The notes below the pieces were generated by a model. It ran no database searches. It worked only from the letters and a program-made list of their open reading frames with translations, and was not told where the DNA came from. The position numbers and the translations under genes are program-made. A DNA stretch of 64,000 bases, taken from positions 35,290 through 99,289 of the forward strand of contig JAGACA010000009.1 in NCBI GenBank assembly GCA_017614315.1, written 5' to 3'. Below, piece after piece: positions 1 through 64,000 of the stretch (position 1 is its first letter; every line of letters starts with the position of its first letter). The DNA comes from Clostridia bacterium. Its GTDB lineage: Bacteria > Bacillota > Clostridia > Christensenellales > CAG-138.

Positions 1-3000
1 TCGCTGATGACCGTCTATAACGGCAGCATCAGCTATCTTAACGTATCCGCCGGAAGCCTCGCCCTTTCGGGCAGTCAGACCACCGTGTGGCACGAGGAAG
101 CCGTCGCGAACAGCTCCAACAAGAGGTATTATTACGTCGACGGCGAGAGCGTCAAGTGGTATATCCGCTTCAACGGCACCAACTGGGATCTTTTCCCCGC
201 GAACGCTTCATACAAGATCTATAACGGCAGCGATTACTTCGGCCTCAGCAGCGGGAGCTTCGCGCTTACCGCCTCCGGCGCGGCCGCCGATTGGGGCACG
301 AACTCCAGCGGCCATATCTACACCGTGGTGAGCGGCGCGATCAAATACCTCACCGTAAACACCTCCGGCACCGGCTCCCTAACCCTCGGCGACACGCCCA
401 CGGTTTGGACGTATACCACCGGCGGCGGCGAAATGTACTGCACCGTCGGCGGGGAGACCTGGTACGTATATAAGCAGAACTCCAACTGGGTGGTGTATCC
501 CGCTTCAACGGTCTATGCCATCTCTCAGGGGGGGCAGTACCTCGTCTCGGCCAGCAACACGACGGTAGGTCAGGTATCGAACGTCAACAGCGCGTCCCGC
601 TGGGTCGTGAGCGGCGGACAGATATATACCTATTACGGCGGCGACCGCAGGTACTTAAAGTCCAACGAGCCCGGCGTTTCGCTCGTGACCTCCTCCGGTT
701 CGCCCTCGACCTGGACGTTCGCGAACAGCGTTTATTCGTCCAACGGCTGGAGCCTTATCTACGACAGCGAGAGCGGCTGGACTACCTATCCCTCGCTTTC
801 GTATTTCACGATCGACGACGGCACCAATTATCTCAAATGCTCGGGCGGCACGCTTTCGAACGTGTCTTCTTCCGGCTCGCCCACGAAATGGTACGCCGAC
901 GGCACTAAGATATTCTGCATCAACGGCAGCTCGAAGTATTATCTCCGCGGGACCGCCTCCGCCCTTTCCGCCAGCACGAACGGCTCCGAGTCCGGCTACG
1001 TTTACGATTTCACCTATGACGGAACGAACAAGAGGCTGTCCTTTACCTCCGGCTCCGGCACCCGCTACGTTATCTATAACGGTTCGAACTGGATCGTCAG
1101 CGATAGCTACGAAAAGCCCAAGACCATATCGACGACCGTAAGCGGAACGACGTATTACCTCAACAGGAACGGCACCACGGGCGTCACGACCACGTCGTCG
1201 TCCTCCGACGTGACCGAGTGGACGTACGATCCCTCCACGAACAAGATCTACACCACCGTCAGCGGCACTCCGTATTATCTGCGCGGCGTGCTCGACAGCC
1301 GCGAGACCACGGGCATGACGAACCTCGGGCTCACGACCTCTTCGACCGCGACCGGCACGACCTGGACCTATTCCGGCAACACCCTTACCTGCAGCATCCC
1401 GGTCACCGTCGGAGGTTCGAGCACCGCTACGACCTATACCATGGTGTTCTATGACGGCTCGTTCAGGCTGATCGACCTCGCAAGGAACTATTATACCGTC
1501 AAGTTCTACAACTCCAGCAACTATATGTCGACGAACACTAACAGCACTCCGACCGCCGCCAGCCAGACCACCGCGGCAAACGCGACGCTGTGGACGTTCT
1601 CGAACGATTCCAATACTTCGAGCACTTCTGCGAGCTGGACTTCGTCGCAGATCTATACCACCGTAAACGGTACGAGGTATTATCTTTACAATATCCCGAA
1701 TTCAAGTAACGGCAGCACCTCGATCACCTTCAGCACGAGCACGCCCAGCACCACGCCTTCCTACGCGTATTACTCGTCCTATTCCGCTTATTCTATAAGG
1801 ATATCCTATTATCTTAACTATTACAGTTCCAACTGGACCGGTTATAACAGCCAGGACCAGTATGCGGCTATGACTTTGGGCAAGGTCACGTTTTCCGCCG
1901 CCAACGTAATGCTCGCCGCGTCCGACTACATCACGCAGGAGACCGCCGGCACGACGTCAGTTACTACCACAAGGACCTCGTACAGTGCCGCGACGATGTA
2001 TTTCACCGATACCTCGTCCAACACCTCGCACACCCTCACCTCGTATACGGAGAACTACAGCCACACCTATTCCGAGGGCTCCGAGTCCACCGAGGTCTAC
2101 GCGGCCGACGACTCCATCAGGCTGATGACCATAACCTCCGCAACGGGTCTGCAGAGCGGCAATCCCACGTATTTCCCGATCCGCGTCGACAGGACGTCCT
2201 CGGGCGCTTTCCCGACGGGTTATCCCGCGTCCGACAAGAACACGGGCTATATAATCAGCGGCGCTAACGTCGAGGACAGCGGCTCCGGCACGAACGACAC
2301 AGCAAAAACATGGGGCGACATCCGCGTGTCGGGTTATCCCATCAGCCAGATCGCGACGTCCTACTCCACCTCCGGTCTTACCGTTTCGAGGATAGGCTAT
2401 ACGTACAGCAGCACCACCCATTACCTGCGCGTTTCGAAGAGCGGCAATAACTACGTCCTCGGCGACACTACCACGAAGTCAGAGGCCAATTTCTGGGAGA
2501 TCTCGACGAGCGGAGGCACCATAAAGACGACCGTCGGCGGCAAGACCTTCTATCTCGCCCTCAGCGGCTCGACCCTGAGCATCACCGAATCAGCGTACAG
2601 CAGCTGGTCCTTCAATACGGGAAGCAGCTATATCTACAACGGAAGCAACTACCTTAAGTACAACGGCAGCGCCTGGGCGGCGTCCAGCGGCACGGCCGCA
2701 CTCGTGCTGACGCTCGGCACGCTTGATTACAACGCGATCTACACCGCGGACGACAGCGGCATACATACCCTGACAAGCGATCAGAAGACCGACGTTTTCT
2801 ATCAGGCGGCGCTACAGCTCACGCAGACGCTCGTCGAATCCGGCACCCACGTTTTCGGCCTCCACTTCATGGACGCGTCCATATCCATGGACCATTTGGT
2901 CAGGGCCAACTACGTCAATGTTTTCGGCGAGGAGTATTACGATTACGAGCTCCCGGAGGACAGCATCGACTTCCACGTCATCGAGCGAGGCACGATAAGC

Positions 3001-3882
3001 TTCTTCGCAGGCGACTATTTCAATAACCCCAACAACGATTCCTTCTTCTCCCTGCACCAGGTGTTCCGCTACACCGCTGCCGACGACGAAGTCGTTAACG
3101 GGCCGAAGAGGGAGCACGACATCAAATACATAAAGGAGATCGTCGCGATCTACGAACACGCCACGAGCGGCAACAAGGTCAACTTCATATACGAGTTCGC
3201 CGGCGGCACCTTCTCTAACGTGGACGGGTCGTATTCCGGCGCGGTCAGCCTGCCCACAGGCTATTCCTCGACCCCCGTATTCAAGACCAGCTGGATCAAG
3301 ACCCCCGGATTCAGCTCCGCAAGCACAAGGCTGTTCTTCTTCGAGATCCCCTGTAACTCCGGCGAGTACTGCCTGGGTTCCGTTTCCGGACACACCGGCG
3401 CGTATCTGGTCTACCTCGACATAGCCGCGAACGGCGGCGACGCGCTCGCGACCGCGGTCAGCTCCGACGGCAGCTCCTTCGCCAACTTCTTCAAGGTCGA
3501 TTACAGGGACGCGGGCGACTCCTCGAATCACGCGGTGCTCGTATTCTCGATCAACGCTCCCGACGTGACGGCGTCCGACAGCTATGATTTCTCGGTCACC
3601 GTTTCCTTCGACAGGTCGGACAACGGGGCTCCGCACCAAAGCGGCGTATACACTATAACGGTCGTAAATAAATCACCTTCCGCAGTCACGCTCAGCGTGC
3701 TCCTGTGCGACGAGGACAACAGCATGCTGACGCCGTTCCAATACGCGTACAGGGTTGTCTATACGAACAACGACCATACGAGCTCCACGATCCGAACGTT
3801 CATGGGCTATGACTATTTCCAGGCATACGGCGTGTTCTCGATCCCCGCGTCGGGCGTCGCATCGCTCAGCAGCTATAGCTGA
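1..3882 (+). CDS. Giant repetitive secreted/surface protein, 5' end outside window
   Basis: The frame is open from the first base, so the ATG at position 7 is probably internal and the true N-terminus lies upstream. The visible part is about 1,290 residues, very rich in Ser, Thr, Tyr, Gly and Asn. It repeats a loose unit of roughly 60-90 residues that ends in a 'IYTTVSGTxYYL' type strand; instances lie near residues 105, 145, 205, 300, 375, 417, 550 and 840. The pattern suggests a beta-rich (beta-trefoil or beta-propeller like) repeat. The last 350 residues are non-repetitive. No LPxTG motif or membrane anchor is visible at the C-terminus. Two signal peptidases encoded just downstream suggest it is a secreted client of that locus; this is inference. 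Family not recognised. Confidence 0.75.
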   Translation, partial: SLMTVYNGSISYLNVSAGSLALSGSQTTVWHEEAVANSSNKRYYYVDGESVKWYIRFNGTNWDLFPANASYKIYNGSDYFGLSSGSFALTASGAAADWGTNSSGHIYTVVSGAIKYLTVNTSGTGSLTLGDTPTVWTYTTGGGEMYCTVGGETWYVYKQNSNWVVYPASTVYAISQGGQYLVSASNTTVGQVSNVNSASRWVVSGGQIYTYYGGDRRYLKSNEPGVSLVTSSGSPSTWTFANSVYSSNGWSLIYDSESGWTTYPSLSYFTIDDGTNYLKCSGGTLSNVSSSGSPTKWYADGTKIFCINGSSKYYLRGTASALSASTNGSESGYVYDFTYDGTNKRLSFTSGSGTRYVIYNGSNWIVSDSYEKPKTISTTVSGTTYYLNRNGTTGVTTTSSSSDVTEWTYDPSTNKIYTTVSGTPYYLRGVLDSRETTGMTNLGLTTSSTATGTTWTYSGNTLTCSIPVTVGGSSTATTYTMVFYDGSFRLIDLARNYYTVKFYNSSNYMSTNTNSTPTAASQTTAANATLWTFSNDSNTSSTSASWTSSQIYTTVNGTRYYLYNIPNSSNGSTSITFSTSTPSTTPSYAYYSSYSAYSIRISYYLNYYSSNWTGYNSQDQYAAMTLGKVTFSAANVMLAASDYITQETAGTTSVTTTRTSYSAATMYFTDTSSNTSHTLTSYTENYSHTYSEGSESTEVYAADDSIRLMTITSATGLQSGNPTYFPIRVDRTSSGAFPTGYPASDKNTGYIISGANVEDSGSGTNDTAKTWGDIRVSGYPISQIATSYSTSGLTVSRIGYTYSSTTHYLRVSKSGNNYVLGDTTTKSEANFWEISTSGGTIKTTVGGKTFYLALSGSTLSITESAYSSWSFNTGSSYIYNGSNYLKYNGSAWAASSGTAALVLTLGTLDYNAIYTADDSGIHTLTSDQKTDVFYQAALQLTQTLVESGTHVFGLHFMDASISMDHLVRANYVNVFGEEYYDYELPEDSIDFHVIERGTISFFAGDYFNNPNNDSFFSLHQVFRYTAADDEVVNGPKREHDIKYIKEIVAIYEHATSGNKVNFIYEFAGGTFSNVDGSYSGAVSLPTGYSSTPVFKTSWIKTPGFSSASTRLFFFEIPCNSGEYCLGSVSGHTGAYLVYLDIAANGGDALATAVSSDGSSFANFFKVDYRDAGDSSNHAVLVFSINAPDVTASDSYDFSVTVSFDRSDNGAPHQSGVYTITVVNKSPSAVTLSVLLCDEDNSMLTPFQYAYRVVYTNNDHTSSTIRTFMGYDYFQAYGVFSIPASGVASLSSYS

Positions 3883-3907
3883 CGATCGCATAAAAACGGT
3901 ATGAACG

Positions 3908-3943
3908 GGCCGGAGACCCCGCGGTCTCCGGCCTGTTTCGTTC
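3908..3943 (+). terminator. Terminator after the surface protein
   Basis: A perfect 11-bp stem (3908-3918 with 3923-3933) with a 4-base loop is followed by a weak T-rich stretch. It separates the surface protein gene from the signal peptidase operon. Confidence 0.75.
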
Positions 3944-3970
3944 AAATGTGCAAATAGTCGATTTTTGCAC

Positions 3971-3999
3971 TTTACAAATTATATCTTCTCTGCTATAAT
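3971..3999 (+). promoter_or_regulatory. Sigma-A promoter of the signal peptidase/AAA operon
   Basis: TTTACA (3971-3976), a 17-bp spacer and TATAAT (3994-3999), with an extended -10 TGC just before it. The leader to the first ATG is about 85 nt. This gives the six-gene run its own promoter, independent of the surface protein gene. Confidence 0.75.
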
Positions 4000-4092
4000 A
4001 TGATAGGTTTGATATAACCGTGTAATGGGTGTATTATGCCCGCTCAAAAAAAGCGATCACTCGTTCTCAATCAACTAAAGTGAGGGAATTTT

Positions 4093-4866
4093 ATGGAAAA
4101 AACCGCTAAAAAATCCAGGAAGGTCTGGTCGGTCCTCGGCAACATATTCATATGGATATTCATTGCCTTCTCGGTCCTGATGACGGTGCTTGCGTTCGCC
4201 GCTCAGTCAAGTCCCGACGGCGTGCCGACGATCGGCAACACGGTGATACTGGTCGTGCAGTCGCCGTCCATGCAGCCGACCTTCAATGTGGGGGACATCA
4301 TTATCGGCAAGAAGGTTCCCGAAGAGGCCAAGACCGACCTTAAGGTCGACGAGATCATCACATTCGTCACCGACGACCTCGACGGCGACGGAAAGAGGGA
4401 CCTCAACACCCATAGGATAATCGAGATCGTCCCCGCGGACAACGGTTCCGTCACCTACGTTACTAAGGGCGATAACAACGCCATCGAAGACGCAAGGCAT
4501 GTCAACACGGTCGACATCGTCTGCCGTTGGGAAGGCACCCGCATCAAGGGGCTCGGCAAGGCCTTGAATTTCCTGCAGTCCCCGACCGGGTTCCTCGTGA
4601 CGATCGTTATCCCTCTCCTTCTGTTCTTCGTGCTTGAGATCGTTCTCTTCGTAAGGAAGGTCAACGAGGTCAGGAACCAGGGCAAGAAGCAGATCACCGC
4701 CGCCGATGAGGAGCTCATCAAGCAGCGCGCGATCGAGGAGTACCTCCGTCTGCAGAAGGAGGCCGAGGAAGCCGCCGAACCGGCAGCCGAAGCTCCCGCA
4801 GAAGCGCCTGCAGAAGAACCTGCTCCCGCCGAGGAGACCGACGCAGAGGCGCCCGAAGAAGCGTAA
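4093..4866 (+). CDS. Signal peptidase I, S26B (SipW/archaeal-ER) type
   Basis: A 257-residue membrane serine protease that would remove signal peptides from exported proteins. TM1 lies near residues 15-36. The catalytic Ser sits in the 'SPSMQPTF' box (about residue 60). The box that carries Lys in bacterial SipS/LepB reads 'NTHRIIEI', so His replaces Lys, which defines the S26B/SipW class. The 'KGDNN' box follows. TM2 lies near residues 155-180. The C-terminal cytoplasmic tail is a charged coil ending in Glu/Ala/Pro repeats, an addition not needed for catalysis. SipW-type enzymes typically serve dedicated secreted clients such as matrix proteins encoded nearby. It heads the operon and has a paralogue three genes later. 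Confidence 0.88.
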   Translation: MEKTAKKSRKVWSVLGNIFIWIFIAFSVLMTVLAFAAQSSPDGVPTIGNTVILVVQSPSMQPTFNVGDIIIGKKVPEEAKTDLKVDEIITFVTDDLDGDGKRDLNTHRIIEIVPADNGSVTYVTKGDNNAIEDARHVNTVDIVCRWEGTRIKGLGKALNFLQSPTGFLVTIVIPLLLFFVLEIVLFVRKVNEVRNQGKKQITAADEELIKQRAIEEYLRLQKEAEEAAEPAAEAPAEAPAEEPAPAEETDAEAPEEA

Positions 4867-4933
4867 TTTTTTCCCCATATCAGATATATACCCGTACAAG
4901 CAAACGCTAAATCTCTTGTAAGGATTATTAACA

Positions 4934-6535
4934 ATGGATTCTTTCCTGAATTGGCTTTTTGCCTTCATGACAACGATACTGGAAGGGCTGTGGAACGGCA
5001 TTAAGGGCGTGTTCCTCGCCATTTTCCAGTTCTTCAATTTCCCGAAGCTGTACGATCAGCTGACGATGTACAAGGGCGGCTTCAACTTCCTCGGTTGGGT
5101 GCTTTGCGTGATCACCGTCATACTGACCTACGCCATCGTGGCCGCTCTCGTCGTGCTCATCGCGCTCGCCATAAGGAAGTACGTCCGCTTCCGCAAGTCC
5201 ATCGTCGGCAGCGAGGACCTTCTTGAGGAGATCGCGGATCTTCACCGCGACGTAATCAAGCTCACCAAGGAAAAGGAGCATATCCTCTCGCTCAAGTTCG
5301 ACCCGACCGGATTCACCTATGACCAGCTCGTCTCCGCTATGGGCGACGTCGAGGCCGCCGGCGCTCTTGCCGTAAGCAATATCCCCGGCCGTACCGGCGG
5401 GACGGTCGCCGCAGCAGCCTCCGGCAGCAAGGACACCGCTCCCGTCGATGGCTCCAAGCGTTTCTATCGCCTTTCCGCCGTCGACGAAAAGTACAAATTC
5501 TACGTACCGCCCGAGTATGACAGGTCGATGGGGCTTAAGGAGCTCTGCGACGATATAAGGTACTTCTCCTGCTCCCGTTCGAAGCTCTATTACGAGATCA
5601 AGACCATTCGTCTTCTGATCGCCGGTCTTGCCTCCACGAAGCTCATACTCCTGCAGGGTATTTCCGGTACAGGTAAGACCTCGCTTCCCTACATGATGGG
5701 TAAGTACTTCCAGAACGACTCCACCATCGCTTCCGTTCAGCCGTCGTGGCGCGACCGCACCGAGCTCTTCGGATACTTCAACGAGTTCACCAAGAAGTTC
5801 AACGAGACCGAGGTCCTGAGGCGCATCTATGAAGCAAGCTTCAACGACGACATCAACATAATCATCCTCGACGAGATGAACATCGCGCGAGTCGAGTACT
5901 ACTTCGCGGAAATGCTCTCCATCCTTGAGATGCCGAACCCCGAAGAGTGGAAGATCGAGCTCGTTCCCTCGAGCTGGCCGACCGACCCGCAGAACTTGAA
6001 GGACGGCAAGCTGCAGATACCGCAGAACGTGTGGTACATCGGCACGGCGAACAACGACGACTCGACCTTCGCCGTATCCGATAAGGTTTACGACCGTGCC
6101 CTCGTTATCAACCTCGATTCGAAGGGCGTCGCGTTCGACGCTCCCGATACGCCGCCGAAGAACATCAGCTATTCCTACGTCGAATCGCTTTACGAAAAGG
6201 CCTGCAATGAGTTCCCCGTTACGGAGAAGAGCCTGCAGAACATCGCGAAGCTCGACCTCTACGTCATCGAAAAATTCCGTGTGGCGTTCGGTAACCGTAT
6301 CATCAAGCAGCTCAAGTACTTCGTTCCCGTATTCGTCGCCTGCGGCGGCACCGAGAACGAGGGTATCGACTACATCCTCGCCACCAAGGTCTTCCGTAAG
6401 TTCGAGGGCCTGAACATTTCGCTCATCCGCGACGAGATCAGGGGTCTCATACTCCAGCTCGACAACCTGTTCGGTAAGGGCGAAATGAAGGAGTGCATAA
6501 TCTATCTCCAGCGTCTCCAGAAAATGATGTATTAA
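4934..6535 (+). CDS. Membrane-anchored McrB-like AAA+ ATPase
   Basis: 533 residues. The N-terminus has hydrophobic segments near residues 5-35 and 52-80, then a short coiled stretch (90-115). The AAA+ module starts near residue 215: Walker A 'GISGTGKTS' (about 241), Walker B 'IIIILDEMN' (about 309) and a sensor-1 'IGTANND' (about 370). The 'LDEMN' Walker B is characteristic of the McrB/dynein-related AAA_5 group. McrB enzymes are soluble GTPases; this one is membrane-tethered, and the NKxD-type GTP signature was not identified. The next gene lies 15 bp downstream and resembles part of a McrC-type partner. A motor that remodels or exports membrane or surface proteins is inferred from context; restriction is less likely. 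Confidence 0.8.
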   Translation: MDSFLNWLFAFMTTILEGLWNGIKGVFLAIFQFFNFPKLYDQLTMYKGGFNFLGWVLCVITVILTYAIVAALVVLIALAIRKYVRFRKSIVGSEDLLEEIADLHRDVIKLTKEKEHILSLKFDPTGFTYDQLVSAMGDVEAAGALAVSNIPGRTGGTVAAAASGSKDTAPVDGSKRFYRLSAVDEKYKFYVPPEYDRSMGLKELCDDIRYFSCSRSKLYYEIKTIRLLIAGLASTKLILLQGISGTGKTSLPYMMGKYFQNDSTIASVQPSWRDRTELFGYFNEFTKKFNETEVLRRIYEASFNDDINIIILDEMNIARVEYYFAEMLSILEMPNPEEWKIELVPSSWPTDPQNLKDGKLQIPQNVWYIGTANNDDSTFAVSDKVYDRALVINLDSKGVAFDAPDTPPKNISYSYVESLYEKACNEFPVTEKSLQNIAKLDLYVIEKFRVAFGNRIIKQLKYFVPVFVACGGTENEGIDYILATKVFRKFEGLNISLIRDEIRGLILQLDNLFGKGEMKECIIYLQRLQKMMY

Positions 6536-6550
6536 GTTTAAGGAGCAGTT

Positions 6551-7924
6551 ATGCCGGAGCAAGCCAACAACCCAAGCCCCATGAAGCGCGTGTATGACGA
6601 CACCACGTATTTCATCGACAGCATCGTCAGCGATTACGATATGGTGTCGGGCATACTCGGCGTCATGCGCGACGGCAGCGCGACGATAGAGCTCAAAAAG
6701 CGCTATCTTCTTCGCGCTATCGACGAGACATGGGTCAACGTCATCGAGGATACCCTTCCCTCCCTTGACACGATCATAAGGAACCCCGGCAAGTTCATTG
6801 AAGAACGCGAAGAGGTCATCCCCGTCGAGTTTGCAAGGAGCACTTCTTCCCGCTCGCTCCAGCATCTTTCCCAGCACACCAATCTCATATCCGAATACGA
6901 CGCGTCTACAGGCAACGTGACCCCCACGAAGATACTCAACGTATTCCGTGAGGAAACGATGATGACGTATGAAAACAAGTTCATCAATACGCTCATCAAC
7001 CGCCTTTACGCATTTGTCAACCGCAGGTACGAGATCGCCAAAAAGGCCGGTCAGGACGAAAAGACCACCAGCATCGATTTCAAGGAAAACTTCGAGCACG
7101 GCAAGGTCCATGTCAAGATGAATTTCCGCGTCGAGATCTCCGAGTCCGCCGTCGATGAGGACGACCGGGTCGAAAGGAACTACACCTTCACGACCGATCT
7201 GTGGCGCAGGGTCGAAAAACTGAACAGCATAGTCACCATGTACGCCGAATCCGAGTTCTGCCAGAATATGGGCAAGAATTACATCCGGCCGCCGGTGATG
7301 CGCACCAATATGATCTTGAAGAACAAGAATTTCCGTCAGTGCCATGCGCTGTGGCAGTTCATCGAGGGCTACGATCAGGCGGGTTACTCCATGCTTATCC
7401 AGGAGGATCTCGAAAACGTCGACGACGTCTATATCAAGGAGCTCTACTCGACTCTCGCCCTCCAGTATCTTATCTTCCGCTACAACATAAAGAACGAATT
7501 CGATTCCGACTCCACTCTCGCGAGCGAGATCACGGAAAACGTGCTGAACCCGCGCATCATCGACAAGATCTCCGCCGCCGCGAGCGACGAATTCGATATC
7601 CCCGTCGAAGAGCGCACCGTTCCCCCGCCCTCGCTTACAAGGTATGTCAGCCTCACCCCCGATGACGAGCTGGCGCTCGCGTCGCTCGACGTCGCGCTTG
7701 ACGCCTGCGACATAATCCGCGAGAATCACGACGAGGAATATTACGATCCCGGCGATATCCCCGAGCCCGCCGACGACACGCCCCCCGCGCCCGAAAGCGG
7801 CGAAGGCGAAGAAAGCGCTCCCTCGGATGCAGAAGCCTCGGCTGAGGCCGCGATCGAGCCGGGCGAGGCCGTTCCCGCGGCCGCCGTGCAGGTCGTCGAC
7901 ATGGATGACGACGGGCTTGAATGA
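6551..7924 (+). CDS. DUF2357/McrC-N-like partner of the AAA ATPase
   Basis: 457 residues, soluble, no signal peptide or membrane segment. Around residue 138 it has 'TYENKFINTLINRLYAFV', the 'YEN+F' helix typical of DUF2357/McrC-type N-terminal domains, and near residue 250 an 'RPPVMRTNMILKNKNFR' stretch that fits the same fold family. I see no PD-(D/E)xK nuclease motif in the rest, so it appears to be an adaptor without nuclease. The last 60 residues are acidic Glu/Pro/Ala-rich low complexity. The RBS 'AAGGAGCAG' precedes the ATG. The pairing with the McrB-like ATPase 15 bp upstream supports a two-component complex. The domain assignment is from motif resemblance only. Confidence 0.6.
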   Translation: MPEQANNPSPMKRVYDDTTYFIDSIVSDYDMVSGILGVMRDGSATIELKKRYLLRAIDETWVNVIEDTLPSLDTIIRNPGKFIEEREEVIPVEFARSTSSRSLQHLSQHTNLISEYDASTGNVTPTKILNVFREETMMTYENKFINTLINRLYAFVNRRYEIAKKAGQDEKTTSIDFKENFEHGKVHVKMNFRVEISESAVDEDDRVERNYTFTTDLWRRVEKLNSIVTMYAESEFCQNMGKNYIRPPVMRTNMILKNKNFRQCHALWQFIEGYDQAGYSMLIQEDLENVDDVYIKELYSTLALQYLIFRYNIKNEFDSDSTLASEITENVLNPRIIDKISAAASDEFDIPVEERTVPPPSLTRYVSLTPDDELALASLDVALDACDIIRENHDEEYYDPGDIPEPADDTPPAPESGEGEESAPSDAEASAEAAIEPGEAVPAAAVQVVDMDDDGLE

Positions 7925-8784
7925 GGCTGCAAATGAAGAAAAAACGCAGTGTTGTAAAATCTGTATTCTCCTGTTTGGGATATGCCCTGATAGTCGCCCT
8001 GATAGCCATGTTCGGCTATGTCATGGTTTCGAAGGCCACCGGCAAGATCAGGTTTATCGCCGGAAAAGCGACCGTGTGGGTCCTGAGCAACAGCATGTCC
8101 CCGACTATACCGGAGCGCAGCTATATCCTGGTTGAAAAGGTCTCTCCCGACGACGTAAAGGTCGGCGACGTGATCCTCTTTGTTTCGGACGATCCCGCGA
8201 TAAAGGGCAGCTACAACACCCACCGCGTTATCGGCATAACCGACACGTATTTCGAAACGATGGGCGACAACAACCTCGCTCCGGACAACTATCCCGCCAG
8301 AAAGGAATGCGTCGTCGCGGTCTATAAGAAAAACCTCGAAACGCTTTCCATGTTCGGCAGGTTCCTTTCCTCCGAAACGGGCGTCATCTCCTCCATAGCT
8401 CTGATACTCTCTATAACCGCCGCCATGTTCATGCCCGAGCTGAGGCGCATGCGCGAGGCTCAGGACGACGAGCTCGAGAAGCAGCGCAAGGAGAACATCG
8501 AGGCGCTCGTCAAGCTTGAGGTCGAAAAGATGCGTATGCTCGCCGCCGTAAAGGAAGCGGCCGCAAAAAAGCCCGATCAGGAAAAAGAGCCTGAGCCGGA
8601 AGAAGCGCCTGAGCCGGAAGAAGCGCCGGTATCCGAAAACGATCCGGAGCCTTCCTCCGAGCCCGAGCAGGTATCCGAAGAGGCGTCCGAAACCGAAACA
8701 GATCCGGAGGAGATCTCCGGCAAAGATATTATAGAAAACGCGGAACCCGAGATCATCAAAGACGAAGGAGTTCAGAATGTTTAA
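7921..8784 (+). CDS. Second signal peptidase I, S26B (SipW-like) type
   Basis: 287 residues from the ATG that overlaps the previous stop (ATGA); an alternative start at 7933 gives a more typical 'MKKKRSVV' N-terminus and follows an 'ATGAGG' RBS-like sequence. TM1 lies near residues 15-38. The catalytic Ser is in 'SNSMSPTI', His replaces Lys in 'NTHRVIGI', and 'MGDNN' follows. TM2 lies near residues 155-178, then a basic coiled coil and an acidic tail of repeated 'EPEEAPEPEE'-like units. The same architecture (protease, second TM, long charged tail) appears in the first gene of the operon, so the tails may bind the ATPase or adaptor; that is inference. Two diverged SipW-type enzymes around one ATPase pair is unusual. 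Confidence 0.85.
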   Translation: MRLQMKKKRSVVKSVFSCLGYALIVALIAMFGYVMVSKATGKIRFIAGKATVWVLSNSMSPTIPERSYILVEKVSPDDVKVGDVILFVSDDPAIKGSYNTHRVIGITDTYFETMGDNNLAPDNYPARKECVVAVYKKNLETLSMFGRFLSSETGVISSIALILSITAAMFMPELRRMREAQDDELEKQRKENIEALVKLEVEKMRMLAAVKEAAAKKPDQEKEPEPEEAPEPEEAPVSENDPEPSSEPEQVSEEASETETDPEEISGKDIIENAEPEIIKDEGVQNV

Positions 8785-9004
8785 GAAAATGCGCCTTAAA
8801 AAGGCAATCGCTGACAGCAAAAAAAAGATCGCTCTTCTTGAGCAGAAGCGTTCCCGTTCGCAGGCGGCGCTCGTCGAGGCGATCCTGACTCATACCGAAC
8901 CCGACGACAAGGACGTCGACTACTTCAACGAGTTTACCGAACAGATCGAAAACGAGAGGAACAACCTCCATAAGCTCATGGCGGAGCTCGAAGCGATCTC
9001 GTAA
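8777..9004 (+). CDS. Small coiled-coil protein of the signal peptidase/AAA operon
   Basis: 75 residues, overlapping the signal peptidase stop by 8 bp and preceded by a good 'GAAGGAG' ribosome site. The sequence is almost entirely helical and charged, with heptad-like Leu/Ile spacing, and no Cys or membrane segment. It resembles short coiled-coil scaffolding proteins, but I recognise no family. Overlap and strong RBS support translation coupled to the upstream genes. Confidence 0.7.
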   Translation: MFKKMRLKKAIADSKKKIALLEQKRSRSQAALVEAILTHTEPDDKDVDYFNEFTEQIENERNNLHKLMAELEAIS

Positions 9005-9031
9005 CAGCCGCCGAGGCGGTATATTGCCCGA

Positions 9032-11335
9032 ATGAACAGCAAACAGCGCGCAGCAAGGACCCGGGCTCTGATCTTCGCGATCATATGCATTTCGGGACTT
9101 ATATTGATAGGATCGAGCATCGTCCTCTTGATCTCCTATGTGCAGGATCTGAGGGCCGATGCTGCTTTTGCCGCACAGAGGTCGACCTCCGTTACGGCGG
9201 AAAGACTCCGCGACGCGCTGAGATCATACGAGCTCTCCGCGAAAGCGGCGGCTTCCGCCGTTGAAAACGGCAGCTATAAGGACGAGACCGAATTCCAGAC
9301 CCAGTTCCAAAGGACCGTTACGAGCGTCATCCCCGACAACATCCTGTTCCTTCGCTATTTCAACAACGGGAACGAATACCGTTCCAACGGCGATCCTTTC
9401 GATAAGAGCAACGAGTCGCAGGTAGTGCTCGACCTGGTCTCCAAACGCGTCGCGGTCTGCGCCGGCGTCGTGGACGACCGCGAGTTCTCGATAAGTACGA
9501 TACCCGTTTGCGTGCCGATCTACAACTGTCCGTACGCCGACGCGATGGTCATCTATTATCATACGAGCACTTTCTCATGGCTGAACGACGATAAATACTC
9601 CTCGGATTACGCCGGCTCGAGGCTTACCGGCATCTGTTCCGCCTCGGGCGAGACCATCGCCGTGCTCCACAGGAACGATTTCGAGATATCCCAGCACAAC
9701 AATATCTACGAGGTGCTCCGCTCGAAGATCAATGACAAGAGCCTGATCGACAGCATTAAGTCGACCGTCAATTCCGCGACGGCGGAATATTACGACGTCA
9801 CGATAAGCGACAAGGAGTGCATCGTTGCCGTCGAGTCCATCAACGAATACGAGCTGACCACTTTCTTCATTGTGGGCGTTTACAACAACGACGAGCTCGC
9901 CGAGGCCGGCTATGACATTATCAGGGTGCTCCTCGGCATATTCGCCGTGCTGTTCGTGCTCCTTATCGTCATCACGGTGGTCATGCTCATCAAGAACAAG
10001 CGCGACATCGACCGCGCCGCGAACTCGAACGACAGCGACGATCAGCTCGGATGCCCCACCCGCTCCAAATTCGAGCGCACCGCGACGGATATAATCAACC
10101 GCAATAAGGCGACGCAGTTCGCCGTTATCGCGATAGACGTCAACCACTATGACTACCTGAACGAGCAGAACGGTCACGAGACGCTGCTCGACATACTCCA
10201 GCACCTGAAGCTCCTGTACTCGAAGCTCCTTCAGATCGACGAGACCTACGGCTATCTCAACAGCGGCAGGTTCGTGCTCCTCCTCCATTACCGCGAGATG
10301 GATACCCTCGCCGAAAGGCTGAACCATGTCTCGCTGCTCGCGTCCGCGCACGGCACCAACCTTTCCGGCCGTTTCCCGCTGGAGCTTATCGGCGGTATCT
10401 GCTGTGTAAAAAACAACGTCACCAACCAGGTCTCGAAGATGATCGACCTTGCGATCGACGCCGAAAAGACCAGTTCCTCCGATTACGACTTCGGCATGTT
10501 CAGGATCTATAACGAGCGTATTCACGCATCGAGGGTTCAGAACGACTACATCGAGCTGCACATGGAATCCGCCCTCGAGCACAAGGACTTCCGCGTGTTC
10601 TATCAGCCGAAGTTCCATATCTTCAACAACGTGACCGACGGTGCGGAAGCGCTCGTCCGCTGGTATAACCCCGAGCTCGACGATTACATGCAGCCGGGCG
10701 TGTTCCTGCCGCTGTTCGAGGCGAACCGCTTCATCGTCAAGGTCGACAGATACGTGTATGAACAGGTCTGCACCTATATCGAGGAAGCCATCGGAAACAA
10801 CCTGCCCATCGTCCCGATCTCCGTCAACGTTTCGAGGATCACGGCGGCCGACAGCGACTTCGTTTCTTACTACACCGCCGTCAAACAGCAGCACGGCATC
10901 CCCGACGGCTTCATAATGATAGAGTTCACCGAAAGCTTCGCGTACGAGGATTACGACATGCTGCGCGAGATCGTCACCAAGCTGCACGATAACGGCTTCA
11001 AGTGCTCCATCGACGACTTCGGATCGGGCTTCTCCTCCTACAATATTTTGAAGGAGCTGCCCATGGACGAGATCAAGCTCGACCGCTTCTTCATCAAGGA
11101 AGGCTTCGAGCGCGACCGCGATCTGAAGATCCTGAAGAGCGTTATCGAGCTCGGCCGCGCCCTCAACATGAAGGTCACGCAGGAGGGCGTCGAGACCATC
11201 GACCAGCTCGCCCTGTTAAGGAGCCTTGGCTGTCACGTCATACAGGGCTATCATTATTCGAAGCCTCTGTCGCTTCCCGCTTTCATGGAGTTCCTCGAAA
11301 GCAAGGGCACAAGGACGCACAACAGCACTTATTGA
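9032..11335 (+). CDS. Membrane sensor with degenerate GGDEF and intact EAL (c-di-GMP phosphodiesterase)
   Basis: 767 residues. TM1 (10-35) and TM2 (292-317) enclose an extracytoplasmic region of about 250 residues that is probably a Cache-type sensor. A GGDEF-fold domain follows, but at its signature site it reads 'NSGRF' (about 409), so it cannot make c-di-GMP. The EAL domain begins near 505 and keeps the key boxes: 'EAL' (about 537), 'DDFGSGFSS' (about 659) and 'EGVE' (about 716), so hydrolysis of c-di-GMP is expected. It lies 27 bp after the coiled-coil gene with no promoter between them, which suggests that the surface/export locus is tied to c-di-GMP signalling. Confidence 0.9.
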   Translation: MNSKQRAARTRALIFAIICISGLILIGSSIVLLISYVQDLRADAAFAAQRSTSVTAERLRDALRSYELSAKAAASAVENGSYKDETEFQTQFQRTVTSVIPDNILFLRYFNNGNEYRSNGDPFDKSNESQVVLDLVSKRVAVCAGVVDDREFSISTIPVCVPIYNCPYADAMVIYYHTSTFSWLNDDKYSSDYAGSRLTGICSASGETIAVLHRNDFEISQHNNIYEVLRSKINDKSLIDSIKSTVNSATAEYYDVTISDKECIVAVESINEYELTTFFIVGVYNNDELAEAGYDIIRVLLGIFAVLFVLLIVITVVMLIKNKRDIDRAANSNDSDDQLGCPTRSKFERTATDIINRNKATQFAVIAIDVNHYDYLNEQNGHETLLDILQHLKLLYSKLLQIDETYGYLNSGRFVLLLHYREMDTLAERLNHVSLLASAHGTNLSGRFPLELIGGICCVKNNVTNQVSKMIDLAIDAEKTSSSDYDFGMFRIYNERIHASRVQNDYIELHMESALEHKDFRVFYQPKFHIFNNVTDGAEALVRWYNPELDDYMQPGVFLPLFEANRFIVKVDRYVYEQVCTYIEEAIGNNLPIVPISVNVSRITAADSDFVSYYTAVKQQHGIPDGFIMIEFTESFAYEDYDMLREIVTKLHDNGFKCSIDDFGSGFSSYNILKELPMDEIKLDRFFIKEGFERDRDLKILKSVIELGRALNMKVTQEGVETIDQLALLRSLGCHVIQGYHYSKPLSLPAFMEFLESKGTRTHNSTY

Positions 11336-11345
11336 AGAATCACAT

Positions 11346-11374
11346 AAAAAAGGACGGGATACCGTCCTTTTTTT
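11346..11374. terminator. Bidirectional terminator between the EAL gene and ypeB
   Basis: A 6-bp stem (11352-11357 with 11362-11367) is flanked by an A-run and a T-run, so it can stop transcription from both convergent genes. Confidence 0.8.
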
Positions 11375-12704
11375 ATACCGCGCTTTTCCCGTTTTCGTCC
11401 TCGATCACCATGAACACCCGCTCCTCACGTCCGGTCACGGCGTTGACGTAGACGACGAACTCGCGGCTGCCGCACCTTCCGCGGAACTCATAGCATAAGG
11501 CCTCGGTCATGGGCGTGACCGGTATAAGCGCGAGCCCCGAGGACTCGATGACGAGGTTTTCGGAGACGGCGCTCCTCGCCTCGTCCTCCGATAAGGTCGG
11601 CTCGGGGAACGTCCTTTCGCGGTGGCTGAACAGGTAATTCCTCGCGTCGAGACCGACCGGCTCGCCCGTCGCGCGGTCGATCCTGACCTTCACGAGGTCG
11701 TTGTAAACGAAGACTTCTCCCCTCTTCCATACGTACGATATGAGCGCCGTGCCGTCCGTGAACTCGGCGTACGAGGGCGCCATCGAATCGTATCCGAGCT
11801 TTCTTAAAAACGCCTCGCCCGCCGCGACGAAGCCTTCGTATTCGGCTTCGTCCGGGATCCCGCTTATGTCCGTCGACGGCGTTTTCATGAAGTATAAAAC
11901 GTTCAGTCCCCTGACCGTTATCGAGATATCCGCACCTTCGGCGGAAAAATCGTAGGTCGGGATCGTCCCCTCCGTCCTGCCGTCGAACGATACGGGAGCG
12001 CCGACGATCTCCTCCGCTTTTCTCTTCGCCTCGTCCTCCGAGCCCTCCTCCCCCGTCACGCCGAGCGGCTCCGCTCTCTCGACCGCCTCCGAAAACGGAC
12101 CGTCGTAAAGAAGCGTCGGGTATTCGGGCTCGCTCGGCTCGCCGCCTTCTTCGTTTTTATCCGATACATCGTAATAATCGTATTCCTCCGTGCCCGAGGG
12201 AAAGCCTCCTTCCGCAGCCATCGACGAGAACCTTTCGGCGACGAGCGACACGGACGCGATCAGGGAATCGAGCTGAGCCGTATCCTTTTCGCCTATCGCT
12301 TCGCCCATCAGGAGCCTTCTTGACAGGCTCCTTGCCCAGTCGCCTATCCTCGTCAAAAACGCGGCGAGCTCCATGCTTTCGACCTGGGACTGCGGTATGC
12401 GGGAGATCAGCTTTTCCGCCTCGGCGCTCTCGCGGACTATGTCCTCGAGCGCGAACACACGTCCCGCGGTCGAGCCCGTGGCCTTCAGCTTTTCGAGCGA
12501 TACGCTCATCGCGTCGACCGAGTCCGCGAGCTCCTGAGCGCAGCGCGCGCATGAGTTGACGTATAGAGCGACGTATTCCTCGGAAAGCGCGCTCATCTCG
12601 TCCGCGCGCGCCTTTTGGGCGGCGCCCCAGACGACCGCGGCGGCAAGCGCGACGCACAGGAGCGCCGGCACGGTCCATGCAAGTATTTTCACTTTTTTGT
12701 TCAT
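11373..12704 (-). CDS. ypeB: Spore germination protein YpeB
   Basis: 443 residues from the ATG at 12704, chosen because 'GAAAGG' stands just upstream; a longer frame to 12770 would lack this. A membrane anchor lies at residues 5-25, followed by a helical region and C-terminal PepSY-type repeats. The C-terminus keeps the family pattern: 'VKVRIDRATGEPVGLDARNY', then an 'H.ER' segment, 'ALIPVTP' and 'VYVNAVTGREE'. YpeB stabilises the cortex-lytic enzyme SleB in dormant spores of Bacillus and Clostridia. It lies 11 bp after sleB, the usual arrangement. Confidence 0.93.
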   Translation of the reverse strand: MNKKVKILAWTVPALLCVALAAAVVWGAAQKARADEMSALSEEYVALYVNSCARCAQELADSVDAMSVSLEKLKATGSTAGRVFALEDIVRESAEAEKLISRIPQSQVESMELAAFLTRIGDWARSLSRRLLMGEAIGEKDTAQLDSLIASVSLVAERFSSMAAEGGFPSGTEEYDYYDVSDKNEEGGEPSEPEYPTLLYDGPFSEAVERAEPLGVTGEEGSEDEAKRKAEEIVGAPVSFDGRTEGTIPTYDFSAEGADISITVRGLNVLYFMKTPSTDISGIPDEAEYEGFVAAGEAFLRKLGYDSMAPSYAEFTDGTALISYVWKRGEVFVYNDLVKVRIDRATGEPVGLDARNYLFSHRERTFPEPTLSEDEARSAVSENLVIESSGLALIPVTPMTEALCYEFRGRCGSREFVVYVNAVTGREERVFMVIEDENGKSAV

Positions 12705-12715
12705 ATTGTTTCCTT

Positions 12716-13360
12716 TCAGCAGAAAGCGTGGTTGCCGATCCGAAGCAGCACCGGCCTTGCCAGCATCCAACGACTCGTCGCGGTCTTGGGATTGTAGTAA
12801 AACAGGCAGCCGTTGGTAGGATCCCAGCCGTTGAGCGCGTCGCGCGCCGCCCTGACCGCAGTCGCGTCGGGAGCAAGATTGATCTGCCCGTCCGACACAG
12901 CGTCGAAGGCGCCGCGCTGGTAAATGACGCCCGCGATGGTGTTGGGGAAACTCGCGCTCTTCACGCGGTTCAGGACCACCGCGCCTATCGCCACCTGTCC
13001 CTTATAGGGCTCGCCTCGCGCCTCGCCGTAGATTATCCTCGCGAGCAGGTACACGTCGCCTGTCGTCGTTCCGGAGGACGAGCCGGAGCTTAACGTTATG
13101 CCCATCTTTGCGGCGGTCGCGGGGCCGACGACGCCGTCGGCCTTAAGGCCGTTCTTCTTCTGAAAGCTCTTTACGGCGGCGAGCGTCCCGCTTCCGAAGA
13201 TCCCGTCCACGCTGCCGCTGTAATAGCCCCATTTCTTAAGCGCCTTCTGTATCTTTATGACGTCGTCGCCCCTTGCGCCGTAGCCCACGCTCGCGGCGAG
13301 CACTACCGTCGGCACAACGAGGAGCGCGATCATTATCATCGCCGCGATCCTTCTTTTCAC
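12716..13360 (-). CDS. sleB: Spore cortex-lytic enzyme SleB
   Basis: 214 residues from a GTG at 13360 that overlaps the spoIIR stop (GTGA) and follows a 'GGGAGG' site 9-10 bases upstream. A signal peptide (1-25) ends at 'VLAAS'. The peptidoglycan-binding domain covers about 30-88 and the hydrolase domain (Hydrolase_2/SleB) about 100-214, with the catalytic Glu in 'IYGEARGE' and the family end block around 'NPKTATS'. The enzyme is a lytic transglycosylase that degrades muramic-lactam cortex during germination. The domain order and length fit SleB. It is sandwiched between spoIIR and ypeB, so all three are probably co-transcribed. Confidence 0.93.
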   Translation of the reverse strand: MKRRIAAMIMIALLVVPTVVLAASVGYGARGDDVIKIQKALKKWGYYSGSVDGIFGSGTLAAVKSFQKKNGLKADGVVGPATAAKMGITLSSGSSSGTTTGDVYLLARIIYGEARGEPYKGQVAIGAVVLNRVKSASFPNTIAGVIYQRGAFDAVSDGQINLAPDATAVRAARDALNGWDPTNGCLFYYNPKTATSRWMLARPVLLRIGNHAFC

Positions 13361-13905
13361 AGGCCGAACACCTCCCTTATGAAGTCCCAGATATAGCTTT
13401 TGAACTTGAGCGTGCCGTCGTCGTTGAACTCGGCGGGCTCGTCCTCCGTCTCGACAAGGCACAGGGGAGGGAACATCACGCACCACCAGTTATGCCCTTC
13501 GCCGCTGCCGAGCACCACGCGAAGCGCCTTGTACTTTCCCGCGGGATAGAGCTTTCTTCCGTATACCCTGTCGGGGAAATCAAATTCGCCGAGATACAGC
13601 TCGGCGCCGTAGTCCATGCCGTTTTGGGAAAGCGTGTTTTCGGCGGCGGACAGGAATTCTCCGCCGAGCGACATAAGCTCCGCCTCCGCCTCGTCGCGGT
13701 CGGACGCAGTGAAGCTTTCGCGCGCACAGGCGAGTATCGCGTCCCTGACCTTAAGCTTGACCTCCCGGTCGGCATCCGAATCGCTGTTCGCGATCACGTG
13801 GAGCCTAATACATTCGTCCGCCCTGCCCAAGTCCTTCGTGACGGCCGCAAAAAGCACAGCCGCCGCAAGAAGAACGGCGGTTAGGACGCCGAGTACCGTT
13901 TTCAT
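13357..13905 (-). CDS. spoIIR: Stage II sporulation protein R
   Basis: 182 residues from the ATG at 13905, which lies 8 bases after AGGAG; an in-frame ATG at 13911 and a GTG at 13914 are too close to or overlap that site. An N-terminal signal or membrane segment covers residues 3-22. The family blocks 'IRLHVIANSDSDADREVKLK' and 'HNWWCVMFPPLCLVE' are both present. SpoIIR is made in the forespore and triggers SpoIIGA to process pro-sigma-E in the mother cell. Here it shares an overlapping operon with the germination genes sleB and ypeB, which is not the Bacillus subtilis arrangement. Confidence 0.95.
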   Translation of the reverse strand: MKTVLGVLTAVLLAAAVLFAAVTKDLGRADECIRLHVIANSDSDADREVKLKVRDAILACARESFTASDRDEAEAELMSLGGEFLSAAENTLSQNGMDYGAELYLGEFDFPDRVYGRKLYPAGKYKALRVVLGSGEGHNWWCVMFPPLCLVETEDEPAEFNDDGTLKFKSYIWDFIREVFGL

Positions 13906-13937
13906 TTTCATCACTCCTTTTTGTGTGTCTGCAAAAT

Positions 13938-13967
13938 TAGGATTGACAAACCGACGTCCAAAAATAC
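13938..13967 (-). promoter_or_regulatory. Candidate forespore (sigma-F/G type) promoter for spoIIR-sleB-ypeB
   Basis: On the minus strand GTATT (13963-13967), 18 bp, then AATCCTA (13938-13944). This matches the sigma-G consensus GHATR-N18-CATNHTA except for one base in each box. It overlaps the -35 of the divergent ispE promoter. A candidate only. Confidence 0.4.
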
Positions 13968-13972
13968 ATAAT
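13943..13972 (+). promoter_or_regulatory. Sigma-A promoter of ispE with almost no leader
   Basis: TTGACA (13943-13948), 18-bp spacer, CATAAT (13967-13972). The -10 abuts the ATG at 13973, so transcription should begin near the second ATG at 13979, giving a nearly leaderless message. Confidence 0.6.
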
Positions 13973-14848
13973 ATGGTTATGAAAAAGTTTTCTGTAAAAG
14001 AAAAAGCATACGCGAAGGTGAATCTGACGCTGGACGTAAAGAAAAAACGCCCTGACGGATATCACGAGCTCGAGGGGATTATGCAGTCCGTCTCGCTCGC
14101 AGACGAGGTCGAGGCGCGTCCCGGCGAGGGTATCAAAGTCGTATTCGATTCGCCCGTGCCCGAAAACAACACCTGCAGAAGGGCTGCGGAGCTATTCCTT
14201 GCGGGATCGGGGCTCGGTGCGGAGATATCCGTCAGAAAGCGCATCCCGTCCGAAGCCGGGCTCGGCGGCGCGTCCGCGGACGCGGCGGCGGCGCTTCGCG
14301 CGCTGAATAAGATCTATGCGGGAACGCCGCTCGAGCGGACGGAGGACGAGCTCCTCAGCATCGGCCTTAAAATCGGCGCGGACGTTCCGTTCTGCCTTAC
14401 GGGCGGATGCGCTGTCGCGCGCGGCGTGGGCGAGATACTCACACCCGTCGGCGGCATGTCGCTCGACCTCCTTATCGTGCGCGGATCTCGCGGCGTGTCG
14501 ACGGGCAGACTGTTCGCCTCCCTCGGCGTTGGCGAAAAAGACGAGAGCCGCCTTCCCGAGGGGACTCTTCAAAACGCCCTTGCCGCGATCGAAAAAAAGG
14601 ACGCCCGCGCGCTCGGCGCGTGCGTATCGAACGCACTTACCCCTGCCGCATGCCTTATCGCGCCGGAGATAGGCGAATACGCCGCCCGCATGAAGGCGCT
14701 CGGCGCGCTCGGCGCGTCGATGACCGGTTCCGGCGCGGCGGTGTTCGGGATCTTTCCCGACGCGGAAAGCGCGAAAAAAGCGTACGACGGCTTTGCGGAC
14801 TGCGAATTCAGAGCAGCATGTAAGACAAAGTCAGGAATTTGGAGTTAG
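13973..14848 (+). CDS. ispE: 4-diphosphocytidyl-2-C-methyl-D-erythritol kinase
   Basis: 291 residues from the ATG at 13973, or 289 from 13979, which fits the promoter position better. It is a GHMP kinase of the MEP isoprenoid pathway that phosphorylates CDP-methylerythritol. The N-terminal 'AKVNLTLDVKKKRPDGYHEL' block and the glycine-rich ATP motif 'SEAGLGGASADAAAAL' (about residue 90) are diagnostic, and 'SGAAVFGIF' closes the C-terminal domain. Length is normal. It is divergent from spoIIR and convergent with hbd. No strong Shine-Dalgarno lies before either start, in keeping with the leaderless reading. Confidence 0.95.
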   Translation: MVMKKFSVKEKAYAKVNLTLDVKKKRPDGYHELEGIMQSVSLADEVEARPGEGIKVVFDSPVPENNTCRRAAELFLAGSGLGAEISVRKRIPSEAGLGGASADAAAALRALNKIYAGTPLERTEDELLSIGLKIGADVPFCLTGGCAVARGVGEILTPVGGMSLDLLIVRGSRGVSTGRLFASLGVGEKDESRLPEGTLQNALAAIEKKDARALGACVSNALTPAACLIAPEIGEYAARMKALGALGASMTGSGAAVFGIFPDAESAKKAYDGFADCEFRAACKTKSGIWS

Positions 14849-14854
14849 AAATCG

Positions 14855-14899
14855 AAAACAGCTTTGTATCATTAAAATACAAAGCTGTTTTGATTTTTT
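14855..14899. terminator. Terminator between ispE and hbd, nested in a palindromic repeat
   Basis: Perfect 13-bp stem (14857-14869 with 14877-14889) followed by T-rich sequence. It is flanked by inverted 'GGAGTTAG' (14840s) and 'CTCCTAACTC' (14920s) arms. Confidence 0.8.
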
Positions 14900-14936
14900 G
14901 GATAGGAAAGCTTTACCTATACTCCTAACTCCCAAC

Positions 14937-15779
14937 TCAATACTGATAGAAGCCCTTCCCCGTCTTCCTGCCCAAAAGGTTCGCCCTGACCATCTTTTTA
15001 AGCAGCGGATGCGCGCGGTACTTTCCGTCCTTGGTCTCGTTGAAGAGCGTATCCATGATGGCGAGCACGACGTCGAGCCCGATCAGGTCGCCGAGCGCGA
15101 GAGGCCCCATCGGGTGGTTCGCGCCGAGCTTCATGGCGGTGTCGATGTCCTCGGGGGACGCGACGCCCTCCGCCACAAGGCCGATCGCCTCGTTTATCAT
15201 CGGGATCAGTATGCGGTTCACGACGAAGCCCGGAGCCTCCTTGACCTCGACCGGCGTCTTGCCGATCGCCTCGGAGAGGGCGTAGACCGCTTGGAAGGTC
15301 TCGTCGCTCGTCGCGATGCCGCGGATGACCTCGACCAGCTTCATCACCGTTGCGGGATTGAAGAAATGCATGCCTATGAACCTGTCGGGTCTCTGCGTCG
15401 CGGCGGCGATCTCGGTTATAGAGATGGAGGAGGTGTTCGTCGCGAATACCGTCTCGGGCGGGCAGATCCCGTCAAGATTGCGGAACACGGTCTTTTTGAC
15501 CTCGACGCTCTCGATTATGGCCTCGATCACGAGATCGGCTTCCTTCGCGCTGTCGTAATTGGTGGTGAAGTGGATGCCGTCGATCATGGCGGCCTTCGCC
15601 TCCTCGGTCATCCTGCCCTTGTCGACGCGCTTCTGAAGCCCCTTTTCAAGCCTCGCGGCGCTCCTTGCGATTATCTCGTCGGTCATGTCGTAGACCGACA
15701 CGTACAGTCCCGCCGCGCAGAATACCTGCGCGATGTCAAGTCCCATTGTGCCTGCGCCGACTACGAATATCTTCTTCAT
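14937..15779 (-). CDS. hbd: 3-hydroxybutyryl-CoA dehydrogenase
   Basis: 280 residues, the usual clostridial length. The N-terminal NAD-binding Rossmann motif 'VVGAGTMGLDIAQVF' begins at residue 5. The catalytic His-containing block 'MHFFNPATVMKLVEVIRG' is intact. The C-terminal dimer domain ends 'GRKTGKGFYQY', a family hallmark. It interconverts acetoacetyl-CoA and 3-hydroxybutyryl-CoA in the butyrate pathway. It lies 15 bp after crt on the same strand and should share its promoter. Thiolase, butyryl-CoA dehydrogenase and Etf genes are not in this window. Confidence 0.95.
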   Translation of the reverse strand: MKKIFVVGAGTMGLDIAQVFCAAGLYVSVYDMTDEIIARSAARLEKGLQKRVDKGRMTEEAKAAMIDGIHFTTNYDSAKEADLVIEAIIESVEVKKTVFRNLDGICPPETVFATNTSSISITEIAAATQRPDRFIGMHFFNPATVMKLVEVIRGIATSDETFQAVYALSEAIGKTPVEVKEAPGFVVNRILIPMINEAIGLVAEGVASPEDIDTAMKLGANHPMGPLALGDLIGLDVVLAIMDTLFNETKDGKYRAHPLLKKMVRANLLGRKTGKGFYQY

Positions 15780-15794
15780 ACTCTTTCTCCTTTT

Positions 15795-16565
15795 TTATTG
15801 TCCCACAAACGGCATTTTTTCCGTCTTGTTTACGAATGAATCCATCGCCATCTTCTGGTCGTCCGTCCTAAAGCAGCGTCCGAAGAGCTCCGCCTCGGAA
15901 TCGAGATCCGTCGGGAGCATCTTGTTGGTGAACTTCGACACCGCGACCTTGGCGTTCTTAACGGCGACGGGAGCGTTAACGGCGATCGCCTCCGCAAGCT
16001 TCATCGCCTCGTCCATAAGCGCCTCGGGCGCGACGACGTGGTCGACGAGGCCTATCTTGAGCGCCTCCTCGGCGTTGATGATGCGTGCGGTGAAGATCAG
16101 CTCCTTCGCCTTCGACACGCCGATGAGCCTCGGGAGCCTCTGCGTGCCGCCGAAGCCGGGGGTTATGCCGAGGCCGACCTCGGGCTGACCGAACTTCGCC
16201 CTCTCGGAGGCGAACCTTATGTCGGTGCAGAGCATGAGCTCGCAGCCGCCGCCGAGCGCATAGCCGTTTACCGCGGCGATGACGGGCATCGGCAGGTTTT
16301 CGAGCGCGGAGAGCGCCGCCTGACCCTTTTGGCCGAACGCCTTGCCCGCCTTCTGATCGAGATCCTTCATCTCGGCGATGTCCGCGCCGGCAACGAACGC
16401 CTTGCCCTCGCCCGTGACGATGAGCGCGCGGATGTTCTCGTCCTTTTTGATCTTCTCGCAGGTATCCGCAAGCTCATCGAGCATGGCGGAATTGAGCGCG
16501 TTCAGCGCTTCGGGACGGGAGATCGTCATGACCGCGACGTGATTGTGTTTTTCAAGCTTGATCAT
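15795..16565 (-). CDS. crt: 3-hydroxybutyryl-CoA dehydratase (crotonase)
   Basis: 256 residues, enoyl-CoA hydratase/isomerase fold. The CoA/oxyanion-hole stretch 'AGADIAEMKDLD' and 'GYALGGGCELMLCTDIRFAS' are present, as are both catalytic glutamates (in 'GGGCELML' and 'QPEVGLGI'). The ATG at 16565 follows a 'GAGGAGG' ribosome site. The enzyme dehydrates 3-hydroxybutyryl-CoA to crotonyl-CoA. It is the first gene of a two-gene unit with hbd. Membership in other hydratase subfamilies cannot be fully excluded, but pairing with hbd makes the butyrate role likely. Confidence 0.93.
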   Translation of the reverse strand: MIKLEKHNHVAVMTISRPEALNALNSAMLDELADTCEKIKKDENIRALIVTGEGKAFVAGADIAEMKDLDQKAGKAFGQKGQAALSALENLPMPVIAAVNGYALGGGCELMLCTDIRFASERAKFGQPEVGLGITPGFGGTQRLPRLIGVSKAKELIFTARIINAEEALKIGLVDHVVAPEALMDEAMKLAEAIAVNAPVAVKNAKVAVSKFTNKMLPTDLDSEAELFGRCFRTDDQKMAMDSFVNKTEKMPFVGQ

Positions 16566-16604
16566 TGAGCAGAAAACCTCCTCGATGCTTTTTTCATCCT
16601 CATT

Positions 16605-16633
16605 ATTATATTGTTTTTCGCTCCCGATGTAAA
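16605..16633 (-). promoter_or_regulatory. Sigma-A promoter of crt-hbd
   Basis: On the minus strand TTTACA (16628-16633), 17 bp, TATAAT (16605-16610); leader of about 35 nt to the crt ATG. Confidence 0.75.
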
Positions 16634-16661
16634 GAGAGAAAACTATGTTGATATACAGATG

Positions 16662-16690
16662 TTGCTATTTCGGTATCAATGTTATATAAT
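16662..16690 (+). promoter_or_regulatory. Sigma-A promoter of the beta-lactamase-fold hydrolase
   Basis: TTGCTA (16662-16667), 17 bp, TATAAT (16685-16690), divergent from the crt promoter. Confidence 0.75.
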
Positions 16691-16734
16691 CTCACCGAAC
16701 AATAACCGAGCGCTTTTACAGAAAGGAAACGATA

Positions 16735-18120
16735 ATGGATAAAAAAGCCGTTATGGAAAAAATCGCCCGCGAGGCGTATGAAAAGGAAGGCATGAACGGA
16801 ACGTGGCTCTACGCCGAAAACGGCGAGATAGTTTCAAAGGGCGCTGTCGGCTGGCGCGACCCGGAGGAGACGAAGCCCATCGATGAAAACACGATATTCC
16901 AGCTTGCTTCCGTCACCAAGCAGTTCACTGCCACGGCGGTGATGCTGTCGGTAAGGAAGGGGCTTCTTAGCCTTGACGACGATCTTACCGATTTCTTCCC
17001 GGAGCTTTCTAAATACAAGGGCGTGAAGATACGTCATCTTCTCACCCACACGAGCGGAATACCCGATTATTTCGACGACGCGGATTGGTTCATTGATCTC
17101 TGGAAGAAGGAGAACCGGGTCCCCTCCAACCCCGAGATCGTGCGCTTCCTCCTCGAGACGAAGGCCGAGCCCTACGGCGCGCCGGGCGATCAGTTCGAAT
17201 ACTCCAACACCGGATACAATCTCCTTGCGGAAATCGTCGAGCGGGTATCCGGAACGCCGTTCGAGGAGTTCCTTCAGAAGAACATTTTCGATCCCGCGGG
17301 CATGAAAAACACCCGCTGCTGCCATATCCGCCGCGACGGAGTTCCCTTTGAGAATTACGCCCGGGCGACGGTTATCGAGAACGGCAAGTACGTCGCCGAC
17401 GTCGATTCCGAGGAGGATCGCATCGTTACCGCCTTTGACGGTCTTAACGGCGACGACTATGTTTTCACCAACATCTTCGATATGTTCAGGTGGGATCGCG
17501 TGCTCCGCGAGGGCAGCGTGCTCACTCTCGAGGAGCAAAAACAGATGTATACGCCCGCCGTATTGAACGGCGGCAAAGATTACAGCGACGACGACGGCGA
17601 CGGCTACGGCTTCGGCTGGAGCATAGTAAACGAAGAGGGTTTCGGCCTTATCGTCAGGCACTCCGGAGGCATGCCGGGAGTCGGCACCTGGTTCGAGCGC
17701 TTCATAGACACCGACAGGGTGCTCATAGTCCTCACCAACCGCGACATCGTCGACGCAAGAGCTTTCAAGAGCTGTGAAAACGGCATGGAAGCCGTCGCAA
17801 GGGACAAGGAACCCGAACCCATAATCTGCATCGACGACGTGGTCGTGAAGGATCCCGACAAATCGAAATGGGAAAGCTTCTGCGGCAAGTACGAGCACCC
17901 CGAAGACGACGATTTCATTATCGACGAGGTCTTTATGAAGGACGGCGAGCTGTACGTCAGGATCATCGACGAAGAAGACGATGAAGATTTCGAATGCAGA
18001 CTCTACCCCTTGGGCGAAAATGTGTTCGGCCGCAAAGCCGGCATGATAAAGATCACTTTCGGCGAGGGAACCGTAACGTATTCCGAACACACCTTAAAGA
18101 AACTGTACACCGTTATGTGA
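16735..18120 (+). CDS. Serine hydrolase of the class C beta-lactamase/penicillin-binding fold
   Basis: 461 residues. The three active-site boxes are present: SxxK in 'ASVTKQFTATAVM' (about residue 60), YxN in 'YSNTGYNLL' (about 158) and HxG in 'HSGGMPGV' (about 308). The hydrolase domain ends near residue 345. About 115 more residues form an acidic beta-rich C-terminal domain of the kind found on esterase/peptidase members. There is no signal peptide, so it probably acts in the cytoplasm. This fold includes esterases, D-peptidases and true beta-lactamases; the substrate cannot be told from sequence. It is monocistronic with its own promoter and terminator. The ATG follows 'AGAAAGGAAACGATA', a good RBS. 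Confidence 0.85.
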   Translation: MDKKAVMEKIAREAYEKEGMNGTWLYAENGEIVSKGAVGWRDPEETKPIDENTIFQLASVTKQFTATAVMLSVRKGLLSLDDDLTDFFPELSKYKGVKIRHLLTHTSGIPDYFDDADWFIDLWKKENRVPSNPEIVRFLLETKAEPYGAPGDQFEYSNTGYNLLAEIVERVSGTPFEEFLQKNIFDPAGMKNTRCCHIRRDGVPFENYARATVIENGKYVADVDSEEDRIVTAFDGLNGDDYVFTNIFDMFRWDRVLREGSVLTLEEQKQMYTPAVLNGGKDYSDDDGDGYGFGWSIVNEEGFGLIVRHSGGMPGVGTWFERFIDTDRVLIVLTNRDIVDARAFKSCENGMEAVARDKEPEPIICIDDVVVKDPDKSKWESFCGKYEHPEDDDFIIDEVFMKDGELYVRIIDEEDDEDFECRLYPLGENVFGRKAGMIKITFGEGTVTYSEHTLKKLYTVM

Positions 18121-18128
18121 TATGACAA

Positions 18129-18163
18129 ACCGGCCGGGCAAAAGCCCGGCCGGTCTTTTTTTG
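18129..18163 (+). terminator. Terminator of the hydrolase gene
   Basis: Perfect 11-bp GC-rich stem (18129-18139 with 18144-18154) and a run of seven T's. Confidence 0.9.
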
Positions 18164-18165
18164 TT

Positions 18166-18858
18166 TTATTCCATTCCGCGGATCGCTGCGAATTTTACGT
18201 GCGGCTTCACGGCCTCGAGATACGTCTTCATTTCGTCCGCGTCCGGCGCATGGAAGCCCGAGAAGCGCACCGTGTCGCGGTCGGTGAACGGCTGGAGGTA
18301 ATACCTCTCCGCGCCGTCGATCATCCGGCCGATGTTCACGAACGAATCCGTATCGTGAAGCTCCTTCACGACGGTCGTCCTGAACTCATAGCCCACGCCG
18401 CTTTCCATCAAAAGCTTTATGCTCCCGTAAACCGGCGCGAGATCGAGCCTGTCGAGCCCCGAGGTCACGGCGTAGCGCGCGGGGTCGTTTTTTATATCCA
18501 TGGCGATATAGTCGACGAGCTTGTCCTTTATAAGCCCTTCGAGAACTTCGGGACGGAAGCCGTTCGAGTCGAGCTTGACCGAGTATCCGCGCTCCTTTAT
18601 GCCCTTTATGAAGCCGTAAAGCTCCTTGCGGAGAGTCGGCTCGCCGCCCGTGATGCAAACGCCCTCGAGCATGCCGCGGCGCTTATCGAGGAACGCGTAA
18701 AACTCCAAGTCGTCCATCACCGCGGGAGCATTCGGGCCCCACAGCTCCGAGTTGTGGCAGAAGGGGCAGCGCAGATCGCAGCCCGAAAGGAACACCGTGC
18801 AGGCGACCTTGCCGGGATAATCGAGGAGCGTCAGTTTCTGAATTCCGTTTAAGTCCAT
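18166..18858 (-). CDS. nrdG: Anaerobic ribonucleotide reductase activase-type radical SAM protein
   Basis: 230 residues. The start 'MDLNGIQKLTLLDYPGKVAC' matches the clostridial NrdG family N-terminus. The [4Fe-4S]/SAM motif is CX3CX2C ('CDLRCPFC', residues about 27-34). Further radical-SAM landmarks include 'ITGGEPTLR' (GGE box). Such enzymes generate a glycyl radical on class III ribonucleotide reductase. No nrdD is adjacent, and length and sequence would also allow another glycyl-radical enzyme as partner, so the symbol is provisional. Confidence 0.8.
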   Translation of the reverse strand: MDLNGIQKLTLLDYPGKVACTVFLSGCDLRCPFCHNSELWGPNAPAVMDDLEFYAFLDKRRGMLEGVCITGGEPTLRKELYGFIKGIKERGYSVKLDSNGFRPEVLEGLIKDKLVDYIAMDIKNDPARYAVTSGLDRLDLAPVYGSIKLLMESGVGYEFRTTVVKELHDTDSFVNIGRMIDGAERYYLQPFTDRDTVRFSGFHAPDADEMKTYLEAVKPHVKFAAIRGME

Positions 18859-18879
18859 ATGATACCTCGCTTCACTCCG

Positions 18880-18908
18880 ATTATACCGCTTTGCTTCCCG
18901 CTAATCAA
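18880..18908 (-). promoter_or_regulatory. Sigma-A promoter of the nrdG-like gene
   Basis: On the minus strand TTGATT (18903-18908), 17 bp, TATAAT (18880-18885). It lies between the yabQ stop and the nrdG-like ATG, so nrdG is not dependent on the spore genes upstream. Confidence 0.75.
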
Positions 18909-18916
18909 GCCGAAAA

Positions 18917-19228
18917 TCATCCTAAAGCGCGCGCGAGCAGAGCTCCGGGCAGTATCGCCCCGAACGCGAAGGCGAAAAGCGCGTACGCTCTCGGCTCGCC
19001 TCCGTTCGCGCGGACGGTCACGGCGCAGAGCACGGCGGTCACCGCGAGCGCGGAGATAACGTCGAGCACGCAAAATAAGCCCTTTAAGGGGACGCTTCCC
19101 CGCCTCCCCCTCAGCGATCTCAAATAGAGCTTCCCGGGGAGGCGCAGAAGCGCCGCGATATGCCCCGCGATAATTCCTCCCCACAGGGACATGAGGAATA
19201 CCGGGAGCTCGTTTACCGTCGTCCTCAT
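18917..19228 (-). CDS. yabQ: Spore cortex biosynthesis protein YabQ
   Basis: 103 residues, shorter than many YabQ proteins. It has three or four hydrophobic segments (about 8-30, 48-66, 78-100) with a basic loop 'RGRRGS' between them. Identification rests mainly on its position: its ATG overlaps the yabP stop by one base (TGATG), the conserved yabP-yabQ order. YabQ is a mother-cell membrane protein needed for spore cortex formation in Bacillus. In most Firmicutes divIC follows directly; here it does not. Confidence 0.75.
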   Translation of the reverse strand: MRTTVNELPVFLMSLWGGIIAGHIAALLRLPGKLYLRSLRGRRGSVPLKGLFCVLDVISALAVTAVLCAVTVRANGGEPRAYALFAFAFGAILPGALLARALG

Positions 19229-19521
19229 CAGCGGAACATCCTTTTGAACAGCCCCTTCCGTTCGGGAACGTCCTCGTCGTAAACGATCGCCGAGATCCTG
19301 CCCTCGACTGTCACCTGCCCGTCGTCGAGATCGAGCTTCGTCACTTTCAGCTCCTCCCCCTCCACCGTCAGTCCGCCCCCGTCGGTCGAAAGTATCACCT
19401 CCGCGTCGTTGAAGCTCGCGACGTCGATCACGCCCGTTACGCTGAGCGCCTCACGGTTGTCCAAATGCACCGCGTGCGGACGAAGCCGCAGGCCGCCATC
19501 CGTCAGTCTTGTTTCGTTCAT
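19228..19521 (-). CDS. yabP: Sporulation protein YabP
   Basis: 97 residues, all-beta YabP/YqfC family. The stretch 'RALSVTGVIDVASFND' style core ('EALSVTGVIDVASFND') and 'GGLTVEGEELKVTKLDLDDG' with 'VTVEGRISAIVY' are characteristic. The ATG follows 'GGAGGAGACGGGC'. YabP is made in the mother cell under sigma-E control in Bacillus and is needed for late sporulation. I did not find a convincing sigma-E promoter in the 150 bp upstream. Confidence 0.88.
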   Translation of the reverse strand: MNETRLTDGGLRLRPHAVHLDNREALSVTGVIDVASFNDAEVILSTDGGGLTVEGEELKVTKLDLDDGQVTVEGRISAIVYDEDVPERKGLFKRMFR

Positions 19522-19623
19522 GCCCGTCTCCTCCGGCTGAATATGATTCGCTAAAGGGTATTAGCCGTATAAATAAAAAATGCCCGTGCGACACACGTTC
19601 CCCGGATCCGTCACATTTTTTTC

Positions 19624-19653
19624 TTGACAAACGGCATAAAATTGTATTAGTAT
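19624..19653 (+). promoter_or_regulatory. Sigma-A promoter of rho
   Basis: TTGACA (19624-19629), 18 bp, TAGTAT (19648-19653); leader of about 80 nt. Confidence 0.65.
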
Positions 19654-19738
19654 ATGAAAGAACCAATTGAGTCCGTTACATTTTCGGTCAACAACAATTC
19701 ACTGCGTTTTTTCATTCGAAAACCGAACAGGAGCATTT

Positions 19739-21538
19739 ATGTACGACAATAATTATGACGTGGATCTTTTGTCAGGCAAAGGTCTCGCCGACTTAAGGCT
19801 TATCGCGAAAGCGCTGGGCATCCGTTCCGTCACCAAATACCGCAAGTCGGAGCTCATCGATCTCATCACGAATATAGGCGGGGACGGCAAAGCTGCCGCT
19901 GCGCCCGAAGCGGCATACGTTAACATCCCCGCTCCGGCAGAGCCCGCCGTCGAGACCGCGGAGGAAGCGGCTTCCCCCGTTCCGCCCGTCGATTATTCCC
20001 CGCGCAGGAAGCCGCGCCCGAGAAAGGCGATCAACGATCCCGCGCCCTACGGCGTAAAGAAGGACGCTCCGAAAGCCCGCCGCGACGAGAACGCGGAGGC
20101 CGACGACCGCCGCTATCAGCCGAGGAACCGCGCCGCCCGCTATGAGCGTCAGCAGTATCCGCAGGCAAGCCAGCGCGAAGGATATCCCCAACAGTACCGC
20201 GAGCAGTATCCGCGTGAGGATTATCCGCAGTACCGCGAGGACTATCCCCGGCAGTACCGCGAGCCCTGCCCCGCCGAGGGCGAGGACATGCGCCTGCGCC
20301 AGGGCGGCTATTACAACGCGGAGTACGGCACGTCCAACCCCGCCGTGCCCGAAATGCTCGAGGGCGGCGAGTGCGGCGACGCCGAGGGCATACTCGAGAT
20401 CGCGAACGACGGCTACGGCTTCTTACGGTGCGAAAACTATCTGCCGGGGCCGAACGACGTCTATATCTCGAACGCGCAGATAAGAAGGTTCCGCCTGAAA
20501 AACGGCGACAAGGTCACGGGCAAAACGCGTCCCTCGCGCGATAACGACAAGTATCTCGCGCTTCTGTACATCACCGCTGTGAACGATCAGCCGCCCGAGA
20601 ACGCGATCTCGCGGCGTCCGTTCGAGGAGCTCGTGCCCATTTTCCCGAACGAGCGGCTCACGCTCGATTCCAAGGACGCGAAGCCGGGAGAGAGGCTCGC
20701 CATCCGCCTTATCGACCTCATGGCGCCCATCGGCAAGGGTCAGCGCGGGCTGATCGTCAGTCAGCCCAAGGCGGGCAAGACCACTCTCCTTAAGAACATC
20801 GCGAACGGGATCACAAACAACTTCCCCGACGTGACGCTGATCATGCTCCTCATCGACGAGCGTCCCGAGGAGGTCACGGATATCAAGAGGAGCATCCGGG
20901 GCGAGGTCGCCTATTCCACCTTCGACCAGCTGCCCGAGAACCACACCCGCCTCGCGGAGCTCGTGCTCGAGCGCGCGATGCGCCTTGTCGAGCAGGGGCG
21001 CGACGTGGTGATACTGATGGATTCCATAACGCGCCTCGCGAGGGCGTACAACCTGACCATCACCCCGACCGGACGCACGCTCTCCGGCGGCATGGATCCC
21101 GCGGCGCTGTATAAGCCCAAGCGCTTCTTCGGCGCGGCGAGGAACATAGAGAACGGCGGCAGCCTTACCGTCATCGCCACCGCTCTGGTCGAGACCGGCT
21201 CGCGCATGGACGACATGGTATACGAGGAGTTCAAGGGCACGGGCAATATGGAGATACACCTTGACCGCAAGCTGTCCGAAAGGCGCATTTTCCCCGCGGT
21301 CGACATATATAAGTCCGGCACGCGCCGCGACGAGCTCCTGCTCTCCCCCGACGAGGCGGAATGCGCGAACTCCCTGCGCCGCATGCTCGTGACCGGCAAC
21401 GCCGCCGACGTCACCGAGGAGGTCATAGACCTGATGAACCGCTCGGAGACCAACGAGGAGTTTATCGCATTCGTCAGGAAGCTCTCCACCGGCTACGAGT
21501 CGAAGGGCTATACCGCCGGCCGTGTGATCCGGAAGTGA
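19739..21538 (+). CDS. rho: Transcription termination factor Rho with Tyr/Gln/Arg-rich insert
   Basis: 599 residues from the ATG at 19739, which follows 'AGGAG'; the frame is open further upstream without a better start. Order: Rho N-terminal SAP-like domain (about 8-48), a disordered insert (about 55-205), the cold-shock RNA-binding domain (about 210-280), then the RecA-type ATPase with Walker A 'QPKAGKTT' (about 340), Walker B 'VVILMDSITRLARAYN' and the C-terminal translocase loops. The insert contains repeats of the type 'QYREDYPRQYREP' near residues 135-180. It resembles in composition the prion-like insert of Clostridium botulinum Rho. The gene is single with its own promoter and terminator. 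Confidence 0.96.
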   Translation: MYDNNYDVDLLSGKGLADLRLIAKALGIRSVTKYRKSELIDLITNIGGDGKAAAAPEAAYVNIPAPAEPAVETAEEAASPVPPVDYSPRRKPRPRKAINDPAPYGVKKDAPKARRDENAEADDRRYQPRNRAARYERQQYPQASQREGYPQQYREQYPREDYPQYREDYPRQYREPCPAEGEDMRLRQGGYYNAEYGTSNPAVPEMLEGGECGDAEGILEIANDGYGFLRCENYLPGPNDVYISNAQIRRFRLKNGDKVTGKTRPSRDNDKYLALLYITAVNDQPPENAISRRPFEELVPIFPNERLTLDSKDAKPGERLAIRLIDLMAPIGKGQRGLIVSQPKAGKTTLLKNIANGITNNFPDVTLIMLLIDERPEEVTDIKRSIRGEVAYSTFDQLPENHTRLAELVLERAMRLVEQGRDVVILMDSITRLARAYNLTITPTGRTLSGGMDPAALYKPKRFFGAARNIENGGSLTVIATALVETGSRMDDMVYEEFKGTGNMEIHLDRKLSERRIFPAVDIYKSGTRRDELLLSPDEAECANSLRRMLVTGNAADVTEEVIDLMNRSETNEEFIAFVRKLSTGYESKGYTAGRVIRK

Positions 21539-21565
21539 TCGGCTGACAGATCGGCTGAAAAGATG

Positions 21566-21597
21566 TAAAAAAACTCCGCCTTCGGCGGAGTTTTTTC
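21566..21597 (+). terminator. Terminator after rho
   Basis: CTCCGCC (21574-21580) pairs with GGCGGAG (21584-21590), with flanking A-run and T-run. Followed by an 'AGTCTTCAGTC' repeat shared with the 42.8-kb terminator. Confidence 0.9.
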
Positions 21598-21628
21598 CAT
21601 TAATCATTCATTTTTCATTCTTCAGTCT

Positions 21629-21817
21629 TCAGTCATCCTCAAGTATCTCCGACGGGTCTACCTTGAGCACCTTGGCAAAACGCGCGGCTAATTTCGGCGA
21701 GATCGGCCTGTTGCCGCACATATACTTATAGATTATGCTCGTGCCTACGCCGCATTTTTCCGCAAAGGTCTTGCCCGTGAATCCCTTTTCCTTAAGGAGC
21801 CTCCTGAGATTGGTCAT
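21629..21817 (-). CDS. Small XRE-family DNA-binding regulator
   Basis: 62 residues, a minimal helix-turn-helix of the Cro/C1 (XRE) type covering nearly the whole chain: 'TFAEKCGVGTSIIYKYMCGN' contains the HTH, followed by 'ISPKLAARFAKVLKVDPSEI'. No sensing domain, so it responds, if at all, through oligomerisation or a partner. It is divergent from the ABC transporter operon, and a near-perfect palindrome lies in the spacer between them, so it may control itself and the transporter; this is inference. Confidence 0.85.
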   Translation of the reverse strand: MTNLRRLLKEKGFTGKTFAEKCGVGTSIIYKYMCGNRPISPKLAARFAKVLKVDPSEILEDD

Positions 21818-21859
21818 GGATCGATCCCCTTTCGTCTTCCTTTACTTGAGACACGATGT

Positions 21860-21888
21860 ATTATAACACTAAACAGACAAAAAATCAA
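21860..21888 (-). promoter_or_regulatory. Sigma-A promoter of the XRE regulator
   Basis: On the minus strand TTGATT (21883-21888), 17 bp, TATAAT (21860-21865). Confidence 0.75.
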
Positions 21889-21906
21889 ACATAATTTGCC
21901 AAGAAA

Positions 21907-21921
21907 GTAAACATTGTTTAC
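21907..21921. promoter_or_regulatory. Candidate operator palindrome in the xre/ABC spacer
   Basis: GTAAAC-ATT-GTTTAC, a 6-3-6 perfect inverted repeat, 18 bp upstream of the xre -35 and 58 bp upstream of the transporter -35. A natural binding site for a dimeric XRE protein. Confidence 0.5.
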
Positions 21922-21979
21922 CTATTATAACAAACGCGCCGGCATATCCGCAAAATACAACTTATATTCGATGTTCTTC

Positions 21980-22008
21980 TTGCAATCCGAGACGCAGGGA
22001 TATATAAT
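21980..22008 (+). promoter_or_regulatory. Sigma-A promoter of the ABC importer operon
   Basis: TTGCAA (21980-21985), 17 bp, TATAAT (22003-22008). No purine-riboswitch core was found in the roughly 50-nt leader. Confidence 0.75.
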
Positions 22009-22067
22009 AAAGAGTGATTTAGTATACTTTTTTATCCGGTATACGTTCAGCATAAGGAGGGCAGTAA

Positions 22068-23627
22068 ATGGACGAAAAAACTGTTTCGGGCTCCCCGTAT
22101 GTTATCGAGATGCTCCATATCACCAAGGAGTTCCCCGGGATCAAGGCAAACGATGACATAACGCTCCAGCTCAAAAAGGGCGAGATCCACGCGCTTTTGG
22201 GCGAGAACGGCGCGGGAAAGAGCACGTTGATGAGCGTGCTTTTCGGCCTGTATCAGCCCGAGAAGGGCGAAATAAGAAAGGACGGCAAGGCAGTCCGCAT
22301 TAAGGACCCGAACGACGCGACCGCGCTGAACATCGGCATGGTGCATCAGCACTTCAAGCTGATCGAGGTATTCTCCGTACTCGACAACATCATCCTCGGC
22401 GCGGAGGACACGAAGCTCGGCTTCCTTCAGAAAAAGGAAGCCCGCCGCAAGGTCAAGGAGCTTTCCGAGCGCTACGGCCTCGCGATCGACATGGACGCAA
22501 AGATCGAGGATATCACCGTCGGCATGCAGCAGCGCGTCGAGATCCTCAAAATGCTCTACCGAGACAACGACATACTTATCTTCGACGAGCCGACGGCCGT
22601 GCTCACCCCGCAGGAGATCGTCGAGCTCATGGACATCATGAGGAACCTCAAGGCCGAGGGCAAGAGCATACTGTTCATTTCGCATAAGCTGAACGAGATA
22701 ATGGACGTTTCCGACCGCGTCACCGTACTTCGCAAGGGCAAATACATCGGCACGGTCGAAACCAAGGACACCACCAAGGAGGAGCTCTCCCGCATGATGG
22801 TCGGGCGTCCCGTACAGCTCGTCGTCGAAAAGGGCGAGGCGAAGCCGACGGACACCGTTTTGAAGATCGACAGCCTTACCGTCGCTTCGAAGATACATAA
22901 GAACAACGCGGTCAAGAACGTTTCCCTCGAGGTCAGGAAGGGCGAGATCGTCTGTATCGCCGGTATCGACGGCAACGGCCAGACGGAGTTCGTCCACGCG
23001 CTGACCGGCCTCGAGAAGCCCGTGTCCGGCAGGATAGAGCTTCTCGGCAAGGATATCACGAAGTATTCCATCAGGAAGCGTTCCCTCGCCGGCATGAGCC
23101 ATATCCCCGAGGACAGGCACAAGCACGGTCTGGTGCTCGATTTCACGCTCGAGCAGAACATGGTGCTCCAGCGCTATTTCGAGCCGCGCTTCCAGAGCGC
23201 GGGCTTCATCAAGTTCGCCGAAGTCAGACGCTATACCGAGGGACTGATCGATAAATTCGACGTCCGCTCCGGCGAAGGCCCCGTCACTCCGGCGCGCTCG
23301 ATGTCCGGCGGCAACCAGCAGAAGGCGATCGTCGCCCGCGAGCTGGACAGGGACATGCCCCTGATAGTCGCTGTGCAGCCCACCCGCGGCCTCGACGTCG
23401 GCGCGATCGAGTTCATACACAAGCAGCTTGTCGAGGAGCGCGACCGCGGCAAGGCGGTGCTCCTCATATCGCTTGAGCTCGAGGAGGTAATGAACCTCTC
23501 CGACCGCATACTCGTCATGTACGAGGGCGAGATCGTCGGCGAGCTCGATCCCAAGACGACCACCGTCGAGGAGCTCGGTCTCTATATGGCCGGCGCCAAG
23601 AGGCAGGACAAGGAGGTGAAGGAATAA
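22068..23627 (+). CDS. Nucleoside/simple-sugar ABC importer, double ATPase subunit
   Basis: 519 residues with two fused ABC ATPase domains. Domain 1 has Walker A 'GENGAGKST' (about 45) and the signature region 'TVGMQQRVEIL'. Domain 2 (about 260-510) has the degenerate Walker A 'GIDGNGQTE' and the signature 'SGGNQQKAIVAREL', as usual for the RbsA/YufO (NupO) group. The order ATPase-permease-permease downstream matches the BmpA-type nucleoside importers (yufNOPQ) more than sugar importers, which normally have one permease. The substrate-binding lipoprotein normally encoded first is absent from this window. Preceded by 'AAGGAGG'. Confidence 0.88.
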   Translation: MDEKTVSGSPYVIEMLHITKEFPGIKANDDITLQLKKGEIHALLGENGAGKSTLMSVLFGLYQPEKGEIRKDGKAVRIKDPNDATALNIGMVHQHFKLIEVFSVLDNIILGAEDTKLGFLQKKEARRKVKELSERYGLAIDMDAKIEDITVGMQQRVEILKMLYRDNDILIFDEPTAVLTPQEIVELMDIMRNLKAEGKSILFISHKLNEIMDVSDRVTVLRKGKYIGTVETKDTTKEELSRMMVGRPVQLVVEKGEAKPTDTVLKIDSLTVASKIHKNNAVKNVSLEVRKGEIVCIAGIDGNGQTEFVHALTGLEKPVSGRIELLGKDITKYSIRKRSLAGMSHIPEDRHKHGLVLDFTLEQNMVLQRYFEPRFQSAGFIKFAEVRRYTEGLIDKFDVRSGEGPVTPARSMSGGNQQKAIVARELDRDMPLIVAVQPTRGLDVGAIEFIHKQLVEERDRGKAVLLISLELEEVMNLSDRILVMYEGEIVGELDPKTTTVEELGLYMAGAKRQDKEVKE

Positions 23628-24862
23628 TGAAATTCCGCAGATTCCTTAACAAAAACGGCACGAGGAGCCTCCTTGCGACGCTGATATCGATAATCATCGG
23701 CCTAATCGCGGGTGCGATAACGATACTCCTCGTCGGCATATTCGACAAGAACCTCGGCTTAAAGGAAGCCTGGAAGGGCATCCGTCTCATATTCTTCGGC
23801 CTGTTCTCGAACGGCGTGGACAAGGCGGGCAACCTTCTGTTCGGCTTCAACACCACGAACATCGGCGATATGCTCTTCCGCGCGACGCCGATAATTATGA
23901 CCGGCCTTTCGGTATCGCTTGCGTATAAGACCGGCCTCTTCAACATCGGCGCGTCCGGACAGTTCCTCGCCGGGACCACCGCGGCGCTGTTCCTCGCCCT
24001 TAAGCTCCCGACGAACGTCATCCCCGCGTGGATCGTATGGATAATCGCGTTCCTCGGCGGCATGCTCGCCGGTGCCGTGTGGGGCGCTCTGCCCGGGCTG
24101 ATGAAGGCGTTCCTCAATATAAACGAGGTCCTCGCCTGCATAATGACCAACTGGCTGGCGGCGAACATAGTGACATGGGTGTTCGAGGGCTCGGGGCTCC
24201 AGTGTACCGAGGGCACCAAGACGCAGGTCATCTGGAAGACCGCGCACAACGGGGTTTCGAACCCCAAGTTCGGGCTCGATAAGCTTCTGCCCGGCTCCTC
24301 ACAGGTGGACGGCGGCATAATCATCGCGATCATATTCGCGGTGCTCGTCTATATCCTCCTCACCAAGACCACCTTGGGCTACGAATTGAAGGCCTGCGGC
24401 TCCAACCGCCACGCGGCAAGGTACGCCGGCATCAAGGACAAGCGCTCGATAGTGCTCTCGATGGCGATAGCCGGCGCGCTCGCGGGCCTGGGCGGAACGC
24501 TCTACTACCTCTCCGGCACGACCGAGTTCCATTGGCAGACCTATATGGCGCTCCCCGGCGAGGGCTTTACGGGCATTGCGGTCGCGCTGCTCGGCGCCTG
24601 CAACCCCATAGCGAACGTATTCACCGGCATGTTCCTGTCGACGCTCGACGTCGCGGGCTCGAAGCTTTCGTTCTTCACGGAGTATAACGAATACATCACC
24701 GACGTGATAATCGCCGTCATCGTTTACCTCTCCGCGTTCTCGCTGTTTATCAAGCTCAAGATCACCAAGTGGCTCAAGGTAAAGGAGCCCGACAAGCTCG
24801 GAAAGGCGGAGACGGTCAAGGCGCCTCCTGCGGAAAACGCGCGAAAGGAGGGTGAGGCATAA
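23627..24862 (+). CDS. ABC importer permease 1 (YufP/NupP type)
   Basis: 411 residues, branched-chain-amino-acid-permease-like fold (BPD_transp_2) with about ten hydrophobic segments starting near residue 20. The cytoplasmic coupling block 'ELKACGSNRHAARYAGI' followed by 'LSMAIAGALAGLGGTLYYLSG' is diagnostic of this family. The start overlaps the ATPase stop by one base (TAATG). Its charged C-terminal tail is short. It should pair with the next gene as a heterodimeric channel for nucleosides or a related ligand. Confidence 0.9.
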   Translation: MKFRRFLNKNGTRSLLATLISIIIGLIAGAITILLVGIFDKNLGLKEAWKGIRLIFFGLFSNGVDKAGNLLFGFNTTNIGDMLFRATPIIMTGLSVSLAYKTGLFNIGASGQFLAGTTAALFLALKLPTNVIPAWIVWIIAFLGGMLAGAVWGALPGLMKAFLNINEVLACIMTNWLAANIVTWVFEGSGLQCTEGTKTQVIWKTAHNGVSNPKFGLDKLLPGSSQVDGGIIIAIIFAVLVYILLTKTTLGYELKACGSNRHAARYAGIKDKRSIVLSMAIAGALAGLGGTLYYLSGTTEFHWQTYMALPGEGFTGIAVALLGACNPIANVFTGMFLSTLDVAGSKLSFFTEYNEYITDVIIAVIVYLSAFSLFIKLKITKWLKVKEPDKLGKAETVKAPPAENARKEGEA

Positions 24863-25920
24863 TGTCGTTCCTTATTCAGCAGACTCTCATATACGCCATC
24901 CCCCTCATGATCGTCGCGCTCGCGGGCGTGTTCGCAGAGCGAAGCGGCATCATCAACCTCGCGCTTGAGGGCATTATGATCTTCGGCGCGTTCATAGGCG
25001 TGCTCTTCGTCCACCTCTGTCAGAAATACGGCGTGTTCACGCTGATCATCCGGAACGGCACGACCAACTGGGGATCGATGCAGCTTTTCGAGCTTCTCGG
25101 CATGCTGATATCCGCCGTGCTCGGCTCCGTGTTCGCGCTGCTCCTCGGCTTTGCGAGCATACACCTGCGCGCCGATCAGACAATAACCGGCACCTCGCTG
25201 AACATGCTCGCTCCCGCGCTCGTGCTCTTCTTCGTCAGGCTCATCGCCAATCAGGAGGAGCTGAGGCTCTACACCGGCGACGCAGCGGAGTGGTTCATGG
25301 TGAAAAAGACCATGCTCGGCTTTGCGAAGGACGGCGGCGGATTCTTCGTCGACACGTTCCTCAACAAGTTCTTCCTCGCGACGTACGTCTGCATACTGAT
25401 ATTCATAATCTGCTCGGTCATACTCTATAAGACCAGGTTCGGCTTAAGGCTCCGCTCCTGCGGTGAGAATCCGCAGGCGGCAGGCTCCCTCGGCATCAAC
25501 GTGTTCAAGATGCGCTATCTCGGCGTCATCATTTCGGGCGCGCTCGCCGGCATGGGCGGCTTCGTTTACGCGCTGACCACGTCGAACTGCATGGCGAACG
25601 GCGACGTCGCGGGCTTCGGCTTCCTCGCCCTCGCCGTTATGATATTCGGTAACTGGAAGCCCCTGAACATCGCAGGCGCCGCGCTCCTGTTCGGCCTGTT
25701 CAAGTGTCTTGCCGCGGGCTATGCCTCGATCGACTTAAACGGCGACGGCATAAAGCTCCTCGACGTCCTGTCGAAGGATCCCAACTGGGGCAAGGTCCTG
25801 AACCCCAACTTCTACCGCATGCTCCCGTACCTCATCTCGCTCCTCGTTCTCGCCTTCACCTCCAGGAAGTCGAGAGCGCCGAAGGCGGAAGGCATACCCT
25901 ACGATAAGGGAATGAGGTAA
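24862..25920 (+). CDS. ABC importer permease 2 (YufQ/NupQ type)
   Basis: 352 residues, second BPD_transp_2 permease. It begins with hydrophobic helices and 'GVFAERSGIINLALEGIMIFGAF', the typical first block. The coupling block 'GLRLRSCGENPQAAGSLGIN' and 'VIISGALAGMGGFVYAL' are conserved. Start overlaps the previous stop by one base. It is the last gene of the operon; a strong terminator follows. No metabolic gene for the imported compound is attached, though a thymidine kinase unit lies 700 bp downstream. Confidence 0.9.
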   Translation: MSFLIQQTLIYAIPLMIVALAGVFAERSGIINLALEGIMIFGAFIGVLFVHLCQKYGVFTLIIRNGTTNWGSMQLFELLGMLISAVLGSVFALLLGFASIHLRADQTITGTSLNMLAPALVLFFVRLIANQEELRLYTGDAAEWFMVKKTMLGFAKDGGGFFVDTFLNKFFLATYVCILIFIICSVILYKTRFGLRLRSCGENPQAAGSLGINVFKMRYLGVIISGALAGMGGFVYALTTSNCMANGDVAGFGFLALAVMIFGNWKPLNIAGAALLFGLFKCLAAGYASIDLNGDGIKLLDVLSKDPNWGKVLNPNFYRMLPYLISLLVLAFTSRKSRAPKAEGIPYDKGMR

Positions 25921-25955
25921 AGTTAGGAGTGAGGAGTTAAAGAGCAACATAAATA

Positions 25956-25993
25956 AAAGCTTTGGTCCCCTTTCGGGGATCAAAGCTTTTTTG
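25956..25993. terminator. Terminator after the ABC importer, nested in a palindromic repeat
   Basis: 15-bp stem with one G-T pair (about 25956-25970 with 25975-25989) and a T-run. Flanked by inverted 'GTTAGGAGTGAGGAGTTA' (25922 on) and 'CTCCTAACTCCTAACTC' (26030 on) arms. Confidence 0.85.
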
Positions 25994-26040
25994 ATGCTGT
26001 TTTTCAGATCATGCGGAGCAGGTCGGTCAGCTCCTAACTC

Positions 26041-26391
26041 CTAACTCTCCTGAAGCTCCGTGAGCCATTCGCGGACGGTGCCGTTCGTTATGTAGCCGTA
26101 AAGGAGCCCGGGGGTCTTCGGCTCCTCGCGCACGGCATGCAGGAGCTTCGCGAAAACGCGGTGCGCGCTGTCGGATTCCGGCTCGGCAAATTCGCCGTAG
26201 TCGGGATTCTTCTCCGCGAACGCCTCCACGGCGTCGCAGAAGCGGAAAACTACGTCCCAGTATTCGATCCTTGTGGTCTCCCCGTCGTAAACCCACTCGC
26301 CTATAACATCAGCCTTCAACGCGGGGATAAATCTGGTGATCTCTTTGAACCTGTTCATGGCACCATCCTCCGTAAAACCGATCTTAGACAT
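26041..26391 (-). CDS. Small acidic protein, possibly DUF6508-like
   Basis: 116 residues from 26391 ('AAAGGAACTC' before the ATG), or 105 from an ATG at 26358, which has the stronger 'GGAGGATGGTGCC' site. Soluble and acidic, with aromatic-rich stretches around 'IGEWVYDG' and 'IEYWDVVFRFCDAVEAF' and a C-terminal 'GLLYGYITNGTVREWLTE'. The pattern recalls the small DUF6508 family, but I am not certain. No function can be assigned. Its stop lies inside the inverted repeat arm that flanks the ABC operon terminator. Confidence 0.65.
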   Translation of the reverse strand: MSKIGFTEDGAMNRFKEITRFIPALKADVIGEWVYDGETTRIEYWDVVFRFCDAVEAFAEKNPDYGEFAEPESDSAHRVFAKLLHAVREEPKTPGLLYGYITNGTVREWLTELQES

Positions 26392-26412
26392 GAGTTCCTT
26401 TGATGATTGTAT

Positions 26413-26440
26413 ATTATATCATATTGTTTGCGTTTTTCAA
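26413..26440 (-). promoter_or_regulatory. Sigma-A promoter of the small acidic protein gene
   Basis: On the minus strand TTGAAA (26435-26440), 16 bp, TATAAT (26413-26418). Confidence 0.65.
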
Positions 26441-26523
26441 TATTTTGTATAAAATATATAATTTGGTTTTGCCTTGCGGCGTCTGACAGAACGGGACGTT
26501 CCCCGCCCTATAAAGCGTCAAAC

Positions 26524-26552
26524 TTGCATTTTAGGGAGGTCTGTGGTATAAT
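26524..26552 (+). promoter_or_regulatory. Sigma-A promoter of tdk
   Basis: TTGCAT (26524-26529), 17 bp, TATAAT (26547-26552), with a leader of about 40 nt. Confidence 0.75.
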
Positions 26553-26599
26553 TCCCCACATAAAACAAGTTTTTCGTTCGAAAAAGGGAGGATGCACAA

Positions 26600-27163
26600 A
26601 TGGCAAAGCTCTATTTCAGATACGGCGCGATGAGCTCTTCGAAGACCGCTCAGGCGATAATGGTCAAATACAATTACGGCGAGAGGGGTCAGAAGGCGCT
26701 GCTCGTCAAGCCCGCTGTCGACACCCGCGACGGCGTGAGGACGATCCGCTCCCGCTCGGGGCTCACCGACGAGTGCGTCCTTTTCCACGAGATGCCTCTC
26801 GACGCGATACGCGCGAACGAGTACGACTGCATAATCGTCGATGAAGCGCAGTTTTTGACCAAGGACGAGGTGTTCCTTTTGATCGAGCTCGTCGACAAAT
26901 ACAGCGTCCCCGTCATCTGCTACGGCCTGCGCACGGACTTCCGCGGCGAATTCTTCGAGGGCTCGAAGTGGCTCATGGCCATGGCTGACACCATCGAGGA
27001 GATAAAGACGGTCTGCTGGTGCGGCAAAAAGGCGATAATGAACGCGAGGCTCGACGGCAAGGGCGGTATCACCAAGGTCGGCGAGCAGGTCGTCCTCGGC
27101 GCGGACGACAAATACATCGGCCTGTGCCGCAAGCACTGGGAAGAAGGCAAGATAGGCAAATGA
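26600..27163 (+). CDS. tdk: Thymidine kinase (type II)
   Basis: 187 residues, the size of type II (zinc-containing) enzymes. The P-loop reads 'GAMSSSKT' at residues 9-16; the Walker B/catalytic block 'CIIVDEAQFL' lies near residue 77; the lasso region contains a zinc pair 'CWCG' (about 138) with a later Cys and 'YIGLCRKHW'. It phosphorylates thymidine for salvage into dTTP. Strong 'GGGAGGATGCACAA' RBS. The next gene overlaps it by four bases and looks like another nucleoside-salvage enzyme. Confidence 0.95.
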   Translation: MAKLYFRYGAMSSSKTAQAIMVKYNYGERGQKALLVKPAVDTRDGVRTIRSRSGLTDECVLFHEMPLDAIRANEYDCIIVDEAQFLTKDEVFLLIELVDKYSVPVICYGLRTDFRGEFFEGSKWLMAMADTIEEIKTVCWCGKKAIMNARLDGKGGITKVGEQVVLGADDKYIGLCRKHWEEGKIGK

Positions 27164-27582
27164 GGTATTACATAGCTTCCGATCCGGTCAATTACGAAAA
27201 GGCGATCCTCTTAAACGAGGTCCTTTCGGCGCGCGGTCACGAGCACAGCCAGGACAGGATGTGCCGTGAGGGCGCGGTGACGGACGAGCTTTTGCTGGGC
27301 GAGCTCACCTTCAGCGAGTTCCGCGCCGTACGCGACGCCGAGCTCGTGGTAGTGCTCCTTCCCGCCCGTCCCGAGACTTATACCGAGCTCGGAGCTGCGC
27401 TCGCCACGCGCGGGAACAAGAGGATAATACTCTGGAGCGAGACCGGCGAGGAGTTCGATATCTTCGATCCCGTCTGCTCCTTCTGCTTCCATCCCTCGGC
27501 GGAGCGCGTCGTCTGCCCCTTCCCCGAGCTTCTTAAGCTCCTCGACGGCGTCAGGATCTCCGGCGAGCTCGCGAACGACTGA
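27160..27582 (+). CDS. Nucleoside 2-deoxyribosyltransferase-like protein
   Basis: 140 residues from an ATG overlapping the tdk stop (ATGA). The central block 'LVVVLLPARPETYTELGAAL' followed by 'NKRIILWSE' matches the deoxyribosyltransferase/YtoQ-like pattern (D-x-hydrophobic-LP-GGRGTHxELG-Ala), with the family's GGRGTH loop varied to 'ARPETY'. The Glu of 'TELGAA' that would be the nucleophile is kept. Such enzymes move deoxyribose between bases. Co-transcription with thymidine kinase supports a nucleoside role. The altered glycine loop leaves the exact reaction open. Confidence 0.7.
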   Translation: MRYYIASDPVNYEKAILLNEVLSARGHEHSQDRMCREGAVTDELLLGELTFSEFRAVRDAELVVVLLPARPETYTELGAALATRGNKRIILWSETGEEFDIFDPVCSFCFHPSAERVVCPFPELLKLLDGVRISGELAND

Positions 27583-27595
27583 ACATAAGGATATA

Positions 27596-27634
27596 AAAGA
27601 TCACACGGTCTTGAGCCGTGTGATCTTTTGTTTT
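27596..27634. terminator. Terminator between tdk unit and sigma/anti-sigma unit
   Basis: Perfect stem, about 14 bp (27596-27609 with 27616-27629), A-run on one side and T-run on the other, so it can serve both convergent units. Confidence 0.9.
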
Positions 27635-27640
27635 CGTCCT

Positions 27641-28564
27641 TTACGCCGCTTCCGTGAACGCGTTGAGGTCGCAGAGCGGCATGGTCTTTAACAGCGCCGT
27701 CGCTTCGGCCTCGGTGAAGCCCTCGAGCCAGATCTCCAGCCAGCAGTCCTCGGTCACGCGCCAGGTGACGTGGATGAGCCCCGAGTCGTCGACGGTCATG
27801 CGGGCGACGCCCACGCCGAGCGCGGCGGATGGATAATAGTTCATGATCGCGTAGCATTTGTAATAATACTCACTGCCGCCGCGCCTGCCCTCCGCGAATA
27901 CGTAAAGCTCGGTATCCGACTCCTCGGTCGTGTAATCGCCGGGAAGCGCCGGAAGGAGCTCCGGAGAGTCGACGGGGTCTATCGTGAACGGGCATACGAG
28001 CAGGTAGCCGGTCTTCGCGTTCTCCGTGAAGCACTCCGTGGGGAGCGGCGTCTCGAGCACGCCGCTCTTGACGACCGCGGTCGGAGCGGGTGCCGACGGG
28101 AGCTCGGTGACCGTGGGATAGTCTGCCGCGGTCTCGGTCTCTGCCGCGAGCGGAGCGCGGGTGGCCTCGGAGTCGCCTATGTACGCATGCTTATCGCTTT
28201 CCCGGGGAACGGCTTCGTTCGGAGCGAACGATTTGTTGAGGTCGGACAGGAACGGGAAGTTCTCCTTCAATACGGATACGGCGAAGAACCCGACGACGAA
28301 CACTGCGGCCGCCGCGCCTGCATAGGCGAGCACGCGTCTAAAGATCCTGCCGCGGCCCTCCTTGGACTTCGGCGCCGCGAACACTGCGACGCCCTCGCCG
28401 CGCGCCTTTTCGATAACGGCGTCGTGGATCGCGCGGTAATCGACCTTCGCGTCGTCCTCCTCCGCGGTCATTTTCAAAAGACGGTCTATCTCCGCTTCCT
28501 CCTCGGGAGAGAGCGGCTCTTCCGTCATAAGCTCTTCTTCGGTTTTAAGCTTTTCGTCACTCAT
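27641..28564 (-). CDS. Membrane protein partner of the ECF sigma factor (probable anti-sigma)
   Basis: 307 residues from the ATG at 28564, which overlaps the sigma factor stop by 8 bases. The N-terminal 80 residues are acidic and cytoplasmic ('EEEAEIDRLLKMTAEED'), then one membrane segment (about 82-104), then about 200 extracytoplasmic residues with a Thr/Ala/Pro linker and a folded C-terminal part. No zinc HxxxCxxC anti-sigma motif is seen. Single-TM proteins encoded with an ECF sigma factor usually hold it at the membrane; the role is inferred from this position and topology. Confidence 0.7.
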   Translation of the reverse strand: MSDEKLKTEEELMTEEPLSPEEEAEIDRLLKMTAEEDDAKVDYRAIHDAVIEKARGEGVAVFAAPKSKEGRGRIFRRVLAYAGAAAAVFVVGFFAVSVLKENFPFLSDLNKSFAPNEAVPRESDKHAYIGDSEATRAPLAAETETAADYPTVTELPSAPAPTAVVKSGVLETPLPTECFTENAKTGYLLVCPFTIDPVDSPELLPALPGDYTTEESDTELYVFAEGRRGGSEYYYKCYAIMNYYPSAALGVGVARMTVDDSGLIHVTWRVTEDCWLEIWLEGFTEAEATALLKTMPLCDLNAFTEAA

Positions 28565-29075
28565 AGCTGATTCCTCTTGCATTCAAGCGCTTTGCCATTA
28601 TCTTCCTGCCCCTTGCCATCCGGGATTTGACCGTGCCTTCGGATATTTCGAGCGCCTCCGCGATCTCGCCGACGCTCATTCCCGAATAGTAGTACATATA
28701 GAGCGGCTCGCGGTAGATCTCGTCGACGGCCGAAAGCGCCGCCCTGACCTCCGCCTGCGTATCGTTCCCGACCGCCTCGTCCTCGGGCGTTTCGCCCGTG
28801 TCCGCCACCTCGGCTCCGAGGGGCTCGTCGGAAAGGAGCTCGCGCGAATCCCTGCGCTTCATGTCGAGAGCGGCGTTCACCGCCACGCGGTAGAGCCAGC
28901 CCTTGAGCTGCGCGTCGGACATCCCGGAAAGAAGATCCATGTTTTTAAGGACCGCAAGGAATACGTCCTGCGCGGCGTCCTCGGTCTCCTCGCCTGAGTT
29001 GAGCACCTTATACGCCGCCCAGTACACGAGCCGGGAATAATCGCGGTATATGCTTTCAAAATCCCGTCCGGGCAC
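28557..29075 (-). CDS. ECF-type RNA polymerase sigma factor
   Basis: 172 residues from a GTG at 29075 with 'GGAGGG' eight bases upstream. Sigma region 2 covers about 8-75 ('ETEDAAQDVFLAVLKNM' is the -10 binding helix block) and region 4 covers about 112-165, with the HTH 'SVGEIAEALEISEGTVKSRM'. Regions 1 and 3 are absent, as in ECF factors. The promoter found upstream has an ECF-type sequence, which suggests it activates its own operon. Confidence 0.93.
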   Translation of the reverse strand: MPGRDFESIYRDYSRLVYWAAYKVLNSGEETEDAAQDVFLAVLKNMDLLSGMSDAQLKGWLYRVAVNAALDMKRRDSRELLSDEPLGAEVADTGETPEDEAVGNDTQAEVRAALSAVDEIYREPLYMYYYSGMSVGEIAEALEISEGTVKSRMARGRKIMAKRLNARGISYE

Positions 29076-29120
29076 TTACGATCCCTCCGAATGATCTTTG
29101 TCCCCGCATCATTCGTTTAT

Positions 29121-29148
29121 ATAACGTGCGAAGCGGGGCTTTGGTTCC
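29121..29148 (-). promoter_or_regulatory. ECF-type promoter upstream of the sigma factor (autoregulation)
   Basis: On the minus strand GGAACC (29143-29148), 16 bp, CGTTAT (29121-29126). This is the classic ECF GGAAC-N16-CGT pattern, about 45 bp upstream of the sigma factor start. Confidence 0.65.
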
Positions 29149-29277
29149 GTCCTTTTTCATCTTTTTTTAATTTTTTTACCCGCAAAGTATACCACAAAGC
29201 GAAAAGGAGTTCAAGTCCGCGCAGAAGGTCTCCGTTCCCGATTGTGGCAAAACTGTGGCAAAAATGCATATTTCCAG

Positions 29278-29306
29278 TTGACGGAACATGCATATCGTGC
29301 TATACT
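29278..29306 (+). promoter_or_regulatory. Sigma-A promoter of the opp operon
   Basis: TTGACG (29278-29283), 17 bp, TATACT (29301-29306). Just upstream are two tandem copies of 'TGTGGCAAAA' (29243-29263). Confidence 0.75.
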
Positions 29307-29393
29307 GTATTAGTATCATTATGTTATACATGGCTACGTCTGTATTCTGATCCCGGGCGGGCGCCCGTCCGATACGAATCGAAGGGAGGATCT

Positions 29394-30335
29394 ATGGCCT
29401 CATACATCCTTAAACGAGTTGTGGGATCGATCCTGATCCTGCTGCTTATCATGGTCGTGACGTTCTTTCTTATGAACGCGGTGCCCGGCAGTCCGTTCCT
29501 TACGGAGAAATCCACTCCGGAACAGATCGCGCTTGCCAATGCGAAATACGGCCTCGACAAGCCCAAGTACGTTCAGCTTTGGAACTACATCAAGAACTAC
29601 TGCAAGGGCGACCTCGGCGTATCCCTCAAAATGCAGGAGGGCACTCCCGTAAAGGACATCATCTTCCATCAGGGCAAGTTCGAGCTTTCGATCAAGCTCG
29701 GCATTTACGCGCTGCTGCTCGCGATCATCGTCGGCATCCCGCTCGGCTGTCTTGCGGCGTATTTCCGCGGCTCGTGGCTCGACGGGCTCCTGCGCGTCGT
29801 CACGACGATCGGCGTCGCGATACCGGGCTTCGTCCTCGCCGCGCTGCTTCTGATCGTGTTCTCGGTCAAGCTGAACATCTTCCCGACGAGGAGCGAAAAC
29901 CTGCCCAACTTCAAGAGCTACGTGCTCCCCGTCATCAGCCTTGCGTCGTATTACACCTGTTATATCGCGAAGCTGATGCGCACGAGCATGCTTGACGCCA
30001 TCAACCAGGATTACATCAGGACCGCCCGCGCAAAGGGCGTCAAGACCGGCAGCATTATACTTAAGCACGCGCTCAGGAACTCGCTGATCCCCGTCGTCAC
30101 ATACTTGGGACCCGTCACCGCGGGCATTATCACGGGCAGCTTCGTCATCGAGTCCACATTCTCCATCCCCGGCCTCGGCAAATACTTCGTTCAGAGCGTA
30201 ACGAGCCGCGACTACCCCGTCATAATGGCGACGACGGTCGTTCTGTCCGCGTTGGTCATCGTTATGATGCTCGTAGTCGATATCGTCTATAAGATCGTCG
30301 ATCCGCGCATCACGCTGACCGCAAAGGAGGACTGA
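29394..30335 (+). CDS. oppB: Oligopeptide ABC transporter permease OppB
   Basis: 313 residues from the ATG at 29394 behind 'GGGAGGATCT'; the frame is open upstream but without a start signal. DppB/OppB family: N-terminal TM and 'VTFFLMNAVPGSPF', then five further TM segments with the coupling loop 'YIRTARAKGVKTGSIILKHALRNSLIP'. First gene of a five-gene operon for ATP-driven peptide uptake. The spacing to oppC is 3 bp. Confidence 0.95.
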   Translation: MASYILKRVVGSILILLLIMVVTFFLMNAVPGSPFLTEKSTPEQIALANAKYGLDKPKYVQLWNYIKNYCKGDLGVSLKMQEGTPVKDIIFHQGKFELSIKLGIYALLLAIIVGIPLGCLAAYFRGSWLDGLLRVVTTIGVAIPGFVLAALLLIVFSVKLNIFPTRSENLPNFKSYVLPVISLASYYTCYIAKLMRTSMLDAINQDYIRTARAKGVKTGSIILKHALRNSLIPVVTYLGPVTAGIITGSFVIESTFSIPGLGKYFVQSVTSRDYPVIMATTVVLSALVIVMMLVVDIVYKIVDPRITLTAKED

Positions 30336-30338
30336 TCC

Positions 30339-31709
30339 ATGAAAGCGCCGTTTGCAAAATTCAGTCCCTTCCACGTCGATCCCGAGAAGGTCATGAAGAC
30401 CTTCGGCATCGAGGACGACGATTTCAACAAGGCCTCCGACGCCGAGAAGGAATCCATGGTGGAGATGCACAAGAGCATCTCCTACTGGAAGGACGCTCTG
30501 CGCAGGTTCCGCGCGAACACGGTCTCGATGGTCGCTTTGTTCGTGTTCATTGCCTGCCTGTTCTTCGCCTTCATAGGACCCTATCTCATACCCTATAACT
30601 ACGCCGATCAGTACCGCACCTCGCAGAAGCTCGGCCCGTTCGAGTATTCCGACGACGAAAAGATCGCCCGCCTTGCGGAGGGCGTCGGCGACGGCTTCTA
30701 CGCCACCGCGATCCGCCCCGGCAGCATCACCGGTATCGATCCGGGAAATTACTGTTTCAGGTCCGGCGGAAAGTATTACGCTTTCACGATCACCGAGCTT
30801 ACCGACAAAGTAATATTCATACTCGACAGGGATGCGGCCGATCCTCTTAAGCTCTACACGGAGACCGCCGTTCAAAACGGCGCCTGGGCGGACTACACCG
30901 CGATCTCCTTCTCCGATACTCCGGCGGAGGGCGCGACGCAGCTCAAGCTCGTCAGGAAGGTCTTCCCGCACGTGTTCGGCACGGATTCCTCCGGCCGCGA
31001 CCTTATGGCGCGCACCATGTACGGCGCGAGGGTGTCGATCATAATCGGCGTCGTCGCCGCCTTGATAGTCCTCATCATCGGCTCGCTTTACGGCTCGATC
31101 TCCGGCCTCGCGGGCGGCCCCGTGGACTTCGTGATGATGCGTATAGTCGAGCTTATCTACTCGATACCCGAGGTGCTCATAGTCCTGCTCCTGCAGGTCG
31201 TTCTCAAGGATCCGCTCAAGGCGTGGTTCGATGCGAATTCCGATACCAGCGCGTTCGTCAGAGCGATGAGCGATCTCGGCGCCGGCATCGTCAGCATATT
31301 CATCACGTTCGCAGTGCTCTACTGGGTCACCATGGCGCGTATCATAAGGGGTCAGGTGCTTATGCTCAAGAAGCAGGAATACGTCACCGCAGCTACCGCG
31401 CTCGGCGCGTCGAACGGCCGCATAATCACGAAACACCTGCTGCCGAACTGCATAGGTCCGCTGATGATCACGACCTGCCTGCAGATACCGTCCGCCATAT
31501 TTCTCGAATCGTTCCTGTCCTTCCTCGGACTCGGCGTTTCGGCTCCTATGGCGAGCCTCGGCTCCCTCTGCTCCGACGCGCTGCAGACGATCACGCTTTA
31601 TCCGTACCGTCTGGTATTCCCCGCGATCGTGCTGACCATCATAGTCCTCACCCTGAACCTTGTCGGCGACGGCTTGAGGGACGCTCTCGACCCGCGTCTT
31701 AAGAAATAA
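30339..31709 (+). CDS. oppC: Oligopeptide ABC transporter permease OppC with large extracytoplasmic insert
   Basis: 456 residues, about 150 more than a typical OppC. The N-terminal cytoplasmic part is followed by TM1 (about 62-85). An extra segment of about 100 residues (about 95-195) sits between TM1 and the conserved 'HVFGTDSSGRDLMARTMYGA' block. The remaining TM helices and the coupling loop 'QEYVTAATALGASNGRIITKH' are normal. The insert is extracytoplasmic by topology and beta-rich in appearance; it may contact the binding lipoprotein. Located between oppB and oppD. Confidence 0.93.
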   Translation: MKAPFAKFSPFHVDPEKVMKTFGIEDDDFNKASDAEKESMVEMHKSISYWKDALRRFRANTVSMVALFVFIACLFFAFIGPYLIPYNYADQYRTSQKLGPFEYSDDEKIARLAEGVGDGFYATAIRPGSITGIDPGNYCFRSGGKYYAFTITELTDKVIFILDRDAADPLKLYTETAVQNGAWADYTAISFSDTPAEGATQLKLVRKVFPHVFGTDSSGRDLMARTMYGARVSIIIGVVAALIVLIIGSLYGSISGLAGGPVDFVMMRIVELIYSIPEVLIVLLLQVVLKDPLKAWFDANSDTSAFVRAMSDLGAGIVSIFITFAVLYWVTMARIIRGQVLMLKKQEYVTAATALGASNGRIITKHLLPNCIGPLMITTCLQIPSAIFLESFLSFLGLGVSAPMASLGSLCSDALQTITLYPYRLVFPAIVLTIIVLTLNLVGDGLRDALDPRLKK

Positions 31710-31720
31710 GGAGGACGAAC

Positions 31721-32734
31721 ATGGAAGAAAACAAAACGCTTCTTAAGATAGAAGACCTGAAGGTATCGTTCTTCACTCCCGCGGGCGAGGTCAAGGCGGT
31801 CGACGGCATTTCCTATACCCTCGGCTATAACGAGGTAATGGGCATCGTCGGCGAGTCCGGCTCGGGCAAGAGCGTCGAGGCATATTCGATAATCGGCCTC
31901 CTGCAGAACCCCGGCAAGGTGATCGGCGGCTCGATCGAGTTCGAGGGCGAGGATCTCCTCGCTTTCACTCCCGAGCAGATGCGCCTGTTCCGCGGCAATA
32001 AGGTCAGCATGATTTTCCAGAACCCGATGACCTGCCTGAACCCCGTCTATACGATCGGCAATCAGCTCACCGAGGTCTTGAACTGCCACGACAACAATAT
32101 CTCAAAGAAGGAAGCTTACGACCGCGCTGTCGAGATGCTGAAGCTCGTCGGCATCAACAATCCCGAAAAGCGCATGAAGCAGTATCCGCACGAGCTCTCG
32201 GGCGGCATGCGTCAGAGGGCGATGATCGCCATGGCGCTTATCTGCTCGCCGAAGCTCCTCATCGCAGACGAGCCCACCACGGCTCTCGACGTCACCATCC
32301 AGGCGCAGATACTCGAGCTGATGAAGGATCTCCAGAAGAAGGAGAACACCTCTATCATTTTCATCACGCATAACCTGGGCGTCGTCGCCGAGATATGCGA
32401 CCGCGTCTCCGTCATGTACGCCGGCAGGATAGTCGAGCAGGGTACCGTAAACGAGATATTCTACAATCCGCAGCATCCCTATACGAAAAAGCTGCTCGCC
32501 TCCATACCGAGGCTTGACGAGGAGACCGTCGAAAGGCTCGTCCCCATCGAGGGCACGCCTATCGACCTTCTCAATCCGCCGCAGGGCTGCAACTTCGGGC
32601 CGCGCTGCTCCGATTGCATGAAGATATGCCTGAGGAAAAAGCCTCCCTTCGCCGAGGTCGGCGAGGGTCATATCTCCGCCTGCTGGCTCCACTTCAAGGA
32701 CATGATCGAAAAGGAGGCGGAGAAAGATGAGTGA
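31721..32734 (+). CDS. oppD: Oligopeptide ABC transporter ATPase OppD
   Basis: 337 residues. Walker A 'GESGSGKS' (about 45), signature '[15 protein letters not shown]' (about 158), Walker B '[12 protein letters not shown]'. The C-terminal oligopeptide-transporter domain has the Fe-S-type cysteines '[14 protein letters not shown]' (about 288-303). Energises peptide import together with OppF, which it overlaps by 8 bases. Confidence 0.96.
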
Positions 32735-33770
32735 AGAAAGAAAAAAACTCGTCGAGGTCACGGGGCTGAAAAAATATTTCCCCGTAAAGGGCAACCTGTT
32801 CGAAAAGAAATACGTTCAGGCGGTCGAATCCGTTTCCCTGTCCATCTATAAGGGCGAAACGCTCGGCCTCGTCGGCGAGTCCGGCTGCGGCAAGACCACC
32901 CTCGGCCGTACGATAATCCGCCTCTATGAGCCGACCGACGGCCGCATCGTCTACGACGGCACACCCATTTACGACAAGAAGGAGAAGATCTCCGTCCGCA
33001 TGCTGCCATACAGGCGCAAGATGCAGATCATATTCCAGGATCCGTCCGGCTCGCTCGACCCGCGTATGACCGTCGGCGAGATCATCGGCGAATCCCTCGA
33101 CATCCACAAGCTCACCTCCTCCAAGGCGGAGAGGACGGACAGGATCCGTCAGCTCCTCGAAGAGGTCGGCCTCAATACCGAGCACGCGAACCGCTTCCCG
33201 CACGAGTTCTCCGGCGGTCAGCAGCAGCGCGTCGGCATCGCCCGCGCGCTCGCCGTCGAACCCGAGTTCATCGTCTGCGACGAGCCGATCTCCGCGCTCG
33301 ACGTTTCGATACAGTCCCAGGTCGTCAACATGCTTGAGGATCTGCAGGCTTCGAAGGGTCTTACGTACCTGTTCATCGCGCACGACGTTTCGGTCGTCAG
33401 ACATATCTCCGACCGCATCGGCGTCATGTACCTCGGCTGCCTCGTGGAGCTCGCCGAAAGCTATGAGCTCTGCAGCCACCCCATCCACCCCTATACGCAG
33501 ACGCTTCTGTCCGCCGTCCCGCTTCCCGATCCCGAGAAGAACAAGACGAGGACGAGGCTCCTGCTCGAAGGCGATATCCCGAGCCCCATCAATCCCCCGA
33601 CGGGCTGCCGTTTCCACACGCGCTGCCCCTACGCCATGCCGCGCTGTAAGGAGGAGATGCCCGAGCTCAAGGAATACGCGCCCGGTCACTTCGGTGCATG
33701 CCATCTGCTTGAGCAGAATGGTTCGCATAATACAAGCACATCACACAACAACAAGGAGGACAAAGAATGA
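32727..33770 (+). CDS. oppF: Oligopeptide ABC transporter ATPase OppF
   Basis: 347 residues. Walker A 'GESGCGKTT' (about 53), signature '[15 protein letters not shown]' (about 168), Walker B '[12 protein letters not shown]', and the C-terminal cysteine cluster '[14 protein letters not shown]'. Second ATPase of the importer. Its stop overlaps the oppA start (ATGA), and the oppA ribosome site lies within its 3' end. Confidence 0.96.
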
Positions 33771-35455
33771 AAAAAGTTTTAGCAATGCTCCTCGTCCTGG
33801 TCATGGCTGTGGCGCTCGTCGCCTGCCAGAATCCGGATAAGCCCCAGGAGAGCGATCTCGTCATCAACGCCTGCATAGCGTCTGAGCCCGAGACCATCGA
33901 CCCCTCGCTCGTCAGCTCTGTTGACGGTTCCACCTACACCCAGCATCAGTTCGAGAACCTGATGAAATATCAGCTCATCGCTTCCAATGCTGCTGACGAC
34001 CCCAACATGAAGGCGACCGAGGTCGTACTCGGTCAGGCTAAGTCCTACACCGTTTCCGACGACAAGAAGGTCTACACCTTCACGCTCCGCGACGACATCT
34101 ATTGGTCCGACGGTCAGCCCGTCAAGGCCGAGGATTGGGTCTACTCCTGGCAGCGCCTTGTCGATCCCGCTACCGCGGCCGACTACGGCTACTTCCTTGA
34201 CGGCATCGTTCTGAACGCCGCCGCTATCCAGGCGGGCGAGAAGGACAAGTCCGAGCTCGGTATCAAGGCTGTTGACGACAAGACCCTCGAGATCACCCTT
34301 GAGGCTCCCACCGCGTACTTCCTCGAGATGTGCGCTTTCGCTTCCCTCGTACCCCTCCGCAAGGACGTCGTCGAGGGCAACGCGACCTGGACCGAGCCTG
34401 CTACCATCGTTGTAAACGGCCCGTACAAGATCGTTGAGTGGGTACACGACAGCAAGATCGTCATGGAAAAGAACGAGAAGTACTACGACCTCGCGAAGCT
34501 CGGTCCCAAGCAGATCGTCTTCTGGCTCAGCGACAGCGAGACCGCTATCCTCTCGTCCTATCAGTCCGGTGAATATCAGTTCATCGAGAACTTCCCCAGC
34601 GATATGATCAAGACTCTCCGCGAGAGCGGCGACTGCTTCATCAATCCGTACATCGGTACCTATTACCTCTACATCAACTGTGAGAAGATCACCGATTGGC
34701 GTGTACGCGCGGCTATGGTCCTTTCCGTCGACCGCGACAACATCGTCAATAACGTCACCCAGGGGGGCCAGACGCCCGCTACCGGTTTCGTTGCATCCGG
34801 AATCCTTGATTCCACCGGTGCAAACTTCGCCTTCGGCAAGTCCGATCTCGGCGCGATCTACAACACCCTGAAGTCCATGTATCCCGACGCCGACCTCTCC
34901 ACCTATGCCGGCCGCTGCGCTCTTGCGAAGCAGCTCTATCAGGCGGCTGTCGACGAGGGTAAGTGGGATCCCAACACCACCATCGTTTACAACTTCAACA
35001 CCTCTGAATCCCATAAGGCGATCGCCGAGGCCTGCGGCTCCGACTGGAACACCGTTCTCGGCATCAAGATCACCCTTGAGAACCAGGATTGGAACACCTA
35101 CACCAACGGTCTCGGCGAGCACAAGTTCGGTGTAGCGCGTCTCGGCTGGATCGCTGACTACAACGATCCTATCACCTACCTCGAGCTGCTCGTAACCGGC
35201 AACTCCTACAACTACGGTCTCTACTCCAGCGCTGCCTTCGACGCCGCTATCGCGAACGCCAAGGCTATGGCTGCGGGCGCCGACCGTGACGCGATCCTCT
35301 ATTCCGCTGAAGAGACCCTGTTCGGTGAGGGCGGATTCCCCGTATGCCCGATCTATTACTACACCAATATGTACTGCGCGACCGGGCTGTCCAACATCGG
35401 CTACACCACGATGGGTTACTTCTTCTTCATGTACGCAACGAAAAACGCTAAATAA
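33767..35455 (+). CDS. oppA: Oligopeptide-binding lipoprotein OppA
   Basis: 562 residues, SBP_bac_5 family. Lipoprotein signal with lipobox 'LVAC' (Cys about residue 20), so it is anchored on the outer face of the membrane. Characteristic blocks are '[17 protein letters not shown]' near the N-terminus and '[20 protein letters not shown]'. Its own very strong 'AAGGAGG' RBS and its place as last gene before a strong terminator fit the high expression needed for a binding protein; codon choice also looks different from the GC-rich neighbours (more T-ending codons). Confidence 0.95.
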
Positions 35456-35485
35456 TTCTGTGAGTGTGCTTGTTAAGTGAACAAA

Positions 35486-35523
35486 GTCGGGCTGCGGCGA
35501 ATGCCGCAGCCCGGACTTTTTTT
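35486..35523 (+). terminator. Terminator after oppA
   Basis: 11-bp GC stem (35488-35498 with 35503-35513) and a run of T's. Confidence 0.9.
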
Positions 35524-35556
35524 CTGCGAAAAAGCCGAAAAATCTTTATGTGACGC

Positions 35557-35585
35557 TTGCATTGCCGCTTCAAAATCTATATAAT
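35557..35585 (+). promoter_or_regulatory. Sigma-A promoter of the binding protein/HD-GYP pair
   Basis: TTGCAT (35557-35562), 17 bp, TATAAT (35580-35585). Confidence 0.75.
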
Positions 35586-35638
35586 AGACTTAGGAAATTA
35601 TGAATATGCGCTTTTGTGCGCATTGGGAGATAAACCAA

Positions 35639-36448
35639 GTGAAGATCCTGTTAAAAAAGCTCGCCTCTTTGGCACTCGCGGTACTGATCGGGGCCGCTCT
35701 TTTCGGATGCGGCGGGAACGATATGGGTAGGGATCAGTCCCTCAAAAGGATACTCGAAAAAGGAGAGTTCGTAGTCGGCCTTGACGACGAGTATCCGCCG
35801 ATGGGCTTCGTCGACGAAAACGGCGAGATCGTCGGCTTCGACGTCGACCTCGCAAGGGAGGTCTGCACGAGGCTCGGCGTCAAACTCGTTCTCAAGAGCA
35901 TCATATGGGACGAGAAGGAAAACCTTCTTAACAGCGGCGAGATCGACTGCATCTGGAGCGCGATGTCCGTTACGCCCGCGCGCGCGCAGTCGATGAACCT
36001 GAGCGAGCCCTATCTCAAGAACGATCTCATATTCGTCGTTATGGGCGACAGCGAAATCGCACGCAAGAACGACATCCGCGGAAAGACGGTCGGCGTGCAG
36101 GCAGGTTCCACCACGCAGGAGGAGATCATGGCCTCCAGCCTCTACTCCTCCGTCACCGTCGTGACCTTCGACAGCAATATCGAGCTTCTCGAGACCCTGC
36201 ATACCGGCGCGGTCGACGTCGCTCTGGTCGATTCGCTGACCGCGTACTTTTTCATCAATTCCAGGACGGAATCCTATTACGTTCTTCCCGATTACCTCAG
36301 CGAGGAGGAATGCGCGATCGGCTTCCGCAAGGGAGATTCCGCGCTCCGCGACAGGATCCAGCAGATCCTCGCCGAGATGAAGGCCGACGGCACTCTCGCC
36401 GCAATATCCACAAAGTGGTTCGGCAGCGACATCACTACAGTCAAATGA
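35639..36448 (+). CDS. Amino-acid-type substrate-binding lipoprotein (SBP_bac_3)
   Basis: 269 residues from the GTG at 35639, eight bases after 'GGGAGA'; an upstream ATG at 35600 would put charged residues before the signal peptide. Lipobox 'LFGC' (Cys about 23). The binding fold shows 'VVGLDDEYPPMGFVDENGEI' and 'DIRGKTVGVQAGSTTQ', both typical of polar amino acid binding proteins. No permease or ATPase follows; instead a Cache/HD-GYP sensor lies 26 bp downstream under the same promoter. It may therefore deliver a ligand to the sensor rather than to a transporter; this is inference. Confidence 0.9.
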   Translation: MKILLKKLASLALAVLIGAALFGCGGNDMGRDQSLKRILEKGEFVVGLDDEYPPMGFVDENGEIVGFDVDLAREVCTRLGVKLVLKSIIWDEKENLLNSGEIDCIWSAMSVTPARAQSMNLSEPYLKNDLIFVVMGDSEIARKNDIRGKTVGVQAGSTTQEEIMASSLYSSVTVVTFDSNIELLETLHTGAVDVALVDSLTAYFFINSRTESYYVLPDYLSEEECAIGFRKGDSALRDRIQQILAEMKADGTLAAISTKWFGSDITTVK

Positions 36449-36474
36449 TCCCGTTTGGGGAACACTGAAACAGC

Positions 36475-38022
36475 ATGAAAAACAGGAACGAAAACAGCAA
36501 AAACGGCCGCCGCGTCAAGGTGCCTTTCCGCACCGCTCTGATGTCGGCGCTTTCCGTCGCTTTCGTTCTCAGCATAATATTCGCCTACTTCGCAATGCTC
36601 TTTTTCCAGACGCGGCAGAGCATCATAAAGAACGGTCAGCTCAACGCCATGAACTCTTCGTCGCGGATCGACAAATACCTTTCCTCCGGCGTGGACACCA
36701 TGAAGCTGATCAGCTACACGCTCGACAACATGATCCGCACGGGAAAGTCGCAGGAGGAGTTCAGACAGTTCCTGATCAACCAGACCGAAGCGATATCGAA
36801 CATCGAGAATATCCATTCCACCGGTTTTTACGCGTACATCAACGGCGAATACCTTGACGGCATCGACTGGAAACCGACTTATTCATACGATCCCACCACG
36901 CGCCCGTGGTTCATCGCGGCGCAGGCGAACGGCGGCAAGGTCGCCGTCGTCGATCCTTACCTCGACGCTCAGCTGAACGAGATGACCATCACGTTCTCAA
37001 AGACGCTCTGCGACGTCAAGAGCGTCGCCGCGATCGATTATTCGATCTCGAGCATCCAGGAGATAGTTGAGCAGACCGCCGCTTCCGGCGATTCGAAATT
37101 CGAGCTGCTTCTGAACCGCAGCTACCAGGTCATAGCGCATTCCGCCAAGTCCGAGGTCGGTAACGACTACCTGAGCGAGAGCGATACGTTCGGCAGCGAG
37201 CTGGTAAAGAAGCTGCGCAGCGCAAATAAGGATTTCTTCTCGTTCAGGTACCGCGGCACGGAGTACATCGTCTACTCCGTAAAGATCTCGAACGACTGGA
37301 TCTGCCTTTCCGTATCCGACGCATCGAGGGCTTACGCGCCGCTCATACTGACGCTCGTCTTCACGGTGATCGCCGTCCTGCTCGTCCTTACCATACTGCT
37401 CACGATAATCATCCGCTTCAACCGCAGGCAGGCGCAGTTCACCGCGCTGAGCATGCACGTCGTTGAGGCGCTCGCCGCCGCGATCGACGCGAAGGATCCC
37501 TACACCAACGGTCATTCCGGCCGCGTTGCGGCGTATTCGCGCGAGATCGGCAAGCGGTTCGGCTATTCCCAGAAGAAGCAGGAGGAGATCTACATGATGG
37601 GCCTTCTGCACGACGTAGGCAAGATAGGCATTCCGGACGCGGTCATCAACAAACCCGGCAAGCTGACCGACGAGGAGTTCGAGATCATTAAGACTCATCC
37701 GGCTACCGGCGCGTACATACTCTCAAAGACGTCGGAGCTGCCGAGGATGGCCGTCGGCGCGCACTGGCACCACGAACGCTATGACGGCAAGGGCTATCCC
37801 GACGGGCTTTCCGGTACCGATATCGAGGAGGAAGCGCGCATAATCGCCGTCGCCGACGCCTACGACGCAATGTCCAGCTGCCGCAGCTACCGCGATATGC
37901 TGCCGCAGGACGTCGTCCGGTCCGAGATCGAAAAAGGTCGGAGCACGCAGTTCGACCCCGCATTCGCCGAGATCATGCTCGGCATAATCGACGAGGACAA
38001 GGACTACAAGCTGCACGGATAA
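36475..38022 (+). CDS. Membrane Cache sensor with HD-GYP c-di-GMP phosphodiesterase domain
   Basis: 515 residues. TM1 (about 18-42) and TM2 (about 290-315) enclose a double-Cache extracellular domain (with 'TYSYDPTTRPWFIAA', a dCache signature). The HD-GYP domain starts near 325: 'TNGHSGRVAAYS', the HD pair in 'LLHDVGKIGIPD' (about 378) and the GYP motif in 'HHERYDGKGYPDG' (about 438). All metal ligands appear to be kept, so c-di-GMP hydrolysis to GMP is expected. Co-transcribed with an SBP_bac_3 lipoprotein, a likely ligand-binding partner. Confidence 0.92.
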   Translation: MKNRNENSKNGRRVKVPFRTALMSALSVAFVLSIIFAYFAMLFFQTRQSIIKNGQLNAMNSSSRIDKYLSSGVDTMKLISYTLDNMIRTGKSQEEFRQFLINQTEAISNIENIHSTGFYAYINGEYLDGIDWKPTYSYDPTTRPWFIAAQANGGKVAVVDPYLDAQLNEMTITFSKTLCDVKSVAAIDYSISSIQEIVEQTAASGDSKFELLLNRSYQVIAHSAKSEVGNDYLSESDTFGSELVKKLRSANKDFFSFRYRGTEYIVYSVKISNDWICLSVSDASRAYAPLILTLVFTVIAVLLVLTILLTIIIRFNRRQAQFTALSMHVVEALAAAIDAKDPYTNGHSGRVAAYSREIGKRFGYSQKKQEEIYMMGLLHDVGKIGIPDAVINKPGKLTDEEFEIIKTHPATGAYILSKTSELPRMAVGAHWHHERYDGKGYPDGLSGTDIEEEARIIAVADAYDAMSSCRSYRDMLPQDVVRSEIEKGRSTQFDPAFAEIMLGIIDEDKDYKLHG

Positions 38023-38027
38023 CAAGC

Positions 38028-38060
38028 AAAAAACCGACGCTTATGCGTCGGTTTTTTTTC
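38028..38060 (+). terminator. Terminator after the HD-GYP gene
   Basis: Stem 38033-38040 with 38045-38052, then a T-run. Confidence 0.9.
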
Positions 38061-38070
38061 GTTGGAGCGG

Positions 38071-38181
38071 GTAAAGGGACTCGTTTTTGCACATCGGCTC
38101 TCGCTGCCTGCGTGCTCTGCACGCCGCAGCTTCGGCCTGTGACAAAAACCCGGGGCGGCGAAAGCGCAGCACCGTTGCCCT
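38071..38181. repeat. 111-bp direct repeat, copy 1
   Basis: Identical over 111 bp to 38253-38363. Its left edge extends to 38062 as a 22-bp exact copy of the CCA end and T-arm half of the adjacent tRNA-Gly (38438-38459). No credible gene lies inside. Confidence 0.9.
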
Positions 38182-38217
38182 GTTTTCCCTGTCTTCGGCT
38201 TTTTGCGTGCAAAACAT

Positions 38218-38252
38218 GAGCTTTCCTTGGGCGTCGAACCCAAGGAAAGCTC
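38218..38252. other. 14-bp perfect hairpin between the repeat copies
   Basis: 38218-38231 pairs with 38239-38252 around a 7-base loop, immediately before copy 2. No T-run on either side. Confidence 0.75.
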
Positions 38253-38363
38253 GTAAAGGGACTCGTTTTTGCACATCGGCTCTCGCTGCCTGCGTGCTCT
38301 GCACGCCGCAGCTTCGGCCTGTGACAAAAACCCGGGGCGGCGAAAGCGCAGCACCGTTGCCCT
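38253..38363. repeat. 111-bp direct repeat, copy 2
   Basis: Identical to 38071-38181. It starts with 13 bases of the tRNA-Gly tail (GTAAAGGGACTCG). A third tail is the real tRNA-Gly 3' end. Confidence 0.9.
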
Positions 38364-38403
38364 TTCGCTTCGCCCTTCGAGTCCCTTCATTATTATTCCA
38401 AAG

Positions 38404-38435
38404 CCAAAGGGGATAGCAAAAGCTATCCCCTTTGG
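38404..38435. other. 14-bp perfect hairpin just downstream of tRNA-Gly
   Basis: 38404-38417 pairs with 38422-38435 around AAAA. On the minus strand it directly follows the tRNA-Gly CCA end, so it may mark the end of the tRNA transcript, although no clear T-run follows. Confidence 0.65.
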
Positions 38436-38438
38436 CAT

Positions 38439-38512
38439 TGGAGCGGGTAAAGGGACTCGAACCCTCTATCTCAGCTTGGAAGGCTAATGTGTTACCATTA
38501 CACTATACCCGC
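38439..38512 (-). tRNA. tRNA-Gly (TCC)
   Basis: Reads on the minus strand as a full cloverleaf: acceptor GCGGGTA with TACCCGC, anticodon TCC in CTTCCAA, T-loop GGTTCGAGTCC, encoded CCA at 38439-38441. Last tRNA of the cluster; its 3' end is duplicated further downstream. Confidence 0.95.
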
Positions 38513-38529
38513 AGCTATTCGGTTTTGAG

Positions 38530-38591
38530 CGGGTTTTCGATCCCGCATTGAGCGGGATCTTCGCGTCTGTTTACGCGAAGAAGAAAACCCG
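38530..38591 (-). ncRNA. Three-way-junction structure in the tRNA-Leu/tRNA-Gly spacer
   Basis: A 9-bp outer stem (38530-38538 with 38583-38591) encloses two perfect hairpins placed back to back: 38539-38546 with 38552-38559, and 38560-38566 with 38573-38579. It lies within the tRNA transcript. No tRNA identity (no T-loop consensus). Function unknown. Confidence 0.5.
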
Positions 38592-38610
38592 GCCAACTTT
38601 ATTCCAAAGT

Positions 38611-38696
38611 TGGTGCGGGCGAAGAGACTCGAACTCCCACGCCCGGAGGGCACCGGAACCTAAATCCGGCGCGTCTGCCAATTCCGCCACGCCCGC
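38611..38696 (-). tRNA. tRNA-Leu (TAG)
   Basis: Acceptor GCGGGCG with CGCCCGC, anticodon TAG in ATTTAGGT, long variable arm as expected for leucine, encoded CCA at 38611-38613. Confidence 0.95.
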
Positions 38697-38703
38697 AAAC
38701 AAA

Positions 38704-38779
38704 TGGTGACCCGTCGGGGATTCGAACCCCGGACACCTTGATTAAAAGTCAAGTGCTCTACCGACTGAGCTAACGGGTC
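38704..38779 (-). tRNA. tRNA-Lys (TTT)
   Basis: Acceptor GACCCGT with ACGGGTC, D-arm 'TAGCTCAG', anticodon TTT in CTTTTAA, encoded CCA at 38704-38706. Confidence 0.96.
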
Positions 38780-38782
38780 ATA

Positions 38783-38857
38783 TGGCTGGGGTGGCAGGAT
38801 TTGAACCTACGATATGGGAGTCAAAGTCCCATGCCTTGACCGCTTGGCGACACCCCA
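38783..38857 (-). tRNA. tRNA-Gln (TTG)
   Basis: Acceptor TGGGGTG with CACCCCA, anticodon TTG in CTTTGAC, encoded CCA at 38783-38785. Confidence 0.95.
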
Positions 38858-38923
38858 ACGGGAACGCCGCAAATGCTTTTCAAAAATAAAGCCCTTGCCT
38901 AAAAGCAAAAGCTCTACTGAAAA

Positions 38924-39001
38924 TGGGGTGAGTGGTGGGGCTCGAACCCACGACCTCCAGAGCCACAATCTGGCATTCTAGCCAACTGAACTACACCCAC
39001 C
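38924..39001 (-). tRNA. tRNA-His (GTG)
   Basis: Anticodon GTG in TTGTGGC, the extra G-1 at 39001 opposite the C73 discriminator that marks tRNA-His, encoded CCA at 38924-38926. Confidence 0.95.
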
Positions 39002-39026
39002 ATGAGGCTGCTTTCGCCGATGAAAA

Positions 39027-39103
39027 TGGCGCGCCTGCAGGGACTCGAACCCCGGGCCCACGGTTTAGAAGACCGTTGCTCTATCCACCTGAGCTACAGG
39101 CGC
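39027..39103 (-). tRNA. tRNA-Arg (TCT)
   Basis: Acceptor GCGCCTG with CAGGCGC, anticodon TCT in CTTCTAA, encoded CCA at 39027-39029. First tRNA of the operon. Confidence 0.95.
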
Positions 39104-39133
39104 ACGTCAATTTTTCCCTGCCGACGGGAAATC

Positions 39134-39162
39134 ATTCTACCATCATTTCGTGTCCTTGTCAA
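39134..39162 (-). promoter_or_regulatory. Sigma-A promoter of the tRNA operon
   Basis: On the minus strand TTGACA (39157-39162), 17 bp, TAGAAT (39134-39139), about 25 bp upstream of tRNA-Arg and overlapping the end of the preceding gene. Confidence 0.8.
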
Positions 39163-39691
39163 CTGCTTTTGATAAATTATTGATATATAATCGCCCTTGC
39201 GGTATGAACTCTTTTTTCACCACGCGGTACGCGGGACGATACGCCTTTCTGTACTCTTCGGAGTGATGCACGGCGGGAAATCCGGCCTTTTCCATCTCGC
39301 GTACAAGGCTTTTAAGCTCCTCCCTTTCAAAGGGCAGCTCCGCCTCCTCTGCGATATCCATGACCGCCTCCTTGAAGCGCGTCCTGTCGCCCGCGGGCTC
39401 CGCGCTTTTCACGAACCAGTCGAGGAGCTCGTCGGCCGTCACGCCGTTCGCGTCCAGCGCGGCGAGATCCACCCGCGCCCAGCCGTTGCCGATATCGTCA
39501 TATAGCGGCGCGTCCTTCTGCGGCGTTTCGCCGAGCTCACGAGCGAGCCACGCCCGGGCCGCCCCGCGATCCTTCACGGCGTGCGCGCAGCCGAACTCGT
39601 GCTGATACACGAGCTTATATACGTCCTGCGGCCGCATCAGCGGATACCTTTCGACGTTCCTTTTTACCGTCTCGAGAAGCTCCTTGTCCAT
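39143..39691 (-). CDS. Conserved-looking hypothetical protein
   Basis: 182 residues, soluble, no signal peptide. The N-terminal part 'PLMRPQDVYKLVYQHEFGCAHAV' and 'YDDIGNGWARVDLAAL' and the C-terminal 'FPAVHHSEEYRKAYRPAYRVV' are rich in His and aromatic residues and look like enzyme motifs, but I do not recognise the family. ATG preceded by 'GGAGGGGAGCGT'. Its 3' end carries the promoter of the tRNA operon. Confidence 0.75.
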   Translation of the reverse strand: MDKELLETVKRNVERYPLMRPQDVYKLVYQHEFGCAHAVKDRGAARAWLARELGETPQKDAPLYDDIGNGWARVDLAALDANGVTADELLDWFVKSAEPAGDRTRFKEAVMDIAEEAELPFEREELKSLVREMEKAGFPAVHHSEEYRKAYRPAYRVVKKEFIPQGRLYINNLSKAVDKDTK

Positions 39692-39749
39692 ACGCTCCCC
39701 TCCTTATCCTCGATTATACCTCTTTTCGGGTGAAAAAGCATTATTCTCG

Positions 39750-39777
39750 TTGAAAAAAACTCAAAAAGCATTATAAT
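39750..39777 (+). promoter_or_regulatory. Sigma-A promoter of the D-serine dehydratase fusion gene
   Basis: TTGAAA (39750-39755), 16 bp, TATAAT (39772-39777); the leader is only about 10 nt and consists mainly of the ribosome site. Confidence 0.65.
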
Positions 39778-39794
39778 GGATGAGAGGAGGCCGT

Positions 39795-41378
39795 ATGGAC
39801 TGTCTTGGAAAACTCAAATCGGGATCGGAACAGCTTTGGCTGAATCCGTCGATAAAGGATCCGGGGGACGCGCTCCCCTTTTTGAAGCTCGGCTTTATCG
39901 ATATCGTCGGCGCGGACGAGCGCCTTAAAAGGTTCGCGCCGCTGATCGCGCGGCTCTTCCCCGAGACGGAGCCCGCGGGCGGGATCATCGAATCCCCGCT
40001 TACGGAGATCCCGGGTATGCGTGAGGCGCTCGGCGTGTCCGGCCGCCTGTTCATAAAGCGCGATTCCGAGCTTCCCATCGCGGGCTCGGTCAAGGCGCGC
40101 GGCGGCATTTACGAGGTGCTCCTGCACACGGAGGAGCTTCTGGGCGGGGAGGTGTTCTCCCTCTCCCCCGAGGAGATCCGGCGCCGTCTCGCCGGGTACA
40201 CGGTGCAGGTCGGCTCGACGGGCAACCTCGGCCTTTCGATCGGGATAATGAGCGCGGCGCTCGGCTACCGCGCCGTGGTGCACATGTCCTCGGACGCGAA
40301 GGAGTGGAAGAAGGCGCTCCTTCGCGAAAAGGGCGTCGACGTCGTCGAGTACGCGGGCGATTACTCCTCCGCCGTGAGGATGGGGCGCGAGGCTTCGGAC
40401 GCCGATCCCATGAGCTATTTCGTGGACGACGAGAACTCCGAGCCGCTGTTTTTGGGCTACGCGGCCGCGGCGCTGCGTTTGAAGGCTCAGCTTGACGCGG
40501 CGGGCGTCACGGTCGACGCCGATCACCCCCTCAACGTCTACCTGCCCTGCGGGGTGGGCGGCGCGCCGGGCGGGATCGCGTTCGGTCTGAAGCATGTTTT
40601 CGGCAGCGGCGTGAGCTGCTTCTTCGCCGAGCCAACCGAGGCGCCCTGCATGCTGGCGGCGTTTTTGACCGGCGCACCCGTTCCCGTAACGGAGCTCGGG
40701 CTTTCCGGCGCGACGGAGGCCGACGGGCTTGCTGTCGGCACGGCGTCCGCGCTCGTTTACGACACGGTCAAAGAGCTCGTATCGGGCGAGTTCACGGTAA
40801 ATGACGGCGAGCTGTCCCCCTTGCAGAACCTCTTATACAAAACCGAAAAGCTGTACGTCGAGCCCTCGAGCGCCGCTGCGCTCGCGTTCGCGCGGCATAC
40901 GGAGCTTCTTCCCGACGGCAAAAACGTCACGCATATAGTCTGGGCGACGGGCGGCAGGCTGGTGCCCGAAAGCGAGCGCAAAAAGCAGCTCGTGACCGAG
41001 GTCGCGGCGGGACTGATCCGAAAAAACGGACGGTTCCTGATCGCGAAGCGCCCCGAAAACAAGGCGCGCGGCGGCATGTGGGAATTCGTCGGCGGCAAGC
41101 TCGAGGACGGCGAGACCGCGGAGGACGCGCTCGTCCGCGAGTGCCGCGAGGAGCTGGGCGTTTCGGTCGAGCCGCAGGGCGTTTTTACCCGCGTCGAATA
41201 CCGCTATCCCGATATCTCCGTCGGGCTGACCGTCATAAACGCCGTCATCGCGGACGGCGAGCCGAAGCTTTACGAGCATTCCGCCCTCGAGTGGATACTG
41301 CCCTCCGAGGCGGACAATTACCGCTTTTGTCCCGCTGACGAAGAGATACTCGAAAGGATCAAAGCCTCCTTTAAGTAA
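39795..41378 (+). CDS. dsdA: D-serine ammonia-lyase fused to a NUDIX hydrolase
   Basis: 527 residues from the ATG at 39795 after 'GAGGAGG'. Residues 1 to about 400 are a PLP-dependent D-serine dehydratase: 'LFIKRDSELPIAGSVKARGG' holds the Schiff-base Lys, 'VGSTGNLGLSIGIMSA' is the substrate loop and 'PCGVGGAPGGIA' the phosphate-binding glycine loop. DsdA itself is usually about 440 residues. From about 405 a NUDIX domain follows, with a complete Nudix box 'GKLEDGETAEDALVRECREE' then LGV. The first half deaminates D-serine to pyruvate; the second would hydrolyse a nucleoside diphosphate derivative, MutT-like by sequence. No frameshift separates the halves. Confidence 0.9.
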   Translation: MDCLGKLKSGSEQLWLNPSIKDPGDALPFLKLGFIDIVGADERLKRFAPLIARLFPETEPAGGIIESPLTEIPGMREALGVSGRLFIKRDSELPIAGSVKARGGIYEVLLHTEELLGGEVFSLSPEEIRRRLAGYTVQVGSTGNLGLSIGIMSAALGYRAVVHMSSDAKEWKKALLREKGVDVVEYAGDYSSAVRMGREASDADPMSYFVDDENSEPLFLGYAAAALRLKAQLDAAGVTVDADHPLNVYLPCGVGGAPGGIAFGLKHVFGSGVSCFFAEPTEAPCMLAAFLTGAPVPVTELGLSGATEADGLAVGTASALVYDTVKELVSGEFTVNDGELSPLQNLLYKTEKLYVEPSSAAALAFARHTELLPDGKNVTHIVWATGGRLVPESERKKQLVTEVAAGLIRKNGRFLIAKRPENKARGGMWEFVGGKLEDGETAEDALVRECREELGVSVEPQGVFTRVEYRYPDISVGLTVINAVIADGEPKLYEHSALEWILPSEADNYRFCPADEEILERIKASFK

Positions 41379-41473
41379 GGCTGCATGGAGAAGCGGCAAA
41401 AGCTCGGATAAAAAGCTTGCAAATTAAGACAAATTGTGGCAAAATATGTTTATCCCGTTTATGAGGTGTTCAA

Positions 41474-42121
41474 ATGAGTATTGTCGCCGCCAAGTGTCCC
41501 GTCTGCGGACGCGATATAGGCTTTGATGAATCGGCTGCGGAGTATACCTGCATATTCTGCGGAGCAAAGCTGACTACCTCCGCCCTCAAGACCGAGAAGC
41601 CCGCCGAGGCCGGTAAAACAGCGCATCACGACCTTTCCGCGTTCTTCGACAAAGGGCCCGCAAAGGTCTCCGACAGGGACAGAGTCACCGCCACGAACCT
41701 TTCCGAGGAGGAGATCACCGCGGAGCTTACGCGCAAGGTGGGTCTCAAGGAGGATCTCCGCCACGCCGTAAAGGCCATCGACGCTTTGAGGAAAAAGCGC
41801 CACAGCCTCAAATCCCGCAATAAGCGGCTCACCCGCTCTCTCATCATAGGCTGCGCCGCGGCGTCCGCTTCGCTGATCGCGTTCTTCCTCGTGCTCGGAA
41901 CGGAGCTTAAGCTGATGCTTCCCGTATCGATCGTTTCCGGCGTGGTGTTCGCGTTCGGCGCGGCGCTGATCATATTCTCGCTCGTCAATAAAAAGAAGGT
42001 CTCCGCCGCAAGGGAAAAACTCGAGGAAAACATACTCGAAAAGAAAGCCGTGCGCGACGGGCTGATAGATGAGCTGAACGCCATCAACCGCAAGCTCGGC
42101 ATTCACCATCACGACAAATAA
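41474..42121 (+). CDS. Zinc-ribbon and coiled-coil membrane protein
   Basis: 215 residues. N-terminal zinc ribbon with two CxxC pairs ('CPVCG' and 'CIFCG', residues 8-29). Coiled coil (about 75-110), two membrane segments (about 122-145 and 150-172), then another coiled coil to the end. The topology puts both ends in the cytoplasm. I recognise no family with a known job; similar small zinc-ribbon membrane proteins are common in Clostridia. Monocistronic. Confidence 0.8.
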   Translation: MSIVAAKCPVCGRDIGFDESAAEYTCIFCGAKLTTSALKTEKPAEAGKTAHHDLSAFFDKGPAKVSDRDRVTATNLSEEEITAELTRKVGLKEDLRHAVKAIDALRKKRHSLKSRNKRLTRSLIIGCAAASASLIAFFLVLGTELKLMLPVSIVSGVVFAFGAALIIFSLVNKKKVSAAREKLEENILEKKAVRDGLIDELNAINRKLGIHHHDK

Positions 42122-42138
42122 TATATTTTGATTTTTCG

Positions 42139-42160
42139 GGAACCCCTTCGGGGGTTTCTT
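42139..42160 (+). terminator. Short terminator after the zinc-ribbon gene
   Basis: AACCCC (42141-42146) pairs with GGGGTT (42151-42156), followed by TCTTCGTT. A weak T-tract. Confidence 0.55.
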
Positions 42161-42236
42161 CGTTATATAGTCGAAAGGCGATGAAAGTCCCCCAAACAAC
42201 CACACCTTTCACACAATCGATCCCTCCAATATTGCA

Positions 42237-42290
42237 GACAAACGCCGGACGGCCAAGCGTCCGGCGTTTGTCGTTCCTGCATCTTTTTTT
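42237..42290 (+). terminator. Long hairpin with downstream T-run
   Basis: Perfect 15-bp stem (42237-42251 with 42258-42272); a run of T's begins 11 bases later (42283). Either a delayed terminator or a structured element in the 246-bp gap 42122-42367, which otherwise holds no gene. Confidence 0.6.
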
Positions 42291-42367
42291 ATTGCATATT
42301 CCCGTTCCGAACTGCGGATACTCATAAAAAAGAGCGGCTTTTCGCGCTCTTGAAAAACGGAGGTAAT

Positions 42368-42835
42368 ATGCGAAATTCAGTAAAAAAACTTCTGCCCGTT
42401 CTGCTCGCGGCCGTACTGATCGCGGCGCTTGCGGGCTGTCACACGAAGACGGGCGGGAAAACTCCCGCCTCGACCGCCTCGCCCAAGCCGACGGCCTTGC
42501 CCGCGGCCTCGGGCACTCCCGGAGCGAACTCCTCCGGCGATCCCATGGGCTCCGCGTCCCCTTCCGGCTCGCCCGGCACGAGCGGCAGTCCCGCGGCAGC
42601 GATCGACGGCTTCATGGAGGGCGTCGTAGTCGATCCGGAGAACGCGCCCTTCGTCGTGGAGACGCTTTCGAGCCACGCGGGGTATAAGGATCTCGCGATC
42701 CAGTCGATCACCTATAAGATGTACGGGGAACGTCAGGCGTACTACGTGATACTCCAGGGCGAGGGCGACGCGTCGATCCGCGTGTATGTCTTCCCCGACG
42801 GGAGCGTCGTTTCCGCCGAGAGCGGGAACAACTGA
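42368..42835 (+). CDS. Small lipoprotein with Pro/Ser/Gly linker
   Basis: 155 residues from the ATG at 42368 behind 'GGAGGTAAT'. Lipobox 'LAGC' (Cys about 21). Residues 25-75 are a low-complexity Pro/Ser/Thr/Gly/Ala linker, then a compact domain of about 80 residues with 'ITYKMYGERQAYYVILQGEG', an alternating beta pattern. Anchored on the outer face of the membrane; function unknown. A hairpin (42330-42352) precedes the gene. Confidence 0.8.
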   Translation: MRNSVKKLLPVLLAAVLIAALAGCHTKTGGKTPASTASPKPTALPAASGTPGANSSGDPMGSASPSGSPGTSGSPAAAIDGFMEGVVVDPENAPFVVETLSSHAGYKDLAIQSITYKMYGERQAYYVILQGEGDASIRVYVFPDGSVVSAESGNN

Positions 42836-42859
42836 AAACTCAAGACTGAAGGATCAAGG

Positions 42860-42887
42860 AAAAACTCCGCCCCGAGCGGAGTTTTCG
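42860..42887 (+). terminator. Terminator of the lipoprotein gene
   Basis: 42861-42870 pairs with 42876-42885. The stem sequence and the preceding 'AAGACTGAAG' are shared, in inverted order, with the rho terminator region. Confidence 0.85.
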
Positions 42888-42966
42888 CCTGTATCCGGCA
42901 AGGCTTCCCGTCCAAAAGGCTTCCCCCGGGGGAAGGCTCATTTATGCGCCGCTCCCTTCGGCCGCT

Positions 42967-45321
42967 TTATTTCACCGTCACGACCGTTACGCCGAAGTCG
43001 CCCTCGCCGTAATTGCCGTTCCTGAACGCCTTTACGCGCGGGTGGTTCTTAAGGTGCTGCTGGACGCCCGCGCGCAGAGCGCCTGTGCCCTTTCCGTGGA
43101 TTATCGACACCTCGGTGAGCCCCTGGCGCTTGCATTCGTCGAGGTACCTGTCCACGACGGGCTTCGCGTCGTCGACCATCATGCCCCTTATGTCGAGCTC
43201 GAGCCCGACGGTATCGCCGGGGGAGTATTCGACCTTGGCGGAGCTCTGCGGCTGTTCCTTCGCCTTTATCTCGCGGAGATCGTCGAGCCTTACGTTCAGC
43301 TTGATTATCCCGACCTGCACGGGCACTTCGCCGTTTTTGACCTTGCCGATGACCGTGCCGTCCTTTTCAAGCGAGACCACACGGACGCTCTGACCGGGAG
43401 AAACGAACTTCGGCGCTTCGCCGTAGGCCTCCTTTTCGTCCTTTTCGGTCTCGTAGAGCTCCTTATCCTTCTCGCGGACGGCGTCGCGCGCCTTCTGGAT
43501 CGCCCTGTCGGCGGCTCTTCGGTCGACGTCCTTCAGCGAGCGTATCTCGGCGACGACGGCCTCGAGCTCGCGCTTGGCGTCGAGGACGATCTTCCTCGCC
43601 TCCTCCTTCGCCTTGAGGCGCATCTCGGCCTTGTCCCTTTCGAATCTTTTAAGCTCCTCGCGCATATCGGCGCGGAGCGCGTCGAGCTCGCGGCGCGCGT
43701 TCTCCGCCTCCTGCCGCTCCTTCTCCGCCTTCTGCTTTTCGTTCTCGGCGCTGGTGAGCACCGACTCGAAATCCACGTCCTCGGTGGTTAGGAAGCCCCG
43801 CGCGCGGTCGATTATGTGATCGCTCATGCCGAGGCGCTTTGAGATCTCGAACGCGTTGGACTTGCCCGGTATGCCTATGAACAGGCGGTAGGTCGGGGCA
43901 AGGCGGTCGACGTCGAACTCCATCGACGCGTTCTGCATGCCCTCGTGGGTGAGCGCGAAGGCCTTTATCTCGGAATAGTGCGTGGTCGCGGCGGTGCGGC
44001 AGTTCCTTGAGCGGAGCTCCTCGAGTATGCTCATCGCGAGCGCGGCGCCCTCGACGGGATCGGTGCCCGCGCCGAGCTCGTCAAGGAGTATGAGCGAGTT
44101 TTCGTCCGCGGTCTCAAGTATCGACACGATGTTCTTCATGTGGGACGAGAACGTCGAAAGGCTCTGCTCGATCGACTGCTCGTCGCCTATATCGGCGCAG
44201 ACGTTCCCGAACACCGCCATTTCGGTGCCGACGTCCGCGGGGACGAAGAGCCCCGCCTGCGCCATCAGCGTGAACAGGCCGATCGTCTTTAACGTGACGG
44301 TCTTGCCGCCCGTGTTCGGGCCGGTCACGATCAGCGTCGTGAAATCCTGCCCGAGCCATACGTCGATCGGCACGACCTTTTCGCGCGGGATGAGCGGGTG
44401 CCTGCCCTTTTTGATCATTATCCTGCCCTCGTCGTTAAGCCCGGGGCAGACGGCGCGCATCTCCTTCGCGAGCTTCGCCTTGGCGAACGAAAGGTCGATC
44501 ACGCCGAGCGTCATCAGATCCTGATAGACGTCGTTAGCGGAGGGCTTGAGCATTTCGGTGAGCTCCGTGAGTATCCTTTCGACCTCCGCGGCCTCCTCCA
44601 TGACGAGCTTCTTGTACTCGTTGCCCAGCTCCACGACCGCCGAAGGCTCTATGAACAGCGTCGCGCCGGTGCCCGACTGGTCGTGGATGAGCCCGGGGAC
44701 GTTCGCCCTGTATTCCTGCTTTACGGGCACGACGAAGCGCCCGTTCCTGATCGTCACTAGGGGATCCTGCAGATATTTCGAATAGGTCGGCGAGTGGATC
44801 ATGTCGTTCAGCTTCTGCCTGACCTTCTCGTTCGCGATCTTCATCTGCCGCCTGATCCTCGAAAGCGCGGGGGACGCGCCGTCGAATACCTCGTCCTCCG
44901 AAAGTATGCAGCGTTCGATCTCGTCCTCTATCGCCGAGAAGGTCATCAGTCCGCCCGCAAGGTTGAACATGCCGGGCGTCTTTTCGGCGGAATCCGAGGT
45001 CGCGAGCTGCTCGCGGCAGACGCGGATCGCCCTTAAGCATTTCGCGACGGAAAGAAGCTCCGCGCAGTTCAGATGCAGTACGGCGTTCACCCTCTTAAGC
45101 GCGGAGCGCATGTCGGGGAAATCGTCGACCGGGGACGTGCCCGTCCTTATGTAATGCGTCTCCGCCTCCTCGGTGAGGGCAAGCTCCGCCCTGACGTCGT
45201 CGAGCTCGTCGAACGGGCGTATCGAATCCGCGAGCTCGCGGCTCGCGCAGCAGCCGCATTTGAGCTTGAGCTCGGCCTTTATCTTGTTGAATTCAAGCGT
45301 GTTAAAAACCTTTTCGTTCAT
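42967..45321 (-). CDS. mutS2: MutS2 (ribosome rescue/anti-recombination ATPase)
   Basis: 784 residues, normal length. MutS-type core and lever region (1-310), ATPase with Walker A 'TGPNTGGKTVTLK' (about 335) and Walker B 'SLILLDELGAGTDP', a long coiled coil (about 515-610), a KOW-like segment, and a C-terminal Smr domain (about 708-784) with 'LDIRGM' and 'HGKGTGAL'. MutS2 senses collided ribosomes in Bacillus and suppresses recombination in Helicobacter; it lacks the mismatch-recognition domain. Its start overlaps the U32 peptidase stop (ATGA), third gene of the zapA unit. Confidence 0.96.
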   Translation of the reverse strand: MNEKVFNTLEFNKIKAELKLKCGCCASRELADSIRPFDELDDVRAELALTEEAETHYIRTGTSPVDDFPDMRSALKRVNAVLHLNCAELLSVAKCLRAIRVCREQLATSDSAEKTPGMFNLAGGLMTFSAIEDEIERCILSEDEVFDGASPALSRIRRQMKIANEKVRQKLNDMIHSPTYSKYLQDPLVTIRNGRFVVPVKQEYRANVPGLIHDQSGTGATLFIEPSAVVELGNEYKKLVMEEAAEVERILTELTEMLKPSANDVYQDLMTLGVIDLSFAKAKLAKEMRAVCPGLNDEGRIMIKKGRHPLIPREKVVPIDVWLGQDFTTLIVTGPNTGGKTVTLKTIGLFTLMAQAGLFVPADVGTEMAVFGNVCADIGDEQSIEQSLSTFSSHMKNIVSILETADENSLILLDELGAGTDPVEGAALAMSILEELRSRNCRTAATTHYSEIKAFALTHEGMQNASMEFDVDRLAPTYRLFIGIPGKSNAFEISKRLGMSDHIIDRARGFLTTEDVDFESVLTSAENEKQKAEKERQEAENARRELDALRADMREELKRFERDKAEMRLKAKEEARKIVLDAKRELEAVVAEIRSLKDVDRRAADRAIQKARDAVREKDKELYETEKDEKEAYGEAPKFVSPGQSVRVVSLEKDGTVIGKVKNGEVPVQVGIIKLNVRLDDLREIKAKEQPQSSAKVEYSPGDTVGLELDIRGMMVDDAKPVVDRYLDECKRQGLTEVSIIHGKGTGALRAGVQQHLKNHPRVKAFRNGNYGEGDFGVTVVTVK

Positions 45322-47345
45322 AGTACCTGTCTTTTGAAATGTCCTCTGGTCCTCTCGGCGTTTTCGCCCCGGTCGGGAGTTTCGGCGGCCGCGTACGCCC
45401 CGATGCCGCTCTCATCGAACGCCTCTTTTATATCCGTCACGGCGGAGTTCATGACCCTCACGAGGCAGTATCCGCCGGGAAACCTCACGTTTTCGAGCGG
45501 GAACCTTCGCCCGTCGCCGTCCGAAAGCTCGCCCGCATATCCCGAACACCCGCGGCAGCCGCGGTATTCCTTTACGGGGCAGTGCATGAGCTGCATGAGC
45601 GGCGCGCGTCCGAACACATTGACGATCATCACGCGCCCGAAATCCCTTGAAAGCTCCCGAAGCTCCTTCGCCGTGAGCTCCGGCGACGGCATTATGTGCG
45701 TGAAGCCCTTCGAGCGCAGGAACGTGAACGCCGCCGCGTTGAAGGCGTTCATGCCGACGCCCGCGATCCTTACGGGAAGCTCCGCGCCCATCTGCCATTC
45801 GGAGATATTGTTTGCCTCCACGCCCGAAAATACGCCGCTTGAGAGGAGCTTTTCATAAGCTTTCCGCGCGTTTTCGGTGATAAGCACGTTCGGGAGGATA
45901 AGAACGAGCCTCCCACGCGCGCTCTCGAGCTTCGTAAGGTCGACCTTCTCCGCGTCCACGGGATCGAGCCCTGCGAGCCCGGCGCCGGACGAGACCGCCT
46001 CGTCCTCCGTCCTCACCCTTAAATAGCGAAGGGGCTTCCCCTCCGCGGGGCCGTCGGGAGAAACGTATCCCGCGATATCGCCGCGTGAAACGACCTTTTC
46101 CGATCGATCAAGCTCCAGTATTCGCCTTGCGAGCTCCTCCGACGCCGCGCGCCTTAACGCGTTTATCTCGGAGACCGGCGCGAACCCGCCGCCCGTCAGG
46201 ATAAAATCCCCGACCGAAAACGGCGTGCCTCCGAGCTTCGCCGCGGCGGAGCGGAGCCTTTCGGCGTCGGGAGGCGTTATCGCTTCCTCGGCGATACGGC
46301 CTGCGGCGGAAGCGGAGCGCCCCTCGGTCTCGAGCGTGAGCCGGGCGGCCTCGCCCGGGACGAGCTTAAGCTTTGCGGTCAGTTCCCATTTCGGGAGCTC
46401 CCTGCGAAGGCTCTCATGCGCCTCGGCGACGAGCTCCTTTTCGGGCTTTGCGCTGCCGACGTGCCCCGTGGTGACGCTGTCGCCCTTGATATGCGCGGTC
46501 GAGAACGCGCCCCTGTTGAATATCGAATAAAGTTTCTTTTCGGATAACGGATCCCTGTCGCCGTCGAGCGCGCGGCGGTAGATCCGGGTGACGGTCGCGA
46601 CGTATTCGGGGCTCTTCATGCGCCCCTCGATCTTGAACGACGTGATCCCGGCGTCGATCAGCGCGGGAAGCTCGCCGAGCATCATTATGTCGTTAGTCGA
46701 AAGCGCGAACTCGTCCTTCCCCGCACGCCGGGAGACAACGCTCGCGTTCTTGCGGCAGGGTTGGGCGCAGGTGCCGCGGTTGCCGCTCCTCTCGCCCGCC
46801 ATGGACGAGAACAGGCAGCTTCCCGAAAAGCTCATGCAAAGAGCTCCGTGGCAGAAGAATTCGAGCTCCACGGGGCTGTCCTCGTGCATTCTCTTTATCT
46901 CGTCGAGCGGCGTCTCGCGCGCAAGCACAGCCCGGCTTACGCCGATCTCCTCGAGCAGCTTAAGCCCTCCCGCGGAGCAGATCCCCATCTGCGTGGAGGC
47001 GTGCACGGGAAGCTCGGGCAGCTCGCGCCGAAGGAGCGCGGCGAGACCCAGGTCCTGCACGATCACCGCGTCCGCGCCGACGGCATAAATATGGGACGCG
47101 AAGTTCAAAGCGTCCTCAAGCTCCCTGTCGAAGAGCAGCGTATTCAGCGTTATGTTCGTCCTGACCTTCCTCAGGCGGCAATACTCCACCGCCTCGTCAA
47201 GCTCCTTCCCGACGAAGTTCTTCGCGCCCCGCCGCGCATTAAAGGAGCCGCCGCCGAAATACACGGCGTCGGCGCCGGAGAGCACCGCCGCCTTAAGGCA
47301 GTCGGCGTTTCCCGCAGGGGAAAGAAGCTCGATCGGTTTATCCAT
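45318..47345 (-). CDS. U32 family peptidase (RlhA-like)
   Basis: 675 residues. The N-terminal half is the U32 barrel: 'LLSPAGNADCLKAAVLSGAD' and 'VHASTQMGICSAGG', with the Cys cluster 'FCHGALCMSFSGSCLFS' then 'GTCAQPCR' (about 165-195), which likely binds an iron-sulfur cluster. The C-terminal half is a DUF3656-type extension with further Cys ('CRGCSGYAG'). The closest known function is RlhA, which hydroxylates a cytidine of 23S rRNA; peptidase activity is doubtful. It lies between zapA and mutS2; no obvious Shine-Dalgarno precedes the ATG, so coupling to zapA is likely. Confidence 0.9.
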   Translation of the reverse strand: MDKPIELLSPAGNADCLKAAVLSGADAVYFGGGSFNARRGAKNFVGKELDEAVEYCRLRKVRTNITLNTLLFDRELEDALNFASHIYAVGADAVIVQDLGLAALLRRELPELPVHASTQMGICSAGGLKLLEEIGVSRAVLARETPLDEIKRMHEDSPVELEFFCHGALCMSFSGSCLFSSMAGERSGNRGTCAQPCRKNASVVSRRAGKDEFALSTNDIMMLGELPALIDAGITSFKIEGRMKSPEYVATVTRIYRRALDGDRDPLSEKKLYSIFNRGAFSTAHIKGDSVTTGHVGSAKPEKELVAEAHESLRRELPKWELTAKLKLVPGEAARLTLETEGRSASAAGRIAEEAITPPDAERLRSAAAKLGGTPFSVGDFILTGGGFAPVSEINALRRAASEELARRILELDRSEKVVSRGDIAGYVSPDGPAEGKPLRYLRVRTEDEAVSSGAGLAGLDPVDAEKVDLTKLESARGRLVLILPNVLITENARKAYEKLLSSGVFSGVEANNISEWQMGAELPVRIAGVGMNAFNAAAFTFLRSKGFTHIMPSPELTAKELRELSRDFGRVMIVNVFGRAPLMQLMHCPVKEYRGCRGCSGYAGELSDGDGRRFPLENVRFPGGYCLVRVMNSAVTDIKEAFDESGIGAYAAAETPDRGENAERTRGHFKRQVL

Positions 47346-47357
47346 CGGGATGCGGTC

Positions 47358-47687
47358 TTATCGGACGCCAACGGGCTTTCTGCGCTCGAACGGGCGCTTG
47401 ACCGGCGCATCCTCCGTCCTCGCCTCGCCCGTGCGGACGCGCTTCAATTCCTCGATCTTGCGGTCGACGGAGCTGACCTCCTTCGAGAGGACCTTGAGCT
47501 CGTCCTCCATCTCGAACATGGCGAGCAGCACCGCGCGGGAATTCGTCTCGCCCGGATATTTCGCCTTCGCCTCGCGCACGCGGCGGTTGAGATCCGCCTC
47601 GAGACGGCGGATATACTCCTCGTCAGCCCCCGAAGCGATCCTGAATTCCTGCCCCGCGAGAACGATGCTCATCCTTTTCCTGTCCAT
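47358..47687 (-). CDS. zapA: Cell division protein ZapA
   Basis: 109 residues. ZapA head 'MSIVLAGQEFRIASGADEEY' and the long C-terminal coiled coil from residue 55 are typical; a basic Pro/Arg tail ends the protein. ZapA cross-links FtsZ filaments at the division ring. 'GAGGTGAGCAA' precedes the ATG. First gene of a unit with the U32 gene and mutS2, an arrangement common in Firmicutes. The promoter lies about 360 bp upstream across an AT-rich repeat tract. Confidence 0.92.
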   Translation of the reverse strand: MDRKRMSIVLAGQEFRIASGADEEYIRRLEADLNRRVREAKAKYPGETNSRAVLLAMFEMEDELKVLSKEVSSVDRKIEELKRVRTGEARTEDAPVKRPFERRKPVGVR

Positions 47688-47794
47688 TTGCTCACCTCGA
47701 CATGTTTTTACACTTTTATTGTATCATGCCGCAGGCGGTATTGCAATATTCCGGATCCTATAATACTTTATGAAATACGGTATTATCCGTATTT

Positions 47795-47950
47795 TTTATC
47801 TATAGATGATCTATAATGCTTTTCTATTGTTTTATCTATAGACGATCAATAGATGATCTATAATACTTTTCTATTGTTTTATCTATAGATGATCTATAGA
47901 TGATCTATAATACTTTATCTATTGTTTTATCTATAGATCGTTTATAGTAT
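47795..47950. repeat. AT-rich tandem repeat tract with TCTATAGA palindromes
   Basis: Eight occurrences of ATCTATA, five of the palindrome TCTATAGA, and a longer unit (CTATTGTTTTATCTATAGA) three times. It lies inside the predicted zapA leader, in contrast to the GC-rich surroundings. The 600-bp gap 47688-48288 otherwise holds two promoters and no gene. Confidence 0.85.
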
Positions 47951-48015
47951 TAAATTATCGCGTGCGCGCGTGAAAGGGCATGCGGGAACAAGCCCTCCCG
48001 GCGGCTCTGTTTTTT

Positions 48016-48027
48016 GAATGATCATTC
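48016..48027. promoter_or_regulatory. Palindrome near the zapA transcription start
   Basis: GAATGATCATTC, a perfect 12-bp palindrome about 10 bp downstream of the expected start of transcription. Possible operator. Confidence 0.35.
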
Positions 48028-48043
48028 GGGTACCTCTATTATT

Positions 48044-48072
48044 ATTATAGCACATTTGTTCGTAAGTGTCAA
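48044..48072 (-). promoter_or_regulatory. Consensus sigma-A promoter of zapA-U32-mutS2
   Basis: On the minus strand TTGACA (48067-48072), 17 bp, TATAAT (48044-48049): perfect boxes. Predicts a leader of about 350 nt. Confidence 0.85.
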
Positions 48073-48165
48073 GGCTTCCGACGGTCTCCGCAAGGCTTCC
48101 CCCGCTCATAAAAAAACTCTTTTCCGCAAAAGAAAAAATATACCTTTTTATTTCGCTTTTCGGGC

Positions 48166-48194
48166 TTGACTTTGGGCTTGAATTGACATATCAT
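48166..48194 (+). promoter_or_regulatory. Sigma-A promoter of the glm operon
   Basis: TTGACT (48166-48171), 17 bp, TATCAT (48189-48194). No cobalamin riboswitch is seen in the leader of about 90 nt. Confidence 0.65.
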
Positions 48195-48288
48195 ACACGC
48201 AAACGGATATCGTGGAGCCATATCGACGTACGCGCGGTATGGAGCCTTTGAAAAACGTAACTCATCTGCTTCAAAAGCGAGGTTTGAA

Positions 48289-48711
48289 ATGGAAAAGGAA
48301 AAGAAGACCCTGGTCATCGGCGTTATCGGCGCCGACGTTCACGCCGTGGGCAACCAGATCCTGTATCACGCGTTCACCGACGCGGGCTTCAATGTGATCA
48401 ATCTGGGCGTAATGGTCTCCCAGGAAGAGTTCATCAACGCCGCCATCGAGACCAACGCCGACGCCATACTCGTCTCCTCCCTCTACGGGCAGGGCGAGCT
48501 TGACTGCCGCGGTCTGCGCGAGAAGTGCGACGAGGCCGGCCTCGAGGGGATCCTCCTCTACGTCGGCGGAAACATCGTCATCGGCAAGCAGCCCTTCGAC
48601 GAGGTCGAGAAGCGCTTCAAGGCGATGGGCTTTGACCGCTCGTTCCCCCCGGGAACTCCGCCCGAGGTCGATATCGAGGCTTTGAGGGAAGATCTTCACA
48701 TCACGGACTGA
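48289..48711 (+). CDS. glmS: Glutamate mutase (methylaspartate mutase) S subunit
   Basis: 140 residues, cobalamin-binding flavodoxin-like fold. The base-off/His-on motif DxHxxG is at residues 16-21 ('DVHAVG'), with Asp-His-Gly intact; '[11 protein letters not shown]' and '[10 protein letters not shown]' complete the B12 pocket. With GlmE it forms the adenosylcobalamin-dependent enzyme that converts glutamate to 3-methylaspartate. First of four genes of the methylaspartate pathway; 'GAGG' lies ahead of the ATG. Confidence 0.97.
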
Positions 48712-48726
48712 TAACCGGGAATCGTT

Positions 48727-50109
48727 ATGGATCCTGTTCTTCTGATCGATTTTGGCAGCACATACACCAAGGTCACGGCGGTCGACATTGACGAGCCGCG
48801 TCTTTTGGGGACAGCCAATTCATACACCACAGTCCGGTCCGACATAATGAACGGGCTTGCCGACGCGCTCAAAAAACTCGAGAGCGTGACCGGCAGGCTC
48901 GATTTTTCTGCCCGTTACGCCTGCTCCTCCGCCGCCGGCGGGCTCCGTATGCTCGCAAGCGGGCTCGTTCCCGAGCTCACCGCGGAGGCGGCGAAGACGG
49001 CGAGCCTCGGCGCCGGCGCGAAGGTCCTGAAGACCTATTCGTTCAAGCTGACCGAGGACGATGCGGACGAGATCCGAAGGATAGACCCCGACATATTCCT
49101 GCTCGTAGGCGGCACGGACGGGGGCAATTCCGACTGCATCACGCACAACGCGCGCGTTCTTTCCGAGATCGGCGGGAACTTCCCCGTGATACTCGCCGGC
49201 AACCGCAACGCCGCCCGCGAGTGCGAAAGGATACTCGAGGGCCGCGAGGTGCACATCTCGGAGAATGTCATGCCGCGCTTCGGCACGCTGAACATCGAGC
49301 CGACGCAGAAGCAGATCCGCGAGGTGTTCCTGAACCGCATAGTCCTGGCGAAGGGGCTTACGAAGGCTTCCGAGCTGATCGAGGGCATCATGATGCCCAC
49401 GCCGAGCGCCGTTATGGACGCGATGAAGCTTTTGGCCGAGGGCACGCCCAACCAGAGGGGGCTCGGCGATCTCGTCGCCGTCGACGTAGGCGGCGCGACC
49501 ACCGACGTGTACTCCGTCGCGGAGGGGCTTCCCGACGATCCGCGAACGAGCCTCCGCGGGCTCCCCGAGCCGTACGTCAAGCGCACGGTCGAGGGCGATA
49601 TCGGGATGCGCTATTCGATCCGCGGCATAATCGAGGCGGCGGGGCTCGAGCGCGTCGCCGATACCGCGGGACTTAAGCCCGAAAGGCTTTCGGAGATAGT
49701 CGACATGTTCGCCGAGAACACCGACCTTCTGCCCTTTGACGACGAGACCGCGCGCGCCGACGAGGCCCTTGCGAGCTGGGCGGTGCGCGTCGCCGTAACG
49801 AGACACGCCGGAAGGCTCGAGGAGATATTCGGCCTCGGCGGACTGAAGCTCGTCCAGACGGGCAAGAATCTTGTGAACGTGGATAAGTTCGTCGTCACCG
49901 GCGGTTCGCTCATCCACACCGAGCACACGGGACGCATCGCGTCCTACGGCTTCTTCGACGAGGCGGATCCCGGATCCCTGAAGCCGCGCGCCTGCGACGT
50001 GCTCGTCGACCGCAGTTATATTATCGCCGCAATGGGACTTTTGAGCGCATACCGTCCCGACGCGGCGCTCACCATTCTGAAAAAGGAGTTAATGCACGTT
50101 CCCGTCTGA
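48727..50109 (+). CDS. glmL: GlmL, glutamate mutase reactivation protein
   Basis: 460 residues, MutL/GlmL family with an actin/Hsp70-type nucleotide fold: phosphate loop 'LLIDFGSTYTKVTAVDI' at the N-terminus and 'AVDVGGATTDVYSVAEGLPD' near residue 255. Proteins of this family are encoded between the two mutase subunits and probably repair the inactivated B12 enzyme. Position 15 bp after glmS confirms the assignment. The Shine-Dalgarno is weak. Confidence 0.95.
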   Translation: MDPVLLIDFGSTYTKVTAVDIDEPRLLGTANSYTTVRSDIMNGLADALKKLESVTGRLDFSARYACSSAAGGLRMLASGLVPELTAEAAKTASLGAGAKVLKTYSFKLTEDDADEIRRIDPDIFLLVGGTDGGNSDCITHNARVLSEIGGNFPVILAGNRNAARECERILEGREVHISENVMPRFGTLNIEPTQKQIREVFLNRIVLAKGLTKASELIEGIMMPTPSAVMDAMKLLAEGTPNQRGLGDLVAVDVGGATTDVYSVAEGLPDDPRTSLRGLPEPYVKRTVEGDIGMRYSIRGIIEAAGLERVADTAGLKPERLSEIVDMFAENTDLLPFDDETARADEALASWAVRVAVTRHAGRLEEIFGLGGLKLVQTGKNLVNVDKFVVTGGSLIHTEHTGRIASYGFFDEADPGSLKPRACDVLVDRSYIIAAMGLLSAYRPDAALTILKKELMHVPV

Positions 50110-50132
50110 ATCAAAGACGGAAAGCGGCCGAA

Positions 50133-50189
50133 GGCAGCCGCGGAACGCGATAAGCCAAGCGATCGGGGATGCTCCTGCGGGACATATCC
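50133..50189 (-). repeat. 57-bp dispersed repeat, copy 1 (inverted relative to copy 2)
   Basis: Its reverse complement matches 53206-53262 at about 46 of 57 bases. The two copies point toward each other and bracket glmE and mal. Confidence 0.75.
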
Positions 50190-50278
50190 CCGCAGTTTGC
50201 AGCCACGGTCGGAATAAAGAACAACAGCTTTTGCTGAACGAATAAATATAAACGCAAGTATCTCAAAGGAGTATAATA

Positions 50279-51733
50279 ATGAGCAATCTTCAGAATAAGA
50301 AGATCCCCGACGACGAGTTCTGCGCGATCCGCGAGGACGTACTCAAGCAGTGGCCGACGGGCGCCGAGGTCGATCTCGACGAGGCGATCGAGTTCCACAA
50401 GTCCCTGCCCGAGCACAAGGTCTTTTCAAAGAAGCTGATCGACGCGAAGAACAAGGGCGTCACCCTTATCCAGCCGCGCGCCGGCGTTGCGCTGATCGAC
50501 GCGCATATCGAGCTTCTGACCTATCTGCAGGACAAGGGCGAGGCGGATCTTCTGCCCACCACCATCGACAGCTATACCCGTCAGAACCGCTATCAGGAGG
50601 CCGAGAACGGCATACGCGAATCCATGAAGGAGCGCCGTTCCATGCTGAACGGCTTCCCGGCCGTCAACCACGGCGTGTCGGGCTGCCGCAGGCTCATAAA
50701 CGCGCTGAACACCCCGCTGCAGGTGCGTCACGGCACCCCCGACGCGAGGCTTCTGACCGAGATCACCTACGCCGGCGGCTTCACGAGCTATGAGGGCGGC
50801 GGCATCTCGTATAACCTGCCCTACGCTAAGAACGTCCCGATGGAGAAGACCATCAGGGATTGGCAGTACGTCGACAGGCTGACCGGCATTTACGAGGAGC
50901 GCGGCGTTTCCATCAACCGCGAACCCTACGGCCCCCTGACCGGCACGCTCGTTCCCGCCTGCATATCCCACGCCGTCGCGATAATCGAGGCGCTCCTTGC
51001 CGCCGAGCAGGGCGTCAAGAACATCACCGTCGGCTACGGCCAGTGCGGCAACCTCGTTCAGGACGTCGCCGCCATCCGCGTGCTCGAGGAGCTTACCAAC
51101 GAGTACCTCGGGAAGAACGGCTATAACGACGTCTGCGTCACCACCGTATTCCATCAGTGGATGGGCGGCTTCCCCGCGGACGAGGCAAAGGCCTTCGGCG
51201 TCATCAGCTGGGGCTCCGCGACCGCCGCGCTCTCCAAGGCGACCAAGGTCATAGTCAAGACCCCGCACGAGGCCGCGGGCGTTCCCACCATGGAGGCCAA
51301 CGCAGAGGGACTTCGCTGCACCAAGCAGGTCATCTCGATGCTCGCCGACCAGGTCTGCACCGCCGCGAACCTCGAGGAGGAGAAGGAAATGATCCGCATG
51401 GAGACCCGCTGCATAGTCGATAAATGCTTCGAGCTCGGCGAGGGCGACATCGCGGACGGCGCCGTGAAGGCCGTCATGACCGGCGTGCTCGACATACCGT
51501 TCGCTCCCAGCCGCTTCAACGCGGGCAAGATGCTCCCCGCGCGCGACAACGACGGCGCGATCCGCATACTCGAGATGGGTCATCTGCCCTTCACCGACGA
51601 GATCAAGGCTTACCACCGCGCGAAGATCGAAGAGCGCGCGAAGGCCGAGAAGCGCACCGCTTCCTTCCAGATGGTCATCGACGACGTCTACGCCATCTCG
51701 AAGGGCAGGCTGGTAGGCAGGCCGAGGAACTGA
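50279..51733 (+). CDS. glmE: Glutamate mutase (methylaspartate mutase) E subunit
   Basis: 484 residues, a TIM-barrel catalytic subunit of normal length. The N-terminal block '[20 protein letters not shown]' and '[17 protein letters not shown]' are typical, and '[18 protein letters not shown]' lies in the barrel core. It binds glutamate and, with GlmS and B12, carries out the carbon-skeleton rearrangement. 'AAAGGAGTATAATA' precedes the ATG. A 168-bp gap with a dispersed repeat separates it from glmL. Confidence 0.97.
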
Positions 51734-51744
51734 AAAAAGAGGAG

Positions 51745-51830
51745 CCCGGTCGGGGATCGGGGATCGGGAGTTAAGGCGGAGATCCCGCTTCATCCCGACT
51801 TCCGGCTCCTGACCCCAATGATCGGAAAAC
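51745..51830. repeat. Imperfect palindromic element between glmE and mal
   Basis: 'GATCGGGGATCGGGAGTTAA' at 51756-51775 is answered by inverted 'CATCCCGACTTCCGGCTCC' at 51792-51810. Similar in layout to the nested palindromes at 14.8 and 25.9 kb. Confidence 0.55.
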
Positions 51831-51897
51831 CGTCGGGTTTTTCATCCTCCGCTCCTCGTTCCCAACTTGAAAAAAACTGAAAGGTAATATAAAAAGT

Positions 51898-53148
51898 ATG
51901 AAAATCACCAACCTCATCTGCTCCGCAGGCCGCACAGGCTTCTACTTCGACGATCAGCGCGCCATAAAGGCCGGCGCGCGCTCCGACGGCGCCGCCTATT
52001 TCGGCGAGCCGAAGACCGCGGGCTTCACCTCCGTCCGTCAGCCCGGCGAATCCATCTCCGTCATGCTCGTTCTTGAGGACGGTCAGATCGCCGCCGGCGA
52101 CTGCGCGGCCGTTCAGTATTCCGGCTGCGGCGGACGCGATCCCCTCTTCCTCGCCAAGGACTTCATCCCCGTCATCGAAAAGTACATAAAGCCCGCTCTC
52201 GTCGGCCGCGAGGCGGATAACTTCCGCAGGCTCGCGAAGGATCTCGAGGCCATCACGATCGACGGCAAGCGCCTTCACACCGCGATCCGCTACGGCATGA
52301 CGCAGGCTCTCTTAGACGCCGTCGCAAAGGCCACCCACCGCATGATGTACGAAGTCGTCGCGGACGAGTACGGCCTCAAATTCGAGGCGAAGCCCCTCGA
52401 CATATTCACCCAGTCGGGCGACGACCGCTATACCAACGCCGACAAGATGATCATCAAGGGCGCGCAGATCCTCCCCCACGCCCTCATCAACAACGTAAAG
52501 ACCAAGCTCGGCGAGCACGGCGAAAAGCTCCTTGAGTACGTCAAGTGGCTCCGCGACCGCGTCCTCACCCTCCGCACGAGCGAGGACTACCTCCCGATAT
52601 TCCACATCGACGTTTACGGCACCATCGGCGCCGCCTTCGGCAACGACAACTACAAGGCGATGGCCGACTACATGAAGGAGCTCGAGGAGGCCGCGAAGCC
52701 CTTCCACCTCCGCATAGAGGGACCGATGGACGTTGAGGACCGCGAGAAGCAGATGCTTGCCCTTAAGGCCATCACGAAGGAGCTTGACGACCGCGGCATC
52801 AACGTCGAGATCGTCGCCGACGAGTGGTGCAACACCCTCGAGGACATCAAGTACTTCGCCGACAACAAGGCCGGTCACATGGTACAGATAAAGACCCCCG
52901 ACCTCGGCGGCATCAACAACACGATCGAGGCCGTCCTCTACTGCAAGGAGCGCGGCATCGGCGCTTACCAGGGCGGCACCTGCAACGAGACCGACCGTTC
53001 CGCGCAGGTCTGCGTACAGTGCGCCATGGCGACCCGTCCCGATCAGATTTTGGCCAAACCCGGTATGGGCGTAGACGAAGGCTACATGATAGTCTTTAAC
53101 GAGATGCAGAGGATTCTCGCTTACGCCGCTGCGAAGAAAAACAACTGA
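51898..53148 (+). CDS. mal: Methylaspartate ammonia-lyase
   Basis: 416 residues, enolase superfamily, usual length (about 413). The N-terminal 'GRTGFYFDDQRAIKAGA' is typical; metal ligands fall in the barrel near 'FHIDVYGTIG', 'RIEGPMDVED' and 'VADEWCN', and the general-base Lys lies in 'HMVQIKTPDLGG' (about residue 330). It removes ammonia from 3-methylaspartate to give mesaconate, the next step after glutamate mutase. Last gene of the operon. Its final 30 codons are duplicated downstream. Confidence 0.97.
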   Translation: MKITNLICSAGRTGFYFDDQRAIKAGARSDGAAYFGEPKTAGFTSVRQPGESISVMLVLEDGQIAAGDCAAVQYSGCGGRDPLFLAKDFIPVIEKYIKPALVGREADNFRRLAKDLEAITIDGKRLHTAIRYGMTQALLDAVAKATHRMMYEVVADEYGLKFEAKPLDIFTQSGDDRYTNADKMIIKGAQILPHALINNVKTKLGEHGEKLLEYVKWLRDRVLTLRTSEDYLPIFHIDVYGTIGAAFGNDNYKAMADYMKELEEAAKPFHLRIEGPMDVEDREKQMLALKAITKELDDRGINVEIVADEWCNTLEDIKYFADNKAGHMVQIKTPDLGGINNTIEAVLYCKERGIGAYQGGTCNETDRSAQVCVQCAMATRPDQILAKPGMGVDEGYMIVFNEMQRILAYAAAKKNN

Positions 53149-53164
53149 TCCGGCTATGATCGAT

Positions 53165-53193
53165 AACACGGGGCTTCGGCTCCGTGTTTTTTT
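53165..53193 (+). terminator. Terminator of the glm/mal operon
   Basis: 53166-53174 pairs with 53179-53187 around TTCG, then a run of seven T's. Confidence 0.9.
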
Positions 53194-53205
53194 CCGGCTT
53201 TCGCC

Positions 53206-53262
53206 GGACATGTCCCGCAGGAGCGGCCTTACTTGCTTGACTTTTCGCGTTCCGCGGCTGTC
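53206..53262 (+). repeat. 57-bp dispersed repeat, copy 2
   Basis: Inverted partner of 50133-50189; the central part and the GCGTTCCGCGGCTG end are identical. Confidence 0.75.
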
Positions 53263-53325
53263 GCGCCGCGTACGCGCTGACCCGCGCGGCTCCCTTCGGT
53301 CGCATGCGGGCCTTGCCCGCATTCC

Positions 53326-53419
53326 GGCCAAACCCGGTATGGGCGTCGACGAAGGCTACATGATAGTCTTTAACGAGATGCAGAGGATACTCGCTTACGC
53401 CGCCGCGAAGAAAATGTAA
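53326..53419 (+). pseudogene. Duplicated 3' tail of mal
   Basis: An 89-bp copy of 53052-53140, the last codons of mal, with three base differences that are all synonymous in the mal frame (GTA/GTC, ATT/ATA, GCT/GCC). It keeps the mal reading frame to a stop (53417-53419) and is followed by its own terminator. No upstream part of mal is present, so it is a fragment and is unlikely to be translated as an enzyme. Confidence 0.85.
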
Positions 53420-53440
53420 GTCCCGAAGACAAAACGCTCG

Positions 53441-53474
53441 GGAGACGCTTTTTTCGGAAGCGTCTCCTTTTTTT
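53441..53474 (+). terminator. Terminator after the duplicated mal tail
   Basis: 53441-53450 pairs with 53458-53467, then eight T's. Confidence 0.9.
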
Positions 53475-53488
53475 GAGCCAAAGGCATG

Positions 53489-53517
53489 TTGCATAACGCC
53501 CGATTTTCGTGTAAAAT
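53489..53517 (+). promoter_or_regulatory. Sigma-A promoter of the methyltransferase gene
   Basis: TTGCAT (53489-53494), 17 bp, TAAAAT (53512-53517). Confidence 0.7.
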
Positions 53518-53549
53518 GAGGGGTGAATGAAAAAACGGAGGACGGCATA

Positions 53550-54260
53550 ATGAACGACAGGATCGCGCATGACAACAAAACGCTCGTGGATTTCTGGAAC
53601 GCGGCCTTCGCCCTTACGGACGAGGAGCGCGCCGGAATGATGAACGAAGCTCCGGAAAGCCCCGAATGTCTCGCGCCGTCGCCGAAGCTCTACGCGGCGG
53701 CATGCGCTCTCGGTAAAAGGAAAAAGGTCATCGACCTCGGCTGCGGTCAGGGCTGGGCGGCGATCGCCGCGGCCAAGGCCGGCTGTCCCGATGTAACGGC
53801 GGCGGATCCCGCCCCGAACGCGGCCTCCGCGGCGGAGCTCTGCGCAAACGCCTTCGGCGTCGGGAGCAGGGTGCACGCGGTCGCCATGCCCGACGGCTGG
53901 CTCGGTACCGTGCCCGACGGCGAGTACGACGGCCTCATTTCGGTCAACGTGCTCGACACCGTCCCGCCCGAGACCTCCCGCGAGCTGATCCGCGAGGCGG
54001 CGAGGATCGTATCCGCTGACGCCGACGTGGTGATCGGGCTCAACTACTATCTCTCCCCCGAGGCCGCCGCGGAGAGGAATATCCCGCTCGGCGACGGCGG
54101 CGAGATGTATCTTGACGGCGTGCTCCGCCTCGTTTCGAGGTCGGACGGCGAGTGGGAGGCGCTCTTCAAGCCGTACTTCTCCGTCGAGAGCCTCGGGTAT
54201 TATTCCTGGCCGGGAGAAACGAAGGAAACGAGAAGGCTCTTCCGCCTTAAAAAGAAATGA
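53550..54260 (+). CDS. Class I SAM-dependent methyltransferase
   Basis: 236 residues from the ATG at 53550, after 'GGAGGACGGCATA'; an ATG at 53523 lacks such a site. SAM-binding motif I is 'VIDLGCGQGWAAIAAAKAG' (about residue 62), motif II lies near 'DVTAADPAP', and motif IV near 'YDGLISVNVLDTVPP'. The acceptor substrate cannot be deduced; the fold is shared by small-molecule methyltransferases. Monocistronic or leading into divIC 68 bp downstream. Confidence 0.85.
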   Translation: MNDRIAHDNKTLVDFWNAAFALTDEERAGMMNEAPESPECLAPSPKLYAAACALGKRKKVIDLGCGQGWAAIAAAKAGCPDVTAADPAPNAASAAELCANAFGVGSRVHAVAMPDGWLGTVPDGEYDGLISVNVLDTVPPETSRELIREAARIVSADADVVIGLNYYLSPEAAAERNIPLGDGGEMYLDGVLRLVSRSDGEWEALFKPYFSVESLGYYSWPGETKETRRLFRLKKK

Positions 54261-54328
54261 GAACGCGCGGGAGCTTCCCGACCGTTTACCGATATTCCCG
54301 ACAGTTCGCCGCAAAGGAGGAATGAAAC

Positions 54329-54628
54329 GTGAGTAAGAACACCGGCAGCAAGTCATTCAGGCTCGTCGCGCTGATAGTCGCGGCGCTCTTCGTCGTCGGC
54401 TTCATCGTGTTCATCGCCGTCGAGCTTCATCAGCAGAACGAGAAGCTCATCGAGCTCAACCAGGAAAGATGGCGCCTACAGGAGCGCGTCGACGAATTAA
54501 CGCGCGAGCAGGAGAGGCTCCAGTCCGATATCGAGTTCACCAAGAGCCTCGAAGGGCTCCTGCAGTACGCGAGGGATCACCTGGGCTATATCGAGCCCGG
54601 CGATACGAGGATAGAAGACGGTGAATAA
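54329..54628 (+). CDS. divIC: Septum formation initiator, DivIC/FtsB family
   Basis: 99 residues from a GTG at 54329, eight bases after AAAGGAGG. One TM segment (about 10-32), then a coiled coil (about 35-72) and 'LLQYARDHLGYIEPGDTRI', the family's C-terminal block. It acts with FtsL and DivIB at the division site. In many Firmicutes divIC sits directly behind yabP-yabQ; here it is about 35 kb away from them. It overlaps the next gene by 8 bases. Confidence 0.9.
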   Translation: MSKNTGSKSFRLVALIVAALFVVGFIVFIAVELHQQNEKLIELNQERWRLQERVDELTREQERLQSDIEFTKSLEGLLQYARDHLGYIEPGDTRIEDGE

Positions 54629-55508
54629 ATACGCCGTCATCGACATAGGCTCCAATTCCGTGAGGTTCGCCGAGGAGGTGAACGGCGCGTTCCCCGAAAG
54701 GGAGATCTACACCACGCGGCTCGGATCAGGGCTCGCGAGGACGGGCATGCTCTCGGATGAGGCTATGGCGAAAAGCGTCGCTGTGATGAAGGAGCTTGCC
54801 CGCCGCGCGCGCGCAGACGGCTTCGTTCCCGCGGGCTACGCCACGAGCGCCGTGCGCGACGCCGCAAACGGCCCGGCGTTCAGGGAAAGGGTCGAGGCCG
54901 AATGCGGCTTTCCCGTCGAGGTACTTTCGGGCGAGGAGGAGGCGCGGCTCGCGTTTCTCGGCGCTGCCGGCCGCGGCGGGTTCGACGCCATGCTCGACAT
55001 CGGCGGCGCGTCCATGCAGATCGTTACCGCGGACATGCGCGTGAGCTTCCGCGCGGGATGCGTCCGCTGTTCGGATATCGCCCGCGAAGCCGTCGGCGCT
55101 TTCTCCCCCGACGACCGCCCGCTCGAGCAGAGGCGCGCCGTCGAAGCTTACCTCGACGGAATATTCGACCTTCCCTGTTTTGACGCGGGAAGGCTCGTCG
55201 GCGTCGGCGGAACGATAACGACGCTCGCGGCGCTCGAGACCGGGCTCGACCGTTTTGACCCCGAAAGCGTCGAAAGCGTCGAAATTACCCCCTCTTCCCT
55301 CGAAAGCCGCATCGCCGCGCTGATCGGTATGGGCGAAAGGCGGCGGGAAGACCCGTTCCTGCGCGAGCGTCACGACGTGATACTCTATGGCGCGTACATT
55401 CTGGCATATGCCCTCAAAAGGCTCCGTGCGAAGTCGATATCGGCAAGCTGTGCGGACGGCATGGAGGGCTATCTTATGAGATTGAAGTATAATGGAGACC
55501 ACAGATAA
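54621..55508 (+). CDS. Exopolyphosphatase/GppA-family phosphatase
   Basis: 295 residues from a GTG at 54621. Ppx/GppA actin-like fold: 'YAVIDIGSNSVRFAEE' (phosphate loop 1), 'YATSAVRDAANG', 'VEVLSGEEEARLAFLGA' and 'MLDIGGASMQIV' (phosphate loop 2). It has only the catalytic domain pair, without the HD-like C-terminal extension of E. coli Ppx. It would hydrolyse polyphosphate or pppGpp; the substrate is not certain. It is coupled to divIC and overlaps the transporter gene by 17 bp. Confidence 0.88.
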   Translation: MNKYAVIDIGSNSVRFAEEVNGAFPEREIYTTRLGSGLARTGMLSDEAMAKSVAVMKELARRARADGFVPAGYATSAVRDAANGPAFRERVEAECGFPVEVLSGEEEARLAFLGAAGRGGFDAMLDIGGASMQIVTADMRVSFRAGCVRCSDIAREAVGAFSPDDRPLEQRRAVEAYLDGIFDLPCFDAGRLVGVGGTITTLAALETGLDRFDPESVESVEITPSSLESRIAALIGMGERRREDPFLRERHDVILYGAYILAYALKRLRAKSISASCADGMEGYLMRLKYNGDHR

Positions 55509-56097
55509 AACCGAGCGCGTGTCCCTTTTGAAGCTCTTCTTCGCCTTCATGCGGATAGGCGCGTTCACGTTCGGCGGCGGCTATGCAATGCTGCCCATGC
55601 TCGAGCGCGAATGCGTCGATAAAACGGGCTGGGTCACGCATGAAGAGCTCCTCGACTATTTCGCGATAGGTCAGTGCACGCCCGGCGTGATAGCGGTCAA
55701 CACCGCTACCTTCGTCGGCAAAAAGCACAGGGGCTTTTTGGGCGCGCTCGCGGCCACGGCGGGAGTCGTGCTCCCGTCGTTCGTGATAATCTGCGTGCTC
55801 ACCGCTCTGCTCGCGAACTTCGCCGACATCCCCGCCGTCAAATACGCCCTTTACGGCATACGCGTCGCGGTCGGCGTACTCATAATCAATACCGTGATAA
55901 AACTCGTCAGGGAAAAGATCAAGGACGCGCTCGGCTATGTGCTCGCCGTGCTCGCCTTCGTATTGGTCGCGCTTCCCTCGACGCTCGGCCTTTCCTTCCG
56001 CATATCGCCCGTTTTCGTCGTAATCGGCGCGGCGATCATCGGCATAGTCCGCATGCTGATCGCGGACGGCGCAAAGAAGAAGGGAGGCGGCGAATGA
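55492..56097 (+). CDS. Chromate-type transporter, half 1
   Basis: 201 residues, short-chain CHR family. N-terminal 'FFAFMRIGAFTFGGGYAMLP' and 'FAIGQCTPGVIAVNTATFVG' are the family hallmarks; about six TM helices. Short-chain ChrA proteins work as pairs, and the second half follows with a 4-base overlap. Chromate export is known for some members; in strict anaerobes the true substrate may be another oxyanion such as sulfate. The RBS is weak, consistent with coupling to the upstream gene. Confidence 0.9.
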   Translation: METTDKTERVSLLKLFFAFMRIGAFTFGGGYAMLPMLERECVDKTGWVTHEELLDYFAIGQCTPGVIAVNTATFVGKKHRGFLGALAATAGVVLPSFVIICVLTALLANFADIPAVKYALYGIRVAVGVLIINTVIKLVREKIKDALGYVLAVLAFVLVALPSTLGLSFRISPVFVVIGAAIIGIVRMLIADGAKKKGGGE

Positions 56098-56699
56098 GCC
56101 TCTATCTCACCCTCATATTCGAGTTCTTCAAGATTGGCCTCTTCGCCGCGGGCGGGGGGCTCGCGACGCTCCCGTTTCTGAACGAACTTGCGGACAAATA
56201 CCCCTGGCTCACCTCCGAGATGATAAGTCAGATGGTCGCGCTTTCCGAATCCACGCCCGGCCCTCTCGGCATAAACATGGCGACGTACGCGGGCTACATG
56301 GCGGGCTATTCCACGTTCGGCAGTCCCATTCTGGGCGTGACGACCGCGCTGACCGCGACGGCCTCGCTCGTCGCGCCGTCGTTCATAATAATACTGATCG
56401 TGGCGCGCATGCTGGATAAGTACAAGAACTCACGCTTCGTGAACGCCGCGTTCTCCACCCTGCGACCCGCCGTCGCCGGGCTCATCGCCGCCGCCGCGTG
56501 GTCGGTGATCGGCGCGGTGCTGTTCAACTTCACGGCGTCGTCCTTCGGCGAGGCGTTCAGGCTGCCGGAGATGATACTCTTTGCCGTGATGATGGTCATA
56601 ACGAACATCAAACCACTCAAAAAGCTTCATCCGCTGGTGTTCATCGCGTTCGCCGCCGTGTGCGGTATCGTGATAGGCTATACCGTCGGCTGGCAATAA
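56094..56699 (+). CDS. Chromate-type transporter, half 2
   Basis: 201 residues from the ATG at 56094 that overlaps the previous stop (ATGA) and has 'GGGAGGCGGCGA' ahead. Starts 'LIFEFFKIGLFAAGGGLATL' with the second hallmark 'ALSESTPGPLGINMATYAGY'. About six TM helices in the opposite orientation to the first half, so the two make one antiparallel transporter. Confidence 0.9.
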   Translation: MSLYLTLIFEFFKIGLFAAGGGLATLPFLNELADKYPWLTSEMISQMVALSESTPGPLGINMATYAGYMAGYSTFGSPILGVTTALTATASLVAPSFIIILIVARMLDKYKNSRFVNAAFSTLRPAVAGLIAAAAWSVIGAVLFNFTASSFGEAFRLPEMILFAVMMVITNIKPLKKLHPLVFIAFAAVCGIVIGYTVGWQ

Positions 56700-56720
56700 A
56701 CGGAAAGGCAGAATAAAACC

Positions 56721-57707
56721 ATGGAACGCGATCTTAATAAGGCTCTCTGCGATTTTATCCGGTACCGCGAAACGATCAGGCACGCGATAAGGATGCAGAG
56801 CGACTACATATATCCCGTCGCCGCGGCGATGTTCCTCTCCGCGGGGAAAAAGCCGGACGCGGACGAGCTTAAAAAGGTGAGGAAGCTCGTGCGCGGCTCG
56901 GTATCGATCTTCTCGAACTTCCGCGGGAACACGGAGCTCCCGCTCGTCGCCATACTCGCCTCGGGGAACGATCCCGAGGGGGCGTGGGATCGCACGCAGA
57001 AGAACTACGCCCTTCTGAAGGAGCGCTTCATGGCCTCGGAGCATCTTGCGCTTGCCGCCGCCATGACCTGCTCCGGCAGGGACGGCGGCTTTTCGGAGAC
57101 CGCCGTGCGCGCAAAGCGCATCTATAAGCGGATGCGCAGGGAGCATCCCTTCCTGACCGGCGCCGAGGATTCGGTCTTCGCCCTGCTCCTCGCGCTCGAT
57201 CCGCGCTCCGACGACGAATTGATCGACGACATGGATGAGTGCTACCGCCTTCTCGATCTGCGCTTCCCGAAGGGCAACGGCATGCAGGCGGCCTCGCACG
57301 TGCTGGCGCTCGCGAATGGCTCGCCCCGCGACAAGGCCGACCGCATGATAGAGCTTTTCGACGCTGTCCGCGACGCGGGCGGCAGGTACGGCACGGAGCT
57401 CGAGCTCGCGCAGCTCGCCGCGCTTTCCGTAACGGACGGCGACACGGCGGAGCTCGCGCGCCTCGTTATGGAGGCCGACTCGTTCCTCAAAAAGCAGAAG
57501 GGCTACCGTCCCGTATTCGGGCACACCCGCAGGACAAGGCTGATGCACGCCGCGCTGATCGTTTCGGTGATAAGCGGCGAGAACACCGCGAACGCCGTCG
57601 CAAGCCAGACCGCGCTCAGCATGATCGCCGCGCAGCAGGCGGCGATCTGCGCCATGGCAGCGTCTTCCTCCGCGGCCGCGGCAGCCGCCTCGTCCGGCGC
57701 GCATTGA
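56721..57707 (+). CDS. DUF4003 family protein
   Basis: 328 residues, all-helical. The pattern 'YIYPVAAAMFLSAGKKPD' with 'FSNFRGNTELPLVAILAS' and 'EHLALAAAMTCS' is characteristic of the DUF4003 family found in Firmicutes. The C-terminus ends in an Ala/Ser-rich low-complexity tail. No biochemical role is known. It lies 21 bp after the transporter, with 'AGGCAG' before the ATG. Confidence 0.85.
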   Translation: MERDLNKALCDFIRYRETIRHAIRMQSDYIYPVAAAMFLSAGKKPDADELKKVRKLVRGSVSIFSNFRGNTELPLVAILASGNDPEGAWDRTQKNYALLKERFMASEHLALAAAMTCSGRDGGFSETAVRAKRIYKRMRREHPFLTGAEDSVFALLLALDPRSDDELIDDMDECYRLLDLRFPKGNGMQAASHVLALANGSPRDKADRMIELFDAVRDAGGRYGTELELAQLAALSVTDGDTAELARLVMEADSFLKKQKGYRPVFGHTRRTRLMHAALIVSVISGENTANAVASQTALSMIAAQQAAICAMAASSSAAAAAASSGAH

Positions 57708-57737
57708 CGGGCGGAAATGCAAATATTGTGTAAACAG

Positions 57738-57766
57738 TTGCAATGGAACAGCATATGTTGTATAAT
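57738..57766 (+). promoter_or_regulatory. Sigma-A promoter of the tryptophanase-like gene
   Basis: TTGCAA (57738-57743), 17 bp, TATAAT (57761-57766); short leader, no tnaC-like leader peptide seen. Confidence 0.75.
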
Positions 57767-57803
57767 ATGGATTTAGGAACAAAAAAAGGAGACCCTGTTT
57801 GAA

Positions 57804-59234
57804 ATGAGTAAAATTAAACTGTTCTCGGGCGGTGAGATCCCCGTCGAGATGCACCGCGTGTATACGGTGCAGAACATCAGGCTGATCCCCGTAAAGGATC
57901 GCCTGCACGCGCTCGACGAGGCGGGCAACTGCTCTTATAACTTAAAGTCCGAGGACGTCTTCATCGACATGCTGACCGACTCCGGCTGCAACGCCATGAG
58001 CGACCGTCAGTCCGCCGCCTTCCACGAGGCCGATTTCGCCTATGCCGGCGGCGCGAGCTATTACCGTCTTGCGGCAAAGATCAAGGAGCTTTTCGGCAAG
58101 GAGTATTTCCTCCCCGTGCACCAGGGCAGGGCGTGCGAGCATATGCTGGCAAGGAGCTTCGTCAAGCCCGGCGACATCGTCCCGACCAATTTCCATTTCT
58201 GCACCATACTGACGCAGGTCAGGCTCGCGGGAGGCACCGTGGTCGAGATGCTTCAGGACAAAGGCGTCACGACCCTCGGCGAGGACGGCTTCAAGGGCGA
58301 TTACGACCTCGAGAAGCTCAAAAAGCTTCTTGACGAGACCCCGGCGGAGAAGATCCCCTTCCTCCGCATAGAGGCGGGCACAAACCTGATCGGCGGTCAG
58401 CCCATATCCATGGACAACATCAACGCCGTATCGAAGCTGGCGAGGGCGCACGGAGTAAGGGTGCTCCTCGACATGAGCCTCGCGATGGACAATATCCACT
58501 TCATCCGCGTGCGCGACGAGAAGCGCAAGAACATGACCGTCCGCGAGATCACCCGCGAGCTTGCCGACGCCGCCGACATAATCTATTTCAGCGGCAGGAA
58601 GCTGGGCTTCGCGCGCGGCGGCGGCATCTGCATGAACAGCAGATCGGACTTCCTCAAGGTCCGCGGCAACGTGACGACCTACGAGGGCTTCCCGACCTTC
58701 GGCGGAGTCAGCTCCGCGGAGCTCGAGATAATGCGCGTCGGCCTTGACGACACGATGGATCCCGACGTTATCTCCCAGGGACCCGATTTCATCGAATACA
58801 TGGTCGACGAGTTCAAAAAGCGCGGCGTGCCCGTGGTCACCCCCGCCGGCGGCCTCGGCTGTCATCTTGACGCAGACAGGTTCTGCGCGCATCTCGGCCG
58901 CGAGGACTTCCGCGGCGCGGCGCTTGCTGCGGCGATCTATATCGTCAGCGGCGCGCGCGGCATGGAGCGCGGACTTTCGAGCGAGCTGCCCGAGGATTCC
59001 ATCGCGCCGTTCGAGCTCGTGAGGCTCGCCGTGCCCCGCAGGGTGTACACCCTCTCGCACATCATGTACGTCATCGACCGCGTGACGTGGCTGTATCAGC
59101 ACCGTGAGCTGATCGGCGCGCTGCGCTGGGAGGACGAGAGCATACCGGAGCACTCCTTCATCGACTTCCTGCGTCCCGTCGGCGACTGGCAGGAGAAGCT
59201 CGCAGAGGAGTACATGAAGACCGGGCTCGAATAA
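57804..59234 (+). CDS. Divergent tryptophanase/tyrosine phenol-lyase family enzyme
   Basis: 476 residues, PLP-dependent beta-eliminating lyase. Aligned by eye with TnaA and Tpl: the Tyr of 'DFAYAGGASYYRL', the Arg of 'HQGRACEH', the Asp of 'LLDMSLAMDN', a Lys in 'YFSGRKLGFARGGG' in place of the PLP Lys, and the carboxylate Arg in 'VRLAVPRRVY' are kept. The Arg that follows the Asp in known enzymes (D-x-x-R-x-x-E-N) is Leu here. It may release indole, phenol or another leaving group from an amino acid; the substrate is open. Own promoter; rdgB follows by 1 bp. Confidence 0.82.
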   Translation: MSKIKLFSGGEIPVEMHRVYTVQNIRLIPVKDRLHALDEAGNCSYNLKSEDVFIDMLTDSGCNAMSDRQSAAFHEADFAYAGGASYYRLAAKIKELFGKEYFLPVHQGRACEHMLARSFVKPGDIVPTNFHFCTILTQVRLAGGTVVEMLQDKGVTTLGEDGFKGDYDLEKLKKLLDETPAEKIPFLRIEAGTNLIGGQPISMDNINAVSKLARAHGVRVLLDMSLAMDNIHFIRVRDEKRKNMTVREITRELADAADIIYFSGRKLGFARGGGICMNSRSDFLKVRGNVTTYEGFPTFGGVSSAELEIMRVGLDDTMDPDVISQGPDFIEYMVDEFKKRGVPVVTPAGGLGCHLDADRFCAHLGREDFRGAALAAAIYIVSGARGMERGLSSELPEDSIAPFELVRLAVPRRVYTLSHIMYVIDRVTWLYQHRELIGALRWEDESIPEHSFIDFLRPVGDWQEKLAEEYMKTGLE

Positions 59235-59235
59235 A

Positions 59236-59847
59236 ATGAAGCTCATTATCGCGTCCAACAATTCGCATAAGGTCGCGGAGATCAAATCGATACTCGGCGA
59301 AAGGTTCAGCTCCGTCTTGAGCATGCGCGAGGCGGGGCTCGGGCTCGACGTCGAGGAAAACGCCCCGACGCTCGAGGGGAACGCCCGCAAGAAGGCGAGC
59401 GAGGTATTCGCTCTCGCCGACTCAATGGGGCTCCTGTCGGACGGCGACGCGGTGCTCGCGGACGACACGGGGCTTTTGGTCGACGCGTTGAACGGCGCTC
59501 CGGGCGTACGCTCCGCGAGGTTCGCGACCGACGGTCACGACGACGCCGCCAACCGAAAAAAGCTCCTTGAGGAGCTTCGGGACGTTCCTTATGAAATGCG
59601 CGGCGCGCATTTCGCGACGGCGATGGTGTTGAAGATAAAGGGCGCGAAGGACATAGAGGCGACCGGGCGCGTGTTCGGCCGCATTACGACCGAGGAACGC
59701 GGAGAAAACGGTTTCGGCTACGACTCGCTGTTCCTTTACGAGCCGTGGGGCAAGACCTTCGCGGAGGTCGGCCCCGATGGCAAGAACACGGTCAGCCACA
59801 GGAAGAACGCTCTTGCGCTCACGCTGGCGGCATTGAAGGGATCATGA
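59236..59847 (+). CDS. rdgB: dITP/XTP pyrophosphatase
   Basis: 203 residues, HAM1/RdgB family. N-terminal 'LIIASNNSHKVAEIKSIL', the catalytic 'ADDTGLLVDALNGAPGVRSA' (Asp-Asp) and 'GYDSLFLYEPWGKTFAEV' are diagnostic, ending with 'NTVSHRKNAL'. It removes ITP, dITP and XTP from the nucleotide pool. Directly follows the lyase gene and overlaps the next by 4 bases. Confidence 0.96.
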   Translation: MKLIIASNNSHKVAEIKSILGERFSSVLSMREAGLGLDVEENAPTLEGNARKKASEVFALADSMGLLSDGDAVLADDTGLLVDALNGAPGVRSARFATDGHDDAANRKKLLEELRDVPYEMRGAHFATAMVLKIKGAKDIEATGRVFGRITTEERGENGFGYDSLFLYEPWGKTFAEVGPDGKNTVSHRKNALALTLAALKGS

Positions 59848-60368
59848 CGCGGATCGGCGTCATATCGGATACGCACGGGTCGTACGCGGCGATCGCCGCC
59901 TGCGTGAAAGCGGCGGGCGCGGTCGACGGCTGGTTCCATTTGGGGGACTACGCCTCCGACGCGAAACGGCTCGCCCAAATGACGGGGCTCCCCGTCTTTT
60001 CTGTTTTGGGCAACTGCGACGGCTTCCTGCCGGCGGCGTGCGTCGAGGACAGCTTTGATTCAAAGCAGAAGCTCATTTCGTCGGAGCGGGTCGTTGCCGT
60101 CGAGCGGGCGAGGATATTCCTCTGTCACGGGCATCACTACGACGTGGACATGGGGTCGTGGACGCTTTCGTACCGCGCGGAGGAGCTTTCAGCCGCCGCG
60201 GCGCTTTACGGACATACGCACCGCCCGTCGCTTTCGGCATACGGCTCGGTGCTTTTGCTGAACCCCGGGAGCCCGACGTTCCCGCGGGGCATGACGAAGC
60301 CCGGCTTCGCGGTGCTCGAGGTCGACGGCAAGGACGTCAACGCGAGGCTCGTTACCCTCGGAGAATAA
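59844..60368 (+). CDS. YfcE/MJ0936-type metallophosphoesterase
   Basis: 174 residues from the ATG overlapping the rdgB stop (ATGA). Metal-binding motifs in order: 'DTHG', 'HLGDY', 'LGNCDG', 'CHGHHYDVD' and 'GHTHRPS'. The pair rdgB-yfcE is common in Firmicutes. Substrate among phosphodiesters unknown; cytoplasmic. Confidence 0.92.
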   Translation: MTRIGVISDTHGSYAAIAACVKAAGAVDGWFHLGDYASDAKRLAQMTGLPVFSVLGNCDGFLPAACVEDSFDSKQKLISSERVVAVERARIFLCHGHHYDVDMGSWTLSYRAEELSAAAALYGHTHRPSLSAYGSVLLLNPGSPTFPRGMTKPGFAVLEVDGKDVNARLVTLGE

Positions 60369-60394
60369 AAAAAGCGGTTAAAACCGCTTTTTTT
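60366..60394. terminator. Bidirectional terminator between the phosphoesterase gene and greA
   Basis: AAAAGCGGTT / AACCGCTTTT stem with A-run and T-run; the genes are convergent. Confidence 0.9.
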
Positions 60395-60401
60395 GCATTT
60401 T

Positions 60402-60872
60402 TCAGTCCTTGACGGCCTTGATGGAGAAGTGGACGATACCGCCCGGAGTGTTGACCTCGACGGTCTCGCCGACCTTATGCCCGATGAGGGCGGCGCCGAC
60501 GGGAGAGTTGTTGGAGATGCGTCCCTTGAAGGGATCCGCCTCGGCCGCGCCGACGATCTGATACTCGAACTCGCGCTTCATTTCCTTATGACGGAGCGTA
60601 ACGGTCGAGCCGACGGCGACGGTGTTCTTCGCGGAGACCTCGCTGCCGATGACTATGGCGTTTTTGAGCATCGCTTCGAGCTCGGCGATCTCGTATTCGT
60701 TCTTTGCCTGAAGCTCCTTGGCGGCGTCATACTCGGCGTTCTCGGACAGATCGCCCTGCCCCCTCGCCTCGGAAATGAGCTCCGCGATCTCGGTACGGCG
60801 AATGTTTTTAAGGTAAGAAAGCTTATCGTCCAGCTCTTTTCTTCCTTCCGGAGTCAAATAAACCTCTGCCAT
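60402..60872 (-). CDS. greA: Transcription elongation factor GreA
   Basis: 156 residues from the ATG at 60872, preceded by 'AAAGGAACACAATA'; a start at 60893 would lack a site. N-terminal coiled coil 'LTPEGRKELDDKLSYLKN' with the acidic tip near 'EARGQGDLSENAEYDAAKE', and the C-terminal FKBP-like domain ending 'GGIVHFSIKAV'. It rescues backtracked RNA polymerase. Consensus promoter upstream. Confidence 0.97.
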   Translation of the reverse strand: MAEVYLTPEGRKELDDKLSYLKNIRRTEIAELISEARGQGDLSENAEYDAAKELQAKNEYEIAELEAMLKNAIVIGSEVSAKNTVAVGSTVTLRHKEMKREFEYQIVGAAEADPFKGRISNNSPVGAALIGHKVGETVEVNTPGGIVHFSIKAVKD

Positions 60873-60922
60873 TATTGTGTTCCTTTCGAGCAAACAGATT
60901 GAAGCGGAATATCCGCCTATGC

Positions 60923-60951
60923 ATTATAGTAAGCTATTCCCCCGTTGTCAA
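60923..60951 (-). promoter_or_regulatory. Consensus sigma-A promoter of greA
   Basis: On the minus strand TTGACA (60946-60951), 17 bp, TATAAT (60923-60928): perfect boxes. The -35 overlaps the end of the dus gene. Confidence 0.88.
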
Positions 60952-61917
60952 TAGCTGATCCCCGAATTTTCGCAATATACCGAGCATTTCTTCGGGAGAG
61001 CCCGCCGTGTTGACGGCGCGGCGCACGTCGAGCGCTCCGCGCATGCCCTTCGTGTACCACGCCATGTGCTTTCGAAGCTCGGGGAAGAGCTTCGGATCCT
61101 TCTTTTCGAGGAACAGCTCCGCGTGGCGCACCGCCTCGCTCATGCGCTCGAAGTCGGTGGGCGGCGTATAGGGCGCGTTCGAGAGCGCAGCGCGTATCTC
61201 CCCGAATATGAATGGGTTCCCGCGCGCGCCGCGCGCGACCATCACCCCCGCGCAGCCGGTATAGTCGAGCATCGCCTTCGCGGACTCGCCGGAGAACACG
61301 TCGCCGTTGCCTATGACCGGTATCTTTACGGCGCGTACGACGTCCCTTATTATATCGCGGTCGGCCTCGCCGTGATAGAGCTGTTCGCGGGTGCGTCCGT
61401 GAACGGTCAGAAGGCTCGCCCCGTTCTCCTCCATTATCCCCGCGAACTCCACGGCGTTCACGTGACCGTCGTCCCAGCCCTTTCTGAACTTGCAGCTTAC
61501 GGGCAGCTCCGTCGCCCTCGCGGCGGCGTACATGAGCTTCGCCGCCCTCTTTTCGTCGAGCATCAGCGCGGAGCCCTCGCCGTTTGACGTGATCTTCGGC
61601 ATGGGGCAGCCCATGTTTATGTCGATCATGGCGATCTCGCCGGGGTATTCGTCCGCGATCCGCTTTATCATGTCGGCGACGATATCGGGCTCGGAGCCGA
61701 AAAGCTGCACGGCGCATGGCTTTTCGTTATCCGCGGCGGCAAGGAGCGCTTCGGTCTTCTTCCCGCCGTACTTGAGCCCCTTGGCGCTGACCATTTCGGT
61801 GTATGTGAAATCACAGCCGTGCTCAACGCATATACTGCGGAACACGGCGTCGGTGATACCCGCCATCGGCGCGAGCACCGCGGGCGGATCGTGTTTTTTG
61901 AATACGGGAAGCGTCAA
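60934..61917 (-). CDS. dus: tRNA-dihydrouridine synthase (DusB-like)
   Basis: 327 residues if it starts at the TTG at 61917, which overlaps the previous stop (TTGA); the frame is open further but the upstream residues belong to the other gene's region and do not look like Dus. 'LAPMAGITDAVFRSICVEHG' (FMN), 'IDINMGCPMPKI' with the catalytic Cys, 'VHGRTREQLY' and 'IGNGDVFSGESA' are all family blocks. It reduces uridines in the tRNA D-loop using FMN. The start is uncertain. Confidence 0.9.
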   Translation of the reverse strand: MTLPVFKKHDPPAVLAPMAGITDAVFRSICVEHGCDFTYTEMVSAKGLKYGGKKTEALLAAADNEKPCAVQLFGSEPDIVADMIKRIADEYPGEIAMIDINMGCPMPKITSNGEGSALMLDEKRAAKLMYAAARATELPVSCKFRKGWDDGHVNAVEFAGIMEENGASLLTVHGRTREQLYHGEADRDIIRDVVRAVKIPVIGNGDVFSGESAKAMLDYTGCAGVMVARGARGNPFIFGEIRAALSNAPYTPPTDFERMSEAVRHAELFLEKKDPKLFPELRKHMAWYTKGMRGALDVRRAVNTAGSPEEMLGILRKFGDQLLTTGE

Positions 61918-62489
61918 TTCGACTGCGTCTCCAGTTTGCTCATATCGGACGTCGCCTGGGGCTCCGCCTCGGGGTTTTCTTCCAAAATGTCGATGGAATC
62001 GATCATCCAGCGGCCGTCGACTTTTATAAGGTGTATCCGCGCGAGCGTGCTCGTCCACGCGGGCATGGGATCGGTTATCTCCTCGGAAGCGGGACTGCCG
62101 GTGATGGTCGGAATCCTTTCCTCATAGGTGATATAGCCCGAGCTCGACCACGGGAACACGCTTATGCCCTTAATCTCATACCTGTAATCGAAATTGTCGA
62201 CGAGGTAGTCGGAATACGGGCGGTCAAGGAGCAGCGGATCGTTCGAGAGGAAATTGAGCGTGAAATGCTGTTCGAGATCCGCCGACGCGCCGTTTTTCAA
62301 AACGGTATCGGCGCGGAGCTCCATGCCCTCGGTCACGATGACGTACATGTTGCTTATGTACATCGCCTCGGTGAAAACGGCGTACGCCGCCGCGAGCAGC
62401 AGACTTACGATTATGACTGCGCGGAGCACGTACCATATGGAGCGCCGGACGGTGCCGAGCGGATTCGATCTTTCCCTGTTTTTAGCCAT
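61914..62489 (-). CDS. Single-pass membrane protein of unknown function
   Basis: 191 residues. Basic N-terminus, one TM segment (about 18-42), then an extracytoplasmic domain of about 130 residues ('LEQHFTLNFLSNDPLLLD' and 'ARIHLIKVDGRWMIDSIDI') ending in an acidic tail. Family not recognised; the fold could be a small NTF2-like beta domain, a guess. It overlaps the TSCPD gene by 8 bases and the dus gene by 4, so it belongs to the dapF-dus unit. Confidence 0.75.
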   Translation of the reverse strand: MAKNRERSNPLGTVRRSIWYVLRAVIIVSLLLAAAYAVFTEAMYISNMYVIVTEGMELRADTVLKNGASADLEQHFTLNFLSNDPLLLDRPYSDYLVDNFDYRYEIKGISVFPWSSSGYITYEERIPTITGSPASEEITDPMPAWTSTLARIHLIKVDGRWMIDSIDILEENPEAEPQATSDMSKLETQSN

Positions 62490-62730
62490 TTACAGCCTGC
62501 TTGATAGCCTTTGCGAGCTGGTCGCCGCAGGAGGTGGGGCCTCCGCCGCAGCTGATGCCCTCGAGCCTTTCGACGGCGAACTCTGCAGGAGCGCCCTCGA
62601 GGAGCGAGCCTATCGCCTTGAGATTGCCGTTGCAGCCGTTGGTGAAAACGATGTTGTGGAGCTTGCCGTCCTCGATGTCGAAATCGATCATCGTGGAGCA
62701 GGTGCCCGAAGTCTTATAGGTGTAATGCAT
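62482..62730 (-). CDS. TSCPD domain-containing protein (TIGR03905 family)
   Basis: 82 residues from the ATG at 62730 behind 'GAAAGGAACAGC'. The block 'VFTNGCNGNLKAIGSLLEG' and 'GGGPTSCGDQLAKAI' with conserved Cys residues is the stand-alone TSCPD form. The domain is also found at the end of class II ribonucleotide reductases; the stand-alone function is unknown, perhaps redox or metal binding. Confidence 0.88.
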   Translation of the reverse strand: MHYTYKTSGTCSTMIDFDIEDGKLHNIVFTNGCNGNLKAIGSLLEGAPAEFAVERLEGISCGGGPTSCGDQLAKAIKQAVNG

Positions 62731-62744
62731 GCTGTTCCTTTCCG

Positions 62745-63587
62745 TCAGATATCGACCCTGCCCTCGAATACCTTTTCGGCGGGGCCTGACATGTAGATAT
62801 TGCTTTCGCCGTCCCATTCGATGCGCAAGGCGCCGAGGGGCACGCGCACGGAGACGACCCTGTCGGTGAGACCCGACCTTATGCACGCCGCGGCGGCCGC
62901 AGTCGCGCCGGTGCCGCAGCAAAGCGTCACCCCGCAGCCGCGCTCCCACGTCCTCAACACGAGGGTGCGGCGATCCTCCACCTCGACGAACGAGACGTTG
63001 GTCTTTTCGGGGAAATAGGGATGGTGCTCGAGCGGCAGCCCGTATTTTTCGAGATCGAGCGAGCGCACGTCATCGGTGAATACTATTAGCTGCGGGATAC
63101 CGGAATTGACGGCGGTCGCGATGAACTCGCGGTCCGCGGACGCGATCGGCTGCATGATGAACTCTTCCGTGCCGCAGTCCATGGGGATATCGCCCGTCAG
63201 GAATTTCGGCACGCCCATGTCCACGCGGACGGACTTGACCTCGCCGTCCTTGATCAAAAGCTGCGGACGCTTCACGCCGGCGAGCGTGTCGACGGTGAAC
63301 TCGTCGCGGGGGATGATCCCCGATTCGTAGACCACGCGCGCAAAGCAGCGTATGCCGTTGCCGCACATCTCGGCCTGGGTGCCGTCGGAGTTATAGACCA
63401 GCATCGCGATATCCGCGGCGTCGGTATCCTTGGCGACGAGCAGGCAGTCGCCGCCGATGCCCGTGCGGCGGTTGCAGAGCTTCCTCGCGGCGCGGGGCAT
63501 GTCGTAGGGGGCTATCCTGTTATCGCGGTCGTCGATAACGATCATGTCGTTGCCGAGACCGTGGAGCTTGTAAAAGTATTTTTCCAT
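62745..63587 (-). CDS. dapF: Diaminopimelate epimerase
   Basis: 280 residues from the ATG at 63587 behind 'GGAGGAACG'. Two catalytic cysteines: one in 'MCGNGIRC' (Cys75), the other in 'LCCGTGATA' (about 222). 'FYKLHGLGNDMIVID' at the start and 'GIPQLIVF' in the middle are typical. It converts LL- to meso-diaminopimelate for peptidoglycan and lysine, so the cell wall is of the mDAP type. First gene of a four-gene unit. Confidence 0.96.
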   Translation of the reverse strand: MEKYFYKLHGLGNDMIVIDDRDNRIAPYDMPRAARKLCNRRTGIGGDCLLVAKDTDAADIAMLVYNSDGTQAEMCGNGIRCFARVVYESGIIPRDEFTVDTLAGVKRPQLLIKDGEVKSVRVDMGVPKFLTGDIPMDCGTEEFIMQPIASADREFIATAVNSGIPQLIVFTDDVRSLDLEKYGLPLEHHPYFPEKTNVSFVEVEDRRTLVLRTWERGCGVTLCCGTGATAAAAACIRSGLTDRVVSVRVPLGALRIEWDGESNIYMSGPAEKVFEGRVDI

Positions 63588-63618
63588 CGTTCCTCCGGTT
63601 TTTGGAGCCTGTTTTGTT

Positions 63619-63647
63619 ATTATAACCCTTTCAGTCCCCGTCCGCAA
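63619..63647 (-). promoter_or_regulatory. Sigma-A promoter of dapF
   Basis: On the minus strand TTGCGG (63642-63647), 17 bp, TATAAT (63619-63624). Overlaps the end of the glycosidase gene. Confidence 0.7.
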
Positions 63648-64000
63648 GTCCCCGTTCCCTTAAAAGCACGGCAAAACCGTTCGCGGGGACGGTGACGGTC
63701 AGTCTGCCGTCGAACGACGCGCGCCTTAAGGAGGCGGCGTTAAAGTACTCGCCGGTCAAGCTCGGCGCGGTCTCGCCCTCCGTAAAGTCCGCGGGCGTCA
63801 GCGCGACCGTGCGGGCGGCGCCGCGGTTGACCACGGTGAGCGCCTCGTCGTCCCCGAGCTTCCTCAATATGACGAATACGTCCCTCGCGGGGGCGGCGAA
63901 CGCCGTAAGCCCCTCCCCGAACACCCTGTTCGCTGCGCGGACGGAGGTCAGCATGCGGTAGTGCGCGAGGAGCTCCGCATCCTCCCTGCCCCAGGGATAC
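63631..64000 (-). CDS. GH13 family glycoside hydrolase, C-terminal part only
   Basis: The frame runs off the right edge of the window; about 122 C-terminal residues are visible. The first read 'YPWGREDAELLAHYRMLTSV', the segment that closes the catalytic barrel of alpha-amylase/neopullulanase-type enzymes. What follows is the beta-sandwich C-terminal domain with 'VFVILRKLGDDEALTVVNRG'. Acts on alpha-glucans; the exact enzyme cannot be given from this part. Confidence 0.8.
   Translation of the reverse strand, partial: YPWGREDAELLAHYRMLTSVRAANRVFGEGLTAFAAPARDVFVILRKLGDDEALTVVNRGAARTVALTPADFTEGETAPSLTGEYFNAASLRRASFDGRLTVTVPANGFAVLLRERGLADGD

Follow-up and report, generated by a model that had tools for sequence, protein, structure and literature searches.

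A conserved gene block of Clostridia ties signal peptidases genetically to a McrB-like AAA+ protein

In the genome of a Clostridia bacterium, a gene block was identified in which two signal peptidases (SP1 and SP2) are coupled to an AAA+ machine otherwise found in DNA-restriction enzymes. Its core, a membrane-anchored McrB-like AAA+ protein, a DUF2357 partner resembling the N-terminal half of McrC and the two peptidases, travels together far outside the source genome. To our knowledge, signal peptidases have been regarded as motor-free enzymes. The locus described here is probably a membrane derivative of McrBC, in which an AAA+ ring and its DUF2357 activator would work with signal peptidases, and no longer with a nuclease. 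Loci with this core have been named CoCoPALM in one paragraph of Bell et al., eLife 2024 (PMC11090510), and the original prediction that no such system had been described therefore does not hold.

Layout, distribution and genomic site of the block

The window (the whole analysed stretch of 64,000 nt) contains at 4093-11335 six genes, all on the forward strand, in the order SP1 (4093-4866), membrane AAA+ (4934-6535), DUF2357 partner of 457 aa (6551-7924), SP2 (7921-8784), a 75-aa coiled-coil-like protein (8777-9004) and a GGDEF-EAL protein (9032-11335). The gaps between them are 67, 15, -4, -8 and 27 nt. These ORF positions and gaps confirm the close-set, co-directional arrangement proposed earlier. 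The gene of the 75-aa protein, which brings the count to six, is missing from the first ORF listing due to its minimum of 80 aa. Relatives of it lie between SP2 and the EAL gene in 15 of 25 loci having both close together. This family has a conserved RSQAAL...DVDYFN core and gave no Pfam match over the cut-off.

Upstream of SP1, the 3′ part of a gene for a giant secreted repeat protein occupies positions 1-3882. The protein has 1968 aa, carries an N-terminal SipW-type signal and starts before the window (G000:C4:33265). Between this gene and SP1, a hairpin with a perfect 11-bp stem and a 4-nt loop, followed by a T-rich sequence, was seen by eye (3908-3933); it is a likely terminator of the giant gene and is absent from the listing of the computed hairpin scan. 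It is followed by a promoter-like site (TTTACA-17-TATAAT, 3971-3999), matching 11 of 12 positions with a TG before the second hexamer. This site is suggestive only, because such sites are as frequent in the scanned stretch as expected by chance (4 found, 4.2 expected).

Further genes of the same direction lie to the left of the window. These are a gene for a degenerate EAL protein (L004 12311-13294), cli2, our label for a gene whose product carries a hydrophobic N-terminal segment (L004 13294-14031), and cli1, a SipW-type client gene (L004 14152-14913), as well as an O-antigen-ligase-like gene, the gene of a 326-aa protein and that of the giant. The SipW-type client genes and the degenerate EAL gene belong with the six genes.

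A genome scan found relatives of the AAA in at least 492 stretches. Locus counts were made on the best 80, and each count includes solely loci with enough contig on the relevant side. As far as the contigs reach, the four core genes are complete in these 80 loci. SP1 was found upstream of the AAA in 70 of 70 loci, the DUF2357 gene in 77 of 80 and SP2, separate or fused, downstream in 60 of 60, while cli2 was present in 50 of 55 and the cli1 profile matched in 23 of 34. Strains of Ruminococcus albus, R. flavefaciens and Eubacterium ruminantium are among the carriers named in the matches listed. The gene order varies, e.g., AAA-SP1-DUF2357-SP2, but the core stays together. The four core genes were thus found to co-occur as the original prediction had suggested.

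A second set comprised 20 further loci from genomes of the order, counted by best hit, with L179 taken as L075, so that 19 of the 20 are new. The AAA and DUF2357 genes were present in all 20, two peptidase ORFs in 19 (L168 ends within the DUF2357 gene), and cli2 and cli1 in 17 each. Control loci were taken from other contigs, 16 of the 19 from these same genomes, and contained none of the block families; one control locus of 3.7 kb (L159) was omitted. Of 396 genomes compared across the order, 66 encode the membrane AAA and 70 encode cli2; 63 have both, 3 the AAA alone, 7 cli2 alone and 323 neither (Fisher p 4e-61, with genomes treated as unrelated).

In the genus and family of the source genome, the AAA was found in none of 36 other genomes at E 0.001; G011 gave a weak match to the AAA profile (6.9e-5). 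The module lies here between galU and ypeB, and by profile no block member is present in this stretch of six congeners. All seven congener stretches contain the same pair of tRNA-Val and tRNA-Gln with other cargo (for G011 the ypeB side only), and the copy described here was therefore probably acquired at a variable site. In the nearest relative by ypeB identity (L191 5072-17086, G003:C34), the variable cargo of the tRNA-Val/Gln site is a large cluster that encodes a Tubulin_2 GTPase together with large proteins giving no Pfam match.

Signal peptidases, membrane AAA+ and DUF2357 partner

Archaeal/ER-type (SipW-like) signal peptidases use a Ser-His dyad. Both peptidases of the window are of this type, with Ser59/His107 in SP1 and Ser58/His101 in SP2, and the catalytic Ser and His are invariant in the alignments of both. 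They pass the archaeal/ER-type model TIGR02228 (77.0 for SP1 and 79.9 for SP2, cut-off 51.85), whereas their values for the Bacillus SipW model NF046067 (98.6 and 61.8) lie below its curated cut-off of 190. SP2 has a long charged tail. The C-terminal tail of SP1 holds a conserved EEEIKRRAIEEY-type motif, which agrees with the emphasis that had been placed on the peptidase tails.

The AAA profile matches E. coli McrB (6hz4) with 3.7e-8. The AAA of the window contains a single hydrophobic segment (residues 62-80), a coiled-coil-like stretch at about 92-125, which is conserved among relatives, and the motifs Walker A (242-250), DEMN (313-316) and NNDD (373-376). The hydrophobic segment is present in 78 of 78 related AAAs longer than 500 aa. 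Pfam DivIC, used as a test for an FtsB-like transmembrane segment plus coiled coil, matched one of 20 members (E 0.022). N373-N-D375-D376 is kept in 81 of 81 AAAs and fits the NxD motif of CoCoPALMs, which is usually followed by E or D; the same letters can be read as NxxD as well, and no gap falls at this place when the protein is aligned with E. coli McrB. The spacing equals that of the NMDE motif in nine of nine soluble relatives.

These soluble McrB-like AAAs (L182-L190) all carry NMDE and possibly represent the source family of the membrane AAA. In the phylum, 58 of 398 genomes matched the AAA profile. A second subfamily, with two McrB-like AAAs in tandem beside lipoprotein-like genes, was observed in G054 (L029 8043-12172) and other genomes of the order; in L029 the two AAAs, with hydrophobic N-termini by eye, flank one DUF2357 gene. 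The cli2 profile gave no match in G054. In L026 (10742-13590, G059:C28), SipW-type client genes are followed by the second AAA of this genome, which is truncated, and by a DUF2357 gene that is interrupted.

The partner of the window matches Pfam DUF2357 above the cut-off (4.8e-10). Its predicted structure resembles the N-terminal half of McrC, and the match covers a part of McrC outside the nuclease, so that the proposed McrC-N-like nature of the partner was borne out. Beyond about residue 320, the model comprises one confident helix of 28 residues (370-397), followed by an acidic disordered tail, and the rest has mostly pLDDT values below 65; this leaves too little room for the PD-(D/E)xK nuclease domain of McrC. 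Among Pfam matches up to E 1, no nuclease family was found either. An active nuclease fold in the partner, named at the outset as a finding that would speak against the proposal, is thus absent from both the structure model and the Pfam matches. The McrC homologue of CoCoPALMs usually has a coiled coil. Long charged C-terminal stretches were found in DUF2357 relatives, but the window protein has the one helix and the acidic disordered tail in this region.

In 17 of 77 loci from the best 80 of the at least 492 stretches, DUF2357 and SP2 form one ORF of 973-1053 aa. All 17 begin with the DUF2357 part, continue with a long charged stretch and end with the signal peptidase and its hydrophobic segments, and all 17 retain the catalytic Ser and His. 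No other SP2 was found in the available flank, which is short in some cases, for 16 of the 17. In the fusion of R. albus KH2T6, Pfam recognises DUF2357 (72-171) and Peptidase_S26 (791-851); in that of R. flavefaciens Y1, Pfam gives the peptidase alone and our own profile the DUF2357 part. McrC consists of DUF2357 and a nuclease (PMC11090510), whereas the fused protein combines DUF2357 with a signal peptidase. This fusion is the strongest hint that the peptidase takes the effector position.

SipW-type clients and EAL proteins

SipW-type signals were detected by a strict pattern in 17 of the 20 loci of the second set and in 1 of 19 control loci, and by a looser pattern, which also caught some AAAs, in 18 of 20 and 4 of 19. 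Signals of the SipW type are therefore close to the module, in line with the proposal. A repetitive surface protein is not always adjacent, as homologues of the giant occur in just 9 of 100 related loci (the best 80 of at least 492 and the 20 further ones). The cli1 proteins carry ...TYA-WFSMN. E. coli signal peptidase I cleaves poorly ahead of an aromatic second residue, while TasA, which has such a residue, is cleaved by SipW, according to PMC10269814. The aromatic residue of cli1 is not independent evidence, because the cli1 set was picked with an aromatic pattern. The predicted structure of cli1 from L036 is all-beta with middling confidence, and its comparison with the PDB gave no decisive match. 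The module is likely dedicated to SipW-type surface proteins.

Active EAL phosphodiesterases share the catalytic residues E, N, E, DD, K, E and Q. In the downstream EAL protein they are kept in 25-26 of 26 sequences, including that of the window, whose GGDEF motif is degenerate by eye. Among 50 sequences of the small upstream EAL protein, most lack Glu, Asn, both Asp, Lys and Gln, and most residues of the c-di-GMP site are lost. Other positions are conserved in this protein (N105, G110 and P114 in L004 12311-13294 and relatives). The degenerate EAL may act as a protein adaptor or in protein binding.

Among the best 80 of the at least 492 stretches, the small degenerate EAL was found upstream in 45 of 55 loci and any EAL upstream in 49 of 55. 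Where 9 kb of flank is available, the full-length EAL follows downstream in 19 of 49 loci, and an EAL of any type is present in 34 of 34 loci with enough contig. In the second set, 15 of 20 loci contain an EAL-type protein, with the degenerate type as best match in 11 and the full type in 6. No full-length EAL was found downstream in the R. albus and R. flavefaciens loci within the available flank. The proposed input by c-di-GMP is therefore supported in part, with the full-length EAL downstream in a minority of loci and the degenerate EAL upstream in most.

Known systems and interpretation

The AAA and its partner resemble McrB and part of McrC of the type IV restriction systems of E. coli and T. 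gammatolerans, but differ from them in the absent nuclease, the membrane anchor and the signal peptidase in the presumed effector position. In the SipW-TasA/TapA system of B. subtilis, a Ser-His peptidase processes clients whose signals end in A-W-F, with an aromatic second residue. The present loci share SipW-like Ser-His peptidases and clients with an A-W-F signal end, whereas they have two peptidases, the AAA-DUF2357 pair and EAL proteins. LapD-LapG-LapA is known for the control of a giant adhesin by c-di-GMP. Compared by description, it likewise brings together a degenerate EAL, a protease and a large surface protein, but most c-di-GMP-site residues are lost in the degenerate EAL described here.

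Among the closest systems are the CoCoPALMs, which combine an NxD-type McrB-like AAA with a transmembrane segment and coiled coil, a McrC homologue and nearby signal peptidases, taken there as likely pilus assembly factors (PMC11090510). Such peptidases accompany the AAA here, in 70 of 70 loci on the upstream side and, separate or fused, in 60 of 60 on the downstream side (best 80 of at least 492). Among papers retrieved by the name CoCoPALM, only that one and its preprint were on the topic by title. Its main text contains no occurrence of SipW, EAL, c-di-GMP or TasA, and the literature surveyed by title and passages (for PMC11090510, its main text) gave no account of clients, the fusion or EAL proteins with this core. 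To the CoCoPALM description the present analysis adds the clients, the degenerate EAL and the small coiled-coil protein, as well as the fusion of DUF2357 with the peptidase.

In the proposed mechanism, the AAA would be tethered by one transmembrane helix and a coiled coil and assemble into a ring, in which the DUF2357 protein would dock as McrC does. The latter would be joined through coiled coils, tails of suitable topology or fusion to the two Ser-His peptidases. NTP turnover would then control or power both the processing of dedicated SipW-type surface proteins and their release. These proteins would be cli1, here also the giant, and probably cli2; they may assemble into fibres or into a surface layer. 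In part of the family, two EAL proteins, a degenerate and an active one, would provide a link to c-di-GMP. That the peptidase is under NTP-dependent control is possible, though we hold it with some doubt. More tentative is the idea of an effector swap, in which motor and activator moved to the membrane and exchanged the nuclease for a signal peptidase; this would be the first NTP-driven signal peptidase, in part gated by c-di-GMP, building a surface fibre or layer.

The AAA also matches the PADLOC candidate PDC-M26A (8.6e-38), and CoCoPALMs came from a census of type IV restriction (PMC11090510). Together with the variable tRNA-side location and the absence from congeners, this would fit an anti-phage defence system, in which a CoCoPALM-type membrane sensor of infection has the peptidases or membrane damage as effector and the surface genes are passengers or bait. 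We consider this quite improbable, as the partner is devoid of a nuclease, cli2, cli1 and EAL-type genes lie within the conserved block, just 2 of the 57 genomes that have other McrB-like AAAs contain cli2, and no recognised defence genes were seen by eye among the neighbouring ORFs.

The linkage to peptidases and clients, and an AAA+ protein with conserved transmembrane and coiled-coil-like stretches, would equally suit a quality-control extractor of cleaved signal peptides or stalled SipW-type preproteins that is dispensable for cleavage. The DUF2357-peptidase fusion speaks instead for direct control of the peptidase, and among the genes of the block no degradative protease could be recognised, which makes an extractor unlikely. 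That an unrelated McrBC-like pair merely happens to lie in one operon with a SipW-type secretion locus has no observation in its favour and is highly improbable, since the linkage survives changes of gene order and is accompanied by the fusion and by the co-occurrence of AAA and cli2 given above.

The membrane McrBC derivative serving signal peptidases remains the preferred reading. On this view, many Clostridia of gut and rumen would have converted the motor of a defence enzyme to the building of surface structures. If true, this would show how such a motor is turned to protein export, tell what the CoCoPALM loci, so far named but unexplored, are for, and account for a surface system of these bacteria.
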